Shown one piece after another: positions 1-64,000 of a stretch of 64,000 bases of DNA. Source of the stretch: Lichtheimia corymbifera B2541 (Eukaryota > Mucoromycota > Mucoromycetes > Mucorales > Lichtheimiaceae). Position 1 is the first letter of the stretch. Every line of letters begins with the position of its first letter. A program made the translations under genes and the position numbers. The notes below the pieces were generated by a model. It saw only the letters and a list, made by a program, of their open reading frames with translations. It did no database searches and had not been told where the DNA came from. The stretch covers positions 60,594 through 124,593 of the forward strand of contig JNEU01000811.1 of NCBI GenBank assembly GCA_000697475.1, in the 5' to 3' direction.

Positions 1-23
1 TCTTGACATATGTATGCTATTAG

Positions 24-919
24 CAACCGGCAATGCGGATCCATCTCTCAATGCTAAACTTGCTTCGGTCTTGGTTCGAGCTAAAGCAGCTGGTTTACCC
101 AAGGATAACATTGAAACTGCATTGAAAAAGGTATAATGTCATCATCATCATCCCTTGATTGTAAACATGCAATTGATACAAGACATCAATCTAGGCAACG
201 TCCAAAGAAAAGGATTCGGTCGAGGATGTCGTTTATGAATGTTATGGACCAGGTGGCATTGCCATGATCATGTAAGTCTTGGCAAAAAAGTATGATGATG
301 GGATCTGGTGGGGGGTTAACAAGGGGAGAGAGGACATTTCATACTAAGAGATTATTTATGCAAACTAGTGAAGCTGTGACTGATAAGCGATCAAGAACTG
401 TCAAGGAAGTCAAGGAGGTGTTGAACCGCGTGGGGTAAGGAGTCGAGTTTTACAAGGCATTGTTGTTGCTTTTTCCATTGACTTTTTGCTCCTAGTGGAT
501 CCGTGTCCTCTGTAGGTTGGCTCTTTGATAAGAAGGGGCGTGTTGTTTTTGGTGCAGGTGAATCAGGTCACAGTCTTGAACAAATGATGGATTCAGCCAT
601 TGAAGCAGGTGCTGAGGATATCGAGGAATACGATGACCTTGTCGAGGTAAATATATTTATATATCCATGTCAACGATGACATTCATCCCCTTTTGCTTAG
701 ATCACTTGCGAGTTTCCACAATTGAGTCCAGTGAGCCGTGCGTTGATGGATCAAAAATATGAGGTACAGCGAATGGAAGCGACCTATATTCCACAGAGTA
801 CCATGGAGATCTCAGATAAGGATACCCAAGAGTTGGTGGAAAGGTGTCTGGAGGATATGGATAACTTGGATGATGTTGTCAAAGTGCATTGTAATGTAGT
901 CTTGCCTCAACAAGAATAA
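24..919 (+). CDS. TACO1/YebC-family translational activator (3' part)
   Basis: Partial gene entering from the left edge. Spliced exons are 24-130, 195-271, 369-434, 496-646 and 701-919, each with GT-AG borders, and 24 follows a visible intron end (ttag). The product runs through the conserved YebC core: NADPSLNAKLASVLVRAKAA, then YGPGGIAMIIEAVTDKRSRT, then WLFDKKGRVVFG, and ends with a short acidic tail. YebC/TACO1 proteins act in bacteria and mitochondria and promote translation of particular mRNAs; a fungal copy is normally mitochondrial. The N-terminus, where a transit peptide would lie, is outside the window. The family assignment rests on this motif series; the mitochondrial role is inferred from the family. 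Confidence 0.9.
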
Positions 920-1342
920 AAAAGTAATATCTATTATTTATCTTAAAGGCATATTATCATTGAAAGCAAAAGTAGTTACACTATCCGATCGTCATCACAA
1001 GTTATAGTTACCCCGCTCTTTCAGCATGATCACATGCGATTTATCTTTTTACAAATGGCTTTTGTACAACCACCAAGGTTGCTTATTTTGAAGCACTCTA
1101 TATCAGTGTGGTCACCGTCATCTTTTTTCTCTATTTTCCAACACTGCTACATATACACGTAGGTTTTCTATCTCACTTGGGATTGTGTATGCGCTGTTGT
1201 GACATGAAGGCACGTGGTTAACGAAATATACAACAATAAAGATTTTCCAACATCACTTTTTGTTCCTCTCCTTCCGTACGCACAAACACCCACATATTAT
1301 TCATATTATTCGTCGTATGACCTTTTATCACTGCACAGCATC
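920..1342. other. Intergenic: TACO1 3' end and REEP promoter
   Basis: No gene seen. This is AT-rich sequence between two genes on the same strand. A GTG-initiated extension of the REEP reading frame runs back to 1214 but has no ATG, so I treat it as leader or promoter. Confidence 0.5.
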
Positions 1343-2437
1343 ATGAAGGACGACGACACAACCACCAACGACAACCTTGATACCCGTCTTTATTCAACAT
1401 CACAAAGCGTACAAAGTTTCCTGGACAAGCTAAATCGCGGTTCTCCCATCAATCTCGAATTCCTGACCAAACCCATTGCGAATGCGACAGTGTGTCGTGT
1501 TCAAGCGATTGAATCCTTCTATGCCAAATCACGCGTGATACGGTTTCTTGTACGTAAAGGGGTACCACCTATGCTGCTGTTCCTTGGTCTCAGTGCAGGT
1601 GGAGTTGCTGCTCTTCGGCGGTTTTACAAGGAACAAACGTATCTTGCCCTGAACCTCCTCGGTGTGGTGTACCCTGCTTGGCGGTGCTGGCAACTTGTCA
1701 AGGAGATCCAACCCGAGCATGATAGACAAGATGAATACAAGGCATGGCTTACTTATTGGATGTTATATGGATCCATGCAAGGTAAGCAAAAAGAGGCGTT
1801 GCTATGATACAACAACAAGAAGGCATATTAACAACGTGATCTACTGTAGTTTTGGATGCATGGGCAAAACCAATCACACAAAAATGGCCCAACTACAACG
1901 TGTACAAAATGATCATTCTATACTGGGCTCAGAATCCATATTCGAAAGGTGCAGCGGTGCTATGCCAACACGTATTGCAAAAACCCATTTATGAGGATGA
2001 TGAGAAAGAAGAATCGGATAAACGACAACAACAACATGGTTACTATGACTACACCAACTATCAATCCTCTACATCTCCTCCTGTTTATACAATCCCTGGT
2101 GCTACTGTGGATGATTGTGCATCATCATCATCATCCTCTTCTGCAACTTCCTCCTCGTCTTTTGATCATCCTCCTTCTCCAGAAGAAATGACCCTCACTA
2201 TCGAAACTCCTCATCCTCATCATCAAAGCATTCTCGATGGTTATACACCCACCCTTCAGGAGAGCGACCGTGCATCATCACACAAGGTAAGATGGAAAAA
2301 AGATATCCACATACACACACACACGTCCGAGAACGTGTCCTGCAGCATGTTGCATTGCATGACACCCAGCGCTGACTTTATTTTCTGTGCAGGGTTTCTC
2401 CATAGACGATGATGAAGCAGCAGCCCCATCTTGGTGA
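1343..2437 (+). CDS. REEP/Yop1/HVA22 (TB2/DP1) family ER-shaping protein
   Basis: Exons 1343-1781, 1850-2286 and 2393-2437 join in phase to 306 residues. The start is the first in-frame ATG. The TB2/DP1 signature is clear: two hydrophobic hairpin segments, the stretch LNLLGVVYPAWRCWQLVKEI, then YKAWLTYWMLYGSMQVLDAW and a later amphipathic segment AQNPYSKGAAVLCQHVLQKP. Family members insert as wedges into tubular ER and stabilise curvature. The ~90 residues after the domain are low-complexity (poly-Ser near 2125-2160, His/Pro-rich) and end in the acidic tail DDDEAAAPSW. The N-terminal ~55 residues are longer than in yeast Yop1. Family assignment is firm; the exact ortholog is not settled. Confidence 0.88.
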
Positions 2438-2771
2438 GATGAATTCACAAACCCCGTGATCCCGACTACTCAACAACAACAACAACATCTCAAACAACCC
2501 CCTTCTTTCCTTTAAACAACACTATCGTCACATCTACTATTACTACTACTACCATCATCATCCACCCATTCCCAATCAGTCATTCCAACATTGCTGTATA
2601 TGTTTTCTTTTTTATAGTATATCCACAAGTGTTTTTATCAAATTATATACATGTTACAAACAACGAAATTGTGTGTGCGTGTGTGTATGTTACAGTGTGC
2701 GTGCGTGTAAAAGATGCCAGATGGGTATGTAAAATGGTTGATTGAAGGAGGTGGAGGTGGTATCGTTGTGT
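2438..2771. other. Convergent 3' intergenic region
   Basis: Lies between the REEP stop and the stop of the next gene on the minus strand. It holds CAA/CAT-rich low-complexity sequence and a GT-rich tract (2672-2710). No gene seen. Confidence 0.5.
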
Positions 2772-3101
2772 TTAGCAAGTTGCACATAAAAAGGTGCGTT
2801 CTTCCTCTGCCATGGATGTGGGACGACCATAGTTGGTAGAAAGACGTGTGAAGAAACGAGGACCATTGGTACCCAATTGTGTATCAATACGTAAAGGGCG
2901 TGTAGGACGACGAGTAGAACGATCGTATTCGGATGGGCTATGCGTATAGCGTACGGTATCGACGCCACTGAAGCGAACTGATTTCTTGTTCTTTTTGGCA
3001 GCAGCTGCTGTGGTTGTTGTGGTGGCAGTGGTAGAGGGAGCACGTAAAGCAAAGACAACGCGTCGGTTGGCAGCCATAAAGTAAGAAGCTTGGAAGAACA
3101 T
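2772..3101 (-). CDS. Small conserved-type protein with KSVRF motif
   Basis: Single-exon ORF of 109 residues from the ATG at 3101; a second ATG at 3077 is also possible. The frame opens further upstream to 3218, but a TATA box at 3193-3199 sits inside that extension, so the start must lie downstream of it. The middle reads KKNKKSVRFSGVDTVRYTHS followed by PSEYDRS. KSVRF matches the RVxF docking motif for protein phosphatase 1, and the VRYTHSPSEYDRS-type stretch recurs in small fungal proteins of unknown role. A PP1-binding role is inference from one short motif. The rest is Thr/Ala- and Arg-rich and probably disordered. Confidence 0.65.
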   Translation of the reverse strand: MFFQASYFMAANRRVVFALRAPSTTATTTTTAAAAKKNKKSVRFSGVDTVRYTHSPSEYDRSTRRPTRPLRIDTQLGTNGPRFFTRLSTNYGRPTSMAEEERTFLCATC

Positions 3102-3776
3102 GTTGTTGTTGTGGTAGTAGTAGTGGTGTGTTGAATAAATGTGACAGATCTCGATGAGTGAAGGGGGAAAAAGTTGGATCAACGATCGTTGTTTATATAC
3201 CCAGTGGTTATCATGCAAGGCGAGATCGCCTGGTGTTCTTTTCTCAGTTTCTTGCTTTTCTACAGAACAACCCTAACTTCTTGGCATGCCCCAAAAAGGA
3301 TTATCTGCACACATTTACTTGATATTTGCTCCCCACCCTCTCTCTTGAACAAGTCTCCCCCACCTTCTTCTCCCCCCAAATCTTTCACTCAGTCTTCCCC
3401 TTAACATGAGTTCTTGGCAAGCGTGTCATTCACAAACGCTTTTGTTGCTGTTTCAGTGGCGTGATTGCTGCTGCACTGTGATTGCCCTTTCAAACAACCA
3501 ACAGCAAAACATCCGAGCTTGTTCAACACCGACATCACACAGCAGGTTGGCTCTTCTGCCGATAATTCCATGCATATCTTGACTTTCTCACTAACGTTGG
3601 AAATTTTACTCCCCCACCTTTTGATTATCTTTCCTATGGCCTTATCTCATCCAACCCCCAGATCCAAGTAGAATGGTGTGATGTTTTTGTTGTTTATTGT
3701 AAAAGCTTAGAGTTTATTAATTGACATTGATCATTAGTGATATAGGGTAGTAATAATATCAGAGCGTGTGTGTAAA
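3102..3776. other. Intergenic between two minus-strand genes
   Basis: Apart from the TATA box this holds CT-rich, AT-rich sequence. Plus-strand ORFs here have low-complexity Pro/Ser composition and no recognisable domain. No gene seen. Confidence 0.5.
3193..3199 (-). promoter_or_regulatory. TATA box of the KSVRF gene
   Basis: TATATAA-type element on the minus strand, about 92 bp upstream of the ATG at 3101. It decides against the longer ORF start at 3218. Confidence 0.6.
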
Positions 3777-6016
3777 TCATTTGCTTTGTTTCTCATCAGG
3801 AGGCATCATCATCATGTTGTTGTTGGCAATGATTGTATTAGCATGGTTATTGCTGCCAGTTGATGAGCAGCATGTAGTAGTGGATGATGATGATGATAAT
3901 AGGGGGCAAGGGAAATTAGTACAAGAGGAATGGATGTTGGTGATGGCCTGATGGTCCGCCAATGATGTTGCATGTTGATCAAGGTGGGCTGATGATGACA
4001 ATGAAATAGTTTGTTGTTGGTGAATTTGCAGAGTGGCCTCATCCGGCACCGTTTCCAGGAATGCTTTCCATACAGCGTCTGGCATTCTTGACTGCTGTGG
4101 TTGTTGACTTTGCTCATGATCATTCGATTTTACCAAAGCTCCATAGTTTAGAAACATGAAATCCAAAGAGAGGGATTGTAACCCGGCCTCGTCGACTTGC
4201 ATTGCTTTTTCACAAATGGCCCCACAATGCTCAAGGGTCATATGCTCCCGATACAGCCGTTCGCAACATAATTTTTTCAACCGAGGTAATTTGTACCGAT
4301 GAGCCGCCAAGAGCAAGTTGATTAATACAAGTGAATCCTGGTTGTCTTTATCCAGCTGGTCGGTATACAGGTACCGGATCAGGGGCATCACTGTGCCATG
4401 TGCTTCCGGTAATACAATACGGTCATCCACCAAAATGGTCCTAGCATGCGGCCAACGCGTACACAATATCACTTTGTGGACATGGATCTCATCGCCGGTC
4501 GAAGGTACCACCACACAATCTGATAGTTCGGGATATTGTAAAAGATGACCAAACGCATGGCCAAGGTGTTCTGAGGCTGAATACTCAAAGATGTCATACA
4601 ATCCCAATTGCTCGGCGTTGATGACCCATGCATCTCTGTTGTTTCCCACATGTATCAGTGGCTGCATATTGTGCTACCTACACACAATCAATGTACCTGA
4701 AATGATCGTATCCCTGGGGCCGAAATGGATCCGTGTTGCCTAGAAACAGCAAATGATGGTGATTCAATAACGACGTCTCCTCTTCATTATCAGCCGTTGT
4801 AATCATGGTAAAGTAATTCCATCCACCCATGCTAAAATGTGGGCTACCGCAAACTTGCCGTTGCCATACTAAAGTATCCAGATCCAACATCCACAATGCA
4901 TAGCCACCAGCAGCATGAGCTTGATCTACTTGATGAAGCAGCGTCGTATTCGTAGTAGTGGTAGGTTGTTGTTGTTGCTGCTGTTGTTGTTGTATTGGGA
5001 GTCGTGGTGAATCCAAGTATCGACCAAAGACAAGTAATTTGCCACAGACAGCTTCGCAGAAATGTTGACTTTTGAGAAGCATCATGCTGTTGTTTGTGTT
5101 GGCTGCATGACCACTGAGAACCAAATGAGGCGTATAGGTTGATGCATGCATCAAGTTGACCATGTAAAGGTCCGACACTGTATTGCCATGCTCGTCTTTG
5201 CCGCCAAAAATGTACATCTTGTGACCTACCAATGTACTCGAATGGTTGTAGCGTGGCGGTACTTTGTCATATTGCATCCATGTCCATGTCTTGAGATCCA
5301 AGACATTCAACTCATCCAATACATAGGTGCCTTATCATATAAATTGTCGTCGTTAGTAATGACGGGATCGTCGCCGTGGTGGTGGTGGGAAAAAGAAGAG
5401 GCAGATAGGGGAAAAGGGGGAGAAAGGGTGAGCAACCCAAACATACATGTGGCTTTCCTAGCGAAACCGCCATACACGAAAAGTTTGTCTTGAAACACAG
5501 TTGCACTATGCAGATAACGAGGAACTACACTACCATGGATCTCGGGCTGATACCATGTATTCTTTTCAATATCATAGACGTGGATATCATTGCAGTACTC
5601 GGCTCGTTCATCACATCCACCTAGTCATTATGATTGAGTATATAAGAAGAAGGAATGAATTCAATCATGAAGGATATGTACCAAAGATAAGGATGCAATT
5701 ATCATTCCACAGGTTGGCCGTGTGACCATATCGTTTACATGGCTTGGTACCTTGGACATCCTGGTACATGTGTGTGTGTGCAAGATTGGGTCATTATTGC
5801 TCCTTTGTTTGTTTGATGATTGCATATAATTACGTGAATAGTTCTCCATTGCATGTCGCATAAATCGAGTGTGTGTAATTCGCTCGACGTGTTTCCACCA
5901 CCACCAAAAACAAAAAGTCGATGTTTGACTTTGATAAAAGCTGGTCTCCAAAGACCAACCAAATTATTGCCTGTTGTACGAATTGGTTGTTCAACTGGTT
6001 GATCGACGAGTGTCAT
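3777..6016 (-). CDS. Kelch-repeat protein with C-terminal BTB domain
   Basis: Five exons on the minus strand: 6016-5834, 5760-5682, 5620-5447, 5330-4697 and 4635-3777, giving 642 residues in phase. At least four kelch strands are visible (HRLFVFGGGG, NCILIFGGCD, DKLFVYGGF, HKMYIFGGKD), forming a beta-propeller, then a poly-Gln run near 4970-5000. The BTB/POZ segment follows (ELSDCVVVPSTGDEIHVHKV, then a BACK-like helical stretch). Fungal kelch-BTB proteins of this order resemble LZTR1-type proteins, which act as CUL3 adaptors; that role here is inference. The last intron (4636-4696) was placed so that the conserved stretch GYDHFRDAWVINAEQLGLYD reads through. A later ATG at 4667 opens the BTB frame but lies inside this intron. 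Confidence 0.82.
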
Positions 6017-6545
6017 GGATCGATTGATGCTTTATGTGTATCACAAGGAAAAAGAAAAAAAGATGTATGATGACCTTGTACAAAGGTGTGTTTGAGTGAA
6101 TGAGTGTAAATGGGCAAAAAAGGAGAGTTGGAGTGGGGTAATTGGAGTGTGAACTATTCAATATGTCCTCTTGGGATGAACAAAGACAGCTATAAATTTC
6201 CGTGCATTGGGATTGATATTGCTCCGAAGACAGAGAGAGGGAGACAGCAAGGTAATGCCTTGTAAAAAGCTGTCAAACAATAGATGGATGATGGGTGTGC
6301 CTGATTTGTTTGCTTGCTTGCAAGTGCTATTGTCGTTGTTGTGCGTATGGGAGTCAAATGCTGGATTTCAAGTTGCTGAACACGGACCATCCATTGCTCT
6401 CCTCCTCTCCTCCTCTTTCTTCAAGTCAACAAGCAACCACCGACCATGGGAGACCAACTTGCAGACATGGATATTGGTACATCGTGATTCGAATCAGCAC
6501 CCCTCTCTTGATGCAGCTATTTCCAATTGTTGACATGCGTTAGAC
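6017..6545. other. Divergent promoter region (kelch-BTB / NCBP3)
   Basis: Shared upstream region of two divergent genes. It contains a minus-strand TATA-like ATTTATAG near 6190 and a CT-rich leader before 6546. No gene seen. Confidence 0.5.
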
Positions 6546-7481
6546 ATGCTCGATACGCAGGACACCACTGCCGTTACAGACGCTGAATTGGCAGCCCTTG
6601 AACAAGAACTTGCACAACACGATGCTCCTCCTCCTCCTCCTTCCGATCCCAATCCAACCGGCACAGCAGTGGAATCCACCTCGAACGAACCTGGATCAGA
6701 CATCGATTCTACTCATCGTCCAGAAGCCATCTTGCTCCAAGGCGTTGATGAGATGAAGACAAGGGATATTCGTGTCTACTGTCAGGATTTGCCTTTGGAT
6801 AAGATTGAATGGATCAACGATACTTCTTGTAAGTGTGTGTTTGTGTACGATAGGTGATGATGGATATTTATTTCTATTACACTAGGTAATCTCGTCTTTG
6901 CCAATGCAGAAGTCGCCAAGGAGGCAGCTGAGGCGTTACTCGTCAATGATGTGAATGATCCACTTTCCACCACTGTCTTGCGCAAAGCCAAACCATTCAC
7001 GGATCCCAAAAGCGAGAAGACGCATGATTTGCACATCCGTATGGCCACCAAGGAAGATGTCAAGGAAAAAGGATCACGAGATCGCAGCCGATTTTACTTG
7101 TTGTATGGCGAAGGCACTCACGATTTCGATGAATTCGATGCATATGAAAAGGCCAGAGATAGGGCGAACAACAAACAAGAAGGCCATGAGGGTGGTGATG
7201 GTGATGATGGCAGCAATGGTCAACAAGGCGGTGACATTCTAAGTCGACTTGGTGCACGGAGGGAACGCAAGATGCGATCTGATTCACAAGCAGCAGGAAA
7301 AAGTGTATTTGAACGATTGGGAAAACGAGATGAATCACGCCCTTCACGACGCCCAAGAGATCATCATCGACGACGTTCATTATCTCCACGTGCACGACCT
7401 TCACCACGACAAGAAGAAGATGACACCCCAAAAGAATTACCTGAGAGCTTAAAAGGAAGATTAGGACCCAAACGATCATGA
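6546..7481 (+). CDS. NCBP3-like nuclear cap-binding subunit
   Basis: Exons 6546-6828 and 6886-7481, 292 residues. The order matches NCBP3 (formerly C17orf85/ELG): an acidic N-terminus, an RRM-like segment (ILLQGVDEMKTRDIRVYCQD, then IEWINDTSCNLVFANAEVA), then HDLHIRMATKEDVKEKGSRD and SRFYLLYGEG. The C-terminal half is low-complexity and Arg/Ser-rich with two similar LSRLGARRER / VFERLGKRDE motifs. NCBP3 binds NCBP1 at capped nuclear RNA and links it to mRNA export. The human protein is over 600 residues, so this is a compact version. Assignment rests on motif order; I could not align it. Confidence 0.78.
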
Positions 7482-7595
7482 TTACATTCATTAAACATTG
7501 CTTTTTATTCATATAAGGAGTGGAATATGGGATAGAATGAGAGAGAGAGAAAAATTGAGAGAGTGAGATACTGGGAAATCGAGATGACTTTTGAT

Positions 7596-8425
7596 TCATC
7601 TATCGTCGTTGTCATGCAAAGGGTGATGGCTGATTTCCTTTCCGGTATGGATATTGTATGTACCATCCTCTACTGTTGCTTCAGTACTGCTCAACACCGT
7701 CTTCTCGACGTGATATCGTTTAACGCGGCTGAACATGTCGGATGGGATAACAGAATACCAGGCATCGCGGTGAGGCGTATACCAGGTACCTCTCATCCAA
7801 TGTGGCTGTTCATCGCTCCCAAAGGCGTCAAAATCGCTAAACGATCCGCCGAAATAGTCCACTTTCTTGTTCGGTTTATGATTTCGTTGCCATTTTGATG
7901 GTATATGCCTCTAAAAGTGAACATTCAGCGGAAATTCCAAGAGGCTTTTCGAAACAATGATTCACTTTACTAACCTGCATGGCCATCAGCACCTTCATCA
8001 TTTCCATTGTGCCTGCAAAGTCCTTCATCGATGATGGCAAGCTGAAATTGCATCGTTTGAGCACAACGTACAACCCGTCACTTGCCAAGGGCACCGAAGA
8101 AATTTGGCAGTTGGCGCCTATTCTCTTCAAAGATTAGCAAACTAGTGAATGTGATTTCATATAATTGTAACTTACCTGATATCTGTAAAACCATGCCATC
8201 TTCTCATCATCAGCACCTTCATTTGCCAAGGTTTGCGTATAATTCATGGGTGTTGTCTTTCCCTTCTCGTATCAACTTCCCCAAATCGTCAATCAACTTA
8301 GGGTCCGCATCGTCCTTCGCCACGTCAATCGCCCACAGATCGTACTCCTTGCGTTCTACGTCCACCATCAGCTGACCATCCACCTTGAAACCAACTACAT
8401 TACTTGTGCCTGGATATTGACTTTG
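7596..8425 (-). pseudogene. Frameshifted member of a multicopy fungal family, function unknown
   Basis: Minus-strand exon-like blocks with good splice sites: 8425-8164 (a frameshift lies near 8220), about 8111-7975, and 7910-7596. The first block reads KVDGQLMVDVERKEYDLWAI then DVAKDDADPKLIDDLGKLIR and EGKDNTHELYANL. It meets a stop unless the frame shifts by one, after which ANEGADDEKMAWFYRYQ continues to a clean 5' splice site. The second block is RIGANCQISSVPLASDGLYV through KVLMAMQ; the third starts RHIPSKWQRNHKPNKK. From memory, similar proteins form large expanded families in Mucorales. The D..E-x-AK-like pattern recalls nuclease folds, but that is speculation. The 5' end is missing (tag before 8425). 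Confidence 0.55.
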
Positions 8426-8704
8426 CTAGTTTGCTATACCAATCGGAGGAATTGATTCACCGCTATAAAGGGTTTATGCAGGTTAACGCAAGTACACTAG
8501 CCCCATCTCTCAAAAGCAAGAGCCTACCATTTCATTCGAATGTTTTTGTGCGACTTGAATATATAATAGTATTGCATTTTTTTTACGTTTTATTTTGCTA
8601 TGCGTTTAGCTTGGAGATGATGGATGACTACGGTCATTTGTTGAACAAATCTTCACACAGGGCATCCTATACAGAGCAAGCCTACTTTACTGTACTTTGG
8701 TCTC

Positions 8705-8890
8705 GGATATTTGAGCCAAGAGGCTTTTCGAAACAAAGCTTCACTTTACTAACCTTTATGGTCATCAGCATCTTCATCACTTTTTTGATCCAACAAAGTC
8801 CTTGATCGATGATGGCAAACTGAAATTATGCCGTTTCAGAACGACATACGTATAAACCATCACTGGCCAAGTGGACCGAGGAAATCCGGA
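8705..8890 (-). pseudogene. Second decayed copy of the 7.9-8.1 kb exon
   Basis: The stretch beginning aagaggcttttcgaaacaa at about 8720 repeats the sequence at about 7939-8105, including the intron border (ttactaacct), the helix-coding stretch and the distal part (ggcaaactgaaatt.tgccgtt.). Point changes and indels destroy the frame. It is a broken duplicate lying about 0.75 kb from the first copy in the same orientation. Confidence 0.75.
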
Positions 8891-10040
8891 TCTCTTGTTG
8901 AGCCAGCCGTCACGGTATGCGCATAAAGGCTTGTGAGAATGGAAGTAGCCAATGTACGGTGAAGGAAACAGATGTGTGGGAGAAAAAGAGTTGTGTGGGC
9001 GTGGGCATAAAAATGATGCGCGACAAACGGACTTGCTATTTGCACCATGTCAAATGCACCATGTCAATTCAGCACTCGACGTAGACCTTGGTACCGAAAT
9101 CAACTTTTGCAAATGCTTCACAGGGAGATAGCTATATCGAAAGCAACAAGGTGGCATGTTATGAGTAGAGTGGTTCATCAAGCAACATGATCAAGCTTTA
9201 CCTCATTATAAGGGTCCAATATCACAGTGAAGACCACGATACAATGAAGCCCTATGGATATCCACAAAGATCAGCACTTGTTCACAGGTCGCAAGATGTG
9301 ATACACACAAACCTTGGATATTTGACCTTGTAATCAATCAAAGCAGAGTGACAGAGGAAAGAGGCGTGTGGGAGTACGATGGGCGGCGGCAACATCCTTT
9401 TATTGTGCACTGTGGGCGTGGGCATTTCTGTCTGTTGGGGATGATGTTTTGATGAATTGATGCATGAGCTGATAAAGTGATGGGGCGCATAAAACAGGAT
9501 TAAGTCTGAAGAGGCCAGTGCAATGTTGTCTATATGCATACATCGACAAGGATCACTTGTAATGCACATCCCGCCCCATTGTTATAAAGGCAATTTATCA
9601 TATTGCCAACCTACTCTTAATATTGGTATGCGTGTTCGGTAAACAGCGAGAATAATCGGACCACCTTTGATATCAGTAGTCAAGCCTCACCTGGCATTGC
9701 ACCCACCAGGGATTGGGAAATAGGAAGGCCATTTTGATCTTTATTGATCGGTGACTTTTTCTGCGTCTTGATCATGTTGCTTTCTTTTCTTTATAGGCTC
9801 TTCTACACCTGAAGCATTTTCCTCTCCGTTCAAGTCGTTTTTGCATTTCATTTTTTTGGTGGATCTTGTTCGTGTCCTTATTCTCACCAAGGTGTTTAGC
9901 TCTCTCTCTCTCTTTTGTCACGTTATCGCCATCATTCTTTCGGATCGTGTGGCTTTCCATGGATCGCTGGACTCGTATCACATGCTGCAAGTATGTATCA
10001 TGTACCTTCTCGTTTTACATAGAATGCTAAACCATACGCT
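8891..10040. other. Gene-poor region with diverged repeat fragments
   Basis: No intact gene seen. The stretch 9340-9500 (containing tgggcgtgggcat, then gctgataaagtg) aligns loosely with 25440-25560, and 8940-9010 and 13530-13620 carry a similar gggcgtgg core. These look like old copies of one dispersed sequence on the same strand. ORFs here are short and lack recognisable domains. Confidence 0.4.
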
Positions 10041-10330
10041 TTCAAGGATGAAACTGACCAAGGAAATGCGAGATCATTATGGACGGATTACATCAACCTG
10101 AACACTTCTATTGTCGAGAGTCATGAATAAACCAACATTGCGTAGTGTTAATTTTCATCGCACACATACACTTGTTTTTGGCTTGCATTGGAAATGGGGG
10201 AGTTCCTTCAACGCCGGATGATGCATGATCCAGCCTTTTTCAGCAAATATGACGTATGCTCACAGGATCACGAAATTAGCAGCTGTACCGAACCATATAT
10301 TAAGCACGATCATGCTATGTATGCGATATC
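10040..10330 (+). pseudogene. Possible decayed coding segment, unidentified
   Basis: Two adjacent stretches read like protein in different plus-strand frames: KDETDQGNARSLWTDYINLN at about 10049-10108, and RRMMHDPAFFSKYDVCSQDH at about 10212-10271. Stop codons separate them. I do not recognise the family. It may be chance, but the amino-acid composition is unlike the low-complexity ORFs around it. Confidence 0.25.
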
Positions 10331-10733
10331 ATTGATATGACCCCATGAATGATATGATGACGCTTTTGATGCAAGCTCATGTCATTGTTATCTTGGATCG
10401 GAAATGAATGATGCTGCTGCTGAGTAGTGCACCATTTCTGTTTTAAGAAGTGTGTCCGACAAAAGTGTGCACAGAGGCTACTACTACTTTTAGACCCAAC
10501 GGTCCATGAACACAACAATAATGATGCATTTACACCATAAACATAAACCTTGATCAAAACAACGTCTCATGTGAAAACCAATGATGCTTGTTAAAGATAT
10601 GTAAAATGCAAGGGGGAAAAAGATGCTTCTATTAAAATGCTTTTGAATATGCTGGTCTAAATGAGATGGGACGATGCTACAAATAATTAACATGCAAGTC
10701 GAAGAATCAGGGCTAATAGCTACTAAATGATGT
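10331..10733. other. Intergenic, no feature seen
   Basis: AT-rich sequence downstream of the gene on the minus strand. Nothing recognisable. Confidence 0.4.
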
Positions 10734-11177
10734 TCATTTCTTCTTGCCATCGTCGTCTCCCAATAGCTCACGATTCCGAGTTAATATCTTCAAGAGTTCT
10801 TGTTGTTCTTTGGCCATTTGTGCAATGGAATCTTTAAGGCCTTCTTGTTCCAAATACTCGGATTGCAAACGATTCAACAGCATTTTCGAAGTATCGAGGA
10901 CTTGCTTGAGCTCATCATGAGTCAGACGTGCTTTAACACGGTTGGGTATATAATCGGGATGGAATGCATTGTTCGAAGGAGTCGTCAGTGGTGACGAAGC
11001 TGGGGTAACAATGTGCTCATGGGTTGGTAATGGTGATGTGGTTGGTTGTTGCTGTGGTTGTCCTGAAAGTGGGGTAGGTGGCATGCTTGCCAGCACGGAT
11101 GCACAACGAATAGCTGTGTGTAGAGGTTGTTTCAAAAGAACGGTGATGGTGGGAGTGGACAAGCAAGAAAGCGACAT
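10734..11177 (-). CDS. Small protein with presequence-like N-terminus and C-terminal coiled coil
   Basis: Single-exon ORF of 147 residues from the ATG at 11177. The first ~30 residues are rich in Ser/Thr/Leu with Arg/Lys and no acidic residue, as in a mitochondrial presequence. Residues 35-70 are Pro/Thr-rich. The C-terminal half reads FHPDYIPNRVKARLTHDELK, then a long amphipathic helix rich in Leu/Gln/Glu and a basic end (GKKK). I do not recognise the family. A TATTTAAAG element near 11280 could be its TATA box. Mitochondrial location is inference from composition only. Confidence 0.6.
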   Translation of the reverse strand: MSLSCLSTPTITVLLKQPLHTAIRCASVLASMPPTPLSGQPQQQPTTSPLPTHEHIVTPASSPLTTPSNNAFHPDYIPNRVKARLTHDELKQVLDTSKMLLNRLQSEYLEQEGLKDSIAQMAKEQQELLKILTRNRELLGDDDGKKK

Positions 11178-11529
11178 TGTTTTGGTGAAATAAAGAAAAG
11201 GGAAGGGGTAAAGAAAGCAAGTAACAAAGGAAAGGATGTTAAAGAAAGGAGAGGATACATCCGGAAGGCTCCGCTTTTCTTTAAATACACTACAAGAAGC
11301 GGGGTTGGTAGGTCATGCTTCCAAGACAAGTCCCACTCCAACGTCATTGGTACCTGCCCGATTCAAATGTGAAACTGATTGATGTAACGGGTAAATATAT
11401 TTGACTGGCCAATGTTATGTGAAGAAAATGAAAATCATTGTTGTTCCTTATTCTTGTCAAAGCAATCATCCGCTAAATATGTGCTACTGCTACAACAAAC
11501 GACTTTTGGCTGATCTGCTATAACTACTA
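11178..11529. other. Intergenic between two minus-strand genes
   Basis: Promoter side of the coiled-coil gene: a purine-rich tract 11185-11260 (CT-rich leader on the coding strand) and a TATTTAAAG element near 11280. No gene seen. Confidence 0.5.
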
Positions 11530-12762
11530 CTAATTATTCGAATCGTATCTGTCCTTTTCCCCGTTACGATCGCCACGATCATTACGATCACCACCACGGT
11601 CACGACGTTCCCTTCTAGGACGATCATAGTAATTGTCACCACCGCCGCCACCACCACGACGAGGAGAGGCTTCTCGATCATCACGACGACGATAATCTCG
11701 GTCTCTGTCACGGCGATCATAATCCTTGCCTCTGCATAAACAACTATTTACAAAGTCAGCTTCATGTAATGTCAATCAGCCATAAGTATAAACTTACCAA
11801 AAATGGAGTCAGATAAGATATAAAATGAGAGAACGAGAACGGCAAAGGCGGCAAATGGATATAAAGAAAAAAGAAGTGGAATTCCTTGTGTCAGAGGTGT
11901 CTGTGCATGTGCGTATGTGTTTTGTCCCAGCGTGTATATGCAATATTTTCCCAGTAGATAAAGGGGTAAAGGGGACTTCTTCCAAGGCTCTCATATCACA
12001 AGCGTCGGCAAAAGACGGCTGATGGTTGACATTGCAGGGTGCGGTATGCGCGTGTGTGTGTGTGTGTGTGCTTTTTTCCACTCTCATTTCCCTCTCAAAC
12101 AGTAATGGACCGAAGCGGATGATGGTAGTACCTTCTGTTATCGCGCCCATAATCACGACGAGGGGATCTTCCACGGCCATTGTTGCGATAACGTCCATCA
12201 CGTGGTTTCTCACGGCAATCCTTGGCCCAATGACCTATAGGAACACACATGTTAATGAGATATCAGGAGTCTTATCCTTATCACAACTTACCTTCTCGAC
12301 CACAGTTGAAGCATTCATTCTCGTTTGGACGTTTTCCACCATTTCGAGCCCATTCCACCACGAGTTCCTTGATGCATACGTGTCAACATGCAATAACAGA
12401 AACCATTGTTACTCTTCACTCTATTGCTTTACCTTTCCGTTGACTTGATTCATAGCATCCTCAGCATCACGTTTATCCTCAAACTCAATAAAGCCGAAAT
12501 CTGAATAAGAAAGATATATCCTTATCAGTAATAAAGCAAAGGATGGAATGGTGTTATACTTTACCGGTCTTGAGATCCAAGCGAGTGATCTTGCCGTACT
12601 TGTTAAAGATGCCTTCGAGCTCACGCTGGACATTTCAAAGATGGAGAGATATCAGATTCATATGCGCCTTCTCCTTTACATCATTTCAGCCGAAACGGAA
12701 GCGTGTAATTGCTGACATACAGTGCTCATCGATTTCGGAATGCGGCCAATAAAGAGTGCCAT
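11530..12762 (-). CDS. SR-type splicing factor (RRM + CCHC zinc knuckle + RS/RGG tail)
   Basis: Six exons on the minus strand: 12762-12721, 12625-12565, 12500-12433, 12367-12292, 12234-12132 and 11731-11530, giving 183 residues. RRM: RNP2 is MALFIGRIP and RNP1 is DFGFIEFED, with NKYGKITRLDLKT between. A zinc knuckle follows, CFNCGREGHWAKDC (CX2CX4HX4C). The tail is rich in RD, RR and a Gly run (RRGGGGGGDNYYDRPRRERR). This order matches the SRSF7/RSZ subgroup, which binds exonic enhancers and shuttles to the cytoplasm. The fifth intron (11732-12131, 400 nt) is far longer than the others (50-100 nt) and carries an extra consensus 5' splice site. Confidence 0.85.
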
Positions 12763-13973
12763 GGTTGTCGTTACAGATCCAAGCAGAGATGAGAAGAAAG
12801 AAGGAAATAAAAGTTGGAGGAGGAGGAGTGTGTGCGTGTGTGTGTGTGCGAACAGCCCCGTTGTCGCCTTTAATTTGATTGGTTGCACATAATGCAGCTA
12901 CGAACTCCTTTTAACACTGCTACTGGTTGGCCCCTGCTTTCTTCACAATCGAACACCCCCTTTTTTATCCGAAGCATTGGCTTATCGACTAGTGCAAGCG
13001 TTTTTAGGCGAACAACAACGGGGAAATGATATTGGGTTAAAAGGCGTTAGTATCATCACGATCATATTATGCAGCCGTGTGCAGCTCCGAAACGCTTTGA
13101 TCACGTCGGACAGCCTCGTCGCATAACACTCACTCAAACCAATAACATGACAAGACTCGAGAAATAGAAGAACACTCACTTCATCATCGACATTCATTAA
13201 AAGATGCGATGTACTGAGTAAATGCACCATTCCTTTACATCATTGGGAAACAGTAGTTATACCACCACCATGCGGGCTGTAATAGATCGTGCTATCTAAT
13301 CCTGCAGAAGCATCTCGCTAGGTAGCTACATTAAAAGGAGTTGTATCAATGTGCACCATTAAGGAAGTTGAATAAATTTTATTATATTATCGAAAGAACC
13401 AGTACCATAATGGTAACAAGATACATAATAATGGCCCAGTAGGAGACAATGTACTTGTGCCACTCACAACAAAGGATCCATCCATCATGATACTCACTTC
13501 ACAACTTGGGCTTTAATGGTGTTAGGAATCAAAGACAGTGAAGAGATGTGTGAGCCAAGACATTGTATTTACATGTACATGGTGGTGGGCGTGGATATTG
13601 CTGTGATCACAAACAATAGGAAAGAGTAAAAATGAAAAGCTTGTCGAGAAACCTTTAGCAGTAATGTGTCTGGAGAGCCATGGTGCGATTAAATGTCCAT
13701 GCATAAATCAGGATCTGAGATCAACAACGTGGCGATATTCCACAAACTACTACCTTTGTAGATACAAGCGTTTATTAATTATGTATCACACTACTTCTGG
13801 TTTATATAGTTTATGGGGAGAAAAGGTCTAACCAATGTAATGCAATGAAGAGAAAAAAGCTTCCCGACACGATATTGTAAATGATCCAATCTTGTATCCT
13901 GCCCTTTAAATTCCTGTTTCCCCTTTTAATCCACAATCGTCGTCCACCCAAAATCAACTCTGTGATCGGCATC
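12763..13973. other. Gene-poor region at the edge of the repeat island
   Basis: Contains the SR gene promoter with a GT microsatellite (12830-12850). A minus-strand ORF at 12982-13230 (82 residues) has globular composition (DDEVSVLLFLESCHVIGLSE) but no family I recognise. A diverged gggcgtgg repeat fragment lies at about 13530-13620, and 13880-13960 (tgatccaatc then cccctttt) resembles stretches near 15060 and 20240. No intact gene is supported. Confidence 0.4.
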
Positions 13974-14359
13974 TTACTCATACGATCGTCTAACTTTTGC
14001 TGTGTCTTTATTTCCAAAAACAACAATTATTCTAAACACAGAAAGAAGCACATAGTAAAATATGGTGAGCCTTGCGAAATGCAACCAATTTGACGACATG
14101 TTGCTTACCACTGAATGATACCGGGTGCGATGCACCCCACCGGATGGGCAAGACCGGTGTTGCGTGATACCCAAAAAAATTCCCTCTTGAATGGGATGGA
14201 GGACCATCGGGACGGGAAGAAGACTTGACGGTGGATTAACAAAGCCAGGCATATGGCAAGATCTTGCAGCTCGGGGACCACCGGACCCATGCCTTGTCCG
14301 TAGAATGACGAAAAGCACCGAAAAAAAGAGGATGTGAACAGAATCCCCAAAAACTCCAT
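13974..14359 (-). CDS. Small two-exon hypothetical membrane-type protein
   Basis: Minus-strand exons 14359-14109 and 14070-13974 join in phase (intron gtaagc...gcaag, 38 nt) to 115 residues. A TATA box (14441-14447) sits 82 bp upstream of the ATG with a CT-rich leader between, which is the gene-start pattern seen elsewhere in this window. The protein starts MEFLGILFTSSFFRCFSSFY and ends with a hydrophobic segment (LTIFYYVLLSVFRIIVVFG) and a charged tail. I recognise no family. The intron is short, so reading through to the TAA after IIQW (84 residues) is an alternative. It lies at the edge of a repeat island and could belong to a mobile element. Confidence 0.4.
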
Positions 14360-14440
14360 CGTAGGTGTGTTCTTGCTCTTGTCGATTTCTTGGAAGGAAG
14401 GTTGAGTAAAGAGATTAAGCAGCCAAAAGACTGCGCCTTT

Positions 14441-14447
14441 TTATATA
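14441..14447 (-). promoter_or_regulatory. TATA box upstream of the 13,974-14,359 ORF
   Basis: TATATAA followed by AAAGG on the minus strand, followed by a pyrimidine-rich leader and an ATG 82 bp downstream. Confidence 0.5.
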
Positions 14448-14788
14448 CAAAATTATGCATGACAGCACTCAGAAGAAAATATTGTTAACTTTGTCCCTTA
14501 AGAAAACAACTTTGAATCATGAAAAGTACAAGATTTGCTAAGCACCTACCTGCAGGGAGCACCCTAACATATCTTACTGTAGAATTCGAAGAATAAACCA
14601 CAAAGAGGTCATCACAACAATCGTAGCTAGTGAACCTGCCAGACACCTGTTTTATTGTGATTTAATCAACGGATCGTGTTAGAAAGTTGTCACTACTCAA
14701 TGACGCATGGCACATATCATTTTGCTGGGATACGATGTTCATCCTATTTTGAGCGCTGGCTACTAACCACACGACAAAATTGGAGCTG

Positions 14789-14902
14789 TTGCCATGAAAA
14801 ATAGCGACATCCTTCATCTTTCACACTTTTAGTTGTCAATATATGTTGCCATGAAAAATAGTGACAACCTTCATCCTTCACACTCTTTGTTGTCAATACA
14901 AG
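14789..14902. repeat. Two tandem 57-bp units
   Basis: The unit beginning ttgccatgaaaaatag starts at 14789 and again at 14846, with both copies ending in a ttgtcaata stretch. They differ by a few substitutions. Confidence 0.8.
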
Positions 14903-15690
14903 GTTGTATCACAGCTCACTCGTTCTTGAACACGATGAATTAAGCTTACAATGGACCACCAAACTTATGTATAGTAGTAACAAGCACCATATCGAGAATC
15001 ATCACTCTCGAGTGTATTATCTTAAATAGCAACAGCATCTCGCTACGCCTTCACGTTTCTATTCCCCCTTTCAATCCAGAAACCAACCAAGTGATACACA
15101 TCTCGCGCATATGAACTGATTTCACGATACTCTTTTAAAATATTATGGTGAATTCAATGGAAAAATGGAAGAATAGCACATGGTAGTGTGTATGTTGTTT
15201 ATCGAGTAAGTATCATAAAAGAACGAGATCATAAAATGAATAAGCTATGGGTGAATCACATAGAGGGAAACAGGTGGGATAAGTGTGTCATTCTATTCTT
15301 GGTTGCTGCCGTCATAAACATCCTTCATCCACAATTGTAAAATATGTAGCTGCTGCGTGCATTGACTTGAATATTCCAATAGCATCCATGACTGTAAAGC
15401 GTATAATACAGTTCGTCGATGCCATCCAATCCATCATCATCCTCAGCCGTATCCACGTGGTGGTTCCTATATTCCTGCTGACAACGCGACAAGTAACCAA
15501 AGCAACATCCCAGGAGTTCGCATTACTGCACTTGATTGGATCCACCCATCTATAATCATTGGAAGTCCAATAAGAGACATCATGTGATCGCTGCTGATAT
15601 GCTTGCTTTTCCATCCGGCTGTTGGTGTATCCCTTCTTGATCGTCAACAAGGAGAAGATTGCTTGTGTTGTGGGTACTTGATAGCTGACA
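14895..15690 (+). repeat. Island repeat, copy A (direct repeat of 19,980-20,880)
   Basis: Landmarks occur in the same order in both copies: ttaagcttacaatg, cccctttcaatcca, ggttg.cgccgtc, gcgtgcat, cgccaagtaaccaaag-type and gatagctgacatgg. Its distal half (15,283-15,570) also forms the left outer arm of the large palindrome. No intact ORF remains; best fragments are DELYYT-like stretches on the minus strand. Likely a mobile-element remnant. Confidence 0.7.
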
Positions 15691-18600
15691 TGGGATCATC
15701 CATTAGAAGTCGTAAGCGTCATAGCAAGTTGCCACACGTAAATAAAGCTGCTCCTATACAAATGGCGAACAGCTGTCCAGGCAGACGCGGCTGTAAGGCA
15801 GTTGCTGCAAGTAACGTGAGACAATGGAATCACAGCTGCTGTTACGTTTGGTCGTTGGGGATCGTGTTGTAGCAGTAGAGTGACAAGATTGTGAACGCTG
15901 CTCGAGACAATAAAGTCATTGCTAATAGTAACTGCTGGAATGAATGGCTGTTACGCTTGATCATGGTAGAGGAGTGTACAAGAGAAGGTGCCGTGTCAAG
16001 AGACGTGGGTGTTGTAGTGGGGTGCACACGCCAAGGGGTTGCCATCCAGCTCAAGGCAATCGGATCAAGAGAACGGTAGGAATGGACATGGTGGATGAAG
16101 CAGAACAATCGTTCGCAGGTTGTAGTTGTAGTTGAATGGGAGCAACAGTTGAGAATGGGAGGAGGAAGAGGCAAGAAGCCGAGAGTGGAAGAGGTGGAAA
16201 TTAAATAGTCAGACACTGCCATGCACTCTATAAATTACTCCACGACCTTGAGTGCCTCTCTCGAACCTGAAACTTTCACACAAAGTGCACTAGGTCATGC
16301 TGATCAACTTTGTCTTAATAACGAACCCACGCTTCATTTGAAAATTTCGAATGGGAGAGCATAATGGAGGATTGACTATGACTGATGGAAATTGGGAAAG
16401 CGCCGGATTTATGGAAAAGTCAATTAGTATGTAGTTTCTTGGGATTCCCCATTTCGCACTTGAAACTTGGTCAGAAGATACTCTCGCACATGCTGATCAA
16501 ATCCATTCATTTAAAAACTGCATGGTTCATTATGTACATTTTGAATGCCGGCCAGCCCAAGTGTAGGAGAAAAGTAGGGTAGACGCTCCTGCTCCTCGAG
16601 ATTGCCCACCTCGAACCTGAAACTTTCACACAACATCCTTCCGACCACGCCGAGCAATTTCGTTCTCATAAAGAGGCCAGAGTTCATTATGAAAACCTTG
16701 TATGTAGGAGAGACGACGAAGGGATGGAAACATAAAAAGGGTGTGCGGCCGTGCGCGCCGATATTGCTCATCGCGACCCCGAAATTTGGTGAGAAGGTGC
16801 GCTCGGGCATGCTGATCAACATCGTTCTCATAAAGCCCCTACACTTCATTATGGAGATTTGGAGAAACAGGTACCTTCGTGTTTTACCTATTTGTAAGTG
16901 TGATGCCATAGGAAAGGTGGTGTTTGTTCATTGTAAAGTAGCTTGACCCTGATAGAGCGGAAGATGCAGAGGGACTCCTTTGTGTCACATAGCTCATTTG
17001 CATGATACTTCACAACCAACTAAGACCACTTGCCATATAGCATCACGCTTACAGCATATGTAAAACATAAAGGTGACTGTATCTCTAAACTTTACAATGA
17101 AACGTGTGGTCTTCAATCGAACAAAGTTGCTCGGCTGGGTGAAGCGCACCTTGGGTGCAAGTTTCACGATCAAGCTCGGCGATCCCACATTTCGCGATGT
17201 CACCACCAGCCTCGTCGAAAAAAAAATTCGAGGTCGATCTGATTCACTTTGGCTGGTGGTGACATTGGGTGAATCTGAGAATGGCCACGACGATCGTGAA
17301 ACTTGCACCCAAGGTGCGCTTCACCCAGCCGAGCAACTTTGTTCGATTGAAGACCACACGTTTCATTGTAAAGTTTAGAGATACAGTCACCTTTATGTTT
17401 TACATATGCTGTAAGCGTGATGCTATATGACAAGTGGTGTTTGTTCATTGTGAAGTATCATGCAAATGAGCTGTGTTGCACAAAGAAGTCCGTCTGCATC
17501 TTCGGCTCTATCAGAGCCGAGGTACTTCAGAATGAGCAAAGACCACTTGTCATATAGCATCATGCCTACAGCACAGTAAAAAAATAAAGGTGCCTGTATC
17601 TCTAAATCTCCATAATGACTTGTAGAGGCTTTATGAGAACGATGTTGATCAGCATGCCCGAGCGCACCTTCTCACCAAATTTCGAGGTCGCGATGAGCAA
17701 TATCGGCGCGCACGGCCGCACACCCTTTTTATGTTTCCATCCCTTCGTCGTCTCTCCTACATACAAGGTTTTCATAATGAACTCTGGCCTCTTTATGAGA
17801 ACGAAATTGCTCGGCGTGGTCGGAAGGATGTTGTGTGAAAGTTTCAGGTTCTAGGTGGGCAATCTCGAGGAGCAGGAGCGTCTACCCTACTTTTCTCCTA
17901 CACTTGGACTGGCCGGCATTCAAAATGTACATAATGAACCATGCGGTTTTTAAATGAATGAAGTTGATCAGCATGTGCGAGGGAACCTTCTGACCAAGTT
18001 TCAAGTGCGAAATGGGGAATCCCAAGAAACTACATACTAATTGACATTTTCATAAATCCGGCGCTTTCCCAATTTCCATCAGTCATAGTCAATCCTCCAT
18101 TATGCTCTCCCTTTCGAAATTTTCAAATGAAGCATAGGTTCGTTACTAAGACAAAGTTGATCAGCGTGTCCAGGATCATATTGTGTGAAAGTTTGGGGTT
18201 TGAGAAAGGCACTCAAGGTCGTGGAGTAATTTATAGAGTGCATGGCAGTGTCTGACCTATATAATTTCCACCTCGTCCACATCCCAGCCTCTTCCCTCTT
18301 CCTCCTCCCATTCTCAACTGTTGCCCCCATTCAAGTACAACTACAACCTGCGAACGATTGCACTGCTTCAACCTACCATGACAATCCTACAACTGCCTTG
18401 ATCCGTTTGTCTTGAGCTGAATGGCAAGCTCATGGCGTGTGCAACCCACTTCAACACACGCCTTTCTTGAAAGCACACACTGTCTTGCACACACTAATGC
18501 CACAATCAAACGAAACAGCATTCATTCCAGCAGTTACTATTAGCAATGACTATATTGTCTCGAGCAGCGTTCACAACCTTGTCACTCTACTACTACAGCA

Positions 18601-19202
18601 CGCTCCTCTGCCACAACCATCCCGTAACAGCAGCTGCCATTAGCAAGGTCTCCATTGTCTCAAGTTACTTGTGGCCTCTTCACGTGGAAAGCTGATAGCC
18701 ATTGTATAAAAGCAGCTTTATTTACGTGTGGCAAATTTCAATGATGCATACGACTTCTAATAGATGATCCCATATCAGCTATCAAGTATCCCGCAATACA
18801 AGCATTCTTCGCCTTGTTGAGCTGCACTGAAAATGACCAAGAAAGAGAGAGACCAACACTCGAATGGAAAAGGAGGCATAACAGCAGCAATCACAGAGGC
18901 TCTTTCTTATTGGACTCGCAACGGTTATGGATGAATGGGTGGATGCAATCAAGTGCAGTAATGTGGAATCCTGGAATGTTGCTTTGGCTACTTTGCTCGT
19001 CGTCAGCAGTAACGAACACGTGGATACGGCTGATGATGATGATGGATTGGATGAGGTGGATGGCATGGAAACGAGGGCTTATATCTTTGACAAGAGAGGG
19101 TTTAACGCCATGGATGATATTGCAACATTCAAGTCAATGCATGCAACAGCTACTTTTACAATCATGGATGATGCTATGACGGCAGCAACCAAGAATACAA
19201 TG
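15283..19202. repeat. ~3.9 kb imperfect palindrome
   Basis: The outer left end (attcttggttgctgccgtca near 15295) is the reverse complement of 19177-19196. Inner pairs match all the way in: 16368-16480 with 17985-18101, 16600-16940 with about 17560-17870, and 17009-17171 with 17292-17455. The axis lies near 17,220-17,245. A cctcg-A-run-cgagg hairpin is close to the centre, and an asymmetric ~18 bp insertion lies on the right side. Arms of about 1.9 kb differ by scattered substitutions and small indels, so this is not an assembly mirror of one strand. It may be two elements inserted head to head or a foldback element. Confidence 0.85.
16262..17360. repeat. Inverted ~155-195 bp repeat units inside the palindrome
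   Basis: A degenerate unit (cctgaaactttcacaca... then gctgatcaac.tcgttctcataaag..., then ttcattatg) starts near 16262, 16455, 16611 and 16777 in one orientation and recurs inverted at about 17171-17085. The right arm mirrors the set. On the reverse strand the units read as related peptides (for example IMNSGLFMRTKLLGVVGRML, IMKCRGFMRTMLISMPERTF and TMKRVVFNRTKLLGWVKRTL), which suggests an old coding repeat. Confidence 0.65.
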
Positions 19203-19320
19203 ACACAACGACACCTGCTGATTCTTTGTGATCCACTGGTTGGCATCTGGAAGGAAAGGAAGGATAGAAATTTGAAGTCCGGAAGGGGAGATTGGATTAT
19301 ACCCACATCATCATCGAGAC
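18860..19320 (-). repeat. Island repeat, inverted copy B
   Basis: Reverse-complement copy of the distal part of copy A and of copy C (same landmark series read backwards: caagtgcag, gttgctttggctac, cgtggatacggctga, gacggcagcaacc). The plus strand here keeps the longest open frame of the family, about 18927-19391 (154 codons, containing HVDTADDDDGLDEVDGMETR). The other copies are interrupted at the matching place. Function unrecognised. Confidence 0.7.
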
Positions 19321-19979
19321 GCTCTTGTTCTTTCTGTCATATTACATTCATTAAAGCTTCATTGTTCATATGTTCATTAGACGATGGGTAGTGCTAATAA
19401 CTGATTGTATACATGTTCAAATAGACGCTAGCATTTTTAATATTAATAAACCCATAGTAATGGTACCCAACAATCCTGCTTGTTACGGAAGCTTGGTCCA
19501 TTTGTAAGCTTAAATCATTATGGCTAAGAAAGATGATGAGCTCTGTGGCACAAGTACATACATCATAATGCTTACCTATGACAACGGCCCTATCATCTTG
19601 TATGTATAGCCTTATATAAGAACGAACCGTAGAGGCAAGCAGTACCATTACTGCTCATGGTCTTGGATGCACTGATTATTTATGCTTGTTAACCACACCA
19701 TCATAGGCAGACCTTACTATTTAGGGATTCTCTATCATGCACTCTCCACCAATAAGAACCCTTCAAGCCTTGCCCCTATTAGTTTTATTACACAAGTCCC
19801 TCTGCATCTTTTGTACTATCAGGGTCAAGCTATTTAACAAAGAACAAAGACCACTTGTCATACAGCATGCTCTAACTATGATAGCCGTATGACAGGGTTC
19901 GTTCTTATGTAAGGTTGCATAAGATAGCGTTAGCTAAAAATTGGGTATAGGTAAGCAATGGTATGTTCATGCACGCGTG
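19321..19979. other. Spacer between island repeats B and C
   Basis: No gene seen. A stretch at about 19796-19865 (ccctctgcatctt..., then gaccacttgtcatac) matches boundary sequence found in the palindrome arms near 16,945-17,045 and 17,488-17,555. Confidence 0.4.
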
Positions 19980-20880
19980 CCACATTGTATCACATCTCAC
20001 TCTTTCTTGAGCATAATGCATGATAGATTAAGCTTACAATGAGCTAAGCTTATGTAATAACAAGCACTATGTAGGGCTTCATCACTTTCGAATTCAGTAT
20101 CTTTTGCAATACAAGCGTTCTAGAAACCCACTATTTTTCGACTATCATATTGTGAACAAGGAAGTTTTAGAGAATGTATGTAATGACCATGTTGTGACAA
20201 AAGAACAAAATCATCTCGATACGATGACGTCAATGATCCAATCCTGCATCTCGGCCTTCAAACTTCTATTCCCCCTTTCAATCCACCAGTCAACCAAGTA
20301 ATTCACATATTGCACATAAGCTGATAGTATGATACCCCTCTATATATGATGTTGAATCCAATTTTCATTCAATGAAACATTCGAAGAATAGTAGCATGTG
20401 CTACAGTAGTGTGGGTGTTTATCAAGCGAATGTGATAAAGGAATAGTCTTGAAAATTGGGTAAGAAACGGGTGAATCACAGAGAGGTAACAGGGATAGTT
20501 GTGTCCTGGTATTTTTGGTTGTCGCCGTCGTAATCATCCTTCATCCATGATTGCAAAATAGATGCTGCGTGCATCGAATCGAATACTGCAATATCATCCA
20601 TGGCTGTACAACGCCTTTCGGCAGAAGATCATCAACCTCCGCCGTATCCACATGACACAATCCACCGCTCCTGCTGACGACGCGCCAAGTAACCAAAGCG
20701 ACATTACAGGATTCTCCATAACTGCATTTGATTGCATCCATCCATCAACATAACCATGGCAAGTCCAATATGTTGGTTGAAAAAGCCAAGGGATCGCTGC
20801 TGGTGTGCTTCCTTCTCCATCCATGGTCAGATCAACCACATCGCGGTATACTTGATAGCTGACATGGTATCACCCAAACT
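19980..20880 (+). repeat. Island repeat, copy C
   Basis: Same orientation and order as copy A and about 5.1 kb from it, from ttaagcttacaatg (about 20030) through gatagctgacatgg (about 20850). It has many substitutions and short indels relative to A, and no intact ORF. Confidence 0.7.
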
Positions 20881-20989
20881 GAACAACACTCGTACACTTC
20901 ATTAAACGATAATCACTGTTAATCACCATCTCTTAATCAATAACCCCATCCATCCTCTTCCATACCTTCATAAATGGGTGGACAATGTT

Positions 20990-21830
20990 GCAAAATATCA
21001 TTTAATGGTGTGCTGCTGCTGAACAATGGCGCATGAAATGATGATGATGAGCGACAATCGCAATATTCCATGTGCCGTCAGAGGCACCAATATCCAACAT
21101 ATTCAATCTACCATAAAGTCAATGTAAGATAACAAGCACAGTTTTTGCTTTTCTTATCAACATACCCAGAGCAGTAGTGTAAAGACGCATTGAGGCCTCT
21201 CCTTGTGTGACAACCATGGATCAATACACGCGACGCACCGATTAGATCTTGTATATACGAGAGAACAGAAAACTACACGTATACTTTAGTAACTCAACGC
21301 CCAACTTGAATAATAAAGGAATGGAGCGATTGAACGTACACGTTGTATTGGAATGGAAGCTTGAGTCATGGGTATATCACGCGCATACTTGTTATTGAAT
21401 GTCTGCATCCGAAAAGAGTCGTCAATGACCACCTGCTCACCCAGTTGAGGCTGCACACTGAAAGGAATGACAGCCGTTAATGCACTGTAGCTCTTTAATG
21501 GAGACACCTCTTACCTTGCCTTGTGAAGTGGGAGTGAAGACGAGGCTCTTTGCCGTTCCTCTCAGTGTGCCCGATTTGTGCACCACATCCCTACCCCGCT
21601 TGCTACACTTACTGTCGGTGAATATGCACCTCAACAATAATGACCATAGTTAAGTCATGCATCATGTTACTGTGGGATGGATTGGTGTCGATTAGGTCCG
21701 TGCACATCAATGCAATCATCATAAGACAACTCCTCTTACCAAACACAGAAGAATATAATATGGATACATTGTTATAATGGATGATAGGATGCTGTTTACG
21801 TATCTCAAAAGTCAATCATCATAGAGACGC
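20990..21830 (-). pseudogene. Spliced-looking coding relic, unidentified
   Basis: On the minus strand several blocks with plausible splice borders read as protein. One is KCSKRGRDVVHKSGTLRGTA then KSLVFTPTSQGK, joined in phase across a 68-nt intron to PQLGEQVVIDDSFRMQTFNN. Farther on are GEASMRLYTTALG and LNMLDIGASDGTWNIAIVA with a stop near 20995. Some junctions do not keep phase, so the gene looks broken. The repeated L-G-x-DG-W flavour is weakly kelch-like, but I cannot name it. Confidence 0.3.
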
Positions 21831-21834
21831 ATGT

Positions 21835-22699
21835 ATGCAACCATGACATAAAATCACTCAGCTCTCACCTTCAATTAGCAGAAGTGCGGTTGCGTGGAAC
21901 CCGAAAAAAAAGGCCGAACTCCGAAGCCTTTGGGCGAATGAAATCGTTGTACTCCACGTGATGAAGGCAGTGAGTTGCCCTAAATCTGAAGCTATCGACG
22001 CCCCTTCACATATTTTATCAGACAAAGTTGAGTTTATATGATTCTAGTAATTTTTGCGGTCAAAATGAGGTAAAAAACAGTGGAATCTGATGCAAGTTCA
22101 CTTAGAACGGAGGGAAAAAGTGTAAAAATAAAGAGACCCACAAGTTGACGATGAGTGTTAGAAAATCAATTTAAAAGCGGACTTAATCCTAGGGTAAATA
22201 GCACCTAGGCTAGCCCCCGACGCGGAGGGTGTTCGGGGAAATAAGTCCTTTGAAAAAGCCAATGACCTCCTGTCCCTCCCAGGGTGGTCTCCCGACAATG
22301 CGGACATTTGGTGCTCCCGCTAGGGGTGGGGATGGTGAGACAAACCTTCACGATTGGTCATCCCTGTGAGTACATGACGGAGTCATGGAAACCAATTGTC
22401 TCTTCCTTTTTTGGCTTCTTTTCCAAGATCACGTTACACATGAATTGCCACTCCCTGCACATATTCCACACACTGTATTCTTTTCCTTTTGCTTCACTTT
22501 CATTATTCCTTTAACCCCCACACACCATTTCTTTTTCTTCACAACTTTACCACGCTTATTTTATTCTACTATCTATTAACAACCACTATTGTCCTATTTA
22601 CTGGAAAAGTGATTGCAAAGAATAAAAAGTACCACCCACACCCCCATATTTTATGCTATTCTTTTCTTTCGGCTTATCATATGGATCATTCATTGTTTC
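21835..22699. other. Intergenic, AT-rich then pyrimidine-rich
   Basis: 22,380-22,600 is a long CT-rich plus-strand tract resembling the leaders of genes in this window. It precedes the relic at 22,700, so a dead promoter is possible. No gene seen. Confidence 0.4.
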
Positions 22700-23140
22700 G
22701 CGCCAGTCACTAATTTGATGCACCTCCTCAAGAGCATCTTCGTCGGACCCACACCCAAGTATACGCACGGTACCAACTCACTCTGATTCCAACCATGTCA
22801 CCATTTACGGGAACGATCTTGCTATGGACGAGTTGGAGGGTGCAACAAGAGTATCAGCCGCACACGAGGTTTACGATGTAAAAGCTGCTTGAGCCATGTA
22901 AAAGCTCTTCGGCAACAGTAGCCATGGCAATAGTGGCAATGACAACGGGTGAACTCAATCAGGCTACTCAACAGCCGATGCTACTTGGGAGACTGAAGCT
23001 GATAATACATGTGCGTGTCGAGACGAGGATAGGTTGATTGAACTCTATACGAAGGACGCAGCGCTCATAAACTCTGTCTCTGCAGTGGATGGATCGGATG
23101 CATTGATTTGTCGCAAGGCAACAAGGTGGATTATATAATC
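22700..23140 (+). pseudogene. Decayed plus-strand coding segment, unidentified
   Basis: Fragments read as protein in shifting frames: LKSIFVGPTPKYTHGTNSL, then NHVTIYGNDLAMDELEGATR, and further on DRLIELYTKDAALINSVSAV. Stops and frame changes separate them. It follows a CT-rich leader-like tract. No family recognised. Confidence 0.3.
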
Positions 23141-23639
23141 GAGATCATATGGCAAGATGGTTGATGTCTCGAAGAATTGGCCCGTTACTTTCATAGCTGT
23201 ACTTGGAAAGGATTACTTCACTGCATGATGAGTACGAACAAGGTTCACCATTACAGCGATTATCACGACCATTTATAATACATATCTGCATTGCTTCAAT
23301 CCTCGACCCCGTGACAAGAAATGACAACAAACGCAAGACCAATTCTCTGAATGAAATCACTGTATAGCACAATGGTTCTTCATATATAAATAGTCGTTTC
23401 TTTTCACATCACAGCACGTTTTATGGATCATCAGTGTTAAAGGGGGTGAATGAAAACTAAGAGGGATATAGCCGACAGCAACTATCTACTATTTGTGCCT
23501 GGATGATGGATCTGATTATCTAATATAGTTATACGGCATCCAGTTTTTGATACTGGGTTGAGGAACCTATAAAGAAGTTTAAATGCGTAGCCATCCAACA
23601 TTATATAGATTATGGATATTACCTAATGTCGATTTTGGC

Positions 23640-24180
23640 CGGTTATGATTTGATGGGCGATGAGGAAAATATTCTTTGAGGGCGTTCACATCACGGTTCC
23701 AGATAGTTTTGCAACTTTGCTTTTGTACAAAGCAAGACGGAGTGTAGACGAAAGCCATTACGCGTTTCCAACTTTTCCATAGGCTTTTGACGACACTTGT
23801 GGCACACTTTCAGTGACATATAAATGGCGTGAGATAGCGGACATATATCGTGCCATGCCAAAAAAAAATACCTTCGAGACAAGATATTCATCAATACCAA
23901 CCACCGCTGATCGACCGTTTCTTTCAGCCAAAGCCAATCCTCTTCTTAGGACTCTTGATACCCCCGGACGTGCACCTTTCCAGCCATGGTATTCCACTTC
24001 CATTCTCCAATGCGATCAATGGTATTTTTGAGGATTGTTGTAAGTCCAGCGGCTTTCTTTATGCTTCTGTGTCTATTGTAATACAACTGTTGAACAAATA
24101 TCACCGAGATTCTTCCACTGTAAGGCATGCCTTTTCTTGGTCCTCTTTTGTAATTGTCTTTGTTTCTTCCTCTTCTTACA
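23640..24180 (-). pseudogene. Fanzor/TnpB-type RNA-guided nuclease relic (C-terminal part)
   Basis: On the minus strand the C-terminal order of TnpB/Fanzor proteins is visible across frame breaks. WKGARPGVSRVLRRGLALAE leads to GIDEYLVSK (23,884-23,900 region). There follows a possible GT-AG intron (GT at the AAG|gtattt border), a first zinc pair VCHKCRQKP, a second pair LCTK..C (frameshift between), and the RuvC-III motif WNRDVNALKEYF with NRD at 23,690-23,698. That series (E/D-x-Y..SK, two CxxC, NRDxNA) is diagnostic of the family. At least two frame breaks and stops upstream mean it is dead. Upstream RuvC-I/II parts are too decayed to place. Confidence 0.62.
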
Positions 24181-24402
24181 GACACGACTGAATATTGGAT
24201 GTTAGCCCATAGTCATATTTTGCTAAACGTCCACGCTTACGCAATGCTTTTGTTCCTGGTCGTTTTGAGCCTTCTTGGTCTTCTTCGCGATTTGTACAGG
24301 ATTTCCCAAAAGAAGTGGAACAGAAGGATAATGATTTCGTGGGGGAATCGGAATACGGCAGTGGAGAAGGTGGATTGGGTGTGTTGGATATGGTTGATAG
24401 GA

Positions 24403-24766
24403 TCATGGTGGATATGGTGCTGGTGGATGTGGCAGACTTTCTTTGGAAGAAGCCGGTGAGGGAGCATCAGGCTGCATCATACCCAATAAGAATCATGTTC
24501 CTGCATACGAATGAGCACATACCTGGCGTGCAAGGAGGAAATCAAGGGCTCGACTCATATACCCTCTGAACGTGTGTAGAGCCTCACGGGCAACCTCAGG
24601 ATCGAAGCCCATTTGCTCCAAGCTGTCAACTTCTTGATTCACTTTGTAAGGTTATACAGAATGAGATCCCAGCTCGATTGTCAATGTTGCATGACCTACG
24701 TTGCTGTTGCTCCGAAAAAACACGCCTTATGTCCCTCGATGGCTTTGACTTCTTTTTGGGTGGCAT
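24403..24766 (-). CDS. Small UBA-domain protein or truncated gene
   Basis: Minus-strand exons 24766-24700, 24641-24523 and 24471-24403 join in phase to 84 residues. The product starts MPPKKKSKPSRDIRRVFSEQ and then has a UBA three-helix core: VDSLEQMGFDPEVAREALHT followed by RGYMSRALDFLLARQ, with the MGF loop that contacts ubiquitin. It ends in a Pro-rich tail. Pro/Ser-rich coding-like sequence continues in other frames past the stop, so this may be the 5' part of a longer gene that lost its frame. It lies directly upstream of the Fanzor relic on the same strand. Confidence 0.55.
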
Positions 24767-25785
24767 GAGGTGTATAAAAGAGTATAGTGACAAGAGAAAA
24801 GAGAGTAATTTTGACACGAATCCAAGTTCTAGTAGCAGGTTGTATGGCGCGCCATCATAGTTGTCAACCATTTCGGTGTCGTCACCTTTACACTATCCGT
24901 CATAAAACAGCTTGAAGCATTATCGGGTACCAAAAGATTATCATTCACACACCACCATTTGCTTGTGTATTTTGAAGAATAAAGACAATGCTGTTACTGT
25001 TTTGAGCTCGATAATGGAAACAAGGTGATCAGTGGATGGTATTGATTGCTTTCGAGCAGGAGCAAACAATGAAGCAAAGAAAGATTATGATGACTACTAA
25101 TCACAGCAGTAGTGTAAGAGCAGAATGCTATGGAACAAAAAGAGAATGAGGATGAGACAGGAAAATGGTACCGGATGCATGAATACGAATGTTGTCAGCT
25201 GGATTCTCCGCGTGTCCCAAATTTCCCATCAGACCGAGGTTGCCTTTTACCTATAAATGATAAGTATGCCTACCACAAAGGATCCATCAAGGAACACAGC
25301 CAAGTGTCATTAGACACCAATGATCAATGAAGTGAGCTACATAGATGAATGCATCATGAGTACTCTCATTTTGGGCATCACATAAATACCATCCTTGAGA
25401 CTTACCAAAGGCCATTGATTGATGATGGTATGCATACAAGTAGGAAGAAAGGACGTATGATAGTGTTGGTGACAACAGCCTTGTTTATATGTGAATGGGC
25501 GTGGGAATTGTTGTCATGATGGATCGAACTGATAAAGTGGTCAAGCACCTTGGGAGTGGCGTATCGAAGTGATAAATCCACCTGCCACTTGAGAGCTGAT
25601 TTTTTGTAGGTGACATAAGTATGTCCCGAAGTCTCAGCATTGAATGTGTTAGCAAGCACTTTGAAGATAGCTACACATTTCATATCAATATCTGACTGAT
25701 ATAATATATACAGAAGCTGAAGCATCTTTACAACCTATCCGCGTCTTCTTACGTTGATTCTGTGTGTTGGAAAATGCTTTTGAAA
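24767..25785. other. Gene-poor region with a diverged repeat ORF
   Basis: A minus-strand frame at 25402-25725 (107 codons; HFISSIHHDNNSHAHSH core) resembles the one at 9282-9569 (HHFISSCINSSKHHPQQTEM). This suggests a dispersed multicopy sequence rather than a unique gene. Nothing else recognised. Confidence 0.35.
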
Positions 25786-25980
25786 GACTACTAGATCTAG
25801 TAGTCCCTAAAATTGGCCACAAACGATGGCTCCATACAGTTTCCACAACATGATATGTAGCAAATTTTTCTCAAGATACCATAAACGCGAAAGCAAGGTG
25901 CTTTATATCGAGAATTCAGTCTCCAAATATCACTTTGGCGTCTCCCAAAAATAATGTAAAGTTACTACTAGATCTAGTCG
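25786..25980. repeat. Small element bounded by related palindromes
   Basis: A perfect 20-bp palindrome, GACTACTAGATCTAGTAGTC, lies at 25786-25805. A near copy of its core (ACTACTAGATCTAGT) occurs near 25965-25979, followed by cgggacc, while the first is followed by ccctaaa. The pair could be the ends of a short non-autonomous transposon about 190 bp long. Confidence 0.4.
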
Positions 25981-26401
25981 CGGGACCATCAAAATAGCAA
26001 AGCGTAACTAATAATACGATCACGACAGTAATCAGCGCGACGCGTCCTGGCAGCCATTAAAACCCAGCCACCGACTTTGGCTTTGGTGTCGTATGTTTTT
26101 GGTAAACGACGCGCGACATTGTGTCTCTTAAATCAGTTCATTCTATCGACAGCACGTACTTCCTCTTGATTGGCAACAGTTCTCGACTTTTATCACGCCC
26201 ATTCAACTATCCCAGCCCAAGAATTTTAGCCCGATAACCAACCATTCAACCTATCCGAGGCACTACAACTTATAGTATGTCAAGTAACTACCACACACCC
26301 ATCCAGGGACAATAGACGTTTGGGTGGTTTATGGGGTGTGGGATGTTTCGTTTACTATAAGGTATTGACTGAAAATCCGGTTCTATAGTATAAGTTCTAT
26401 C
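25981..26401. other. Promoter region of the MYSM1-like gene
   Basis: No gene seen. AT-rich sequence with a repeated tatagtat(a)agtt stretch (about 26272 and 26385) just before the start codon. Confidence 0.4.
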
Positions 26402-28675
26402 ATGCCGTCAAAAGCACCATTGTCCAAGGCCCAAGAAGAAGAAATGAGCTCGGCTCTCATTGCAAAACTGCTCGCTGAAGACGCTATGGGTGGTGGAAAC
26501 ACGGACGACTATTATGCCGAGTACAGCAACGATCATGCAAGCTATGATCAATATCATGGTCGTGACGAAGATGACGGTGGAAGTTATGAGGAGATGAGTG
26601 ATGATGACATGTATGCACCCAGACGAAAGCAAAGCCGTGGCAAAAAAGCATCCAATGCAACAGCAGGTATGATGGATCAAGAATAGGAAGGTGGGGGCTA
26701 TTATTGATTACATTGCTTGTAGGAAAGCGTGGACGAAAGAGGAAGACTGCAGATACGGCACAAGAGAAAGCACAAGGATCCAACGATCAGACAAACGACA
26801 CGAGCACCACGGATGCTGCTGCAGCTGATACGGGGAAAAAGCCAGCTATCAAGAAACCACGGAAGCCTGTGCCAGAAGGATGTAATACAGGTGTCTATTC
26901 TGAGAAAGAAGAAGCATTGTTCCTTGAAGGATTGGAGAAATTTGGAAGAGATTGGCACAAGGTATGCAATTCTATTAAGAGGAGTGAGAGAGAGTATTTA
27001 TTAACAAGAATACATTTTAGTTGACTGAGCATATTGGTACTCGAGAACCCAATTCGATTCGAAGCCATGCACAGAAATACTTTATCAAACTTTACCGTGA
27101 CAACATTCCTTTGCCTGCTAAGGTATGTTTGTATGGGGATGAACGGGACATGGTTGATCTAATAGTGTTGATTGCTAGGTGCGTGAGAGTGGTGAAGGAT
27201 ACACATTGTCAGGCAAGCCATTGGATCCCGAATCAGCTGCAGCAAAAGCTTATCTTGGTCGAGGATCATCATCATCCTCAGGCCCACGACCTACACAAAA
27301 GCAACCCTCTTCCGATCCACAAAGCGCACAACAACAAGAACAACAATCAGCACAACCTGAATTAAGCGACAAATCTGACAACACAGCCAGCAATCCTGAT
27401 CTCAAGATAGGCGAATCTTCTGAAAAGAAAGAAAAGGCTCCATCACCCCCACGTGAGAAAAAGAAGGTGGAAAAGAAGGCTGAAAAGTAAGCATGATATA
27501 CATCAGTCATACCAACAAGTTTATCTAAATTGCATATTGATAGGAAACCAACACCTGAACCACGCCCAGCATCACCATCACCCTATGATGAAAATGGTCG
27601 GACCGATTATTCAAAGCGTAAGCTGCGTCGAACGCGTGAACGGACATCTATTGCATATAGCCAATTGAACAAGGATGAGTAAGTGCAATCATTCTCCTCG
27701 ATGATCCATCAAAGCTGAACAATGTTTTTCTTTATAGTGATCCATTGACGATGGTCAAATGTGAGCCTTTCGCAGGCAAACCTGGATCGGATATTGCAGG
27801 TTGTCAGCCATTTGAATTACAAGTGCATTCCAACGTATTATTGGCCATGGATTTCCATGCTCATTTGATGACTACCGAGATCATTGGTTTTCTTGCTGGT
27901 GAATGGGACAAGGAGCAGCGACGTAAGTTTTGCATTATTTGAGTAGGTGACACAAGAGCTTAATTGTGAATCTTATTTAGGCATGTGCATCAAGGAAGCG
28001 TTTCCATGCCGATCATTAAATACCGGACAAAACGATGTGAATGTGGAAATGGACCCTACCAGTGCCATCGAGACACGACAACGTATTGAGGAGAAGAACA
28101 TGACCGTTGTTGGCTGGTATCACTCGCATCCCATGTTCGCACCTGATCCAAGCATTGTCGACCTTGAAAACCAGCAAAACTACCAGACACTTTGCAGAGA
28201 GAAGTGTGGCGAGAATGGAAATCAGACTGTGGAACCCTTTGTTGGAGCTATTATTGGTCCTTATGATCCACGCCTTCCAGGCTCACTTTCGGTGGTCAAT
28301 TGGTTCTATGTCAGTGACTCTAAAGCGGATCGCGGTGTACCCAAGCGTTTAATTTACGAGCTACAAGAAGATGAATCGCTCTGTGATGAGCAAACGGAAC
28401 GATTGGTAAGGTCTATTATCATTTAATGATCCATTCACTCATAGTTAACGATTATTTATGTATAGCTAAACCTCCTTGAAGTATACAAGGATTCTCCTGA
28501 AAAGGTCGACTTTACCGACATGTGGCGTCAAGATATTCATGAGAACAAACTTGAAAAGTTAATCAAGAGCTTGGGAATGCGGATGCCATGGATACACAAG
28601 GAACAGCCCCAGGATTCTGAGCAACAAGTTGACTCGTTCTTGAACAATGTACGATCCAAACTCAAGGACTGGTAG
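26402..28675 (+). CDS. MYSM1-like SANT + JAMM (MPN+) deubiquitinase
   Basis: Eight exons: 26402-26666, 26723-26961, 27021-27122, 27179-27486, 27544-27678, 27738-27922, 27981-28405 and 28466-28675, giving 622 residues. A Myb/SANT domain (YSEKEEALFLEGLEKFGRDW, then LTEHIGTREPNSIRSHAQKY) follows a basic region. The MPN+ domain has EIIGFLAGEW (residue ~396) and the zinc-binding JAMM motif HSHPMFAPDPSIVD (H459, H461, D472). The metal and catalytic residues are intact, so it should be an active ubiquitin isopeptidase. MYSM1 removes ubiquitin from histone H2A, and that substrate is inferred. I see no SWIRM domain in the ~200 residues between SANT and MPN, which are Ser/Gln/Lys-rich. A start further upstream is not needed. 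Confidence 0.87.
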
Positions 28676-29150
28676 TGCCAAAGAGAGAGAGTATAGCCCT
28701 GTATATTTGTGTGATTAGTGTAATATTTCTCTGGGTCTATCATGTCGTTCTCATTAGGCTACAGAGACCTCTCTAGTTACAGCTCGCATTGAGCACAAGG
28801 GTGGTTGACAACATTTCAGAGGGGGATGGATGGGTGTATGGTGTGTGTGTAGTACAATGACGTGCTTTGATCACGTGGTCTGTTTAATTGATAATCTATT
28901 GGGGTCCATCTATTTAATGAATGGGCAACTGCACCTTTAAGGCAGCCATGTCCCTTTGTTGAGAGAATACATATACAATGGGTGAGGGGATGTGGTGGTT
29001 AGGGATGTTTCAAATCTATATAATAGTGGGAGGACCAGTAAAGTACGGCGATTTGCTCAGAGTGAGTCAACAAGCTTTAAAAGTAAATCCATCTACAGAC
29101 TTTTTCTCTCCTTTTACCTTTCTTTCACTTGCCGTTTTCTTCGTTGCCCC
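28676..29150. promoter_or_regulatory. TRP1 promoter and leader
   Basis: Intergenic region before the tryptophan gene. It holds a TATA-like TATATAATA (about 29015-29023), the TGAGTCA element listed separately and a CT-rich leader. An in-frame GTG extension back to 28992 crosses the TATA element and is not coding. Confidence 0.6.
29063..29069 (+). promoter_or_regulatory. TGAGTCA: Gcn4/CPC1 (AP-1) consensus site
   Basis: Exact TGAGTCA, 82 bp upstream of the TRP1 ATG. In fungi this site is bound by Gcn4/CPC1 under amino-acid limitation, and tryptophan genes are classic targets. It lies downstream of the TATA-like element, an unusual order. Confidence 0.6.
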
Positions 29151-31463
29151 ATGACCAAAAACGACATCACCCTTCTCATTGACAACTACGACAGCTTTAC
29201 GTACAACGTGTACCAATATTTGTCTTCGCTTGGAGCCAACGTTGTTGTCCACCGTAACGACAAGATCACGATCGACGAGATTGAAGCGCTGAACCCTGTC
29301 AACATTGTCATTTCACCTGGTCCTGGTCACCCTTCGCACGATGCTGGCATCAGTCGTCAAGTGATCACTCACTTTGCTGGAAAACTGCCGATTTTTGGTA
29401 TTTGCATGGGCCAACAGTGCATGTTTGAGGTGTTTGGCGGCACTGTATCATACGCTGGTGATATCCTTCACGGCAAGACATCCACTATCAAGCACGATGG
29501 ACGTAGTGTGTTCAAGAATGTGCCACAAGACAATCAAGTTACGAGATATCACTCACTTGCTGGTATGCCAACCACTGTTCCTGATCCTTTGGAGGTCACT
29601 GCCACTACCGATGATGGTGTGATTATGGGTATCCGACACAAGGAATATACGATTGAAGGTGTCCAATTCCATCCCGAGAGTATTCTTTGCGAGAATGGCC
29701 ACACGATGCTTGGTAACTTTTTAAAGTTGCGTGGCGGTACATGGGAAGAGAATCCTGGTGCTGGTGTTATGCCAAAAAAGACTTCTCCCGTTCCAGCATC
29801 GTCTGCAGCATCCACGACTACGACCACCAATGCTCCATCGACGAATGGTGTCTCTTCTATCCTCACTCGTATCTATGCTCAACGTCAACAAGATGTCGAG
29901 GCTGCTAAGCAAGTCCCTGGCCAGAGTCAAGAGCACCTGGAGACTTTGGTCAATTTGCATGTGGCTCCACCATTGAAAGATTTCGTTACCCGTTTGCGCC
30001 AAACACCTCTTGCATTAATGGCTGAAGTGAAGCGTGCCTCCCCATCCAAGGGCGATATTGATATCACTGCTAATGCTGCTGAACAAGCGCTCAAGTATGC
30101 ATTGGCTGGTGCCAGCGTTATTTCCGTGTTGACTGAACCCAAATGGTTCCGTGGATCATTGCATGATATGCGTCAGGTGCGACAAGCATTGGATCATCTT
30201 CCTAATCGACCCGCCATTTTGCGAAAGGATTTCATTCTCGATCGTTATCAGATTCTTGAAGCTCGTTTGTATGGTGCTGACACTGTCCTGTTGATTGTTG
30301 CCATGTTGGATGACGACCGCTTACGTGATTTGTACAACTATGCAAAGTCGCTTGGTATGGAACCCCTCGTTGAAGTCAACAATGCTGAGGAAATGGCACG
30401 TGCGAATGCTCTTGGATCCAAGGTGATTGGTGTCAACAACCGCAACTTGCACAGCTTTGATGTTGATATGGAGACGACCACACGTTTGGCCAAGATGGTT
30501 CCAGCAGATACAACCTTGTGTGCATTATCGGGTATTGCTAGCCGTGCTGATGTGGAGCCCATGATTGAACAAGGTGTGGGTGCTATTCTTGTTGGCGAGT
30601 CATTGATGCGTGCCTGGAATCTCAAGGAGTTTGTCGCCGAATTATTGGGTTTCTCAAAGCAAGATGCTATCGCCGCCGAAGCAGCAGCAGCAGCCAACAA
30701 CACAAAGCCCCTCGTCAAGATTTGTGGTATTTCTTCGGTTGAAGCAGCTGTGGAAGCAGCCAATGCCGGTGCTGATTTGATTGGCTTGATCTTTGTTCCT
30801 AAATCCAAGCGATGCGTTTCCATGGATACGGCACGTGAGATTGTGAATGCAGTACGATCACTTGAGCAGCCTACCAAGAAAAAGAACACCAAGACAACAT
30901 TATCAGATGACTGGTTTGCTACCCATAAGCGACTCTTGGAGAACCGGCCACGCAAACCACTTGTTGTGGGTGTATTTGTGAACGAGTCTATTGACACCAT
31001 GGCCGAGATTGCATCCACTGTTGGTCTTGATTTGATCCAATTGCACGGCACTGAGCCCGCTGAAGTTGCCAAGTTCTTACCTGTACCTGTCATCAAGGCA
31101 TTCCACATGGATACTTCATCATTCAGCCCCAACCATATCCCACACATCACTCAGCCCAACAACCATCACTATGTTCTTTTGGATGCAAAGGTGTCTGGTG
31201 TACCATTGGATCAACAAGGAGGTCGTGGTGTGAAGTTCGATTGGTCCATTGCTCAGCAAGTTGTCAACCATACGCGACCCGGTTACAATGAGAATGCTCG
31301 TTTCCCAGTGATTTTGGCTGGTGGTCTGGATCCTTCCAACGTGGTTGAAGCCGTGCGTCAAGTTCAGCCTTGGGCTGTGGATGTTTCTTCCGGTGTTGAG
31401 ACCGATGGCGCAAAGGATATGGAAAAGATTCGTGAATTTGTGCGCTTGGCCAAGTCTGCCTAA
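29151..31463 (+). CDS. TRP1: Trifunctional anthranilate synthase II / IGPS / PRA isomerase
   Basis: Intronless, 770 residues from the ATG at 29151 ([20 protein letters not shown]). Three fused domains appear in order. (1) A glutamine amidotransferase (TrpG) has the nucleophile in GICMGQQ (C85) and HPES (residues ~173-176). (2) Indole-3-glycerol-phosphate synthase (TrpC) has [23 protein letters not shown] and GVNNRNL with VGESLM. (3) Phosphoribosylanthranilate isomerase (TrpF) has VKICGISS and, at the end, [10 protein letters not shown] plus DVSSGVE. The enzyme supplies ammonia for anthranilate and catalyses two later steps of tryptophan synthesis; anthranilate synthase component I is encoded elsewhere. 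A Ser/Thr/Ala-rich linker (about residues 200-235) separates TrpG from TrpC. Catalytic motifs look intact. The TrpG-TrpC-TrpF fusion is typical of filamentous fungi. Confidence 0.96.
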
Positions 31464-32797
31464 AGCATGATACGCTCTAGTAGATAGCTTTTCCCCCAGT
31501 TTCTGCAATAATTATACCGTTTTGCTTTCTGGCTTTATCTATATGATTTAAGAACTTGCATGGATTTTGGGATTATCTGGGAATAAGGATGGATGTCATT
31601 GTAGTTATAGGGTATGCCACAGAGTTTAGTAAAGGGGTTTATATTCTATTGGAATACAAGCGCGAAGCATGCTAATGGTTCGATTAAAAGGGTTGATTCT
31701 TTGATTATGCATAATGAAGAGTGCGTCACCTTTCTTTGTTTGATAGATGCGGCTTCACCAATTATAGAATATGATAGCCAAAGATATGGGTTGATGTTTA
31801 CCGGGATATATTATCTTCGTTGCCAATTTAAGCATTTGAAGGCATTAAAGGTACTCTTTGCCTTTAGATAAAGCGATGACTACATATATTCAAATCAGGA
31901 TAGTAAAAGATTGTCAAAGATGGATGACTGTTATCGCAAAGGCGACATTACAAGGACATATGTCCGTGCGTTGGGTAACATTTTCTGTTATCACACCCCG
32001 CAAAGATGGGTATTACAAGATAGGAACCACCCTTCTATTGGATACCATGATCGAGATTGGAACAAGAATGCTGAGGAATTGAGCTGGGTTCAATCCAAGC
32101 ACTGAGACAGAAGGTAAAAAGGTCAATAACACATTACGTGATTAGTATGACCATGTCATCTTGCATTCACCCTTGATATAGATTAGATAATAAGGAACGT
32201 GCATTATTGTTGACAAGCATGGCATTACACTTAACATGCAAGTACACAGGTGTCCATGGGGACTGTTTCAGATGTTCGTGTGAGTAAGTGTGACATACAC
32301 GTAGATCACCCGCTGGTACACCGTTTCCACAAAAAATCTTGAGCCGCGGCTTTTGAGTCAAGGTATAACGGGTCGTTTGGGGTATTTTTGTTTTTCCCAT
32401 GCAGTCTTAATCTAGCACTTATAAGACCGCCCGAGAACGTGGTACAACAAAGTGACCATACCCCACACACGAGTTATATGATGCCAAGAGGTCCACCAAC
32501 ATGATGTTCCATACATCCAAGCTTTCGGGTTAAAATTCATCACCCAGTGCGTCTCTTCTGTTTAGTACGTTGTTTCGACCAGTGGGACACATGGCTTGAG
32601 TCGTTATTATCATTTCGGAGCTATAAAAGCTTTGCTTTTGCTTTCCTTGTAATCAAGAAACGTTGCCACTTCCTTTTTGGTTCTTTTTATCCTTCCTCTT
32701 CCCTAAAGCTTTCATCCACCATACCCATACACACTTTTTTTTAACAAGACACAACACCTTTTCATCTCTCACTCTCTTCTTTCTACCTTGACCAACA
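31464..32797. other. Intergenic, 1.3 kb
   Basis: The only candidate is a plus-strand frame at 31,911-32,105 (64 codons, MSKMDDCYRKGDITRTYVRA) without a recognised family, which I leave unassigned. The last 250 bp are the bZIP promoter: TATAAAA at 32,632-32,638 and a CT-rich leader. Confidence 0.45.
32632..32638 (+). promoter_or_regulatory. TATA box of the bZIP gene
   Basis: TATAAAA about 160 bp before the ATG at 32798, followed by a pyrimidine-rich leader. Confidence 0.55.
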
Positions 32798-34499
32798 ATG
32801 GATCCTGATATCAGCATGGATAGCGATGGCACCTCATGCTACTCTTCACCCGACAATACATCATCAAGCAACTCACCTTCTTCTACAACTGAAAACAATA
32901 CCACCGCATCAACACAGCAACCTGAACCCCAATCGAAAAGTTCAACAGCAACAACAACAGACCCTCCTGTCAAGGTACGCAAGAAACCAGGACGCAAACC
33001 CAACCCCGCATCGCCGGCACTTCGGAAAGCACAAAATCGAGCAGCACAACGAGCGTTTCGAGAACGTAAAGAGAAGCATTTACGTGAGCTTGAAACAACC
33101 ATCAAACAAGTACGGCAGGAACGAGACCAGCTGTTGGGGGAGAATGATCAACTCAAGAACGACAATGATATATTGAAATGTGAAAACTGGTATCTTAAGG
33201 GGATTGTGTTATCGTTGCAGCTTGTATGTTTGCAACATAATATCACCATTCCGCAGCATGGACCACACATCAACGACCAAACCTTATCAGTGCTGGCACA
33301 ATCTATCCCAGAACCCATTTCATCGTACATTGATGTCAACTCCAAGAGTCAAATTCCTTCGTTTAATAAGACAGCATCCAAACAACAACGAGATCGCTAT
33401 GTATCTTCATCCACTATTGTATTAACAGAAGAGGGAGCCAAATCCATGCCATCGAATCATCGTCGACGTTCTTCCACACCAGCCAATTTGCCAGACTTGA
33501 CACCAGTGGATGAACCTACTATTCCCAACAATCATTATGCACAACCACCTTCTTCTCGACCACAACCACAACCAACCTCAACACATGTACCGCGACCTGT
33601 TATGCTCAGCGACGAAGCCCTCACATCCAATCTTGCCGCTATCCAGGCTTTACGTCTTCGTTTGCGCCTTCAAGCAGCATGTGTACGAATGAGTTCATTG
33701 CCATTTGCTATTCAACCGACATTGCTTCAGGTAAATGATACTGTTTGAAAAGTATAAAGACGAGCTCATTAACAGGGAGTTTACCTTTCAGCTGACCATT
33801 CCACACGATCCACGAATTGACCTGATTCCCACACCGTCTATGCGCGATAGAATGATATTGTTTAGGGATCAATTTAGCCTTGACGACTGTTTCAGGTGTT
33901 TATTGAGCGGTTCCGTGTTCCATGGTGGTGATCCAGCAATTGCAGGCAACTGGCAGTTACCCCCTGAATTCTTTGAAAAATACTGGTTCCTGACCATTGA
34001 CTTTTCATTGCACCGGATGACCAACCAGTGGAGACGTATGCAGGGCTTACAAGAAGTACCCACTCAGCCAGAAAAGTTTACTACATTTGCTACGGCATCA
34101 GAGTTATCATCATTCCTTGGTATCGATATTCCTGAATTCAACAAGCAACCATCGTCCTCTCCCTCTTCCTCAGATATGGATATGGATCCTTCAGCCGTAT
34201 TGGAAGCAGTACCACCATCCCAACAACCACCCACATCTGCTGCAACATCTTATCCAGCTTCTCTCGCATCTACGGCATCCTCAAAGACCACGGTCAATAA
34301 TGAACAAGTAGAGATGTTTTCAAATACACCTATTCAGTTGACAAATGGATATTGGCGACCCAAAACAGCAGCAGCAGCAACAGCAACAACAGCAGCAGCA
34401 GCATCATCACCACCATACCAACTTCAACATCCACCTTTTTTTACACGACGATGGGATACGTTTGTTCACGATCATATCTCTGAGATCCCGCCGCATTAA
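32798..34499 (+). CDS. AP-1-like (Pap1/Yap type) bZIP transcription factor
   Basis: Exons 32798-33730 and 33792-34499, 546 residues. After a Ser/Thr/Gln-rich N-terminus comes the basic region KAQNRAAQRAFRERKEKHLR (about residues 78-97) carrying the NxxAQxxFR signature of fungal AP-1 factors, then a leucine zipper (LETTIKQVRQERDQLLGEND). The second exon holds a conserved C-terminal region (HDPRIDLIPTPSMRDRMILF, then LPPEFFEKYWFLTIDFSLHR) like the domain found after bZIPs in many filamentous fungi (DUF3425 type). The Cys-rich domains of redox-sensing Yap1 are not evident, so an oxidative-stress role should not be assumed. Homopolymeric Ala/Thr (CAG/ACA repeats) occurs near 34,365-34,400. Confidence 0.88.
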
Positions 34500-34861
34500 G
34501 CTTCCTCTCTCTCTCTGACACATATCCATCCACTTTTTGCAACCTTACATAGTTCCCTCATTCTCACGCATACCAACCCACGGATGAAACCGGCTTTGCA
34601 TCACATGCGTTTCATCCGATCATGAATAATACAAATATCTCTCTTTCCTTCAACCCAAATTGTGTTTCTCTGTCAAAAAAAATGCAAATAATATTTGTGT
34701 GGTGGTGCGATAATGGTGCTGCATGTGTAAAAGTGTGTGAGTGAGTGGCTGTATATTACAATGGGAAGGGGTCGGTATGTTGATGTGGTGGTGGTGGTGG
34801 TTTGGTGGATGGTTTTAAATAAATAAAGAATGATATGGGAGAAAAAGAAATGATGTATGAT
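34500..34861. other. Convergent 3' intergenic region
   Basis: Lies between the bZIP stop and the GT5 stop. Contains CT-rich sequence, a GTG microsatellite (34,780-34,803) and an AAATAAATAAAG stretch near 34,817 on the plus strand. No gene seen. Confidence 0.5.
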
Positions 34862-37195
34862 CTATGCATCGCCATCGCTTAGATGAAAGTTGTTTCGTTG
34901 GCGTTGCCGTAATAGCCTCCTCAGGAGAGCTTCTTCTTCATCAATTTCATGTCGTGCAATGGATACAAGTGGCCGATCAGCAACAGCGAGTCTGTAAACA
35001 CGGCCATAATCATGGACAGGACCTTCAAGGTCACGACGATGCCATCCCAGCTGGTACGCTGCCCTGATCATACGCAATGCGAATTCCTCCCGTAAAACCT
35101 TGCTTGCATGGTTACGCTTATAATCACTGACAGCATCCTCAACCGCTTGTACCATATCCTCATTGGCAGTATATAAATAGGCATTGTAGGTCTCAGAACT
35201 GGTGACAGTGGGAATGCGGGTTTGCTTGTCACGAATAATATGAATATCACGTTCAGGCTCGGCGGTGGACCATGTAGCTGCTGCAGGTCGATCATGTAGG
35301 TATGCAGGCACACTGTTGCTGTTCATGATCACGGGAGCACCAAACCATAGTCCTTGAGCAGCTGGCATACCAACAGGATCCTCATTGACCACAAACGCAA
35401 AATCAGCAGCGGCACGTGCAAAGATATTCCATCGTCGAAATTCCTTGGGTGTTGCCATAGCAATCACATCGCCTTGTGCATTCAACTGGTCACATCGTGC
35501 CAAATCTTGATCACTGCCACTTTCTGGTGCAAGCACAATAAACTTGACATTGTTGGCGTGGAATGAACGTGCAGCATTCAAAAGAGATGGCATGGTTGCA
35601 TCATCGAGTGTACCAACATACACAGCTAAAGGTCGTTGCAAATCTTCCTCCAACAACAAGGATCGCTTGACAAGGAAACGTTTGGCGCGATCTTTGGATG
35701 TTGTCAAATAATCATTGGGTAGTCCGGATAATGGCCATGCAATACGCTGCTGTACATTTGCTGGATACTGGTCATTGTGGCGCATAATAAGATCGAGAGC
35801 GTATTCTGGATATCCAAACTTGCGAGTGACAAGGCGTGAATCAGTGAATGGATTGAGTTGGGTAAGGTCAAGGCCATTGCTGATGCCATAGAAACGAGAA
35901 TGTTGAGCTTTGCGCAAGACACTTTCCATAACGAGTTCCTTGAGTGGGAAATCAAGTCGGCCTTCTACCATATCGGATGCCATAGGTTCGCCAACGACAG
36001 TAACCATGGTAGCATGATCCATACCAAGGCTTGCCATAAAAACACGTGATCCACGCGTATAAGGTTGCATGTGGTGCTGCTCTTTTAATTCGTCTTGGAA
36101 TTTGTTGATGCTGGCAATGCTGTGAGTATAGCGTGATTCATCGAGATAGTTGTGCATGGTGTATACAACGGCGGGAGGTTTGCGGCCTAATTGGTTCAAC
36201 ATGCGCTTATCATGCAAGTGTTTGGCGATATAACCAGTGGATGCACCGTGCAAATGAACAACATCGATATGAGGCGCCAATCCAAGAGGAGCGAATAAAG
36301 AAACTTCATCGACAGCTGTTGCTTGATGCGTCAGAAAAGCGGATGCTGCTTTGGCAAAGAATTGCTCGTGCCATTCATGCGGCAAACCAGTTGCCTGTGC
36401 GTTCCATTGATATATCTGGGTTGGATTACGTGCACGGAAAGCTTGACTGAAAGGTCGTCGATTGCCAGGACCAATCAAATACACGGGCACTCGTTCACTG
36501 GGTGCATATTCGGTGACATTGACACGAGGATTGAAGACATAATCCATACGCCATACACGGAATTCAATAGGTATCAACCGCTTCTTTTTGTCGCGTACAT
36601 CAATCGTCAAATCGGTGACCTTTTCAATGTCGTACTTGTTTTTCAGGAACGAGTAATACGGCATCACCACACGCACATTGGCTTCGGTCCGTTGTTGCTG
36701 TGCAGCGGCAAGTGCTGTCACCGTTACGCCCAATTGAGTAGAGGTCGCAGGTCCAAATTCCTTGCTAACGTGGTACACAATGGCACCTCGATCAATAGGT
36801 AAAGTGCTTGCATCAAGTTGCTTATATGGAATAGGCGGATACTGACGAAGAGCTATATGCATATACAATGATGAGTCTTTCAATAGAGCAAAATAACCCT
36901 TAAAAAACACTTTACCAATGCGTAGAGCAGGTTGTTGGCCATGTAACGCCTTGGATCCAGTTATTAACGCCAGTGCCTGAAAGACACCAAATATAATCAA
37001 GAGGAGCGTCAAATAGTGCCACCACCGCCATTTTCGATCGTGACGTGAAAACATGGAAGACGACCGAGGCATAAACGGGTTGCTGTTGTGTTGTTTGCTA
37101 TGAAATGTCGTGTTTAAACCAGCTGGATTCAGGTTCCTGCGGTGGAATGGCAGATCGTAAAACTTGGTCTCGACATTGTTAGGTGGTGGCGCCAT
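34862..37195 (-). CDS. Membrane-anchored GT5 (starch-synthase-type) glycosyltransferase
   Basis: Intronless, 777 residues from the ATG at 37195 (MAPPPNNVETKFYDLPF). The open frame runs on to 37534, but the extension is a translated CT-rich leader. One membrane segment near residues 56-80 (WHYLTLLLIIFGVFQALALI), preceded by basic residues, makes it a type II membrane protein with a lumenal or extracellular domain. The catalytic region has the GT5 order: IVYHVSKEFGPATSTQLGVT at the N-terminal nucleotide-sugar site, VVHLHGAS, VVYTMHNY, RFYGISNGLD, then a GT-B C-terminal half (PLAVYVGTLD, ... MPAAQGLWFGAPVIMNSN). In fungi this domain usually sits inside alpha-1,3-glucan synthase (Ags1) behind an amylase domain; here it stands alone. 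The polymer made is unknown. Confidence 0.82.
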   Translation of the reverse strand: MAPPPNNVETKFYDLPFHRRNLNPAGLNTTFHSKQHNSNPFMPRSSSMFSRHDRKWRWWHYLTLLLIIFGVFQALALITGSKALHGQQPALRIGKVFFKGYFALLKDSSLYMHIALRQYPPIPYKQLDASTLPIDRGAIVYHVSKEFGPATSTQLGVTVTALAAAQQQRTEANVRVVMPYYSFLKNKYDIEKVTDLTIDVRDKKKRLIPIEFRVWRMDYVFNPRVNVTEYAPSERVPVYLIGPGNRRPFSQAFRARNPTQIYQWNAQATGLPHEWHEQFFAKAASAFLTHQATAVDEVSLFAPLGLAPHIDVVHLHGASTGYIAKHLHDKRMLNQLGRKPPAVVYTMHNYLDESRYTHSIASINKFQDELKEQHHMQPYTRGSRVFMASLGMDHATMVTVVGEPMASDMVEGRLDFPLKELVMESVLRKAQHSRFYGISNGLDLTQLNPFTDSRLVTRKFGYPEYALDLIMRHNDQYPANVQQRIAWPLSGLPNDYLTTSKDRAKRFLVKRSLLLEEDLQRPLAVYVGTLDDATMPSLLNAARSFHANNVKFIVLAPESGSDQDLARCDQLNAQGDVIAMATPKEFRRWNIFARAAADFAFVVNEDPVGMPAAQGLWFGAPVIMNSNSVPAYLHDRPAAATWSTAEPERDIHIIRDKQTRIPTVTSSETYNAYLYTANEDMVQAVEDAVSDYKRNHASKVLREEFALRMIRAAYQLGWHRRDLEGPVHDYGRVYRLAVADRPLVSIARHEIDEEEALLRRLLRQRQRNNFHLSDGDA

Positions 37196-37985
37196 GTCGA
37201 AATAATGGGGAGTATATATTAAAGAGCGGAGAAGAAGGAAGAAGAAGAGGAGGATAAGTAAGGGAAGAAGAAGAAGGAATGGGTTTGGATATAAAAGGAG
37301 TGAACAAAGAGTTGTTATGTGGAAAGAAAGAAAAAAAAAAGAGAGAAGAAAGAAAAAACACACCAGCGGGTTTATTTTACCACAAATGGGTCTAAAAATA
37401 CTTTGTTCAACAAAGACGATGCCAGTAAACGGGCGATAGCGTAATGCCGTGAGTATGAGGTTGGATGTTGTTGTGTGTGTGCGTTTGTATGTAAACTGTA
37501 TAGTACATGTGCGACAGTGGCGCATCACTCCCATAATGGTCCCTTGCCACGAGTCTCTTGCCCCTCTTATTTCTCAACAAACTCTAATTGTCATTACACA
37601 CACACTCACACACGCACATCACGCAGATCTTGGTCGCTGCTTGTTAACTTGCGGTGTAAGAAACAGGGTCAGTGGAAAGGAGAGAGAAATGATGAGCTGA
37701 TTTTGATTCATGTGAAAAGTTGACGAGAACCTGATATCAAGTTCCCTGGTGTGGTATGGCGCACAATAATGAAACCCAAAAGCTTTTTGATGCTCATATT
37801 GAAAATTACCTAAACAGTGAAAGATCAAAAAGCTTGACCACATCTTACTTTCTGCAAGGCGATAAGCCCTTACCTCCCAATAAACCCCTTTTTGCACTTT
37901 ACACATTTGGCAAATATCAATATCATTAGACGGGGCGTTCTTTTTATTATTTTATATCCCTCCTTTTGAACTGTACAAATGCACA
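37196..37985. other. GT5 leader/promoter and YPP1 3' flank
   Basis: 37,200-37,370 is a purine-rich tract (CT-rich leader of the GT5 gene on the minus strand). CA microsatellite near 37,598-37,620. No gene seen. Confidence 0.5.
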
Positions 37986-40900
37986 CTAAATACAACGGGG
38001 CAGGATAGAAAAGGGCTGGATTGGCTGGGTTCTTTCTAGTTCTAATGCATAGATAAAACAATCCTTGGCACGTTCTAATCGATCGGTCTTGCGATACACT
38101 TGCCCAAGGTATAACCTAACATGGAGATGATGATGAATAACAACGACCTTTAACAATCCCGACATCCCAAACATCCACGTCTATATATATATACACATAT
38201 AAATAGTATATACACATACCAAGCTTCGGTACAATTCCATCCGTTGCTTCGAGTGACGAATTCCAAGAGCCCTTCAGCAACTTCCAGGTCACCATGTTGG
38301 ATATAAGCCTTGGCCAGCCACACACGACATTCAACGTCATTTCCATCGCATACTAGCCCTTTTTGGAACGCAGCGATCGCCGAGTCGATTTTGTTCTCAA
38401 CGAGACGTAATCTGCCAAGCATACACCATACGCCTGCGTTGTTAGTCCAGTCAACATTCTCCGCTTCTTCAATCGCCTTGAGTGTCTCGTTCACAAGACC
38501 CAACTCGAGAAAGCAGCTGGCTGACAAGAGCCACAGGTTACACAATATGCGTATGGATCGTCTTTGTCGCAGTCGGCAACGTGCTGTGGGTTGTGCGTCC
38601 ATAGTAGCGGAGCCTACAGAGCCGTGCGGAATAATCGATGCTGTGCTACTCAATGAAGGAACCGCACTATGCAGCGATGACACCGATGCCTGCATTGGGT
38701 AGCTGCCACGTGCTATGATTTTCCCAAAAACCACGTTGTGTATGTGTCAATCAGCATTCAAACTCATGTCGGCATCAAAGTTTTTTTACTTACTTGTTGA
38801 ATCATTTGTGGTTGTTGTTGTGGATCCATTCGCTTTCTCGTAGTTTTGTTTACGTAGTTTACTCTTGGATCGGAAAAGATGCAATGATGGATGAAGACGG
38901 CCACGATGATGATGATGCGATGAAGACGCACCAAGTGGAGTGGGTGCTGTGCGAATGGTATCATCGCTGCCATTGGAAGATGATGTGCTACTGCCATTTG
39001 TATGCCATGTACTGCCACGTGCTACGCCATTGGTCGTTGCTTTACCATTGGTGATCACTGGTGCTGATTCCTGAGCTGCTATTCCCCCTGATACAGATTC
39101 GCTCAAATTCCCTAATGATCCTGACACCACCATTGGATTCCTTGATCCAGCATTGACGTTGTTGCCATTGGACTGATATAAACCACCCATGCCTTCATCC
39201 ACCTCTTCTGGGATAGCGATTTGACCATACGTGCTGAATACGCCCCTTTGTGATTCCAACGCATCTTGAGCTCCACGTGCCACATTCAAAAGCATGGACT
39301 GTGTCATTTGTAACAAGACACGCTGTTCTAATCGATCGAATCCAGGTCTCGACCCAAGGTCTTGGGGCTGATGATCATCGCCATCACTGCTATTGCTGTT
39401 TCCATCTTCAGGACAATCATCCGACTGCTGTATCCGGTCTAGGCTCATTTCACATGTCCGTAACGCTTGTTCCAAACCGCCTTGAGAAGGACAAGAGCAT
39501 GCTAGCACTAACAAATGCCATGATGGTATATGATCTGGGTTCATCTGTAATGCTTTGGTGATTGTCTGAATAGCAAGATGTACGTCGCGCATCGTGCCTT
39601 GTTGCGATGCCAATTGATAATACGTTTGCCATGCATCAGGGTCCATCGCGGCTGATTCTTGGAGAAACTTGAGTGCTTCACTGTGATACTGCGAACGAGT
39701 GGGTGGATCCGTTGCTAAAATGACAACATTGTTAGTAAACAAGAACTATGCAATGCAATGCATCATTTGTGTCACATTCCTTTTTTTTCCACAATCCAAT
39801 TTTGACAGGAATGATGTGTGTGTAGCCCCACTCCCAACAACAAAAACTTACTTTGATTCGCTAATAACCCATATGCTGTACCAGTTGCCCTATACACATT
39901 GGCGCCCAAGATCTTGTGCTCTTGCTGAAATCCTTCTGATTGGAGATTGAATACGGCACTGGCAATCTCTCCTAATTCCACAGCTTCAGGGCCATTCTCG
40001 AGATCTTGACACAACATTTTGATTCCCGCCAATAACACTTTTAGTGTGTCTTGAGTTGATTCTTTCTCCACAGTGCGACGTGATGCAATTGATTTGGTTG
40101 GTTTGGCAGCGTTATGCATATCCGCAAGTTCACCACCCGCGCTCTCTTGTACCAATTGTCGAATATCATCCTTTTTGATAGCAGGTACAGGTCGTGTGTT
40201 GCCTCGACTATCAATGGCCAAAGCTTCGCCGTGATCTCGTGATGCATTGCGTGCATGTGACACAAGTCCCACCATGTAAAGATAGGCCTGCAACGCATGA
40301 TGAGCTTGTTTGTAGTCCCCCGTCATATATTGAACATGGAAGAGATGTCGAGTAATCCGAGGTGAATTGAATGCCTTTTGTGTTGCACGATTCAAACCCT
40401 AAAAGCAACCAAATATCAGATGGCTTACCCCCAAGTTCATCGTCACCACCCCAATTTACCTCTGTAAATCCTCGTAAATCATTCACAGACCATGTAGCTG
40501 CTGACGGCGTTTCCACAATCTCCCATACTAAATCCGCATAGTCTAAAATGGGCTGATTCACTTGATTGGCACGAGGGAACTTGGCAACTGACAAGATCAT
40601 CTTTTCATACAGGGCGTGGAGCTGGGTCACTTCAACCACAAACATTGCCTGCTTGGTGCCACTATCATCGTGATGATGAGGACGCGTATTATATTTATGC
40701 ACCCTTGAATGTTTCTTACCTTCTTTCCGGTGGACAATATTCTCCTTTTCGATACACGTTACAAAGGTATCTGAGTGATTCCTCGGCCATCTTGATTCGT
40801 TTGGATTGTCGCCATGCCAACGGCTGTGACGCAGTAACACGCTGATATGCTCGTAACATCTCGAGTGTTGATCCCACATCCGCTCCCCTATCACCACCAT

Positions 40901-41715
40901 CGTCATCAGACCCAATCCAAACATTTCCTCCTACGCTACTTACTCATATTTCCATGCTACCATAGCACCGCGGTATAAACCTTCCTCAGCCCATTCAACT
41001 AGAACGCGCTCCTTGGCAGTGAGAGCATCCTTGACGACTGTTATGACAGAACGATAGGTATCAAAAGCGAGTGGCATATCACCCATCTGTTCGAAGCCAA
41101 CCGCTACACAAGCAAATGTCAATCCATGTATGGATCCCTCTTTTTGTCCTATGTATACATACCTTTCATAACCCTGGCTTGTAAGAATAAGACTGCATTG
41201 TAACCAGCATTGACGTCTTGTCTTTCAAAGGACAAATGTGACACAATATCAACGGCCTTGGTAAAATCGCCGCATGCATAGTACGACCTTGCAAGTACAA
41301 CCTTTGCAAACTATAATCGCAATATTGGCACGTGGGATGCATATATAACCATGGAGTGTCTCTACCTCTCTATCAGTGGCTGTGGCTGTATCCGTCATGT
41401 GGATAACCGATTGCAATTGGTGCCGGATCGATTTGACTTGGTCAGCATTCAACGACGACGACGACGACGACGATTGGGTATTTTGAACGAGTTGTGCTAG
41501 CGATGCTTCGGCCAAAATGGTCTGTGCAAGAACTGTAGTGGTGCTGTCATGATCAACAACAACATTCGGTGGATATATATATGTACGTATATACCTTCTC
41601 CTTTGGGGTTATGTTTTCGATAACGGCGTGCCAATTCCGGCATGAGTTTCCAGTTGCCTTTGCACCGTGCATCCTCAATGTCTTTGGCGATTTGTATTGC
41701 TTTGGATGTCGTCAT
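37986..41715 (-). CDS. Ypp1/TTC7-family TPR protein of the plasma-membrane PI4-kinase complex
   Basis: Ten exons on the minus strand: 41715-41595, 41532-41366, 41310-41163, 41103-40944, 40887-40720, 40661-40460, 40398-39852, 39714-38794, 38712-38220 and 38115-37986, giving 1,018 residues in phase. The N-terminus MTTSKAIQIAKDIEDARCKG (then NWKLMPELARRYRKHNPKGE) matches Ypp1/TTC7, and TPR helices recur to the end. The C-terminus DCFIYALELERTQPIQPFSI then LPR is the family signature. Ypp1/TTC7 bridges the membrane protein Efr3 and the kinase Stt4/PI4KA. Between TPR blocks, exon 8 carries a ~130-residue low-complexity insert (Asn/Ser/Gly, His-rich). Splice sites in exons 5 and 6 were chosen among alternatives by frame. 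Confidence 0.85.
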
Positions 41716-44281
41716 GTAGGTGTATGACTAGTGTGTGGGGGGTATACAAAGAGAGAGAAAGGAAGTGACAGTTGTGCGGGGGAAAAGCAAGAGAAGACTT
41801 AAGGGAAAAATAGGATATGTATACAAGACGAACAATGTGTGAGCCACGCCCAGGTATGTCTCTGGTCTAAAAAGGGATTAGAAAGGAAGCCTTGTCTCAT
41901 GTTTTTCCTCATTCTCTTTTTTTACCCTCTCTCTCTCTCTTTCTCTGAGCTCTCTCTTTGCGCTCTTTGTATATAGGTGGCCCCAGCATTCGGCACCGAT
42001 CATGGTTAAAGAGATTCTCCGTGCAACGCAACGGAATTACGGCTGCCGAGACAACGATTCAAAATATAGAGACACACACACATAATAGTCGGATAACACG
42101 GCTTTGCCTTCTCTTGAGGCATAATAAAATCCAACGTTTAACGTCACTCAATCATAACTGCCCCCTTTTTTTTTAATTCAATGCTGAGGAGTGAAAAGAA
42201 AATAATGATGGCGATACGACGTAGGACAATGATCCTCATCTCACCCCCTAATTTAGGCAACGCATAACGCCCTTGGTGCGCTAAACACAAGGGACTTGTG
42301 CAACATTCAACGGGAAACGAGCCATTGATCAGCATTTTAATCCTCCTCCTCGTATTCTCTCCTGCGCATAATACGAACAATACTCATCAGCCATGCAACC
42401 CCGACCTATCACTAGTTGTTGTTACCATTATGACGTCGAGAATCCAAACTAAGTAGTACTACTAGTACTACTAGCGTGTGTGCACAACAATATTATATAT
42501 AACGAGGCTGTGCTGATGGAGATATGAATGATCAAGCCGCATCCTTGTAGTATGCATACATCAGTGGATCATGCTTGAAACCCATCACTGTCAGAGCGTT
42601 CCTGCATATACATGATGTCTTTTTTTAGATCTACTGTTTATGCGTTACCCCACGTGCATGAATATACACTCTCTCTTTCTATCATGCCGGTAAATAATAG
42701 AGCTATAAAGATGGCTGAGGATGATAATGATGAGTCCCTGCAGCTTCGATCTCAGTAACCCCAGTATTGAAATGCAAGCAATAGCATCATTTGAACCAGC
42801 CACTCCACACACACGCACATTTTCTCCTAAGCGACCGGTAACTTGATTATAGTTTTGGCGTTTTTGCTTTGTTCTTTGTTCCCAACATGATTACGTGGCG
42901 GGTGATGGGAGAAGGGTAAGGGTATAATAAAAAAGAGAGGAGAAGATCGATAATTGTAGCGCGAAGAATCTCCTACTCCCTCCTTCCTTTGACGTCAATG
43001 CTGATTGTTGGGTCATTTTGGGTACAACACTATGATGCGCACGTTCGCCTATCATATGATGTCTATAGTATTGCTTCTTTGTTTTTCTTTAATCATTATC
43101 AGATGCACGTCAATGAACCTGCTTGTGCGGTGGATTCGCATTTCTTTATTGTGATTCTTCGCGCACGATACGGTTCATCATCGTGGCAGTAGGTATCATC
43201 TGAGAACAAGAGTAAAAAATATACACACACTCACACACACGTAAAAGGAGCTAGCTAGTGCTCGTGTGTACGCTAATATGCATATCATGCAACGGCCCTG
43301 ATGATCCAAACTTTAATGCCAACATACATACGTCGTCTTCTTTTCCTTCTAGCTCTCCTCCTCTCCCCCCTAATATATCCACACACACACACACACACAC
43401 CACCCCACCTCACCCCTTATTGCTGTGGTGGCTTACATCACATCTTTTTTGCCCAATTATGGGGATATCTTACACATGCGAATTACGCCTCATCGCTTCG
43501 CATAACCCCTTTGGTTCTTCTTATGAGAGCAAAGCCACGATCCAATGCTGATGTGCTTCTGCAGCAGCAGCATCAGGGAGAGTGGCGATAGTGTTGGAAG
43601 CAAGTTACGTGGACAATCAAGGAGAAGAAGAACATTTCATTCAACAGTTTTAGGCAGCAGCAGCAAATCAGGCACGTTTTGGCACTCGGTGCTACTTTTT
43701 TTTGGCTGGTGTCATTGTTGCCGCGGATTTTTGTTTACCGATGATGATAACTCCTGTTTCCTCGCACGGTCATTAAAAATGCTATATGTAAATAAGATCA
43801 CAAGTTTGGTGTTAAATCGACATGCAGATCCTTGTTTCGTAAATGAAAGATGATAGGGTGGCATATTACATACAGCTTGCATTGGATAAGAAAACTAACC
43901 ACAGGTTCTAAACGATACAAGCAAGAAGGGGGAGAATGGAATGGGGAAAAAAAGGGGGCGTCGTGGGTATGACCTTCGCGCGTATACAGCAGCAGCAGTT
44001 TTGATATGATGATGATAGATGAAGAGAAGAATAAAAAAGATGCATGATTTTGATCCATCGTCTAGACGCCTGATCCTACAATGATGAAGAAATACATAAA
44101 GAATGCTATATATATAAAAGTGTGTCGCGGCGGCGATTAAGATGAATGATGGAGATAATGGTACCGCAAACGCATCGAGATAAAGGACGAATGGATTGGA
44201 CATAGATAAATGCTTGATGTGTGTGTGTATGTGTGCTTTTTCTGCTTTCCAATAGTGAGTGTGGATATATGGATGATTGGG
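41716..44281. other. Intergenic, 2.6 kb, no gene seen
   Basis: Contains CT-rich sequence (41,900-41,960), CA microsatellites (43,222-43,242, 43,380-43,400) and a run of interleaved AGTAGT/ACTACT palindromic sequence (42,452-42,472). ORFs are low-complexity and unsupported. A CT-rich stretch with TATATA (44,106-44,118) lies just downstream of the next minus-strand gene. Confidence 0.45.
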
Positions 44282-45151
44282 TTATTGGGGTAACATGTCG
44301 CGCATGATTCCTCGGATTCTGTTTTCAAGCTGTTCAATTTTGACCTCCAATTGTCGTATCTGCAAGATATTCTCATCCAGGGACAAGAGCATTTCATACT
44401 CAATTTCCTCATCCATGGCTGTTCTAGGTGGTCGTCCTCTACCGCGACCCCGTCGTGATGTAGTAGTGTTGTTATTGTTTTGGATTGCTGGTGGTGGTGG
44501 TCGTCGAGGTGGGACATAAAAGGTATCAATTGCAATGGTTCCAGGAATTGGGAAAATATATTCATCGCCTGGATCATCGTTATTATTGTCGTTGTGGGGC
44601 ACCGCATCATATGAAGAACGCAATGATCGCGACGTGATACAAATGTGAATCCATTGGTCTCGCAAAAATCGTAGTTCGGACTCGTATCTTTGCAAGGTAG
44701 CTGACATTGTACGTTGCATATCCAGTGGTAGTGATCCCGTGGATAAATGATGTTGCCGTCGAATAGTGCCAGGATCCACTGGAGGCCGATGATGATGATG
44801 ATGGGCAATGAATGCAGCTGCTGATGATCGACTACTTGATGATGTAGGAGACAAAGGTGATGAGGACAATGAGGGTCCTGTTGTAGTAGTAGATGGTACA
44901 ATGGTGGGCAATCCCATCATATTATCCGAGCTTGATCGCGGTCGTCTTAATGTTAACATGCTGGCCATATTGGAAGAATGCGCCATTGATGAAGATGACG
45001 CATGGCTTTCAATCATCATCATCACATCTTGTTCGTCATCATTATTGTGGCTGGCGTCAATATGCATATGCCAATCTTCTTCATCCATCCTTTGCGTAAG
45101 AATGATAATGCCAGTGGTTCTCGATTTGAATATGTCAGAGAAATCGTGCAC
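44282..45151 (-). CDS. Hypothetical protein with AT-hook-like motif and C-terminal coiled coil
   Basis: ORF of 289 residues from the ATG at 45151, or 268 from the ATG at 45088 (MDEEDWHMHI). An intron just before 45,088 cannot be excluded, because a gcaaag/GATGG border is present. Residues ~60-140 are Ser/Pro/His-rich. A central segment looks globular (MQRTMSATLQRYESELRFLR, then DQWIHICITSRSLRSS). Near residue 233 is RRGRGRGRPPR, close to the GRP core of AT-hooks, and the last ~45 residues form an amphipathic helix (LQIRQLEVKIEQLENRIRGI). DNA binding is inference. No family recognised. Confidence 0.55.
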   Translation of the reverse strand: MHDFSDIFKSRTTGIIILTQRMDEEDWHMHIDASHNNDDEQDVMMMIESHASSSSMAHSSNMASMLTLRRPRSSSDNMMGLPTIVPSTTTTGPSLSSSPLSPTSSSSRSSAAAFIAHHHHHRPPVDPGTIRRQHHLSTGSLPLDMQRTMSATLQRYESELRFLRDQWIHICITSRSLRSSYDAVPHNDNNNDDPGDEYIFPIPGTIAIDTFYVPPRRPPPPAIQNNNNTTTSRRGRGRGRPPRTAMDEEIEYEMLLSLDENILQIRQLEVKIEQLENRIRGIMRDMLPQ

Positions 45152-48100
45152 ACCAAGTCGAGGGGTTAGCTCTAACCGTCTCCTTCACGCGTTTGGGTCG
45201 TTTGAATGTTGAAAATAAAAAGTTGTGGTAAGTAGTCAACAAGAAAGAGTTGTGCAAAAGGTAGAGAGAAAAGAAAGAGGGAGACGATGGCTTGCTCTTG
45301 GAACTATATTTTATAACAGCGCAAGAAAACGTACCGTTCTTGGACACTCCTCCTCCTGTTCCTTGCAACACCCACGCACTCACACCGCACTGTCGATCCC
45401 TCTTTTGGTTATGGGTCTCAATTATGGAGTCGAACTTTATGTTGACATGCTGTGCACAGAAACGGCAGTGCAAATGTTGGACAGCATAAGCACTTGTTTG
45501 TGTCTCGTCGCTATTGTTCTTTTGCTCAACTTCATACGTAAACATAAAATTCGCTATAAAGGACATAGGATCCGAATTGTTTGCATTTGTGCGTGCTGCC
45601 AAGCTATTGTTATTATTGGCGCTGAAGGTAGCTTACAATAATATGGCTCTGCGTCGACTTTGTGAGCGAGCTTTCAACTTGCTACGATAGCGATAGGGAC
45701 TAGCAACTGCAGGCTGTCAGATATGCTTTGTCGATTAAACAAACGACTCCTTAGAGCTGCCTGTTTATTAAGCGAGCTCGTGGTGGTTGATTTACGTTTT
45801 GACGTCTCTCAGGGTCTTTTTGTGCAAGAGGTGCGGTGGGTGCAAGAATGGAAAGAGAGGCGAAATAATAGATGAGAAGAAAAAATCCAGTGATGTATTA
45901 TGTGTGGCGACCCAAAAGAAAATTTTTTTGTTTCTTTTGCCCATGGTGTGTTGCTTTATCTTGATATGTGAAGGATGGAACACTATTAGTGTGTATTGTT
46001 TGAATGGGTCATTGTTACTCGAATTACTAAAGACGTGGGATATCCGCTATGCTCAAGCGTGGTGCATGTTTTGTGCGTGTGACAGAATATTGAATCAAGG
46101 TCCCATCGCGAACCGCCTCCTTGGTCCTTTTTTTCTTTCTCTTTTCCCCTCTCTCTCTCTTTCTCAAGATGGGCATAGGCTCTTGTGTGAGTAAGAGAGT
46201 GTGTGCTGATTATCGCTGGATATTAAGCGATGCATCCTTAGAGATATGTATGGAAATAGAGCGGAGCCCGGCTACCTGGAACCATGTCGAATGAACGTGC
46301 AAGAGCAATATAGGATGCGTGCAAGCTGCATCTGCCTGTTGCCTTTTTGGCCAATTGAGCGAAAGCAAATTGCAAACACATATTCACAAACTCTTTTGCC
46401 CCAAGAACACTGTAGCCATATCCATCACTGCATTATCACACACATGTACAAGTTTACTTGCTCTCCCAACAACTACAACCCTACTTTTTTCATCTCAGGG
46501 CGGCTAACATGCTGTGTGTTAAGCTCTCATCCATCATCCCTTATATCTCCTCGCCAACACCCTATTCCTGTCTACCATACATGTAGCACTCAACTCCTCT
46601 CGAATTACGGATACCTCAGGACACACACACTCAAAAGTGATAGGGGTATTAGCCATGGGATCATTTGACACTCACCATCACCATCACCAGCAAACACAGC
46701 TTATTTAGGTTAAGGATAATTGAATAGGATGGAGGTATGGATGGCCAATGATTGATCTGGATTCATCCCCCGTTATCTCATGTCAAGCCATAACCCAATT
46801 TCCCAATACTTTAGTTGTTGGGGCAAGTTGCTGACGCCATATCGCCGCCGCCGCTGCTGGTGCTGTATTTGTCACTGATGTGTCATTACTAAACAACAAT
46901 AATGATTGAACGTACCATGTCGGAAGCATGCTGTGCTACGCAATAAAGCAACGATCGGCGGAATATCCTTGTGGAAACCATGCGCACATCATGCTTTTGA
47001 GTAAAACTCAACCCTCAATGATAAATTAGCAACAAGCGCGCGATAAAAAAAGCTTATCACTTATAATGTTGAAGGTTGTAAAGATGCTGATCCTTGCTGT
47101 TGCTATGTCATGCATTCGTTTCTGGTTACAAAAAATGAGCTGTTTGATAAATTGCTTTCTTGGTATGTATACAAGAAATAAAAATGTCATCTAGATGATG
47201 TGTGTGTGGGTGCATGAACGATGTTGAATATATTGACGAGTGTGTATGCTTGCGGTGTAACTTGCCCCGGTGCATGTGTATTGGGTCCAGAATGCTGGAT
47301 AGCTCCTCTTTGTACCACATACAAGGTACACTTGAAAAGCGCCTGTCAGGGACGTGGATTTACCGATCCTTAACTCAATCCACAACGTACATACATACAT
47401 CACCCTCAACCCCCCAACCCTGGTCGCTTACGTTGATTGCGCCATTGATTCCTTTTCTGTCAAGTTCAGGCTTAGTTGAATAACCTGGACTTGTTTCTAC
47501 AACCCCCCAGTTGATGGCATAATAGTACACAATGTATACCACATCTTCGGGTCTCCTGGATGACGATGCATAAACGTGGTTTCTGTTACTTCATAGCCAC
47601 GTTATTCTCTTTCTTATCTCCCCGCTCATTCTCCTTGTATATATACCATAAGCGATACCTGAGGTGATATCATCATCACCTCCTTTAACCGCATTTGGCC
47701 AACATTTGATAACTCATGCTTATTGTATTATACTTCATATCAGCCACACAAGCAAATGATTGCATTCTTATTTAAATTTAATTGGCATGTTGACATTGAT
47801 ATGGCTGGGTGGGGGTTTTTACATTGGCGACACTATAGTACCGGTGATTTCTATTTAATGCCGCTCGTCGCGTACTACTTTGGAGTGTTGTGATGAATAA
47901 TATGAATAGCAGCATATCTCCAAATTGGGTTCGCTGGTACTATGCACCGCATGGATCGCATTATGGATTTTCCGGAATGGAACAAAGAGAAACAATGGCC
48001 ATTGTAATATGAAAGTTGGCTTTCTTCCTTGCCGATGCTGGGCGGTTGTTGATCATGATTAGGTCACATGTCCCAACTTTCCCAGGTACTCCACATTTGA

Positions 48101-48239
48101 CTCATTCATATCGGTGTACAGTATATCCGATGCATCTCGCCTTGTCATCATCCATTTGCCACAACTCTAGGCACAACGTAAGCATAAACGAAAAGCTCTT
48201 CTTTCTCCTTCTCTTATTCCTCTTGACATTAGCTTTCCC
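45152..48239. other. Intergenic, 3.1 kb, no gene supported
   Basis: Several ORFs of 60-155 codons exist on both strands (for example 45,135-45,602 minus and 45,787-46,194 plus), but none has a recognisable domain, paired splice signals or sensible composition. Landmarks: CT-rich leader-like tracts at 46,135-46,165 and before 48,240, a CA microsatellite at 46,620, and an acataca repeat at 47,388-47,400. Confidence 0.4.
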
Positions 48240-49968
48240 ATGTTCCATTCATTCCGCTCCGCATCTGCACTAGCCGCACGCGCCACCATGGTAAGTAGAC
48301 TTGAGGTGGTTGTCATTGAATGGGGGGTGGAGGAGGTTGGTTCTCTATTGCCATTGTTGCTCATGGGTCTCTCTTTTTGTACCGTTAGGTTGCGCGTGTC
48401 CCTGTTCAGCAGCAGCAAAAACGTTTCCTCAACATCCATGAATATCTCTCAGTGGATCTCTTGCGTAAATATGGTGTTAACGCGCCTCGTGGTCAAGTTG
48501 CAAAGACTCCTGAAGAAGTCCTTGATATCGCAAAGCGCCTTGGTATGTTGAAGCAAGATAATACGGCATTTATCAGCTGCTGATAATGGTGGTATGCTGT
48601 TAGGATCTGATGATTTGGTAATCAAGGCACAAGTATTGGCTGGTGGTCGTGGCAAGGGTACATTTGACAATGGCTTTAAAGGGGGCGTCAAGACCTTCTC
48701 GACGTAAGACAATGAAAGTGCATCTTATGGTGGTGATCTTTTATCCTGATATAACATCATTGTAGTCCTGAGGAAGGCAAAGCATTGGCTGAAAAGATGT
48801 TGGGTCACAGGCTCATCACCAAGCAAACTGGAGCTGCTGGCAAGCCATGTAATGCCGTTTACATTTGTGAACGCAAATACGCACGTAACGAGTACTATTT
48901 TGCCATTCTGATGGATCGCAAGGCTGCTGGTCCCGTGATTGTCGCTTCTTCCGAAGGTGGTGTTGATATTGAAACAGTGGCCAAAGAGAACCCAGATGCC
49001 ATCATCACGCTCAATGTGGATATCAAGAAAGGATTGACCCAAGATCAAGCCAAGGATCTGGCCACTCGTCTAGGATTTAGTTCTGTGGCTATTGACAGTG
49101 CAGCTGAGACTTTTCTCAACCTGTACAAGTTGTTTATCGAGAAGGATGCGACTCAAGCGGAGATAAATCCACTTGTCGAGGACTCTGAGCATCAAGGTAA
49201 ATGCGTGTGGATCGTAAATGTGTATTTAAAGGATGATGAATTACTGACATGATCACTTTTTAGTTTTGTGCATGGATGCCAAGCTCAACTTTGACGATAA
49301 TGCCGAGTTTAGACAACAAGATATCTTTGCCCTTCGAGATTTCAGTCAAGAGGATTCGCGTGAAACTGCTGCTGCCAAGTACCACCTTAACTACATTGGC
49401 TTGGATGGACATATTGGTTGCTTGGGTAAGTGATGAAAGCTACATATACAAGGGATCTTTATTTTGACATGTGAATGGTAGTCAACGGTGCTGGTCTTGC
49501 TATGGCAACTATGGATATCATTCAATTACACGGTGGTAAACCTGCCAACTTTTTGGATGTCGGTGGAGCTGCTACACCTGAGACGGTCAAGGCTGCATTT
49601 GAAATCATCACATCCGATCCCCAGGTGACATCTGCCTTTGTCAACATTTTTGGTGGTATTATGCGCTGTGACATTATCGCCCAAGGCATTATTGCTGCTG
49701 CCAAAGAACTCGACATGAAGATTCCACTTGTGGTGCGATTACAGGGTACTAAGGTTGAGGAGGCTAAAAAATTGGTATGTTGCAAAAGAGGAGGAGGGGA
49801 AGAAACAAAGAGCGGTTCATTGATGTTTCTTCATCATGATAGATTGCCGATTCAGGTCTCAAGATTTACGCTAACGACGACCTTGATGCTGCTGCCAAGA
49901 AAGTGGTCAAGTTTTCTGATATTGTCAAGACTGCCAAGGAAGCAGATATCAACGTCACCTTCCAATAA
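48240..49968 (+). CDS. Succinyl-CoA ligase beta subunit, mitochondrial
   Basis: Seven exons: 48240-48290, 48389-48542, 48604-48703, 48766-49196, 49264-49425, 49482-49774 and 49843-49968, giving 438 residues. The start [20 protein letters not shown] is a typical mitochondrial presequence; the mature part begins near [14 protein letters not shown]-grasp motifs are clear: [16 protein letters not shown] binds nucleotide, and [20 protein letters not shown] carries metal-site residues. The C-terminal ligase domain has [20 protein letters not shown] and [17 protein letters not shown]. The enzyme converts succinyl-CoA to succinate with ATP or GTP formation in the TCA cycle, together with an alpha subunit not in this window. 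Nucleotide preference cannot be read by eye. The first exon encodes only the presequence. Confidence 0.95.
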
Positions 49969-50469
49969 GGACTTGTTAATATAGTCACGTCATGGATATA
50001 TAGCTTTTATAGTAAAAGATGGATGGATTTATTGGATGAATGAGTGAAAACCTGATTTGGGGATGCAAACTTGGAGCTACACGTGATCATGTGACCCACC
50101 CTCTAGTAGAAAGCAATGCCGGCCACACCCAATTTCCCTTTTTTTCCTTGGGGGTTTCCCTCCCTGCCGTCGGATCCTTTGTACATGCTGCTCGTCGCTA
50201 CTATCACAGAGGGAACAACAAACGGTTCCCTTCCCAAAGTATCGGCGATACAAATAACGTGCTGATGATTCTCGACCAGCCACAGCAGCAGGCACACCAT
50301 ACGTTTCGTTCCTTTGGACTTTTTCGCTCGGGTGTTCCAGAAGATATCGGCAGAACAACCTGAGAGGCGCGACCTTGAATCGCGGTGGTGGTGATAGTGC
50401 TTGTTGAAAGGAGAAAGAAAAAGGTGTCAGTATACCCGGGGTGGACGATTGACCCTACGATCGCGTACC
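49969..50469. other. Intergenic or 3' part of the next minus-strand gene
   Basis: A minus-strand frame at 50,204-50,485 (ending WEGNRLLFPL) could be a terminal exon of the next gene if the gtaagg at 50,473 is a splice donor. Otherwise this is 3' flank. Not decided. Confidence 0.35.
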
Positions 50470-50815
50470 TTACTTGGCGATCCATTGCACCAATGCAATT
50501 GGAGAAACACGGCCATGGAATCCCAAGATTGAGGCATCATCGGTAGAGAGAAGTGAAAACAACAAAGACGCATATCGACTTTGCTTCTCTGGTGTGCGAT
50601 AATAAGGCGCGTGGATACCATCCTTTGTCAGCACACGACAAAAACAAAATATGGGCCGTGGCGGTCTGTACGTGATATGGATGTAAGTAGCTACCTGGTG
50701 GTGGATCATGTTGATATGCTTGAGCTAACAATCATATATTAGTTAACTATACTCCTGTGGATATTACCTGTTGTCTGCTGGTTTCCCTGGCGACGCAGAA
50801 TTCTGGTGGACTACC
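50470..50815 (-). CDS. Hypothetical protein, partly resolved
   Basis: The last block (50724-50470, minus) begins at a clean 3' splice border (attgttag|CTC) and reads QAYQHDPPPGSYLHPYHVQT, then ILFCRVLTKDGIHAPYYRTP and GFHGRVSPIALVQWIAK before a TAA. An upstream block from an ATG near 50,815 (MVVHQNSASPGKPADN) has a good donor (AACAG|gtaata), but its phase does not fit the second block, so the true start is open. No family recognised. It may also splice onward at AA|gtaagg instead of stopping. Confidence 0.4.
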
Positions 50816-52972
50816 ATAAAATCACCCATATATCTTTTTTTCCCTTTTGTTCTTTTCGCTGCTGTTGGGTGCTCATTATGATGGGAAGGGGAGCAGGTCT
50901 TGTCACCGTAGTATCGCTTGGCTCTCACATCAATAAATTGTCTTCGGATCTTTTATTTCTTTTCTGAAATCCCTGGATACGCATGTTCTACATACTGTGA
51001 TGAAGGCATACCAACGATTCTTTTATTCTATAGATAGCGCAGGTTGTGAGCTCACTAGAGGGTAGTGGCTCTTATGCACCTATTTGACGCGAGTCCGTCG
51101 TCTAGTGCAACATCATCACCTGAGGTCTTTGATACATGTATGAATTTCCATTCTTGCTTTGGCTTTATTACATCCATCTACGTTGGCTCCTCCTTTTCTA
51201 CAACTGAGACGGACGATCCCTGTCCTTGATGATAAATGTGCCATCACATGAGTGTAACCTGAATATTGATGTTTACACGATCAACAAGCGTACCTTGGTC
51301 AACAACCAATAAACGGGCATGCAGACCTCAGCCAATAAAACTACAGATTCATTTCAATAGGACATTCCACTTGTGCCAGACAGCAACAGCGGATAACCAT
51401 CGCAGGAATGCGCAATGCCGTTGATCACTCTTCTCTCTTATTGATCCATGATCTCTGACTACCATAGCAACATATCCAGGTCTTATTCAATAGTGCCAAT
51501 TTCTGTTTTCAAAAGCGTAACATCGAATAAAGTGGTGAAATAAAGCCATTGCATAGGCAACAAGATGTGTGGTACCCAAAGAGTTGAGATCCTTTGTGCA
51601 GCAATGAATCGGTAACCTATACCAGTTTCGGAACGGAGCAAAACAAAGCGAATGAAAACGTCATCCTTTTTGAGCAACCATGAATTTGGGGGGAGGGGAA
51701 CATGCTCGTATCGCAGCTTTTTGTGAGAGGGAGGACAAAGAAGGCGTTCTCGGGAATAAAAGCAACAATGACAGTAAACATGAGCCCCAGGTCAACGATG
51801 GTGCTTGTGTGTGTGTGAATGGAATCGAAACAATTATGGATGCCACAATCAATAACAACAACGGCCGGCTACACAAAAAAAGTCTTGAGATTAAAGGCAC
51901 ACCACACACGCACATGTATGCATTTGTCAACTACAAGTATCGGATCTCCAGGTCCCTGCGGCACCGCATTGTATATATATATATATACATGGATAATGTG
52001 TGTGTGCGCTCTTCTTTTACTTGCACCATGCATAAGATCCGAAACAACAAAAAAAATCAGATCATACATCACAGCGATTGGATTCACCTCCCCCATAATT
52101 TAAAATTGACATACATTTACACTTTGAATGCAAAAAGCGTAAATTGATATGCGGGATAGTCACAGGTGTTGTTGTTGTTATTGTGTAGCAAGATGAAGAT
52201 ACACACCACAACATCACACACCCCATGATGCTTTGTACAACATCGAGTGGGATGAGCACAAGGGCAGAAGCATGGAGAATGATGTGCCCTGCGCCCCGAG
52301 AGACAAGATAATACGATACATGATCCGCACCAATGGTATGAGCATATCCTTGAGTTGGCGATAGCGAAGGGTAAATGGGAAAAACTTGTTATCATATTAC
52401 TTGTATGCAACAAGTGAGGATTATGGTATAATGATGAACCCTCCTTTCTATACCCATTTTTTAATTCATCATGTATGTAAGAGATGGCTTGCCCCGAGAA
52501 GGATGATGATGATGATGATGCATGCATATGTGTGTGTGTGTCTCTCTTACACACCATGGTCGCCCTACTTCTGATAGATCAAGTTACACAAAGCATGGAA
52601 AAAAAGATCAGAACAAATGCAATTTCAAACACTTGAAACCTTTTCTCAGCTTGGGGGGAAGGGAGCACAGTTACACAAAAGGAAACAAGCAAATGGGTTT
52701 GCCATCTTTTTATATAAGCAAGAGACTATTATAAACTACCAAATGGAAATAAAAGGGCGAAAATAAACAATGGGCGATGACAGCGGGAAATAAGGTGATT
52801 GGGGGAGAAAGAGAAAAAAGAGGAAGGGAGGGAGAGAAAGAAAGAGAAAAAGGACAGCTTGTGTGGCCGGCTGATGTTCCGAACCTGACGTTGCAGTATT
52901 TTTTATCGTCCGTGTATGTACAACAAGAGAGAGAGAGTGAGGAAACAAAGAAAGAGGATTAACGAAACTTTT
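50816..52972. other. Intergenic, 2.2 kb, no gene seen
   Basis: AT-rich with microsatellites (TA run 51,973-51,989, ATG/GAT run 52,500-52,522, GT run 52,530-52,541). ORFs are low-complexity. The purine-rich stretch at 52,800-52,855 is probably homeobox 3' flank. Confidence 0.45.
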
Positions 52973-54182
52973 TTATAGCCAAGGTCGCCAGCTTTGTCGA
53001 CGGGTATTGTCCTCTTCGACCACGACACGCCGCCTTTTAGCTGCTTGTTGCTGTTGTTCTTCATATTCTTGGTCACAGCGTTGCACATAATCAGCAGCCA
53101 TGGCAAGAATTTCAAGCGGTGCCATGTCGGGTGACAAAGTTGGATATGGGGATGTAGGCGTAGAGACATTGGATGAGGACGAAGAGGATGTGCTGGAGTA
53201 GGAATCATAAGGATCGGCAGTAGAGGATGATACTGGAGGAGGAGGATGTTGATGATAACCATTGTTTGATGGCTGTAATGGTGGAGGAGGTGCAAGTTCA
53301 TCCGCAGTGGGTGGCCAACGACGTTGTGTATCATAATAAAAGTAATAACGATCACCATTGTTACCAGGATTGGTGGTTGTTTGGTGATGTTGCTGTATCA
53401 TCATTTCTTCATGCCATCGTTGTTGCTGTTGTTGTTGCTTTTGAATCAAGAGCTGTTGGTTACGTTGTTGTTCTTGTTGTCGAACACGATTATATTTTGC
53501 ACGACGATTTTGGAACCACACCTAAAGGGGGGAGAGGGAAAGGAGGGGTTAGATTAGAGTTGGGTTCCATGCAGGCAAAAAGCGGGTGGATCATATGATG
53601 CCCCATATGGCAAGCCGAAAAATTTTCAAACATTCATTTACCTGAACTTCTCGGTTTGTCATGTTGAGCTCGGCTGCCAACTTTTCTCGCAATTCATAAT
53701 TGGGTGTGTCGGTCTGCTCAAAGAGTTCAGACAATCGTTGGAATTGTTCTTGTGAGATCCGCTTTCGCTTGGGTTTACTGGGAGCTTTTGGATGATGCAA
53801 AAACAAAATATGAGCGCAATTAGAATTTAGTGCATTATGAAGCATTTAAACAACCCATCTACCCCCACTCGCAGCATCTTTGGGGGGACCAAAGGAGGCA
53901 AGAGAAAAAGATATATTTACCTTCATGAGACTTGATACGTAAGTTTTGACGCTTATTCGATTGGTCATCATCCTTCGAATCTTCAGCATTAAGCAAAGTA
54001 TCAATCTTGTTATTGGAGGATGCATTATCTTGAGATGTGGGTGATAGTGGTGACGATGATTTTTTTGTTGAGAGTGGGACTGCCTGATGATGTTGATGAT
54101 GATGATGATGTGGCATATCGGAAGAAGTGCTTATCACCGGGGGAGGAACAACAGCAGGAGCAGCAGCAGCAGTGGCCATCAT
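52973..54182 (-). CDS. Homeodomain transcription factor
   Basis: Exons 54182-53921, 53784-53642 and 53521-52973 on the minus strand, 317 residues from the ATGATG at 54182. The homeodomain spans exons 2 and 3: PKRKRISQEQFQRLSELFEQ, then LREKLAAELNMTNREVQ joined to VWFQNRRAKYNRVRQ. Helix 3 has the invariant W, F, N and R. There is no three-residue TALE insertion visible, so it is a typical 60-residue homeodomain. Flanks are low-complexity: Ala/Pro and poly-His before, long Gln runs and Pro/Ser after. A helix near the C-terminus (PLEILAMAADYVQRCDQEYE) and a basic stretch (AAKRRRVVVEE) follow. It is divergent from the histidine kinase gene and shares its 0.6 kb upstream region. Target genes unknown. 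Confidence 0.88.
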
Positions 54183-54250
54183 GATGATTTGATTCGTATA
54201 CAAAGATCAAGTATTGGTAGTGGTTGGTAGTCTTTTAATGTACTTTTGAA

Positions 54251-54291
<41 letters not shown>

Positions 54292-54798
54292 AGAGAAACA
54301 AAGCAAGAAAAAGGGGGAGGGAAAAAGAGAAAGAATGAGAGAGGTTAATAACTATCCGCCCCGGCTTTGATGCTCGGGCTACATTCCGACAGTTGACCTT
54401 AGAGACCATTTGCATATAAGGCAAGACTCACTATTTTCCACAACAGGAATGGTCGCCCGCCAAAACGTTGCAGAATCCAATATGAAACGTCCTTCTCAAG
54501 TTCTATTATCCACTCACTTTTTCTCTCTCTCTGACTTGCTCTTGTTGTTCGCACACACACACGCACTACAGCAATCAATTCTATTTAACTCCTCTTACTC
54601 TCTCTTTCTCTCTCTCTCTCACATTCCCTTTCTCTCACTCACGCGATACACCCACGCGGCCTCTTACTCTCCCTTTTTATTCTTTCTTTGTACTCATCGT
54701 CTGCATTACTGATCCCGTCAGCTTGTAAACACCATTGGAGTACATTGCTTGTATATATAACACTCGACTTGTTCTGAATCTTGACTCTGCATGGTGGC
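54183..54798. promoter_or_regulatory. Divergent promoter, homeobox / hybrid histidine kinase
   Basis: Shared 616 bp upstream region. It holds a GA microsatellite (54,257-54,288), CT-rich tracts (54,520-54,640) and a TATA box for the kinase (54,752-54,759). No gene is supported; the ORF at 54,410-54,712 is translated low-complexity. Confidence 0.6.
54752..54759 (+). promoter_or_regulatory. TATA box of the hybrid histidine kinase gene
   Basis: TATATATA starting 47 bp upstream of the ATG at 54799. A transcription start ~30 bp downstream would leave a leader of under 20 nt. Confidence 0.6.
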
Positions 54799-54802
54799 AT
54801 GA
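54791..54802 (+). promoter_or_regulatory. Minimal uORF overlapping the kinase start
   Basis: ATG GTG GCA TGA: a three-codon upstream ORF whose stop overlaps the main start codon (ATGA) at 54799. It would matter only if the transcript starts upstream of 54791. Confidence 0.45.
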
Positions 54803-57800
54803 AGCGTTCTTCTTTCACTCGCGACAACAATAACGATTCCAACAAGAAACTTTGTACTCGATCGCCTTGCCCTTCCACTTTGCACAGCAACGACAATACC
54901 ACTATGAGTGTACAAGTATTATCTATTATTCAAGATACCATCCATCATTTGGACAAAGGTCGCATCGATCAATGTCTCAGTAATAGACTTTCTGCCGAAG
55001 CCTTGGATGAACTGGATTCCAAAAGTGCAGAGATAGCAACGTCCCTGGAGGCTGCCCTGAAGAATATCGCACAACGACAGTTACAACTAGAGACTGAAAA
55101 TCTGCGTTATCGGATAGCAATTCAACAACAACATCAGCTGTTGCTAGGCCAACAACAATTGCAACATGCTGGCAATATGCCGATACCATCGACATCCTCG
55201 TCATCAGCACCCTCATCTTCATCAGCAACAGTCAGGAACATCAATCCATCCTCATCTTCAGCCACATCCTCATCCAGAGAAGAAGAAGACGATGTCCCAT
55301 TGCCAACTTCATCTTCGACACAAGGTGCTGCTGCCAGTAGTCGTACTTTGGAACGACATCGCCCTGATGACCTACACATGACTTCTGAAGAAGGAATTCC
55401 CACTATCCGCGAGACTTCATTGATCGAACGAATGCAAACCCCCGCTGAGCCCATTGTATCCTTGCCAACCAATCATCGCATTAGTAAGTGTTGTGTGTGT
55501 GCGCTTTATGATTAAGAAAGAAAGGATCACTTATATATATACATTATATAGCTACCGACAGACGTCAGATCCCTGCTCCTATGCCCACACCACCTTTTAC
55601 TGTTCCACCTGGTTCTACTGCTTTCCCCGTATTCTTTGGCAACGACAGCACCACTGCTGCTGCTGCTGCTGCTACTTCATTGATGCCTGCTTCTTCTTCT
55701 AACGACACTACCGCCGATAATGCCGCCGATAACATTGTATGTTCAAATTGCGTTATGCAAGCCGTCAAGGTCGCCTCTGCTATTTATGCTGGTGAATTGC
55801 ACCAACGTGTGACATGTAACCATGAAGGATGCATTTCATCATCATCATCATCATCTGGTGCTGCACTCTCTCCAAACGCTCCTATCAACACACTAAAGAA
55901 TGCTGTCAATGCCATGGCCAACCATTTACAAAGAGTGACGGATGAAGTTATGTATGTGGCTCATGAAACGGCTGTCAAGGGCAAACTCGGTGTCCAAGCA
56001 CGTTGCGATTCACAAATGCGTGGTGTATGGCGTGAAGTGGTTGTTGATATGAACAATATGACTCGGAACCATCTTGAACAAGTCCGTGATATTGCCGATG
56101 TTTCTACTGCTATTGCACGTGGTGATCTCAGCAAGACCATGACGGCTCCCGTTAAGGGTGAGACTCTTGTCCTCAAGAATACATTCAATACGATGGGTAT
56201 GTTGTAACAAAAAAGGCGTGGATGGTGACACACTAATAATAATCATCCCATTGTAATAGTGAATCAGCTGAACACTTTTGCATCCGAAGTATCACGCGTG
56301 GCCCATGAAGTTGGCACAGAGGGCAAACTGGGTGTCCAAGCTAAAGTCGCTGGTGCAGATGGCATTTGGAAAGAGCTTACTGATAACGTCAATACCATGG
56401 CCGACAATCTTACCAACCAAGTTCGTGACATTGCTCAAGTCTCCAAATCTGTGGCTCGAGGTGATCTTACCAAAAAGGTGACTGTGGAAGTTCGCGGTGA
56501 AATGCTTGACCTCAAAAATACAATCAATACGATGGTGGATCAGGTAACTTGTTTGTTCGTGTTTCGGATGGGAGTGACGTGTGGGTGTGTATGTGGGCGT
56601 TTATATATGCACATCATATGATTTGTTTGATCTGACATTAAGTTTTTGTTTATTTGTTGGGGTACACAAATATAGCTTTCGACATTTGCACTTGAAGTGA
56701 CCCGTGTATCGCTCGAAGTTGGTACCAAGGGTATTCTCGGTGGCCAAGCTGTTGTCAAGGATGTGGATGGTACCTGGAAAGACCTTACCGACAATGTCAA
56801 TTTGATGGCATGCAAGATTACCGACCAAGTCAGAGATATTGCTGTTGTGGCAAAAGCAGTAGCCAAGGGAGATCTCAGTAAAAAGGTGGTTGCCAATGCA
56901 CAAGGCGAAGTTCTAGAACTCAAAAACACAATGAATCGCATGGTAAGTTGTCGTATGTACACATGCATTCCCACACATGAGCTAATTAAAGATAATCACG
57001 CTAGGTTGATCAATTGACATTATTCTCTGCCGAAGTACGTCGTGTATCACTTGAAGTCGGTGTTGAAGGCAAACTTGGCGGTCAGGCTGTAGTCAAAGAT
57101 GTGGGAGGTGCTTGGAAGGATCTTACCGATAATGTGAATACTATGGCTGCGAATCTCACCACCCAAGTACGATCGATTGCTGAAGTCACCAAAGCAGTAG
57201 CCAAAGGCGATTTATCCAAAAAGATTGACGTGGAGACGCGAGGCGAGATTTTGGATTTGAAAAACACGGTCAACAACATGGTGGATCAGCTCAGGGTGTT
57301 TTCGACTGAGGTGACACGTGTTGCCAAAGAAGTCGGTACAGAAGGCAAGCTTGGTGGTCAAGCATTTGTGCCCAATGTCGATGGCACGTGGAAAGACCTG
57401 ACAGATAATGTGAATACCATGGCTACCAATCTCACTACCCAAGTACGATCTATTGCCGTCGTCACAAAAGCCGTTGCCAATGGTGATCTCAGCAAAAAGA
57501 TTCATGTGAACGTGAGCGGTGAAATATCGGATCTCAAGGACACAGTCAACAATATGGTGGATCAATTACGTGTATTTGCATCCGAAGTAACACGTGTGGC
57601 AAGAGAAGTTGGTACAGAAGGCAAACTTGGTGGTGAAGCCAATGTCCCTAGTGTCAGTGGCACGTGGAAAGATCTTACCGACAATGTCAATACCATGGCA
57701 GCAAATTTGACAACCCAAGTGCGATCAATTGCTCAAGTAACAAAAGCTGTGGCCAAGGGTGATCTTAGCAAAAAGATTGACGTTGAGACACAAGGCGAGA

Positions 57801-60800
57801 TCTTGGATTTGAAAAACACGGTCAATAACATGGTGGATCAGCTCAATATATTTGCAGCCGAAGTGACTCGTGTGGCCAAAGAGGTGGGCACAGACGGCAA
57901 ACTTGGTGGTCAGGCGTCTGTGCCGAATGTGGATGGCACGTGGATGGATCTCACGGACAATGTCAACCAAATGGCTGCCAATCTCACAGCTCAAGTACGC
58001 TCTATTGCTGAAGTCACCAAATCAGTCGCTCATGGTGATCTTTCCAAAAAGATTGAAGTTGAGAGTGGTGGTGAAATCCTCGAGCTCAAGAATATCGTCA
58101 ACAACATGGTGGATCAGCTGCGTGTCTTTGCATCTGAAGTCACTCGTGTAGCTCGTGAAGTCGGCACGGATGGCAATCTTGGGGGACAAGCTGTGGTACA
58201 AGGTGTTGCTGGTACCTGGAAAGATTTAACCGACAATGTGAATATCATGGCTGCCAATTTGACAAGTCAAGTACGATCGATAGCTGAGGTGACCAAAGCT
58301 GTGGCGTTGGGCGATTTATCCAAAAAGATCGAAGTTGAAAGTGGCGGTGAAATTCTCGAGCTCAAGAATATTGTCAACAACATGGTGGATCAACTGCGTA
58401 TATTTGCTTCTGAAGTCACTCGTGTTTCCAAAGAAGTCGGCACTGAAGGCAAATTGGGAGGACAAGCTCTTGTGCGAGGCGTGGCGGGTACTTGGCATGA
58501 ATTGACGGATAATGTCAATACCATGGCTGCCAATCTCACTACTCAAGTACGGTCGATTGCTCAAGTGACCAAGGCTGTGGCCAATGGTGATCTATCAAAG
58601 AAAATCGAGGTCGAGACACGTGGTGAAATTCTTGATTTGAAGAATACAGTCAACAACATGGTGGATCAATTGAACGTATTTGCTGCTGAAGTAACACGTG
58701 TGGCAAAGGAAGTGGGCACGGATGGCAAATTGGGTGGTCAGGCTTCTGTGCCAAACGTGGATGGCACGTGGATGGATCTTACCGATAACGTCAATCAAAT
58801 GGCAGCCAACTTGACAGATCAAGTTCGATCAATTGCTGAAGTCACCAAAGCAGTTGCATTGGGAGATCTTTCCAAAAAGATTGAAGTTGAGAGTGGTGGT
58901 GAAATCCTTGAGCTCAAGAATATTGTCAACAACATGGTGGATCAACTACGTGTCTTTTCAACGGAGGTCACTCGTGTGTCGCGTGAAGTGGGTACCGAAG
59001 GCAAGCTCGGTGGTCAAGCCGTCGTTAATGGGGTAGCTGGTACATGGATGGATCTTACGGATAATGTCAACACGATGGCTGCCAATCTTACTACCCAAGT
59101 GCGGTCCATTGCTCAAGTCACCAAAGCTGTTGCCAATGGTGATTTATCCAAGAAAATTGACGTGGAAACTCGTGGTGAAATCCTTGACCTCAAGAATACA
59201 GTCAATGACATGGTGGATCAGCTTAGAGTGTTCTCAACAGAAGTGACACGTGTTGCAAAAGAGGTTGGCACAGAAGGCAAGCTTGGTGGTCAAGCATTTG
59301 TACCCAATGTGGATGGCACGTGGAAAGATCTCACAGACAACGTGAATACAATGGCAACCAACCTCACCACGCAGGTGCGATCCATTGCTCAAGTGACGAA
59401 AGCAGTCGCTCTCGGTGATCTATCCAAGAAGATCGAAATTGAAACGCGTGGCGAGATTCTCGAGCTCAAAGATATTGTCAATGAAATGGTGGATCAACTG
59501 CGTATATTTGCATCAGAGGTCACTCGTGTATCAAAAGAAGTCGGCACTGAAGGCAAATTGGGTGGACAAGCTGTTGTACAAGGCGTTGCTGGTACCTGGA
59601 AAAACTTGACCGACAATGTCAATATCATGGCTGCCAATTTGACGAGTCAAGTGCGATCTATTGCTGAAGTTACCAAAGCTGTGGCGTTGGGCGATTTATC
59701 CAAAAAGATTGAGGTTGAGAGCGGTGGCGAGATTCTTGAGCTCAAAGATATTGTCAATGAAATGGTGGATCAGCTGCGTATATTTGCATCAGAGGTCACT
59801 CGTGTATCAAAAGAAGTCGGCACTGAAGGCAAATTGGGTGGACAAGCTGTTGTACAAGGCGTTGCTGGTACCTGGAAAAACTTGACCGACAATGTCAATA
59901 TCATGGCTGCCAATTTGACGAGTCAAGTGCGATCTATTGCTGAAGTTACCAAAGCTGTGGCGTTGGGCGATTTATCCAAAAAGATTGAGGTTGAGAGCGG
60001 TGGCGAGATTCTTGAGCTCAAAGATATTGTCAATGAAATGGTGGATCAGCTGCGTATATTTGCATCAGAGGTCACTCGTGTATCAAAAGAAGTCGGCACT
60101 GAAGGCAAATTGGGTGGACAAGCTGTTGTACAAGGTGTTGCTGGTACCTGGAAAAACCTGACGGACAATGTGAATATCATGGCTGCCAATTTAACGAGTC
60201 AAGTGCGATCCATTGCCGAGGTGACCAAAGCTGTGGCATTGGGTGACTTATCCAAGAAGATTGAGGTTGAGAGTGGTGGAGAGATCCTCGAACTCAAGAA
60301 TATTGTCAACAACATGGTGGATCAGCTGCGTGTCTTTTCTACTGAGGTTACAAGAGTGGCACGTGAAGTGGGCACAGAAGGCAAATTGGGAGGTCAAGCT
60401 CTGGTTCAAGGTGTTGCTGGTACCTGGAAAGATTTGACTGATAATGTCAACATGATGGCTGGTAATCTCACTACCCAAGTGCGTTCCATTGCTACTGTTA
60501 CCACGGCTGTTGCGAAGGGTGATTTATCACGCAAGATTGTGGTTGAAGTACAAGGCGAAATTCTTGAGCTAAAGTAAGTATGAGTCTATTCCCCAGATGA
60601 TATAACATGTTACTCATCTATATATTTTAGGGATACGGTGAATTCCATGGTGGATCAGCTACGTGTATTTGCTGCCGAAGTAACACGCGTGGCGCGAGAA
60701 GTGGGTACCGAAGGCAAATTGGGTGGCCAAGCAGCTATTCGTGGTGTCGATGGAACCTGGAAAGACTTGACAGACAATGTCAATTCGATGGCAAGCAATC

Positions 60801-62919
60801 TCACAGACCAATTACGTGCTATTGCTGCAGTATGTAAAGCTGTAGCACAAGGTGATTTATCCAAAAAGATCGAGGTCGAGGTGCATGGTGAAATTGCCGA
60901 GCTCAAGAATACCATCAATACCATGGTTGACCAACTCAACTCGTTTGCATCTGAAGTGACAAGGGTTGCTCGTGAAGTGGGTACTGAGGGCAAATTGGGT
61001 GTACAAGCCGAAGTCGAGGATGTGGAAGGTGTTTGGCGTGAGATCACCAGCAATGTCAATACCATGGCGTCGAACCTTACAACCCAAGTACGTGCATTTG
61101 CACAAATTTCAGCTTCTGCCACGGCGAACGACTTTTCACGTATGATCACAGTCGAAGCTTCTGGTGAAATGGATTCGTTAAAGACCAAGATCAACCAAAT
61201 GGTGGCCTCGTTGCGTGATGCTATTGATAAGAACCGACTAGCCAAAGAAGCTGCTGAATTGGCCAATCGATCCAAGAGCGAGTTCCTTGCCAACATGAGT
61301 CACGAGATTCGAACACCCATGAACGGCATTATTGGCATGACATCGTTGACGTTGGAAACCGAGCTTACACGTCAGCAGCGTGAAAACTTGATGATTGTAT
61401 CCAGCCTGGCCAATAGCCTGTTGACGATCATTGATGATATTCTCGATATTTCCAAGATCGAAGCGGGTCGCATGACAATTGAGAAGATTCCATTTTCGTT
61501 ACGATCCAACATGTTCAGTGTACTCAAGACCTTGGCTGTGAAGGCGAATCAAAAGAAACTCGACTTGATCTACAATGTGGATAACTCGATTCCTGATCAA
61601 TTGGTGGGTGATCCTTTCCGTTTACGACAAGTGATTACCAATTTGATCGGCAATGCTGTCAAATTTACCAACCATGGAGAAGTTGTACTACGATCACGTT
61701 CGGTTGGCATGAATGGCGATGATGTCATGGTCGAATTTTGTGTAAGCGATACTGGCATTGGTATTCCTTCAGACAAGCTGGATGCTATCTTTGACACATT
61801 TGCACAAGCTGATGGTGGCATCACGTAAGTGCCTTTATATATGACCAAATTGATATATATCTTTATTAACATTTTCATTCTACTAGACGACAATATGGTG
61901 GCACTGGTCTTGGTTTATCTATTTCCAAGCACTTTGTACAGCTCATGGGTGGCAAGTTATGGGTTGAAAGCATGTATGGTCGTGGATCCGAGTTTTACTT
62001 TACGGTGAATTTGCAACGATATCATGTCAAGACGGATGAGATTCAAGAGAAGCTTGCTCGTTTCCGAGGACGTCGTGTGTTATATCTCGAGTCACCTGGC
62101 AACGAATCGACCTTGGTTTCTCAAATAGCCGAGCTTGGACTGCAGCCTGTAAAAGTAAGCAGCATGGAAGAAACGACAGAGACAGCCAACAACCGAAGTG
62201 CAGCAGCGAGCAAAAAGAACACACATGTGCCACCTTTTGATGTGCTTGTAGTGGACAACATGACACACGCTGAACGTATTCGAGAGATTGTACACTTGCG
62301 TTTCACGCCTATTGTATTGATCACCCCAGAGATCCATCCGCTCAATATGAAACTATGTATCGATTTGGGCATTACTAGCTGTGTCAACACACCCATCACC
62401 AACCCTGACTTGGCACATGCCTTATTACCCGCTCTCGAAAACCATGTGGCCGTTCCAAGCGATGCATCCAAATCAGCAGCACTTGAAATCTTACTTGCTG
62501 AAGACAACCCAGTCAACCAAAAGCTTGCCGTACGCATTCTCGAAAAGTTTGGACACCATGTGCACATTGTTGCAAACGGTCAATTGGCTGTCGAGGCATT
62601 CCAGAACAAGAGGCTTGATCTCATTCTCATGGACGTCCAAATGCCTGTTATGGGCGGCTTTGAAGCAACTCAACAAATTCGACGTCTTGAAAAATCATCC
62701 GGCACCAATGCCCATATACCCATCATTGCACTTACTGCACACGCCATGATCGGCGACCGTGAAAAATGCTTGAATGCAGGCATGGTATGTATCTCTTTTA
62801 TTTTTCTCTATGGATCGATGAATGATTGCTCATTGTATATTATTTAGGATGAATACGTAACCAAACCGCTCCGTTTCCCTGAACTCATTGCTGCTATCAA
62901 AAAGTTTGCCCCACAATGA
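54799..62919 (+). CDS. Group III (Nik1/Os-1 type) hybrid histidine kinase with ~18 HAMP units
   Basis: Eight exons: 54799-55483, 55552-56196, 56260-56543, 56676-56942, 57005-60573, 60631-61824, 61887-62784 and 62848-62919, giving about 2,537 residues in phase. Order: low-complexity N-terminus with a coiled coil (~residues 60-115), then ~18 units of ~92 residues, each a HAMP domain plus linker (core DLTDNVN...[27 protein letters not shown]). Then HisKA ([20 protein letters not shown]~2041), an HATPase with N, G1 and G2 boxes ([29 protein letters not shown]) and a receiver ([18 protein letters not shown] with D~2464, VTKPL). No transmembrane segment. Family members sense osmotic stress upstream of the HOG pathway and are the targets of fludioxonil and iprodione. 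All catalytic motifs look intact. Confidence 0.93.
57005..60573 (+). repeat. Thirteen in-frame 276-bp HAMP-coding units in one exon
   Basis: The LTDNVN codons start at 57122 and recur at 57398, 57674, 57950, 58226, 58502, 58778, 59054, 59330, 59606, 59882, 60158 and 60434, exactly 276 bp apart with no indel. Further units lie in exons 2, 3 and 4 (one each) and in exon 6 (two). The array accounts for about half the protein. Confidence 0.95.
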
Positions 62920-63482
62920 TCTCCATTGACATGTATACCATAGTCTGTCAGTTGTATATATAGTGAATTCTCAAAAAACACATAAAGTCTTCTTTGTTAG
63001 AAATTGTATTATTGCTTCATTGTCTCGCATTGCATGGCATTTGATACATATTATTGAATATAATGACACATGCATGAATAGTCCACCATGGGTGCTGAAG
63101 AATGGGAGTTGCATGTTGCATGAAAACGTTGTTGGGTGCAACTTTTTATTTTAAGATGGCGGCTTTGCTGCAGAGAATGCTTTATAATAACGTATAGTAA
63201 TGTGTTTTGTTGAATTCATAAGGAGCAATAATGTGGAGGGAGCAATATAACTATTATGAGAGCACTTGTGTACATGCATCTGGAATATGTGACCACGTGA
63301 TCGTCAAAGAAAGTGGTGCGAGCCGCGCTATTTCTTATCGGGGTGTTCGGGCCGAATCTCCGAAGCGTCACATGACGTTCCGTCCCAGACAAAGCGTGCT
63401 TCGGCTCGGACCACATTCCTTTATAGGAAGTCCAAAGGCTTATATAGCACCGGCGAGTATAAAAATAAGAAGAAGAAAAACG
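62920..63482. other. Intergenic between kinase and tRNA
   Basis: No protein gene supported. Kinase 3' flank, then a GC-richer stretch (63,310-63,415) and TATA-like sequence (63,437-63,465) just upstream of the tRNA gene. Confidence 0.45.
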
Positions 63483-63554
63483 TCCTCTATGGTCCAGTGG
63501 TCAGGATCCCTGTCTTTCACACAGGTGGCCCGGGTTCGATTCCCGGTGGGGGAA
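63483..63554 (+). tRNA. tRNA-Glu (anticodon UUC)
   Basis: A full cloverleaf folds by eye. The acceptor TCCTCTA pairs with TGGGGGA (G-U pairs allowed). The D-arm contains TGGTCCAGTGG (A box). The anticodon stem CCTGT/ACAGG has loop CTTTCAC, giving TTC at 34-36. The T-arm CCGGGTTCGATTCCCGG contains the B box GGTTCGATTCC. No intron. It reads GAA (and GAG by wobble) glutamate codons. Confidence 0.95.
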
Positions 63555-63596
63555 GCTTTTACATTTTATGCAAAAGCTTCCTGGTTCGGGAGAACA

Positions 63597-63937
63597 TGTC
63601 GTCTTTCTTTTTGGATCCACACAGGAGAATAATAGACGACGTCCACGAAGGAATAAGACCACACAGGAATAGAATAGACCACGAAGGATAAGACCACACA
63701 GGAATATAGACCACGAAGGATAGAAGTGCCACACAGGCAAATAGACAATAAAATAGAGAGAACGTAAGATAATGTTTTATTCTATGATCAGGTCCACTAT
63801 TTATAATTGTATGATGGGGCTAAGTAATATATATTGAGTGTGGCGAAGTAATGATGGAGGGCGCAGCATAAAGATGCCAAGATGATTGTATGCAAAAGAT
63901 AATACCGATCAAGAAGATCAGGTATGTTGCTGCGACA
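63597..63937 (-). mobile_element. LTR (341 bp) of a minus-strand LTR retrotransposon
   Basis: The segment starts TGTCG and ends CGACA, so the ends are inverted TG...CA termini. Inside are imperfect tandem units (gaccaca.caggaata / gaccacgaaggata, 63,655-63,725) and AATAAAA-type signals. Directly outside the right end, the minus strand reads a polypurine tract (GGGAGGGGGG). This marks 63,597-63,937 as the 3' LTR of an element that runs off the right edge. It sits 42 bp beyond the tRNA-Glu gene. Confidence 0.75.
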
Positions 63938-64000
63938 TTACCCCCCTCCCAGAATGTTGGTCGACCTCGACCAATGATGTAGTCGGACGATCAATCTTGC
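63938..64000 (-). mobile_element. 3' end of the retrotransposon internal region
   Basis: Minus-strand open frame ending RLIVRLHHWSRSTNILGGG and a TAA inside the polypurine tract. A pol frame that closes with a Gly-rich end over the PPT is usual for Ty3/Gypsy-type elements. The rest is outside the window, so the superfamily is tentative. Confidence 0.6.

What the first reader, a model, noticed from the sequence alone, without database searches (positions are those of the whole stretch)
54799..62919. Hybrid histidine kinase with an 18-unit HAMP array
I count 18 HAMP/linker units (one in each of exons 2-4, thirteen in exon 5, two in exon 6) ahead of intact HisKA, HATPase and receiver domains. 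Known Nik1/Os-1 proteins have, from memory, about five to six. Because alternating HAMP units pass a two-state signal, tripling the array could change gain, set-point or the length of the sensor rod, and also the response to fungicides that act through this region. I know of no described protein of this size in the class, but cannot search.
Basis: partly seen in the sequence, partly recalled or inferred. Interest (0 to 1): 0.92.

Follow-up and report, generated by a model that had tools for sequence, protein, structure and literature searches.

The report
Fungal stress kinase with very long array
This is a real fungal stress-sensing kinase built on a very long repeated rod; the great length turns out to be normal for its fungal lineage, but the rod's fixed ends, its changeable middle and a cysteine cluster at its tip look undescribed and can be tested.

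Summary
Window 54799-62919 (+) is an eight-exon gene for a 2,537-residue group III (Nik1/Os-1 type) hybrid histidine kinase from a Lichtheimia fungus. It has 18 units of 92 residues ahead of HisKA, HATPase and receiver domains. Each unit is a pair of HAMPs, and one more HAMP with a CxxC...C motif precedes them, so the total is about 37. The claim of a unique size fails. The same genome holds four more such genes (20, 20, 14 and about 10 units). Of 83 rows taken as Mucorales in a kinase-only search, 55 have 15 or more units (median 18). Mortierella, Basidiobolus, Calocera and Mycena have comparable or longer arrays. New points: (1) units change almost only as whole di-HAMPs; (2) the first about 4 and last 2-3 units keep their place across Mucorales while the middle turns over; (3) length differs between near-identical genes (18 vs 17; 20 vs about 12 in a paralogue), by polymorphism or assembly/model error; (4) cysteines sit at the N-terminal tip. 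Best reading: a dimeric signalling rod with specialised ends and a length-tolerant middle. One of the 18 units (13 or 14, identical in DNA) could be an assembly artefact.

The parts
54799..62919 (+). Whole gene, group III hybrid histidine kinase; exons 54799-55483, 55552-56196, 56260-56543, 56676-56942, 57005-60573, 60631-61824, 61887-62784, 62848-62919
   Evidence: Seven GT-AG introns, open frame of 2,537 aa; Pfam domains
54799..55739 (+). N-terminal low-complexity region (residues 1-291, interrupted by intron 1), beginning MKRS with a KK pair shortly after, as in the three modelled paralogues
   Evidence: calling this nuclear-import-like is recalled and untested
55740..55940 (+). HAMP0: canonical-type HAMP with an inserted loop and Cys residues at 292, 295, 317 and 322 (CxxC-x21-C-x4-C)
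   Evidence: Profile match to the canonical HAMP half P=8.3e-11, five shuffled controls 0.064 or worse; looser motif in 102 of 161 fungal proteins
55944..57031 (+). Units 1-3 of the array, interrupted by introns 2-4: N-terminal fixed units
   Evidence: Unit register; same-position best match 0.80, 0.83, 0.82 in 34 proteins
57032..60343 (+). Units 4-15 in the intron-free exon 5; unit 4 positionally conserved (0.73), later units increasingly variable
   Evidence: TRF period 276
59516..60067 (+). Units 13 and 14, identical in DNA: most recent duplication or assembly artefact
   Evidence: 100% identity, dS 0; one copy fewer in L. ornata P0042
60344..61228 (+). Units 16-18 (intron 5 lies inside unit 16): C-terminal units, the last two strongly fixed, leading into the kinase
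   Evidence: Same-position best match 0.60, 0.94, 0.94 in 34 proteins
61271..61468 (+). HisKA with phospho-acceptor His (SHEIRTP, His at residue 2041)
   Evidence: Pfam PF00512 residues 2031-2096; motif
61607..62016 (+). HATPase_c, interrupted by intron 6
   Evidence: Pfam PF02518 residues 2143-2258; motifs
62488..62901 (+). C-terminal receiver domain, interrupted by intron 7 (phospho-Asp 2464, Lys in TKPL)
   Evidence: Pfam PF00072 residues 2416-2532; motifs

Best explanation
A cytosolic or nuclear group III hybrid histidine kinase. It very probably forms a parallel dimer whose N-terminal part is a rod of about 37 HAMPs: HAMP0, then 18 divergent/canonical pairs. Input is received at the N-terminal end (HAMP0 with its cysteines, units 1-4), passed as a two-state HAMP conformational change through a homogenised, length-tolerant middle, and converted by adaptor units 16-18 into a kinase or phosphatase state of the HisKA/HATPase core, which phosphorylates or dephosphorylates the receiver and then a Ypd1-type carrier of the HOG pathway. 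Units are gained and lost almost only as whole di-HAMPs, so helix phase and the sign of the signal need not depend on rod length. Shown here: gene structure, unit count, di-HAMP nature, fixed ends with a variable middle, purifying selection, intact catalytic motifs. Inferred from group III kinases and Aer2: dimer, two-state relay, HOG output. Inferred without direct test: input at HAMP0 and independence of polarity from length.
For: Domains and catalytic motifs. Both halves of the unit are HAMPs: profile match P=1.4e-4 (hhalign probability 52%) against 0.056 or worse in five shuffles; match to solved poly-HAMP chains 9trk (E 9e-94) and 9trj and to Aer2 3vol (E 1.2e-4); two connectors per 92 aa in a low-confidence model. 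CaNik1p is described as four 92-aa HAMP pairs plus one single HAMP (PMC3848655, passages). Whole-unit steps: 2,327 of 2,434 fungal unit spacings are 90-94 aa, none is 44-48, one is 136-140. Fixed ends and variable middle. Selection. HAMP regions affect kinase activity and fungicide response in Bos1 and Drk1 (PMC3418262, PMC6433957; passages).
Against: No expression, interaction or activity data. The AlphaFold model of seven HAMPs is poor (mean pLDDT 53.7) and was used only for secondary structure. 107 of 2,434 fungal spacings lie outside 90-94 aa; I take most as broken gene models but did not test them. Nothing shows that a signal crosses so many HAMPs; conservation of the ends alone would also fit a passive spacer. 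Positional conservation fails outside the group examined: in Mortierella alpina only the last unit finds its counterpart. HAMP0's Cys motif is in 0 of 28 Dikarya, 0 of 2 Entomophthorales and 2 of 7 Basidiobolus proteins tested, so it cannot be a universal input.
Confidence: 0.6

Rival explanations
1. The interior units are a passive spacer: length drifts nearly neutrally by unequal recombination, and only the end units and kinase signal.
For: Interior units are interchangeable between paralogues and species (core identity within C199 0.84, to the other five proteins compared 0.84-0.86) and position is not conserved (0.15 and 0.09 at the eighth unit from the N- and C-terminus). Array length differs between near-identical kinases in public models.
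Against: Purifying selection on the exon-5 units as a set (not tested unit by unit) and the closely kept 92-aa phase are more than a spacer needs. Published HAMP mutations in short group III kinases change activity (PMC3418262, passages).
Confidence: 0.25
2. The true count is 17: the extra copy of unit 13/14 is an assembly duplication.
For: Units 13 and 14 are identical in DNA over an exact 362-bp run. L. ornata (P0042) has 17; L. corymbifera (P0046) also appears to have 17, although its gene model has gaps there.
Against: Tandem copy-number change is expected in such an array, and another Lichtheimia orthologue pair differs by more (20 against about 12). An exact 362-bp run is not beyond ordinary reads (inference; the sequencing method is unknown).
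Confidence: 0.35
3. The long array also binds DNA or acts as a nuclear scaffold, as reported for Myxococcus AskB.
For: Summed Pfam matches to HTH_6 and SpoIIID in the array resemble the partial matches reported for AskA and AskB, and AskB binds DNA in vitro (PMC7643160, passages). A. fumigatus TcsC is nuclear (PMC11253588, passages).
Against: No single stretch passes on its own. The matches overlap HAMP helices and probably arise by summing weak repeats. TcsC's first 208 residues, without HAMPs, suffice for nuclear targeting.
Confidence: 0.07

Closest known systems
Fungal group III hybrid histidine kinases (Nik1/Os-1, Bos1, TcsC, Drk1, DhNik1, CaNik1p)
   Same: Tandem HAMPs in 92-aa pairs (as described for CaNik1p), HisKA, HATPase_c and C-terminal receiver; no evident membrane helix
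   Different: 18 pairs plus one, against four pairs plus one (nine HAMPs) in CaNik1p and five to six repeats given for class III in PMC3418262; cysteine-bearing HAMP0; array length varies between close relatives
Long-array group III proteins of Mucorales, Mortierella, Basidiobolus, Kickxellomycotina, Dacrymycetes and Mycena, deposited mostly as 'hypothetical protein'
   Same: Same architecture with about 11-38 full units; the L. ornata orthologue is almost identical
   Different: Unit number; long arrays appear on several branches beside short ones, suggesting repeated expansion
Bacterial GAF/poly-HAMP hybrid kinases (Bryobacteraceae and others) and PDB 9trk/9trj
   Same: Same 92-aa unit, 14-18 units per protein; the solved chain matches our profile at E 9e-94 and the 12 best rows, all bacterial-type, at about 74-77% identity
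   Different: Bacterial proteins carry GAF domains (Pfam column); none found here
Myxococcus/Sorangium AskA, AskB, Amb07
   Same: Described as having an extended poly-HAMP region compared with NIK1, with similar partial HTH Pfam matches (PMC7643160, passages)
   Different: Bacterial, part of ambruticin sensing; DNA binding reported for AskB, untested here
Pseudomonas Aer2 poly-HAMP (3LNR/3VOL)
   Same: Concatenated HAMP chain and two-state relay model (PMC3570549, passages; sequence match)
   Different: Only five HAMPs, a haem PAS domain and chemoreceptor output

Membership tests
Fungal group III hybrid histidine kinase | Tandem HAMP repeats in the N-terminal half | tested here: met
   18 units; Pfam HAMP 17 stretches
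Fungal group III hybrid histidine kinase | HisKA with phospho-acceptor His, HATPase_c with N/G boxes, C-terminal receiver with Asp and Lys | tested here: met
Fungal group III hybrid histidine kinase | Group III H-box signature | tested here: inconclusive
   [14 protein letters not shown] present, but the group signature itself is recalled and no characterised Nik1 or Os-1 sequence was fetched. P0011, named NIK1 by its depositor, is 67% identical over residues 1800-2537; other rows named NIK1-like or osmosensor are 60-72% identical to the paralogue L011's kinase
Fungal group III hybrid histidine kinase | No transmembrane segment | tested here: met
   Highest 19-aa hydropathy (1.65, borderline) lies at residue 2070, inside HisKA; no TM predictor was run
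Fungal group III hybrid histidine kinase | Output to Ypd1 and the HOG pathway; phenylpyrrole response | not testable with these tools
   Needs experiment
Poly-HAMP chain (alternating canonical and divergent HAMPs) | Both halves of the 92-aa unit are HAMPs | tested here: met
   hhalign P=1.4e-4, probability 52%, against shuffles 0.056 or worse; match to 9trk/9trj; two connectors per unit in a low-confidence model. Pfam does not detect the divergent half
Bacterial GAF/poly-HAMP kinase | GAF domain with the array | tested here: not met
   No GAF domain in the Pfam scan
DNA-binding poly-HAMP kinase (AskB-like) | Sequence-specific DNA binding | not testable with these tools
   Only summed weak Pfam matches

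The most novel reading that the evidence does not exclude
The exon-5 array is a coding minisatellite: whole di-HAMP units are gained and lost within species, so strains carry the same kinase on rods of different length (18 vs 17 and 20 vs about 12 units in Lichtheimia; 10-13 vs 18 in Rhizopus with kinases at least 99.4% identical), while specialised end units keep polarity. The cysteine cluster of HAMP0 at the rod's tip is the metal-, redox- or aldehyde-sensing input. This would be a sensor kinase with heritably tunable length.
Probability: 0.28. Interest if true: 0.72.

Novelty: new variant of a known kind. Interest (0 to 1): 0.5.

Why it matters
HAMP signalling is argued from short chains (one to five HAMPs in chemoreceptors, nine in CaNik1p). 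A natural series from about 5 to more than 30 di-HAMP units on one kinase type, with fixed ends and a changeable middle, makes the question of whether HAMP chains carry a signal over long distances directly testable. It also shows that the textbook group III kinase, drawn from Dikarya, is one end of a wide range, and it points to a specific candidate input, the HAMP0 cysteines, for a class whose sensor site is unsettled. Copy-number variation in the array, if real, would be a source of strain differences in stress signalling.

Tried and rejected
Uniqueness of the 18-unit array: rejected. Artefact of the whole array: rejected (DNA divergence of units, dN/dS about 0.09). Exon skipping of exon 5: rejected on phase. 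Pfam HAMP and HAMP_2 as the two halves of a unit: rejected, since both models hit the same canonical half. HTH_6, SpoIIID, spectrin, ATG17 and the like: treated as sums of weak repeat matches, with no single stretch passing. Fold search was not run because the model was poor; the second structure job was not used. Zinc binding by all four HAMP0 cysteines of one chain was judged unlikely, because CxxC and the next Cys lie at opposite ends of a helix of about 20 residues (inference). Eight paper searches (listings and starts of abstracts) showed no title or abstract describing long arrays in Mucorales or the cysteine motif; in nine of the listed papers I saw only passages found by search terms; subscription papers are mostly not held. 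PMC4965123 (passages) already notes that Mucoromycotina, for example L. corymbifera, have many HKs through gene duplication. The survey of early diverging fungi PMC5285503 (passages) notes group III kinases there; the word HAMP does not occur in its held main text.

Limits: ranks by summed repeat score and so favours long arrays, and the proteins of the tree were picked partly from it. Each protein search lists only 120 of about 8,000 scored. Unit counts rest on depositors' gene models, several partial or irregular (odd spacings listed). The 83 'Mucorales' rows are listing rows up to P0152 that have units, Umbelopsis P0072 left out; one later Rhizopus row (P0095) was not counted among them; 16 of the 120 rows had no units. 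The positional test used 34 of 61 fungal proteins with clean spacing: the four own models and 30 others that I had named, one of them Umbelopsis. In it some proteins depart from the rule (Blakeslea unit 1, Phycomyces unit 2). The tree has very long branches, some joins are flagged by the tool as possibly false, one row (P0218) was dropped for lack of a motif, and the root is for drawing only. The 102 of 161 motif count comes from a pattern written after seeing the motif; a stricter one with the last Cys gave 49 of 107, and three Cys columns are invariant by selection. The halves compared were cut from circularly rotated units, 400 of 1,800, fungal and bacterial together.
Full report
What is there. 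The gene at 54799-62919 (+) splices cleanly at seven GT-AG introns into one frame of 2,537 residues. Pfam finds HAMP (17 stretches), HisKA 2031-2096, HATPase_c 2143-2258 and a C-terminal receiver 2416-2532, and the catalytic motifs are intact. The array is 18 units long with an exact 92-residue period, the first unit being 93; at DNA level TRF sees period 276.

Each unit is two HAMPs. Pfam's HAMP and HAMP_2 models both mark only one half of the unit. The other half is a divergent HAMP: profiles of the two halves, built from 400 of 1,800 units of many proteins, align over 44 columns at P=1.4e-4 (hhalign probability 52%), while five column-shuffled controls gave 0.056 or worse. A profile of seven consecutive HAMPs matches the solved poly-HAMP constructs 9trk (E 9e-94) and 9trj (1.1e-42), deposited as 'histidine kinase,Gcn4p', and Aer2 3vol (1.2e-4); two annexins at E about 0.1 are taken as chance. 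AlphaFold gave a poor model (mean pLDDT 53.7) whose secondary structure nonetheless alternates helices of about 30 residues with connectors of 14 and 18-19 residues, two connectors per unit. The literature describes CaNik1p the same way, four 92-residue HAMP pairs and one single HAMP (PMC3848655, passages). A further HAMP with an inserted loop precedes unit 1 (P=8.3e-11 against canonical HAMPs, shuffles 0.064 or worse). The total is therefore about 37.

Is it unusual? Not in its lineage. The window lies on contig C199 of a 35-Mb assembly in which the 68 HAMP matches reported fall in five genes (a lower bound by its own note); the three close paralogues have 20, 20 and 14 units and a diverged one about 10. 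The closest public proteins are from Lichtheimia ornata and L. corymbifera (kinase parts 520 and 521 of 522 identical). In a kinase-only search free of array bias, 55 of 83 rows taken as Mucorales have 15 or more full units, median 18, range 6-26, and 34 have more than 18. Mortierella alpina reaches 30, Calocera 24-27, Basidiobolus 20, Mycena 15-20, and one irregular, partial Linderina model 37-38, while Rhodotorula, Lipomyces, Pleurotus and Wallemia rows have 4-6 full matches. In a kinase tree the long arrays sit on several branches beside short ones, for example Mycena (18, 20) next to Pleurotus (6) and Suillus (5), and Basidiobolus 20 next to 9; repeated expansion is the simplest reading, with the caution that several branches are very long and some joins are flagged. 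Bacterial relatives with GAF domains carry 14-18 units.

How the array changes. Of 2,434 unit spacings in 187 fungal proteins, 2,327 are 90-94 residues, none is 44-48 and one is 136-140; the other irregular ones, many of them between about 58 and 87, I take for broken gene models without having tested it. In 32 bacterial proteins 426 of 458 are 92 and the other 32 are 97-98. Single HAMPs are thus rarely if ever added. Across 34 proteins (33 of Mucorales, the four own paralogues included, and Umbelopsis ramanniana), the unit at a given position from the N-terminus is the best match of its counterpart in 0.80, 0.83, 0.82 and 0.73 of comparisons for positions 1-4, falling to 0.15 at position 8; from the C-terminus the values are 0.94, 0.94 and 0.60 for the last three, falling to 0.09 (1,122 ordered pairs each). 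The ends are fixed and the middle turns over, in this group; against Mortierella alpina only the last unit finds its counterpart, and a few Mucorales proteins depart at units 1 or 2. The fixed N-terminal units are interrupted by introns, whereas the variable middle lies in the single intron-free exon 5. The twelve complete exon-5 units have median dN 0.139 and dS 1.49 over 66 pairs, three of them saturated and left out, so the middle is mostly old and, as a set, under purifying selection. Units 13 and 14 alone are identical in DNA, and L. ornata has one copy fewer with the rest of the array matching at 91-92 of 92 residues per unit.

Length differences between near-identical genes. Besides 18 against 17 here, the L. 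corymbifera protein P0123, 99.8% identical to paralogue L010 in the kinase, passes directly from unit 7 to unit 16 of L010's 20 units, the 11 mapped units each matching 92 of 92. Eight Rhizopus proteins with kinases at least 99.4% identical to P0064 have 10-13 units against its 18. Against this reading: five of those eight (P0125, P0126, P0128, P0130, P0132) have a clearly irregular unit spacing, P0064 has one too, and P0046 has gaps in its model, so assembly or model breaks are present in just these data. For it: in L010 the longest exact repeat at any of 13 whole-unit shifts is 71 bp, which makes collapse by an assembler less obvious there. Reads are needed.

The tip. HAMP0 carries CxxC immediately before its first helix and a Cys (in 56 of 66 aligned sequences followed by xH) at its connector; a C-x2-C...R[IV]xC pattern occurs in 102 of 161 fungal proteins with at least five units. 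By group it is in 4 of 4 Umbelopsis, 7 of 7 Glomeromycotina, 11 of 15 Mortierellomycotina, 1 of 2 Dimargaritales, 2 of 7 Basidiobolus, 0 of 2 Entomophthorales and 0 of 28 Dikarya proteins tested. The array proper has 3 Cys in 1,653 residues. Cysteine sensing has precedent in this class: a C392S change in a HAMP of Drk1 raised fludioxonil resistance, and methylglyoxal was proposed as the signal; but the same change did not alter the response to allyl alcohol or methylglyoxal itself (PMC6433957, abstract and passages). Whether HAMP0 binds metal or reacts with thiol stressors is untested.

Mechanism. The best-supported account is a dimeric rod with specialised ends: input at HAMP0 and units 1-4, two-state relay through the middle, conversion by units 16-18 into a kinase or phosphatase state. 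The gene structure, di-HAMP units, fixed ends and selection are shown; dimer, relay and HOG output are inferred from Aer2 (PMC3570549, passages) and short group III kinases (PMC3418262, passages). A passive-spacer middle is the main rival.

Novelty. The family is known, and the long form is widespread in databases, mostly under names such as 'hypothetical protein'. Eight paper searches did not show a description of it in Mucorales; the nearest statement I saw is that myxobacterial AskA, AskB and Amb07 have an extended poly-HAMP region (PMC7643160, passages). I rate it a variant of a known kind, of moderate interest, with higher interest if strain-level length variation or the tip input is confirmed.

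Noticed in passing
53591-53845 (-): A frame on the opposite strand upstream of the kinase matches a homeodomain (Pfam PF00046, E 6.7e-10), so the kinase may share a divergent promoter region with a homeobox gene.
   Followed up: partly
63483-63554 (+): tRNA-Glu (TTC) gene, followed by a short tandem repeat at 63643-63746 (period 35); the contig ends at the window's right edge (C199 is 124,593 bases).
   Followed up: no
L012 (G000:C152:279500-289000, minus strand): A fifth, diverged poly-HAMP kinase with about 10 units broken up by several introns and a Cys-containing stretch ahead of the array; it was not put in the tree.
   Followed up: partly
P0046 and P0123 (L. corymbifera public proteins): P0046 shows two gene-model gaps inside the array relative to this gene, and P0123 lacks units 8-15 of L010; public unit counts for this family are unreliable without reads.
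   Followed up: partly
residues 1-20 of the window protein and the three modelled paralogues: All four begin MKRS and have a KK pair 10-12 residues after the KR; bipartite-import-signal-like (recalled), of interest because A. fumigatus TcsC is nuclear (PMC11253588).
   Followed up: no
Mycena, Pleurotus and Dacryopinax relatives (e.g. P0035, P0232, P0066): A CPxC motif (often CPACGH) stands just before the first unit in these basidiomycete proteins, perhaps a related tip motif.
   Followed up: no
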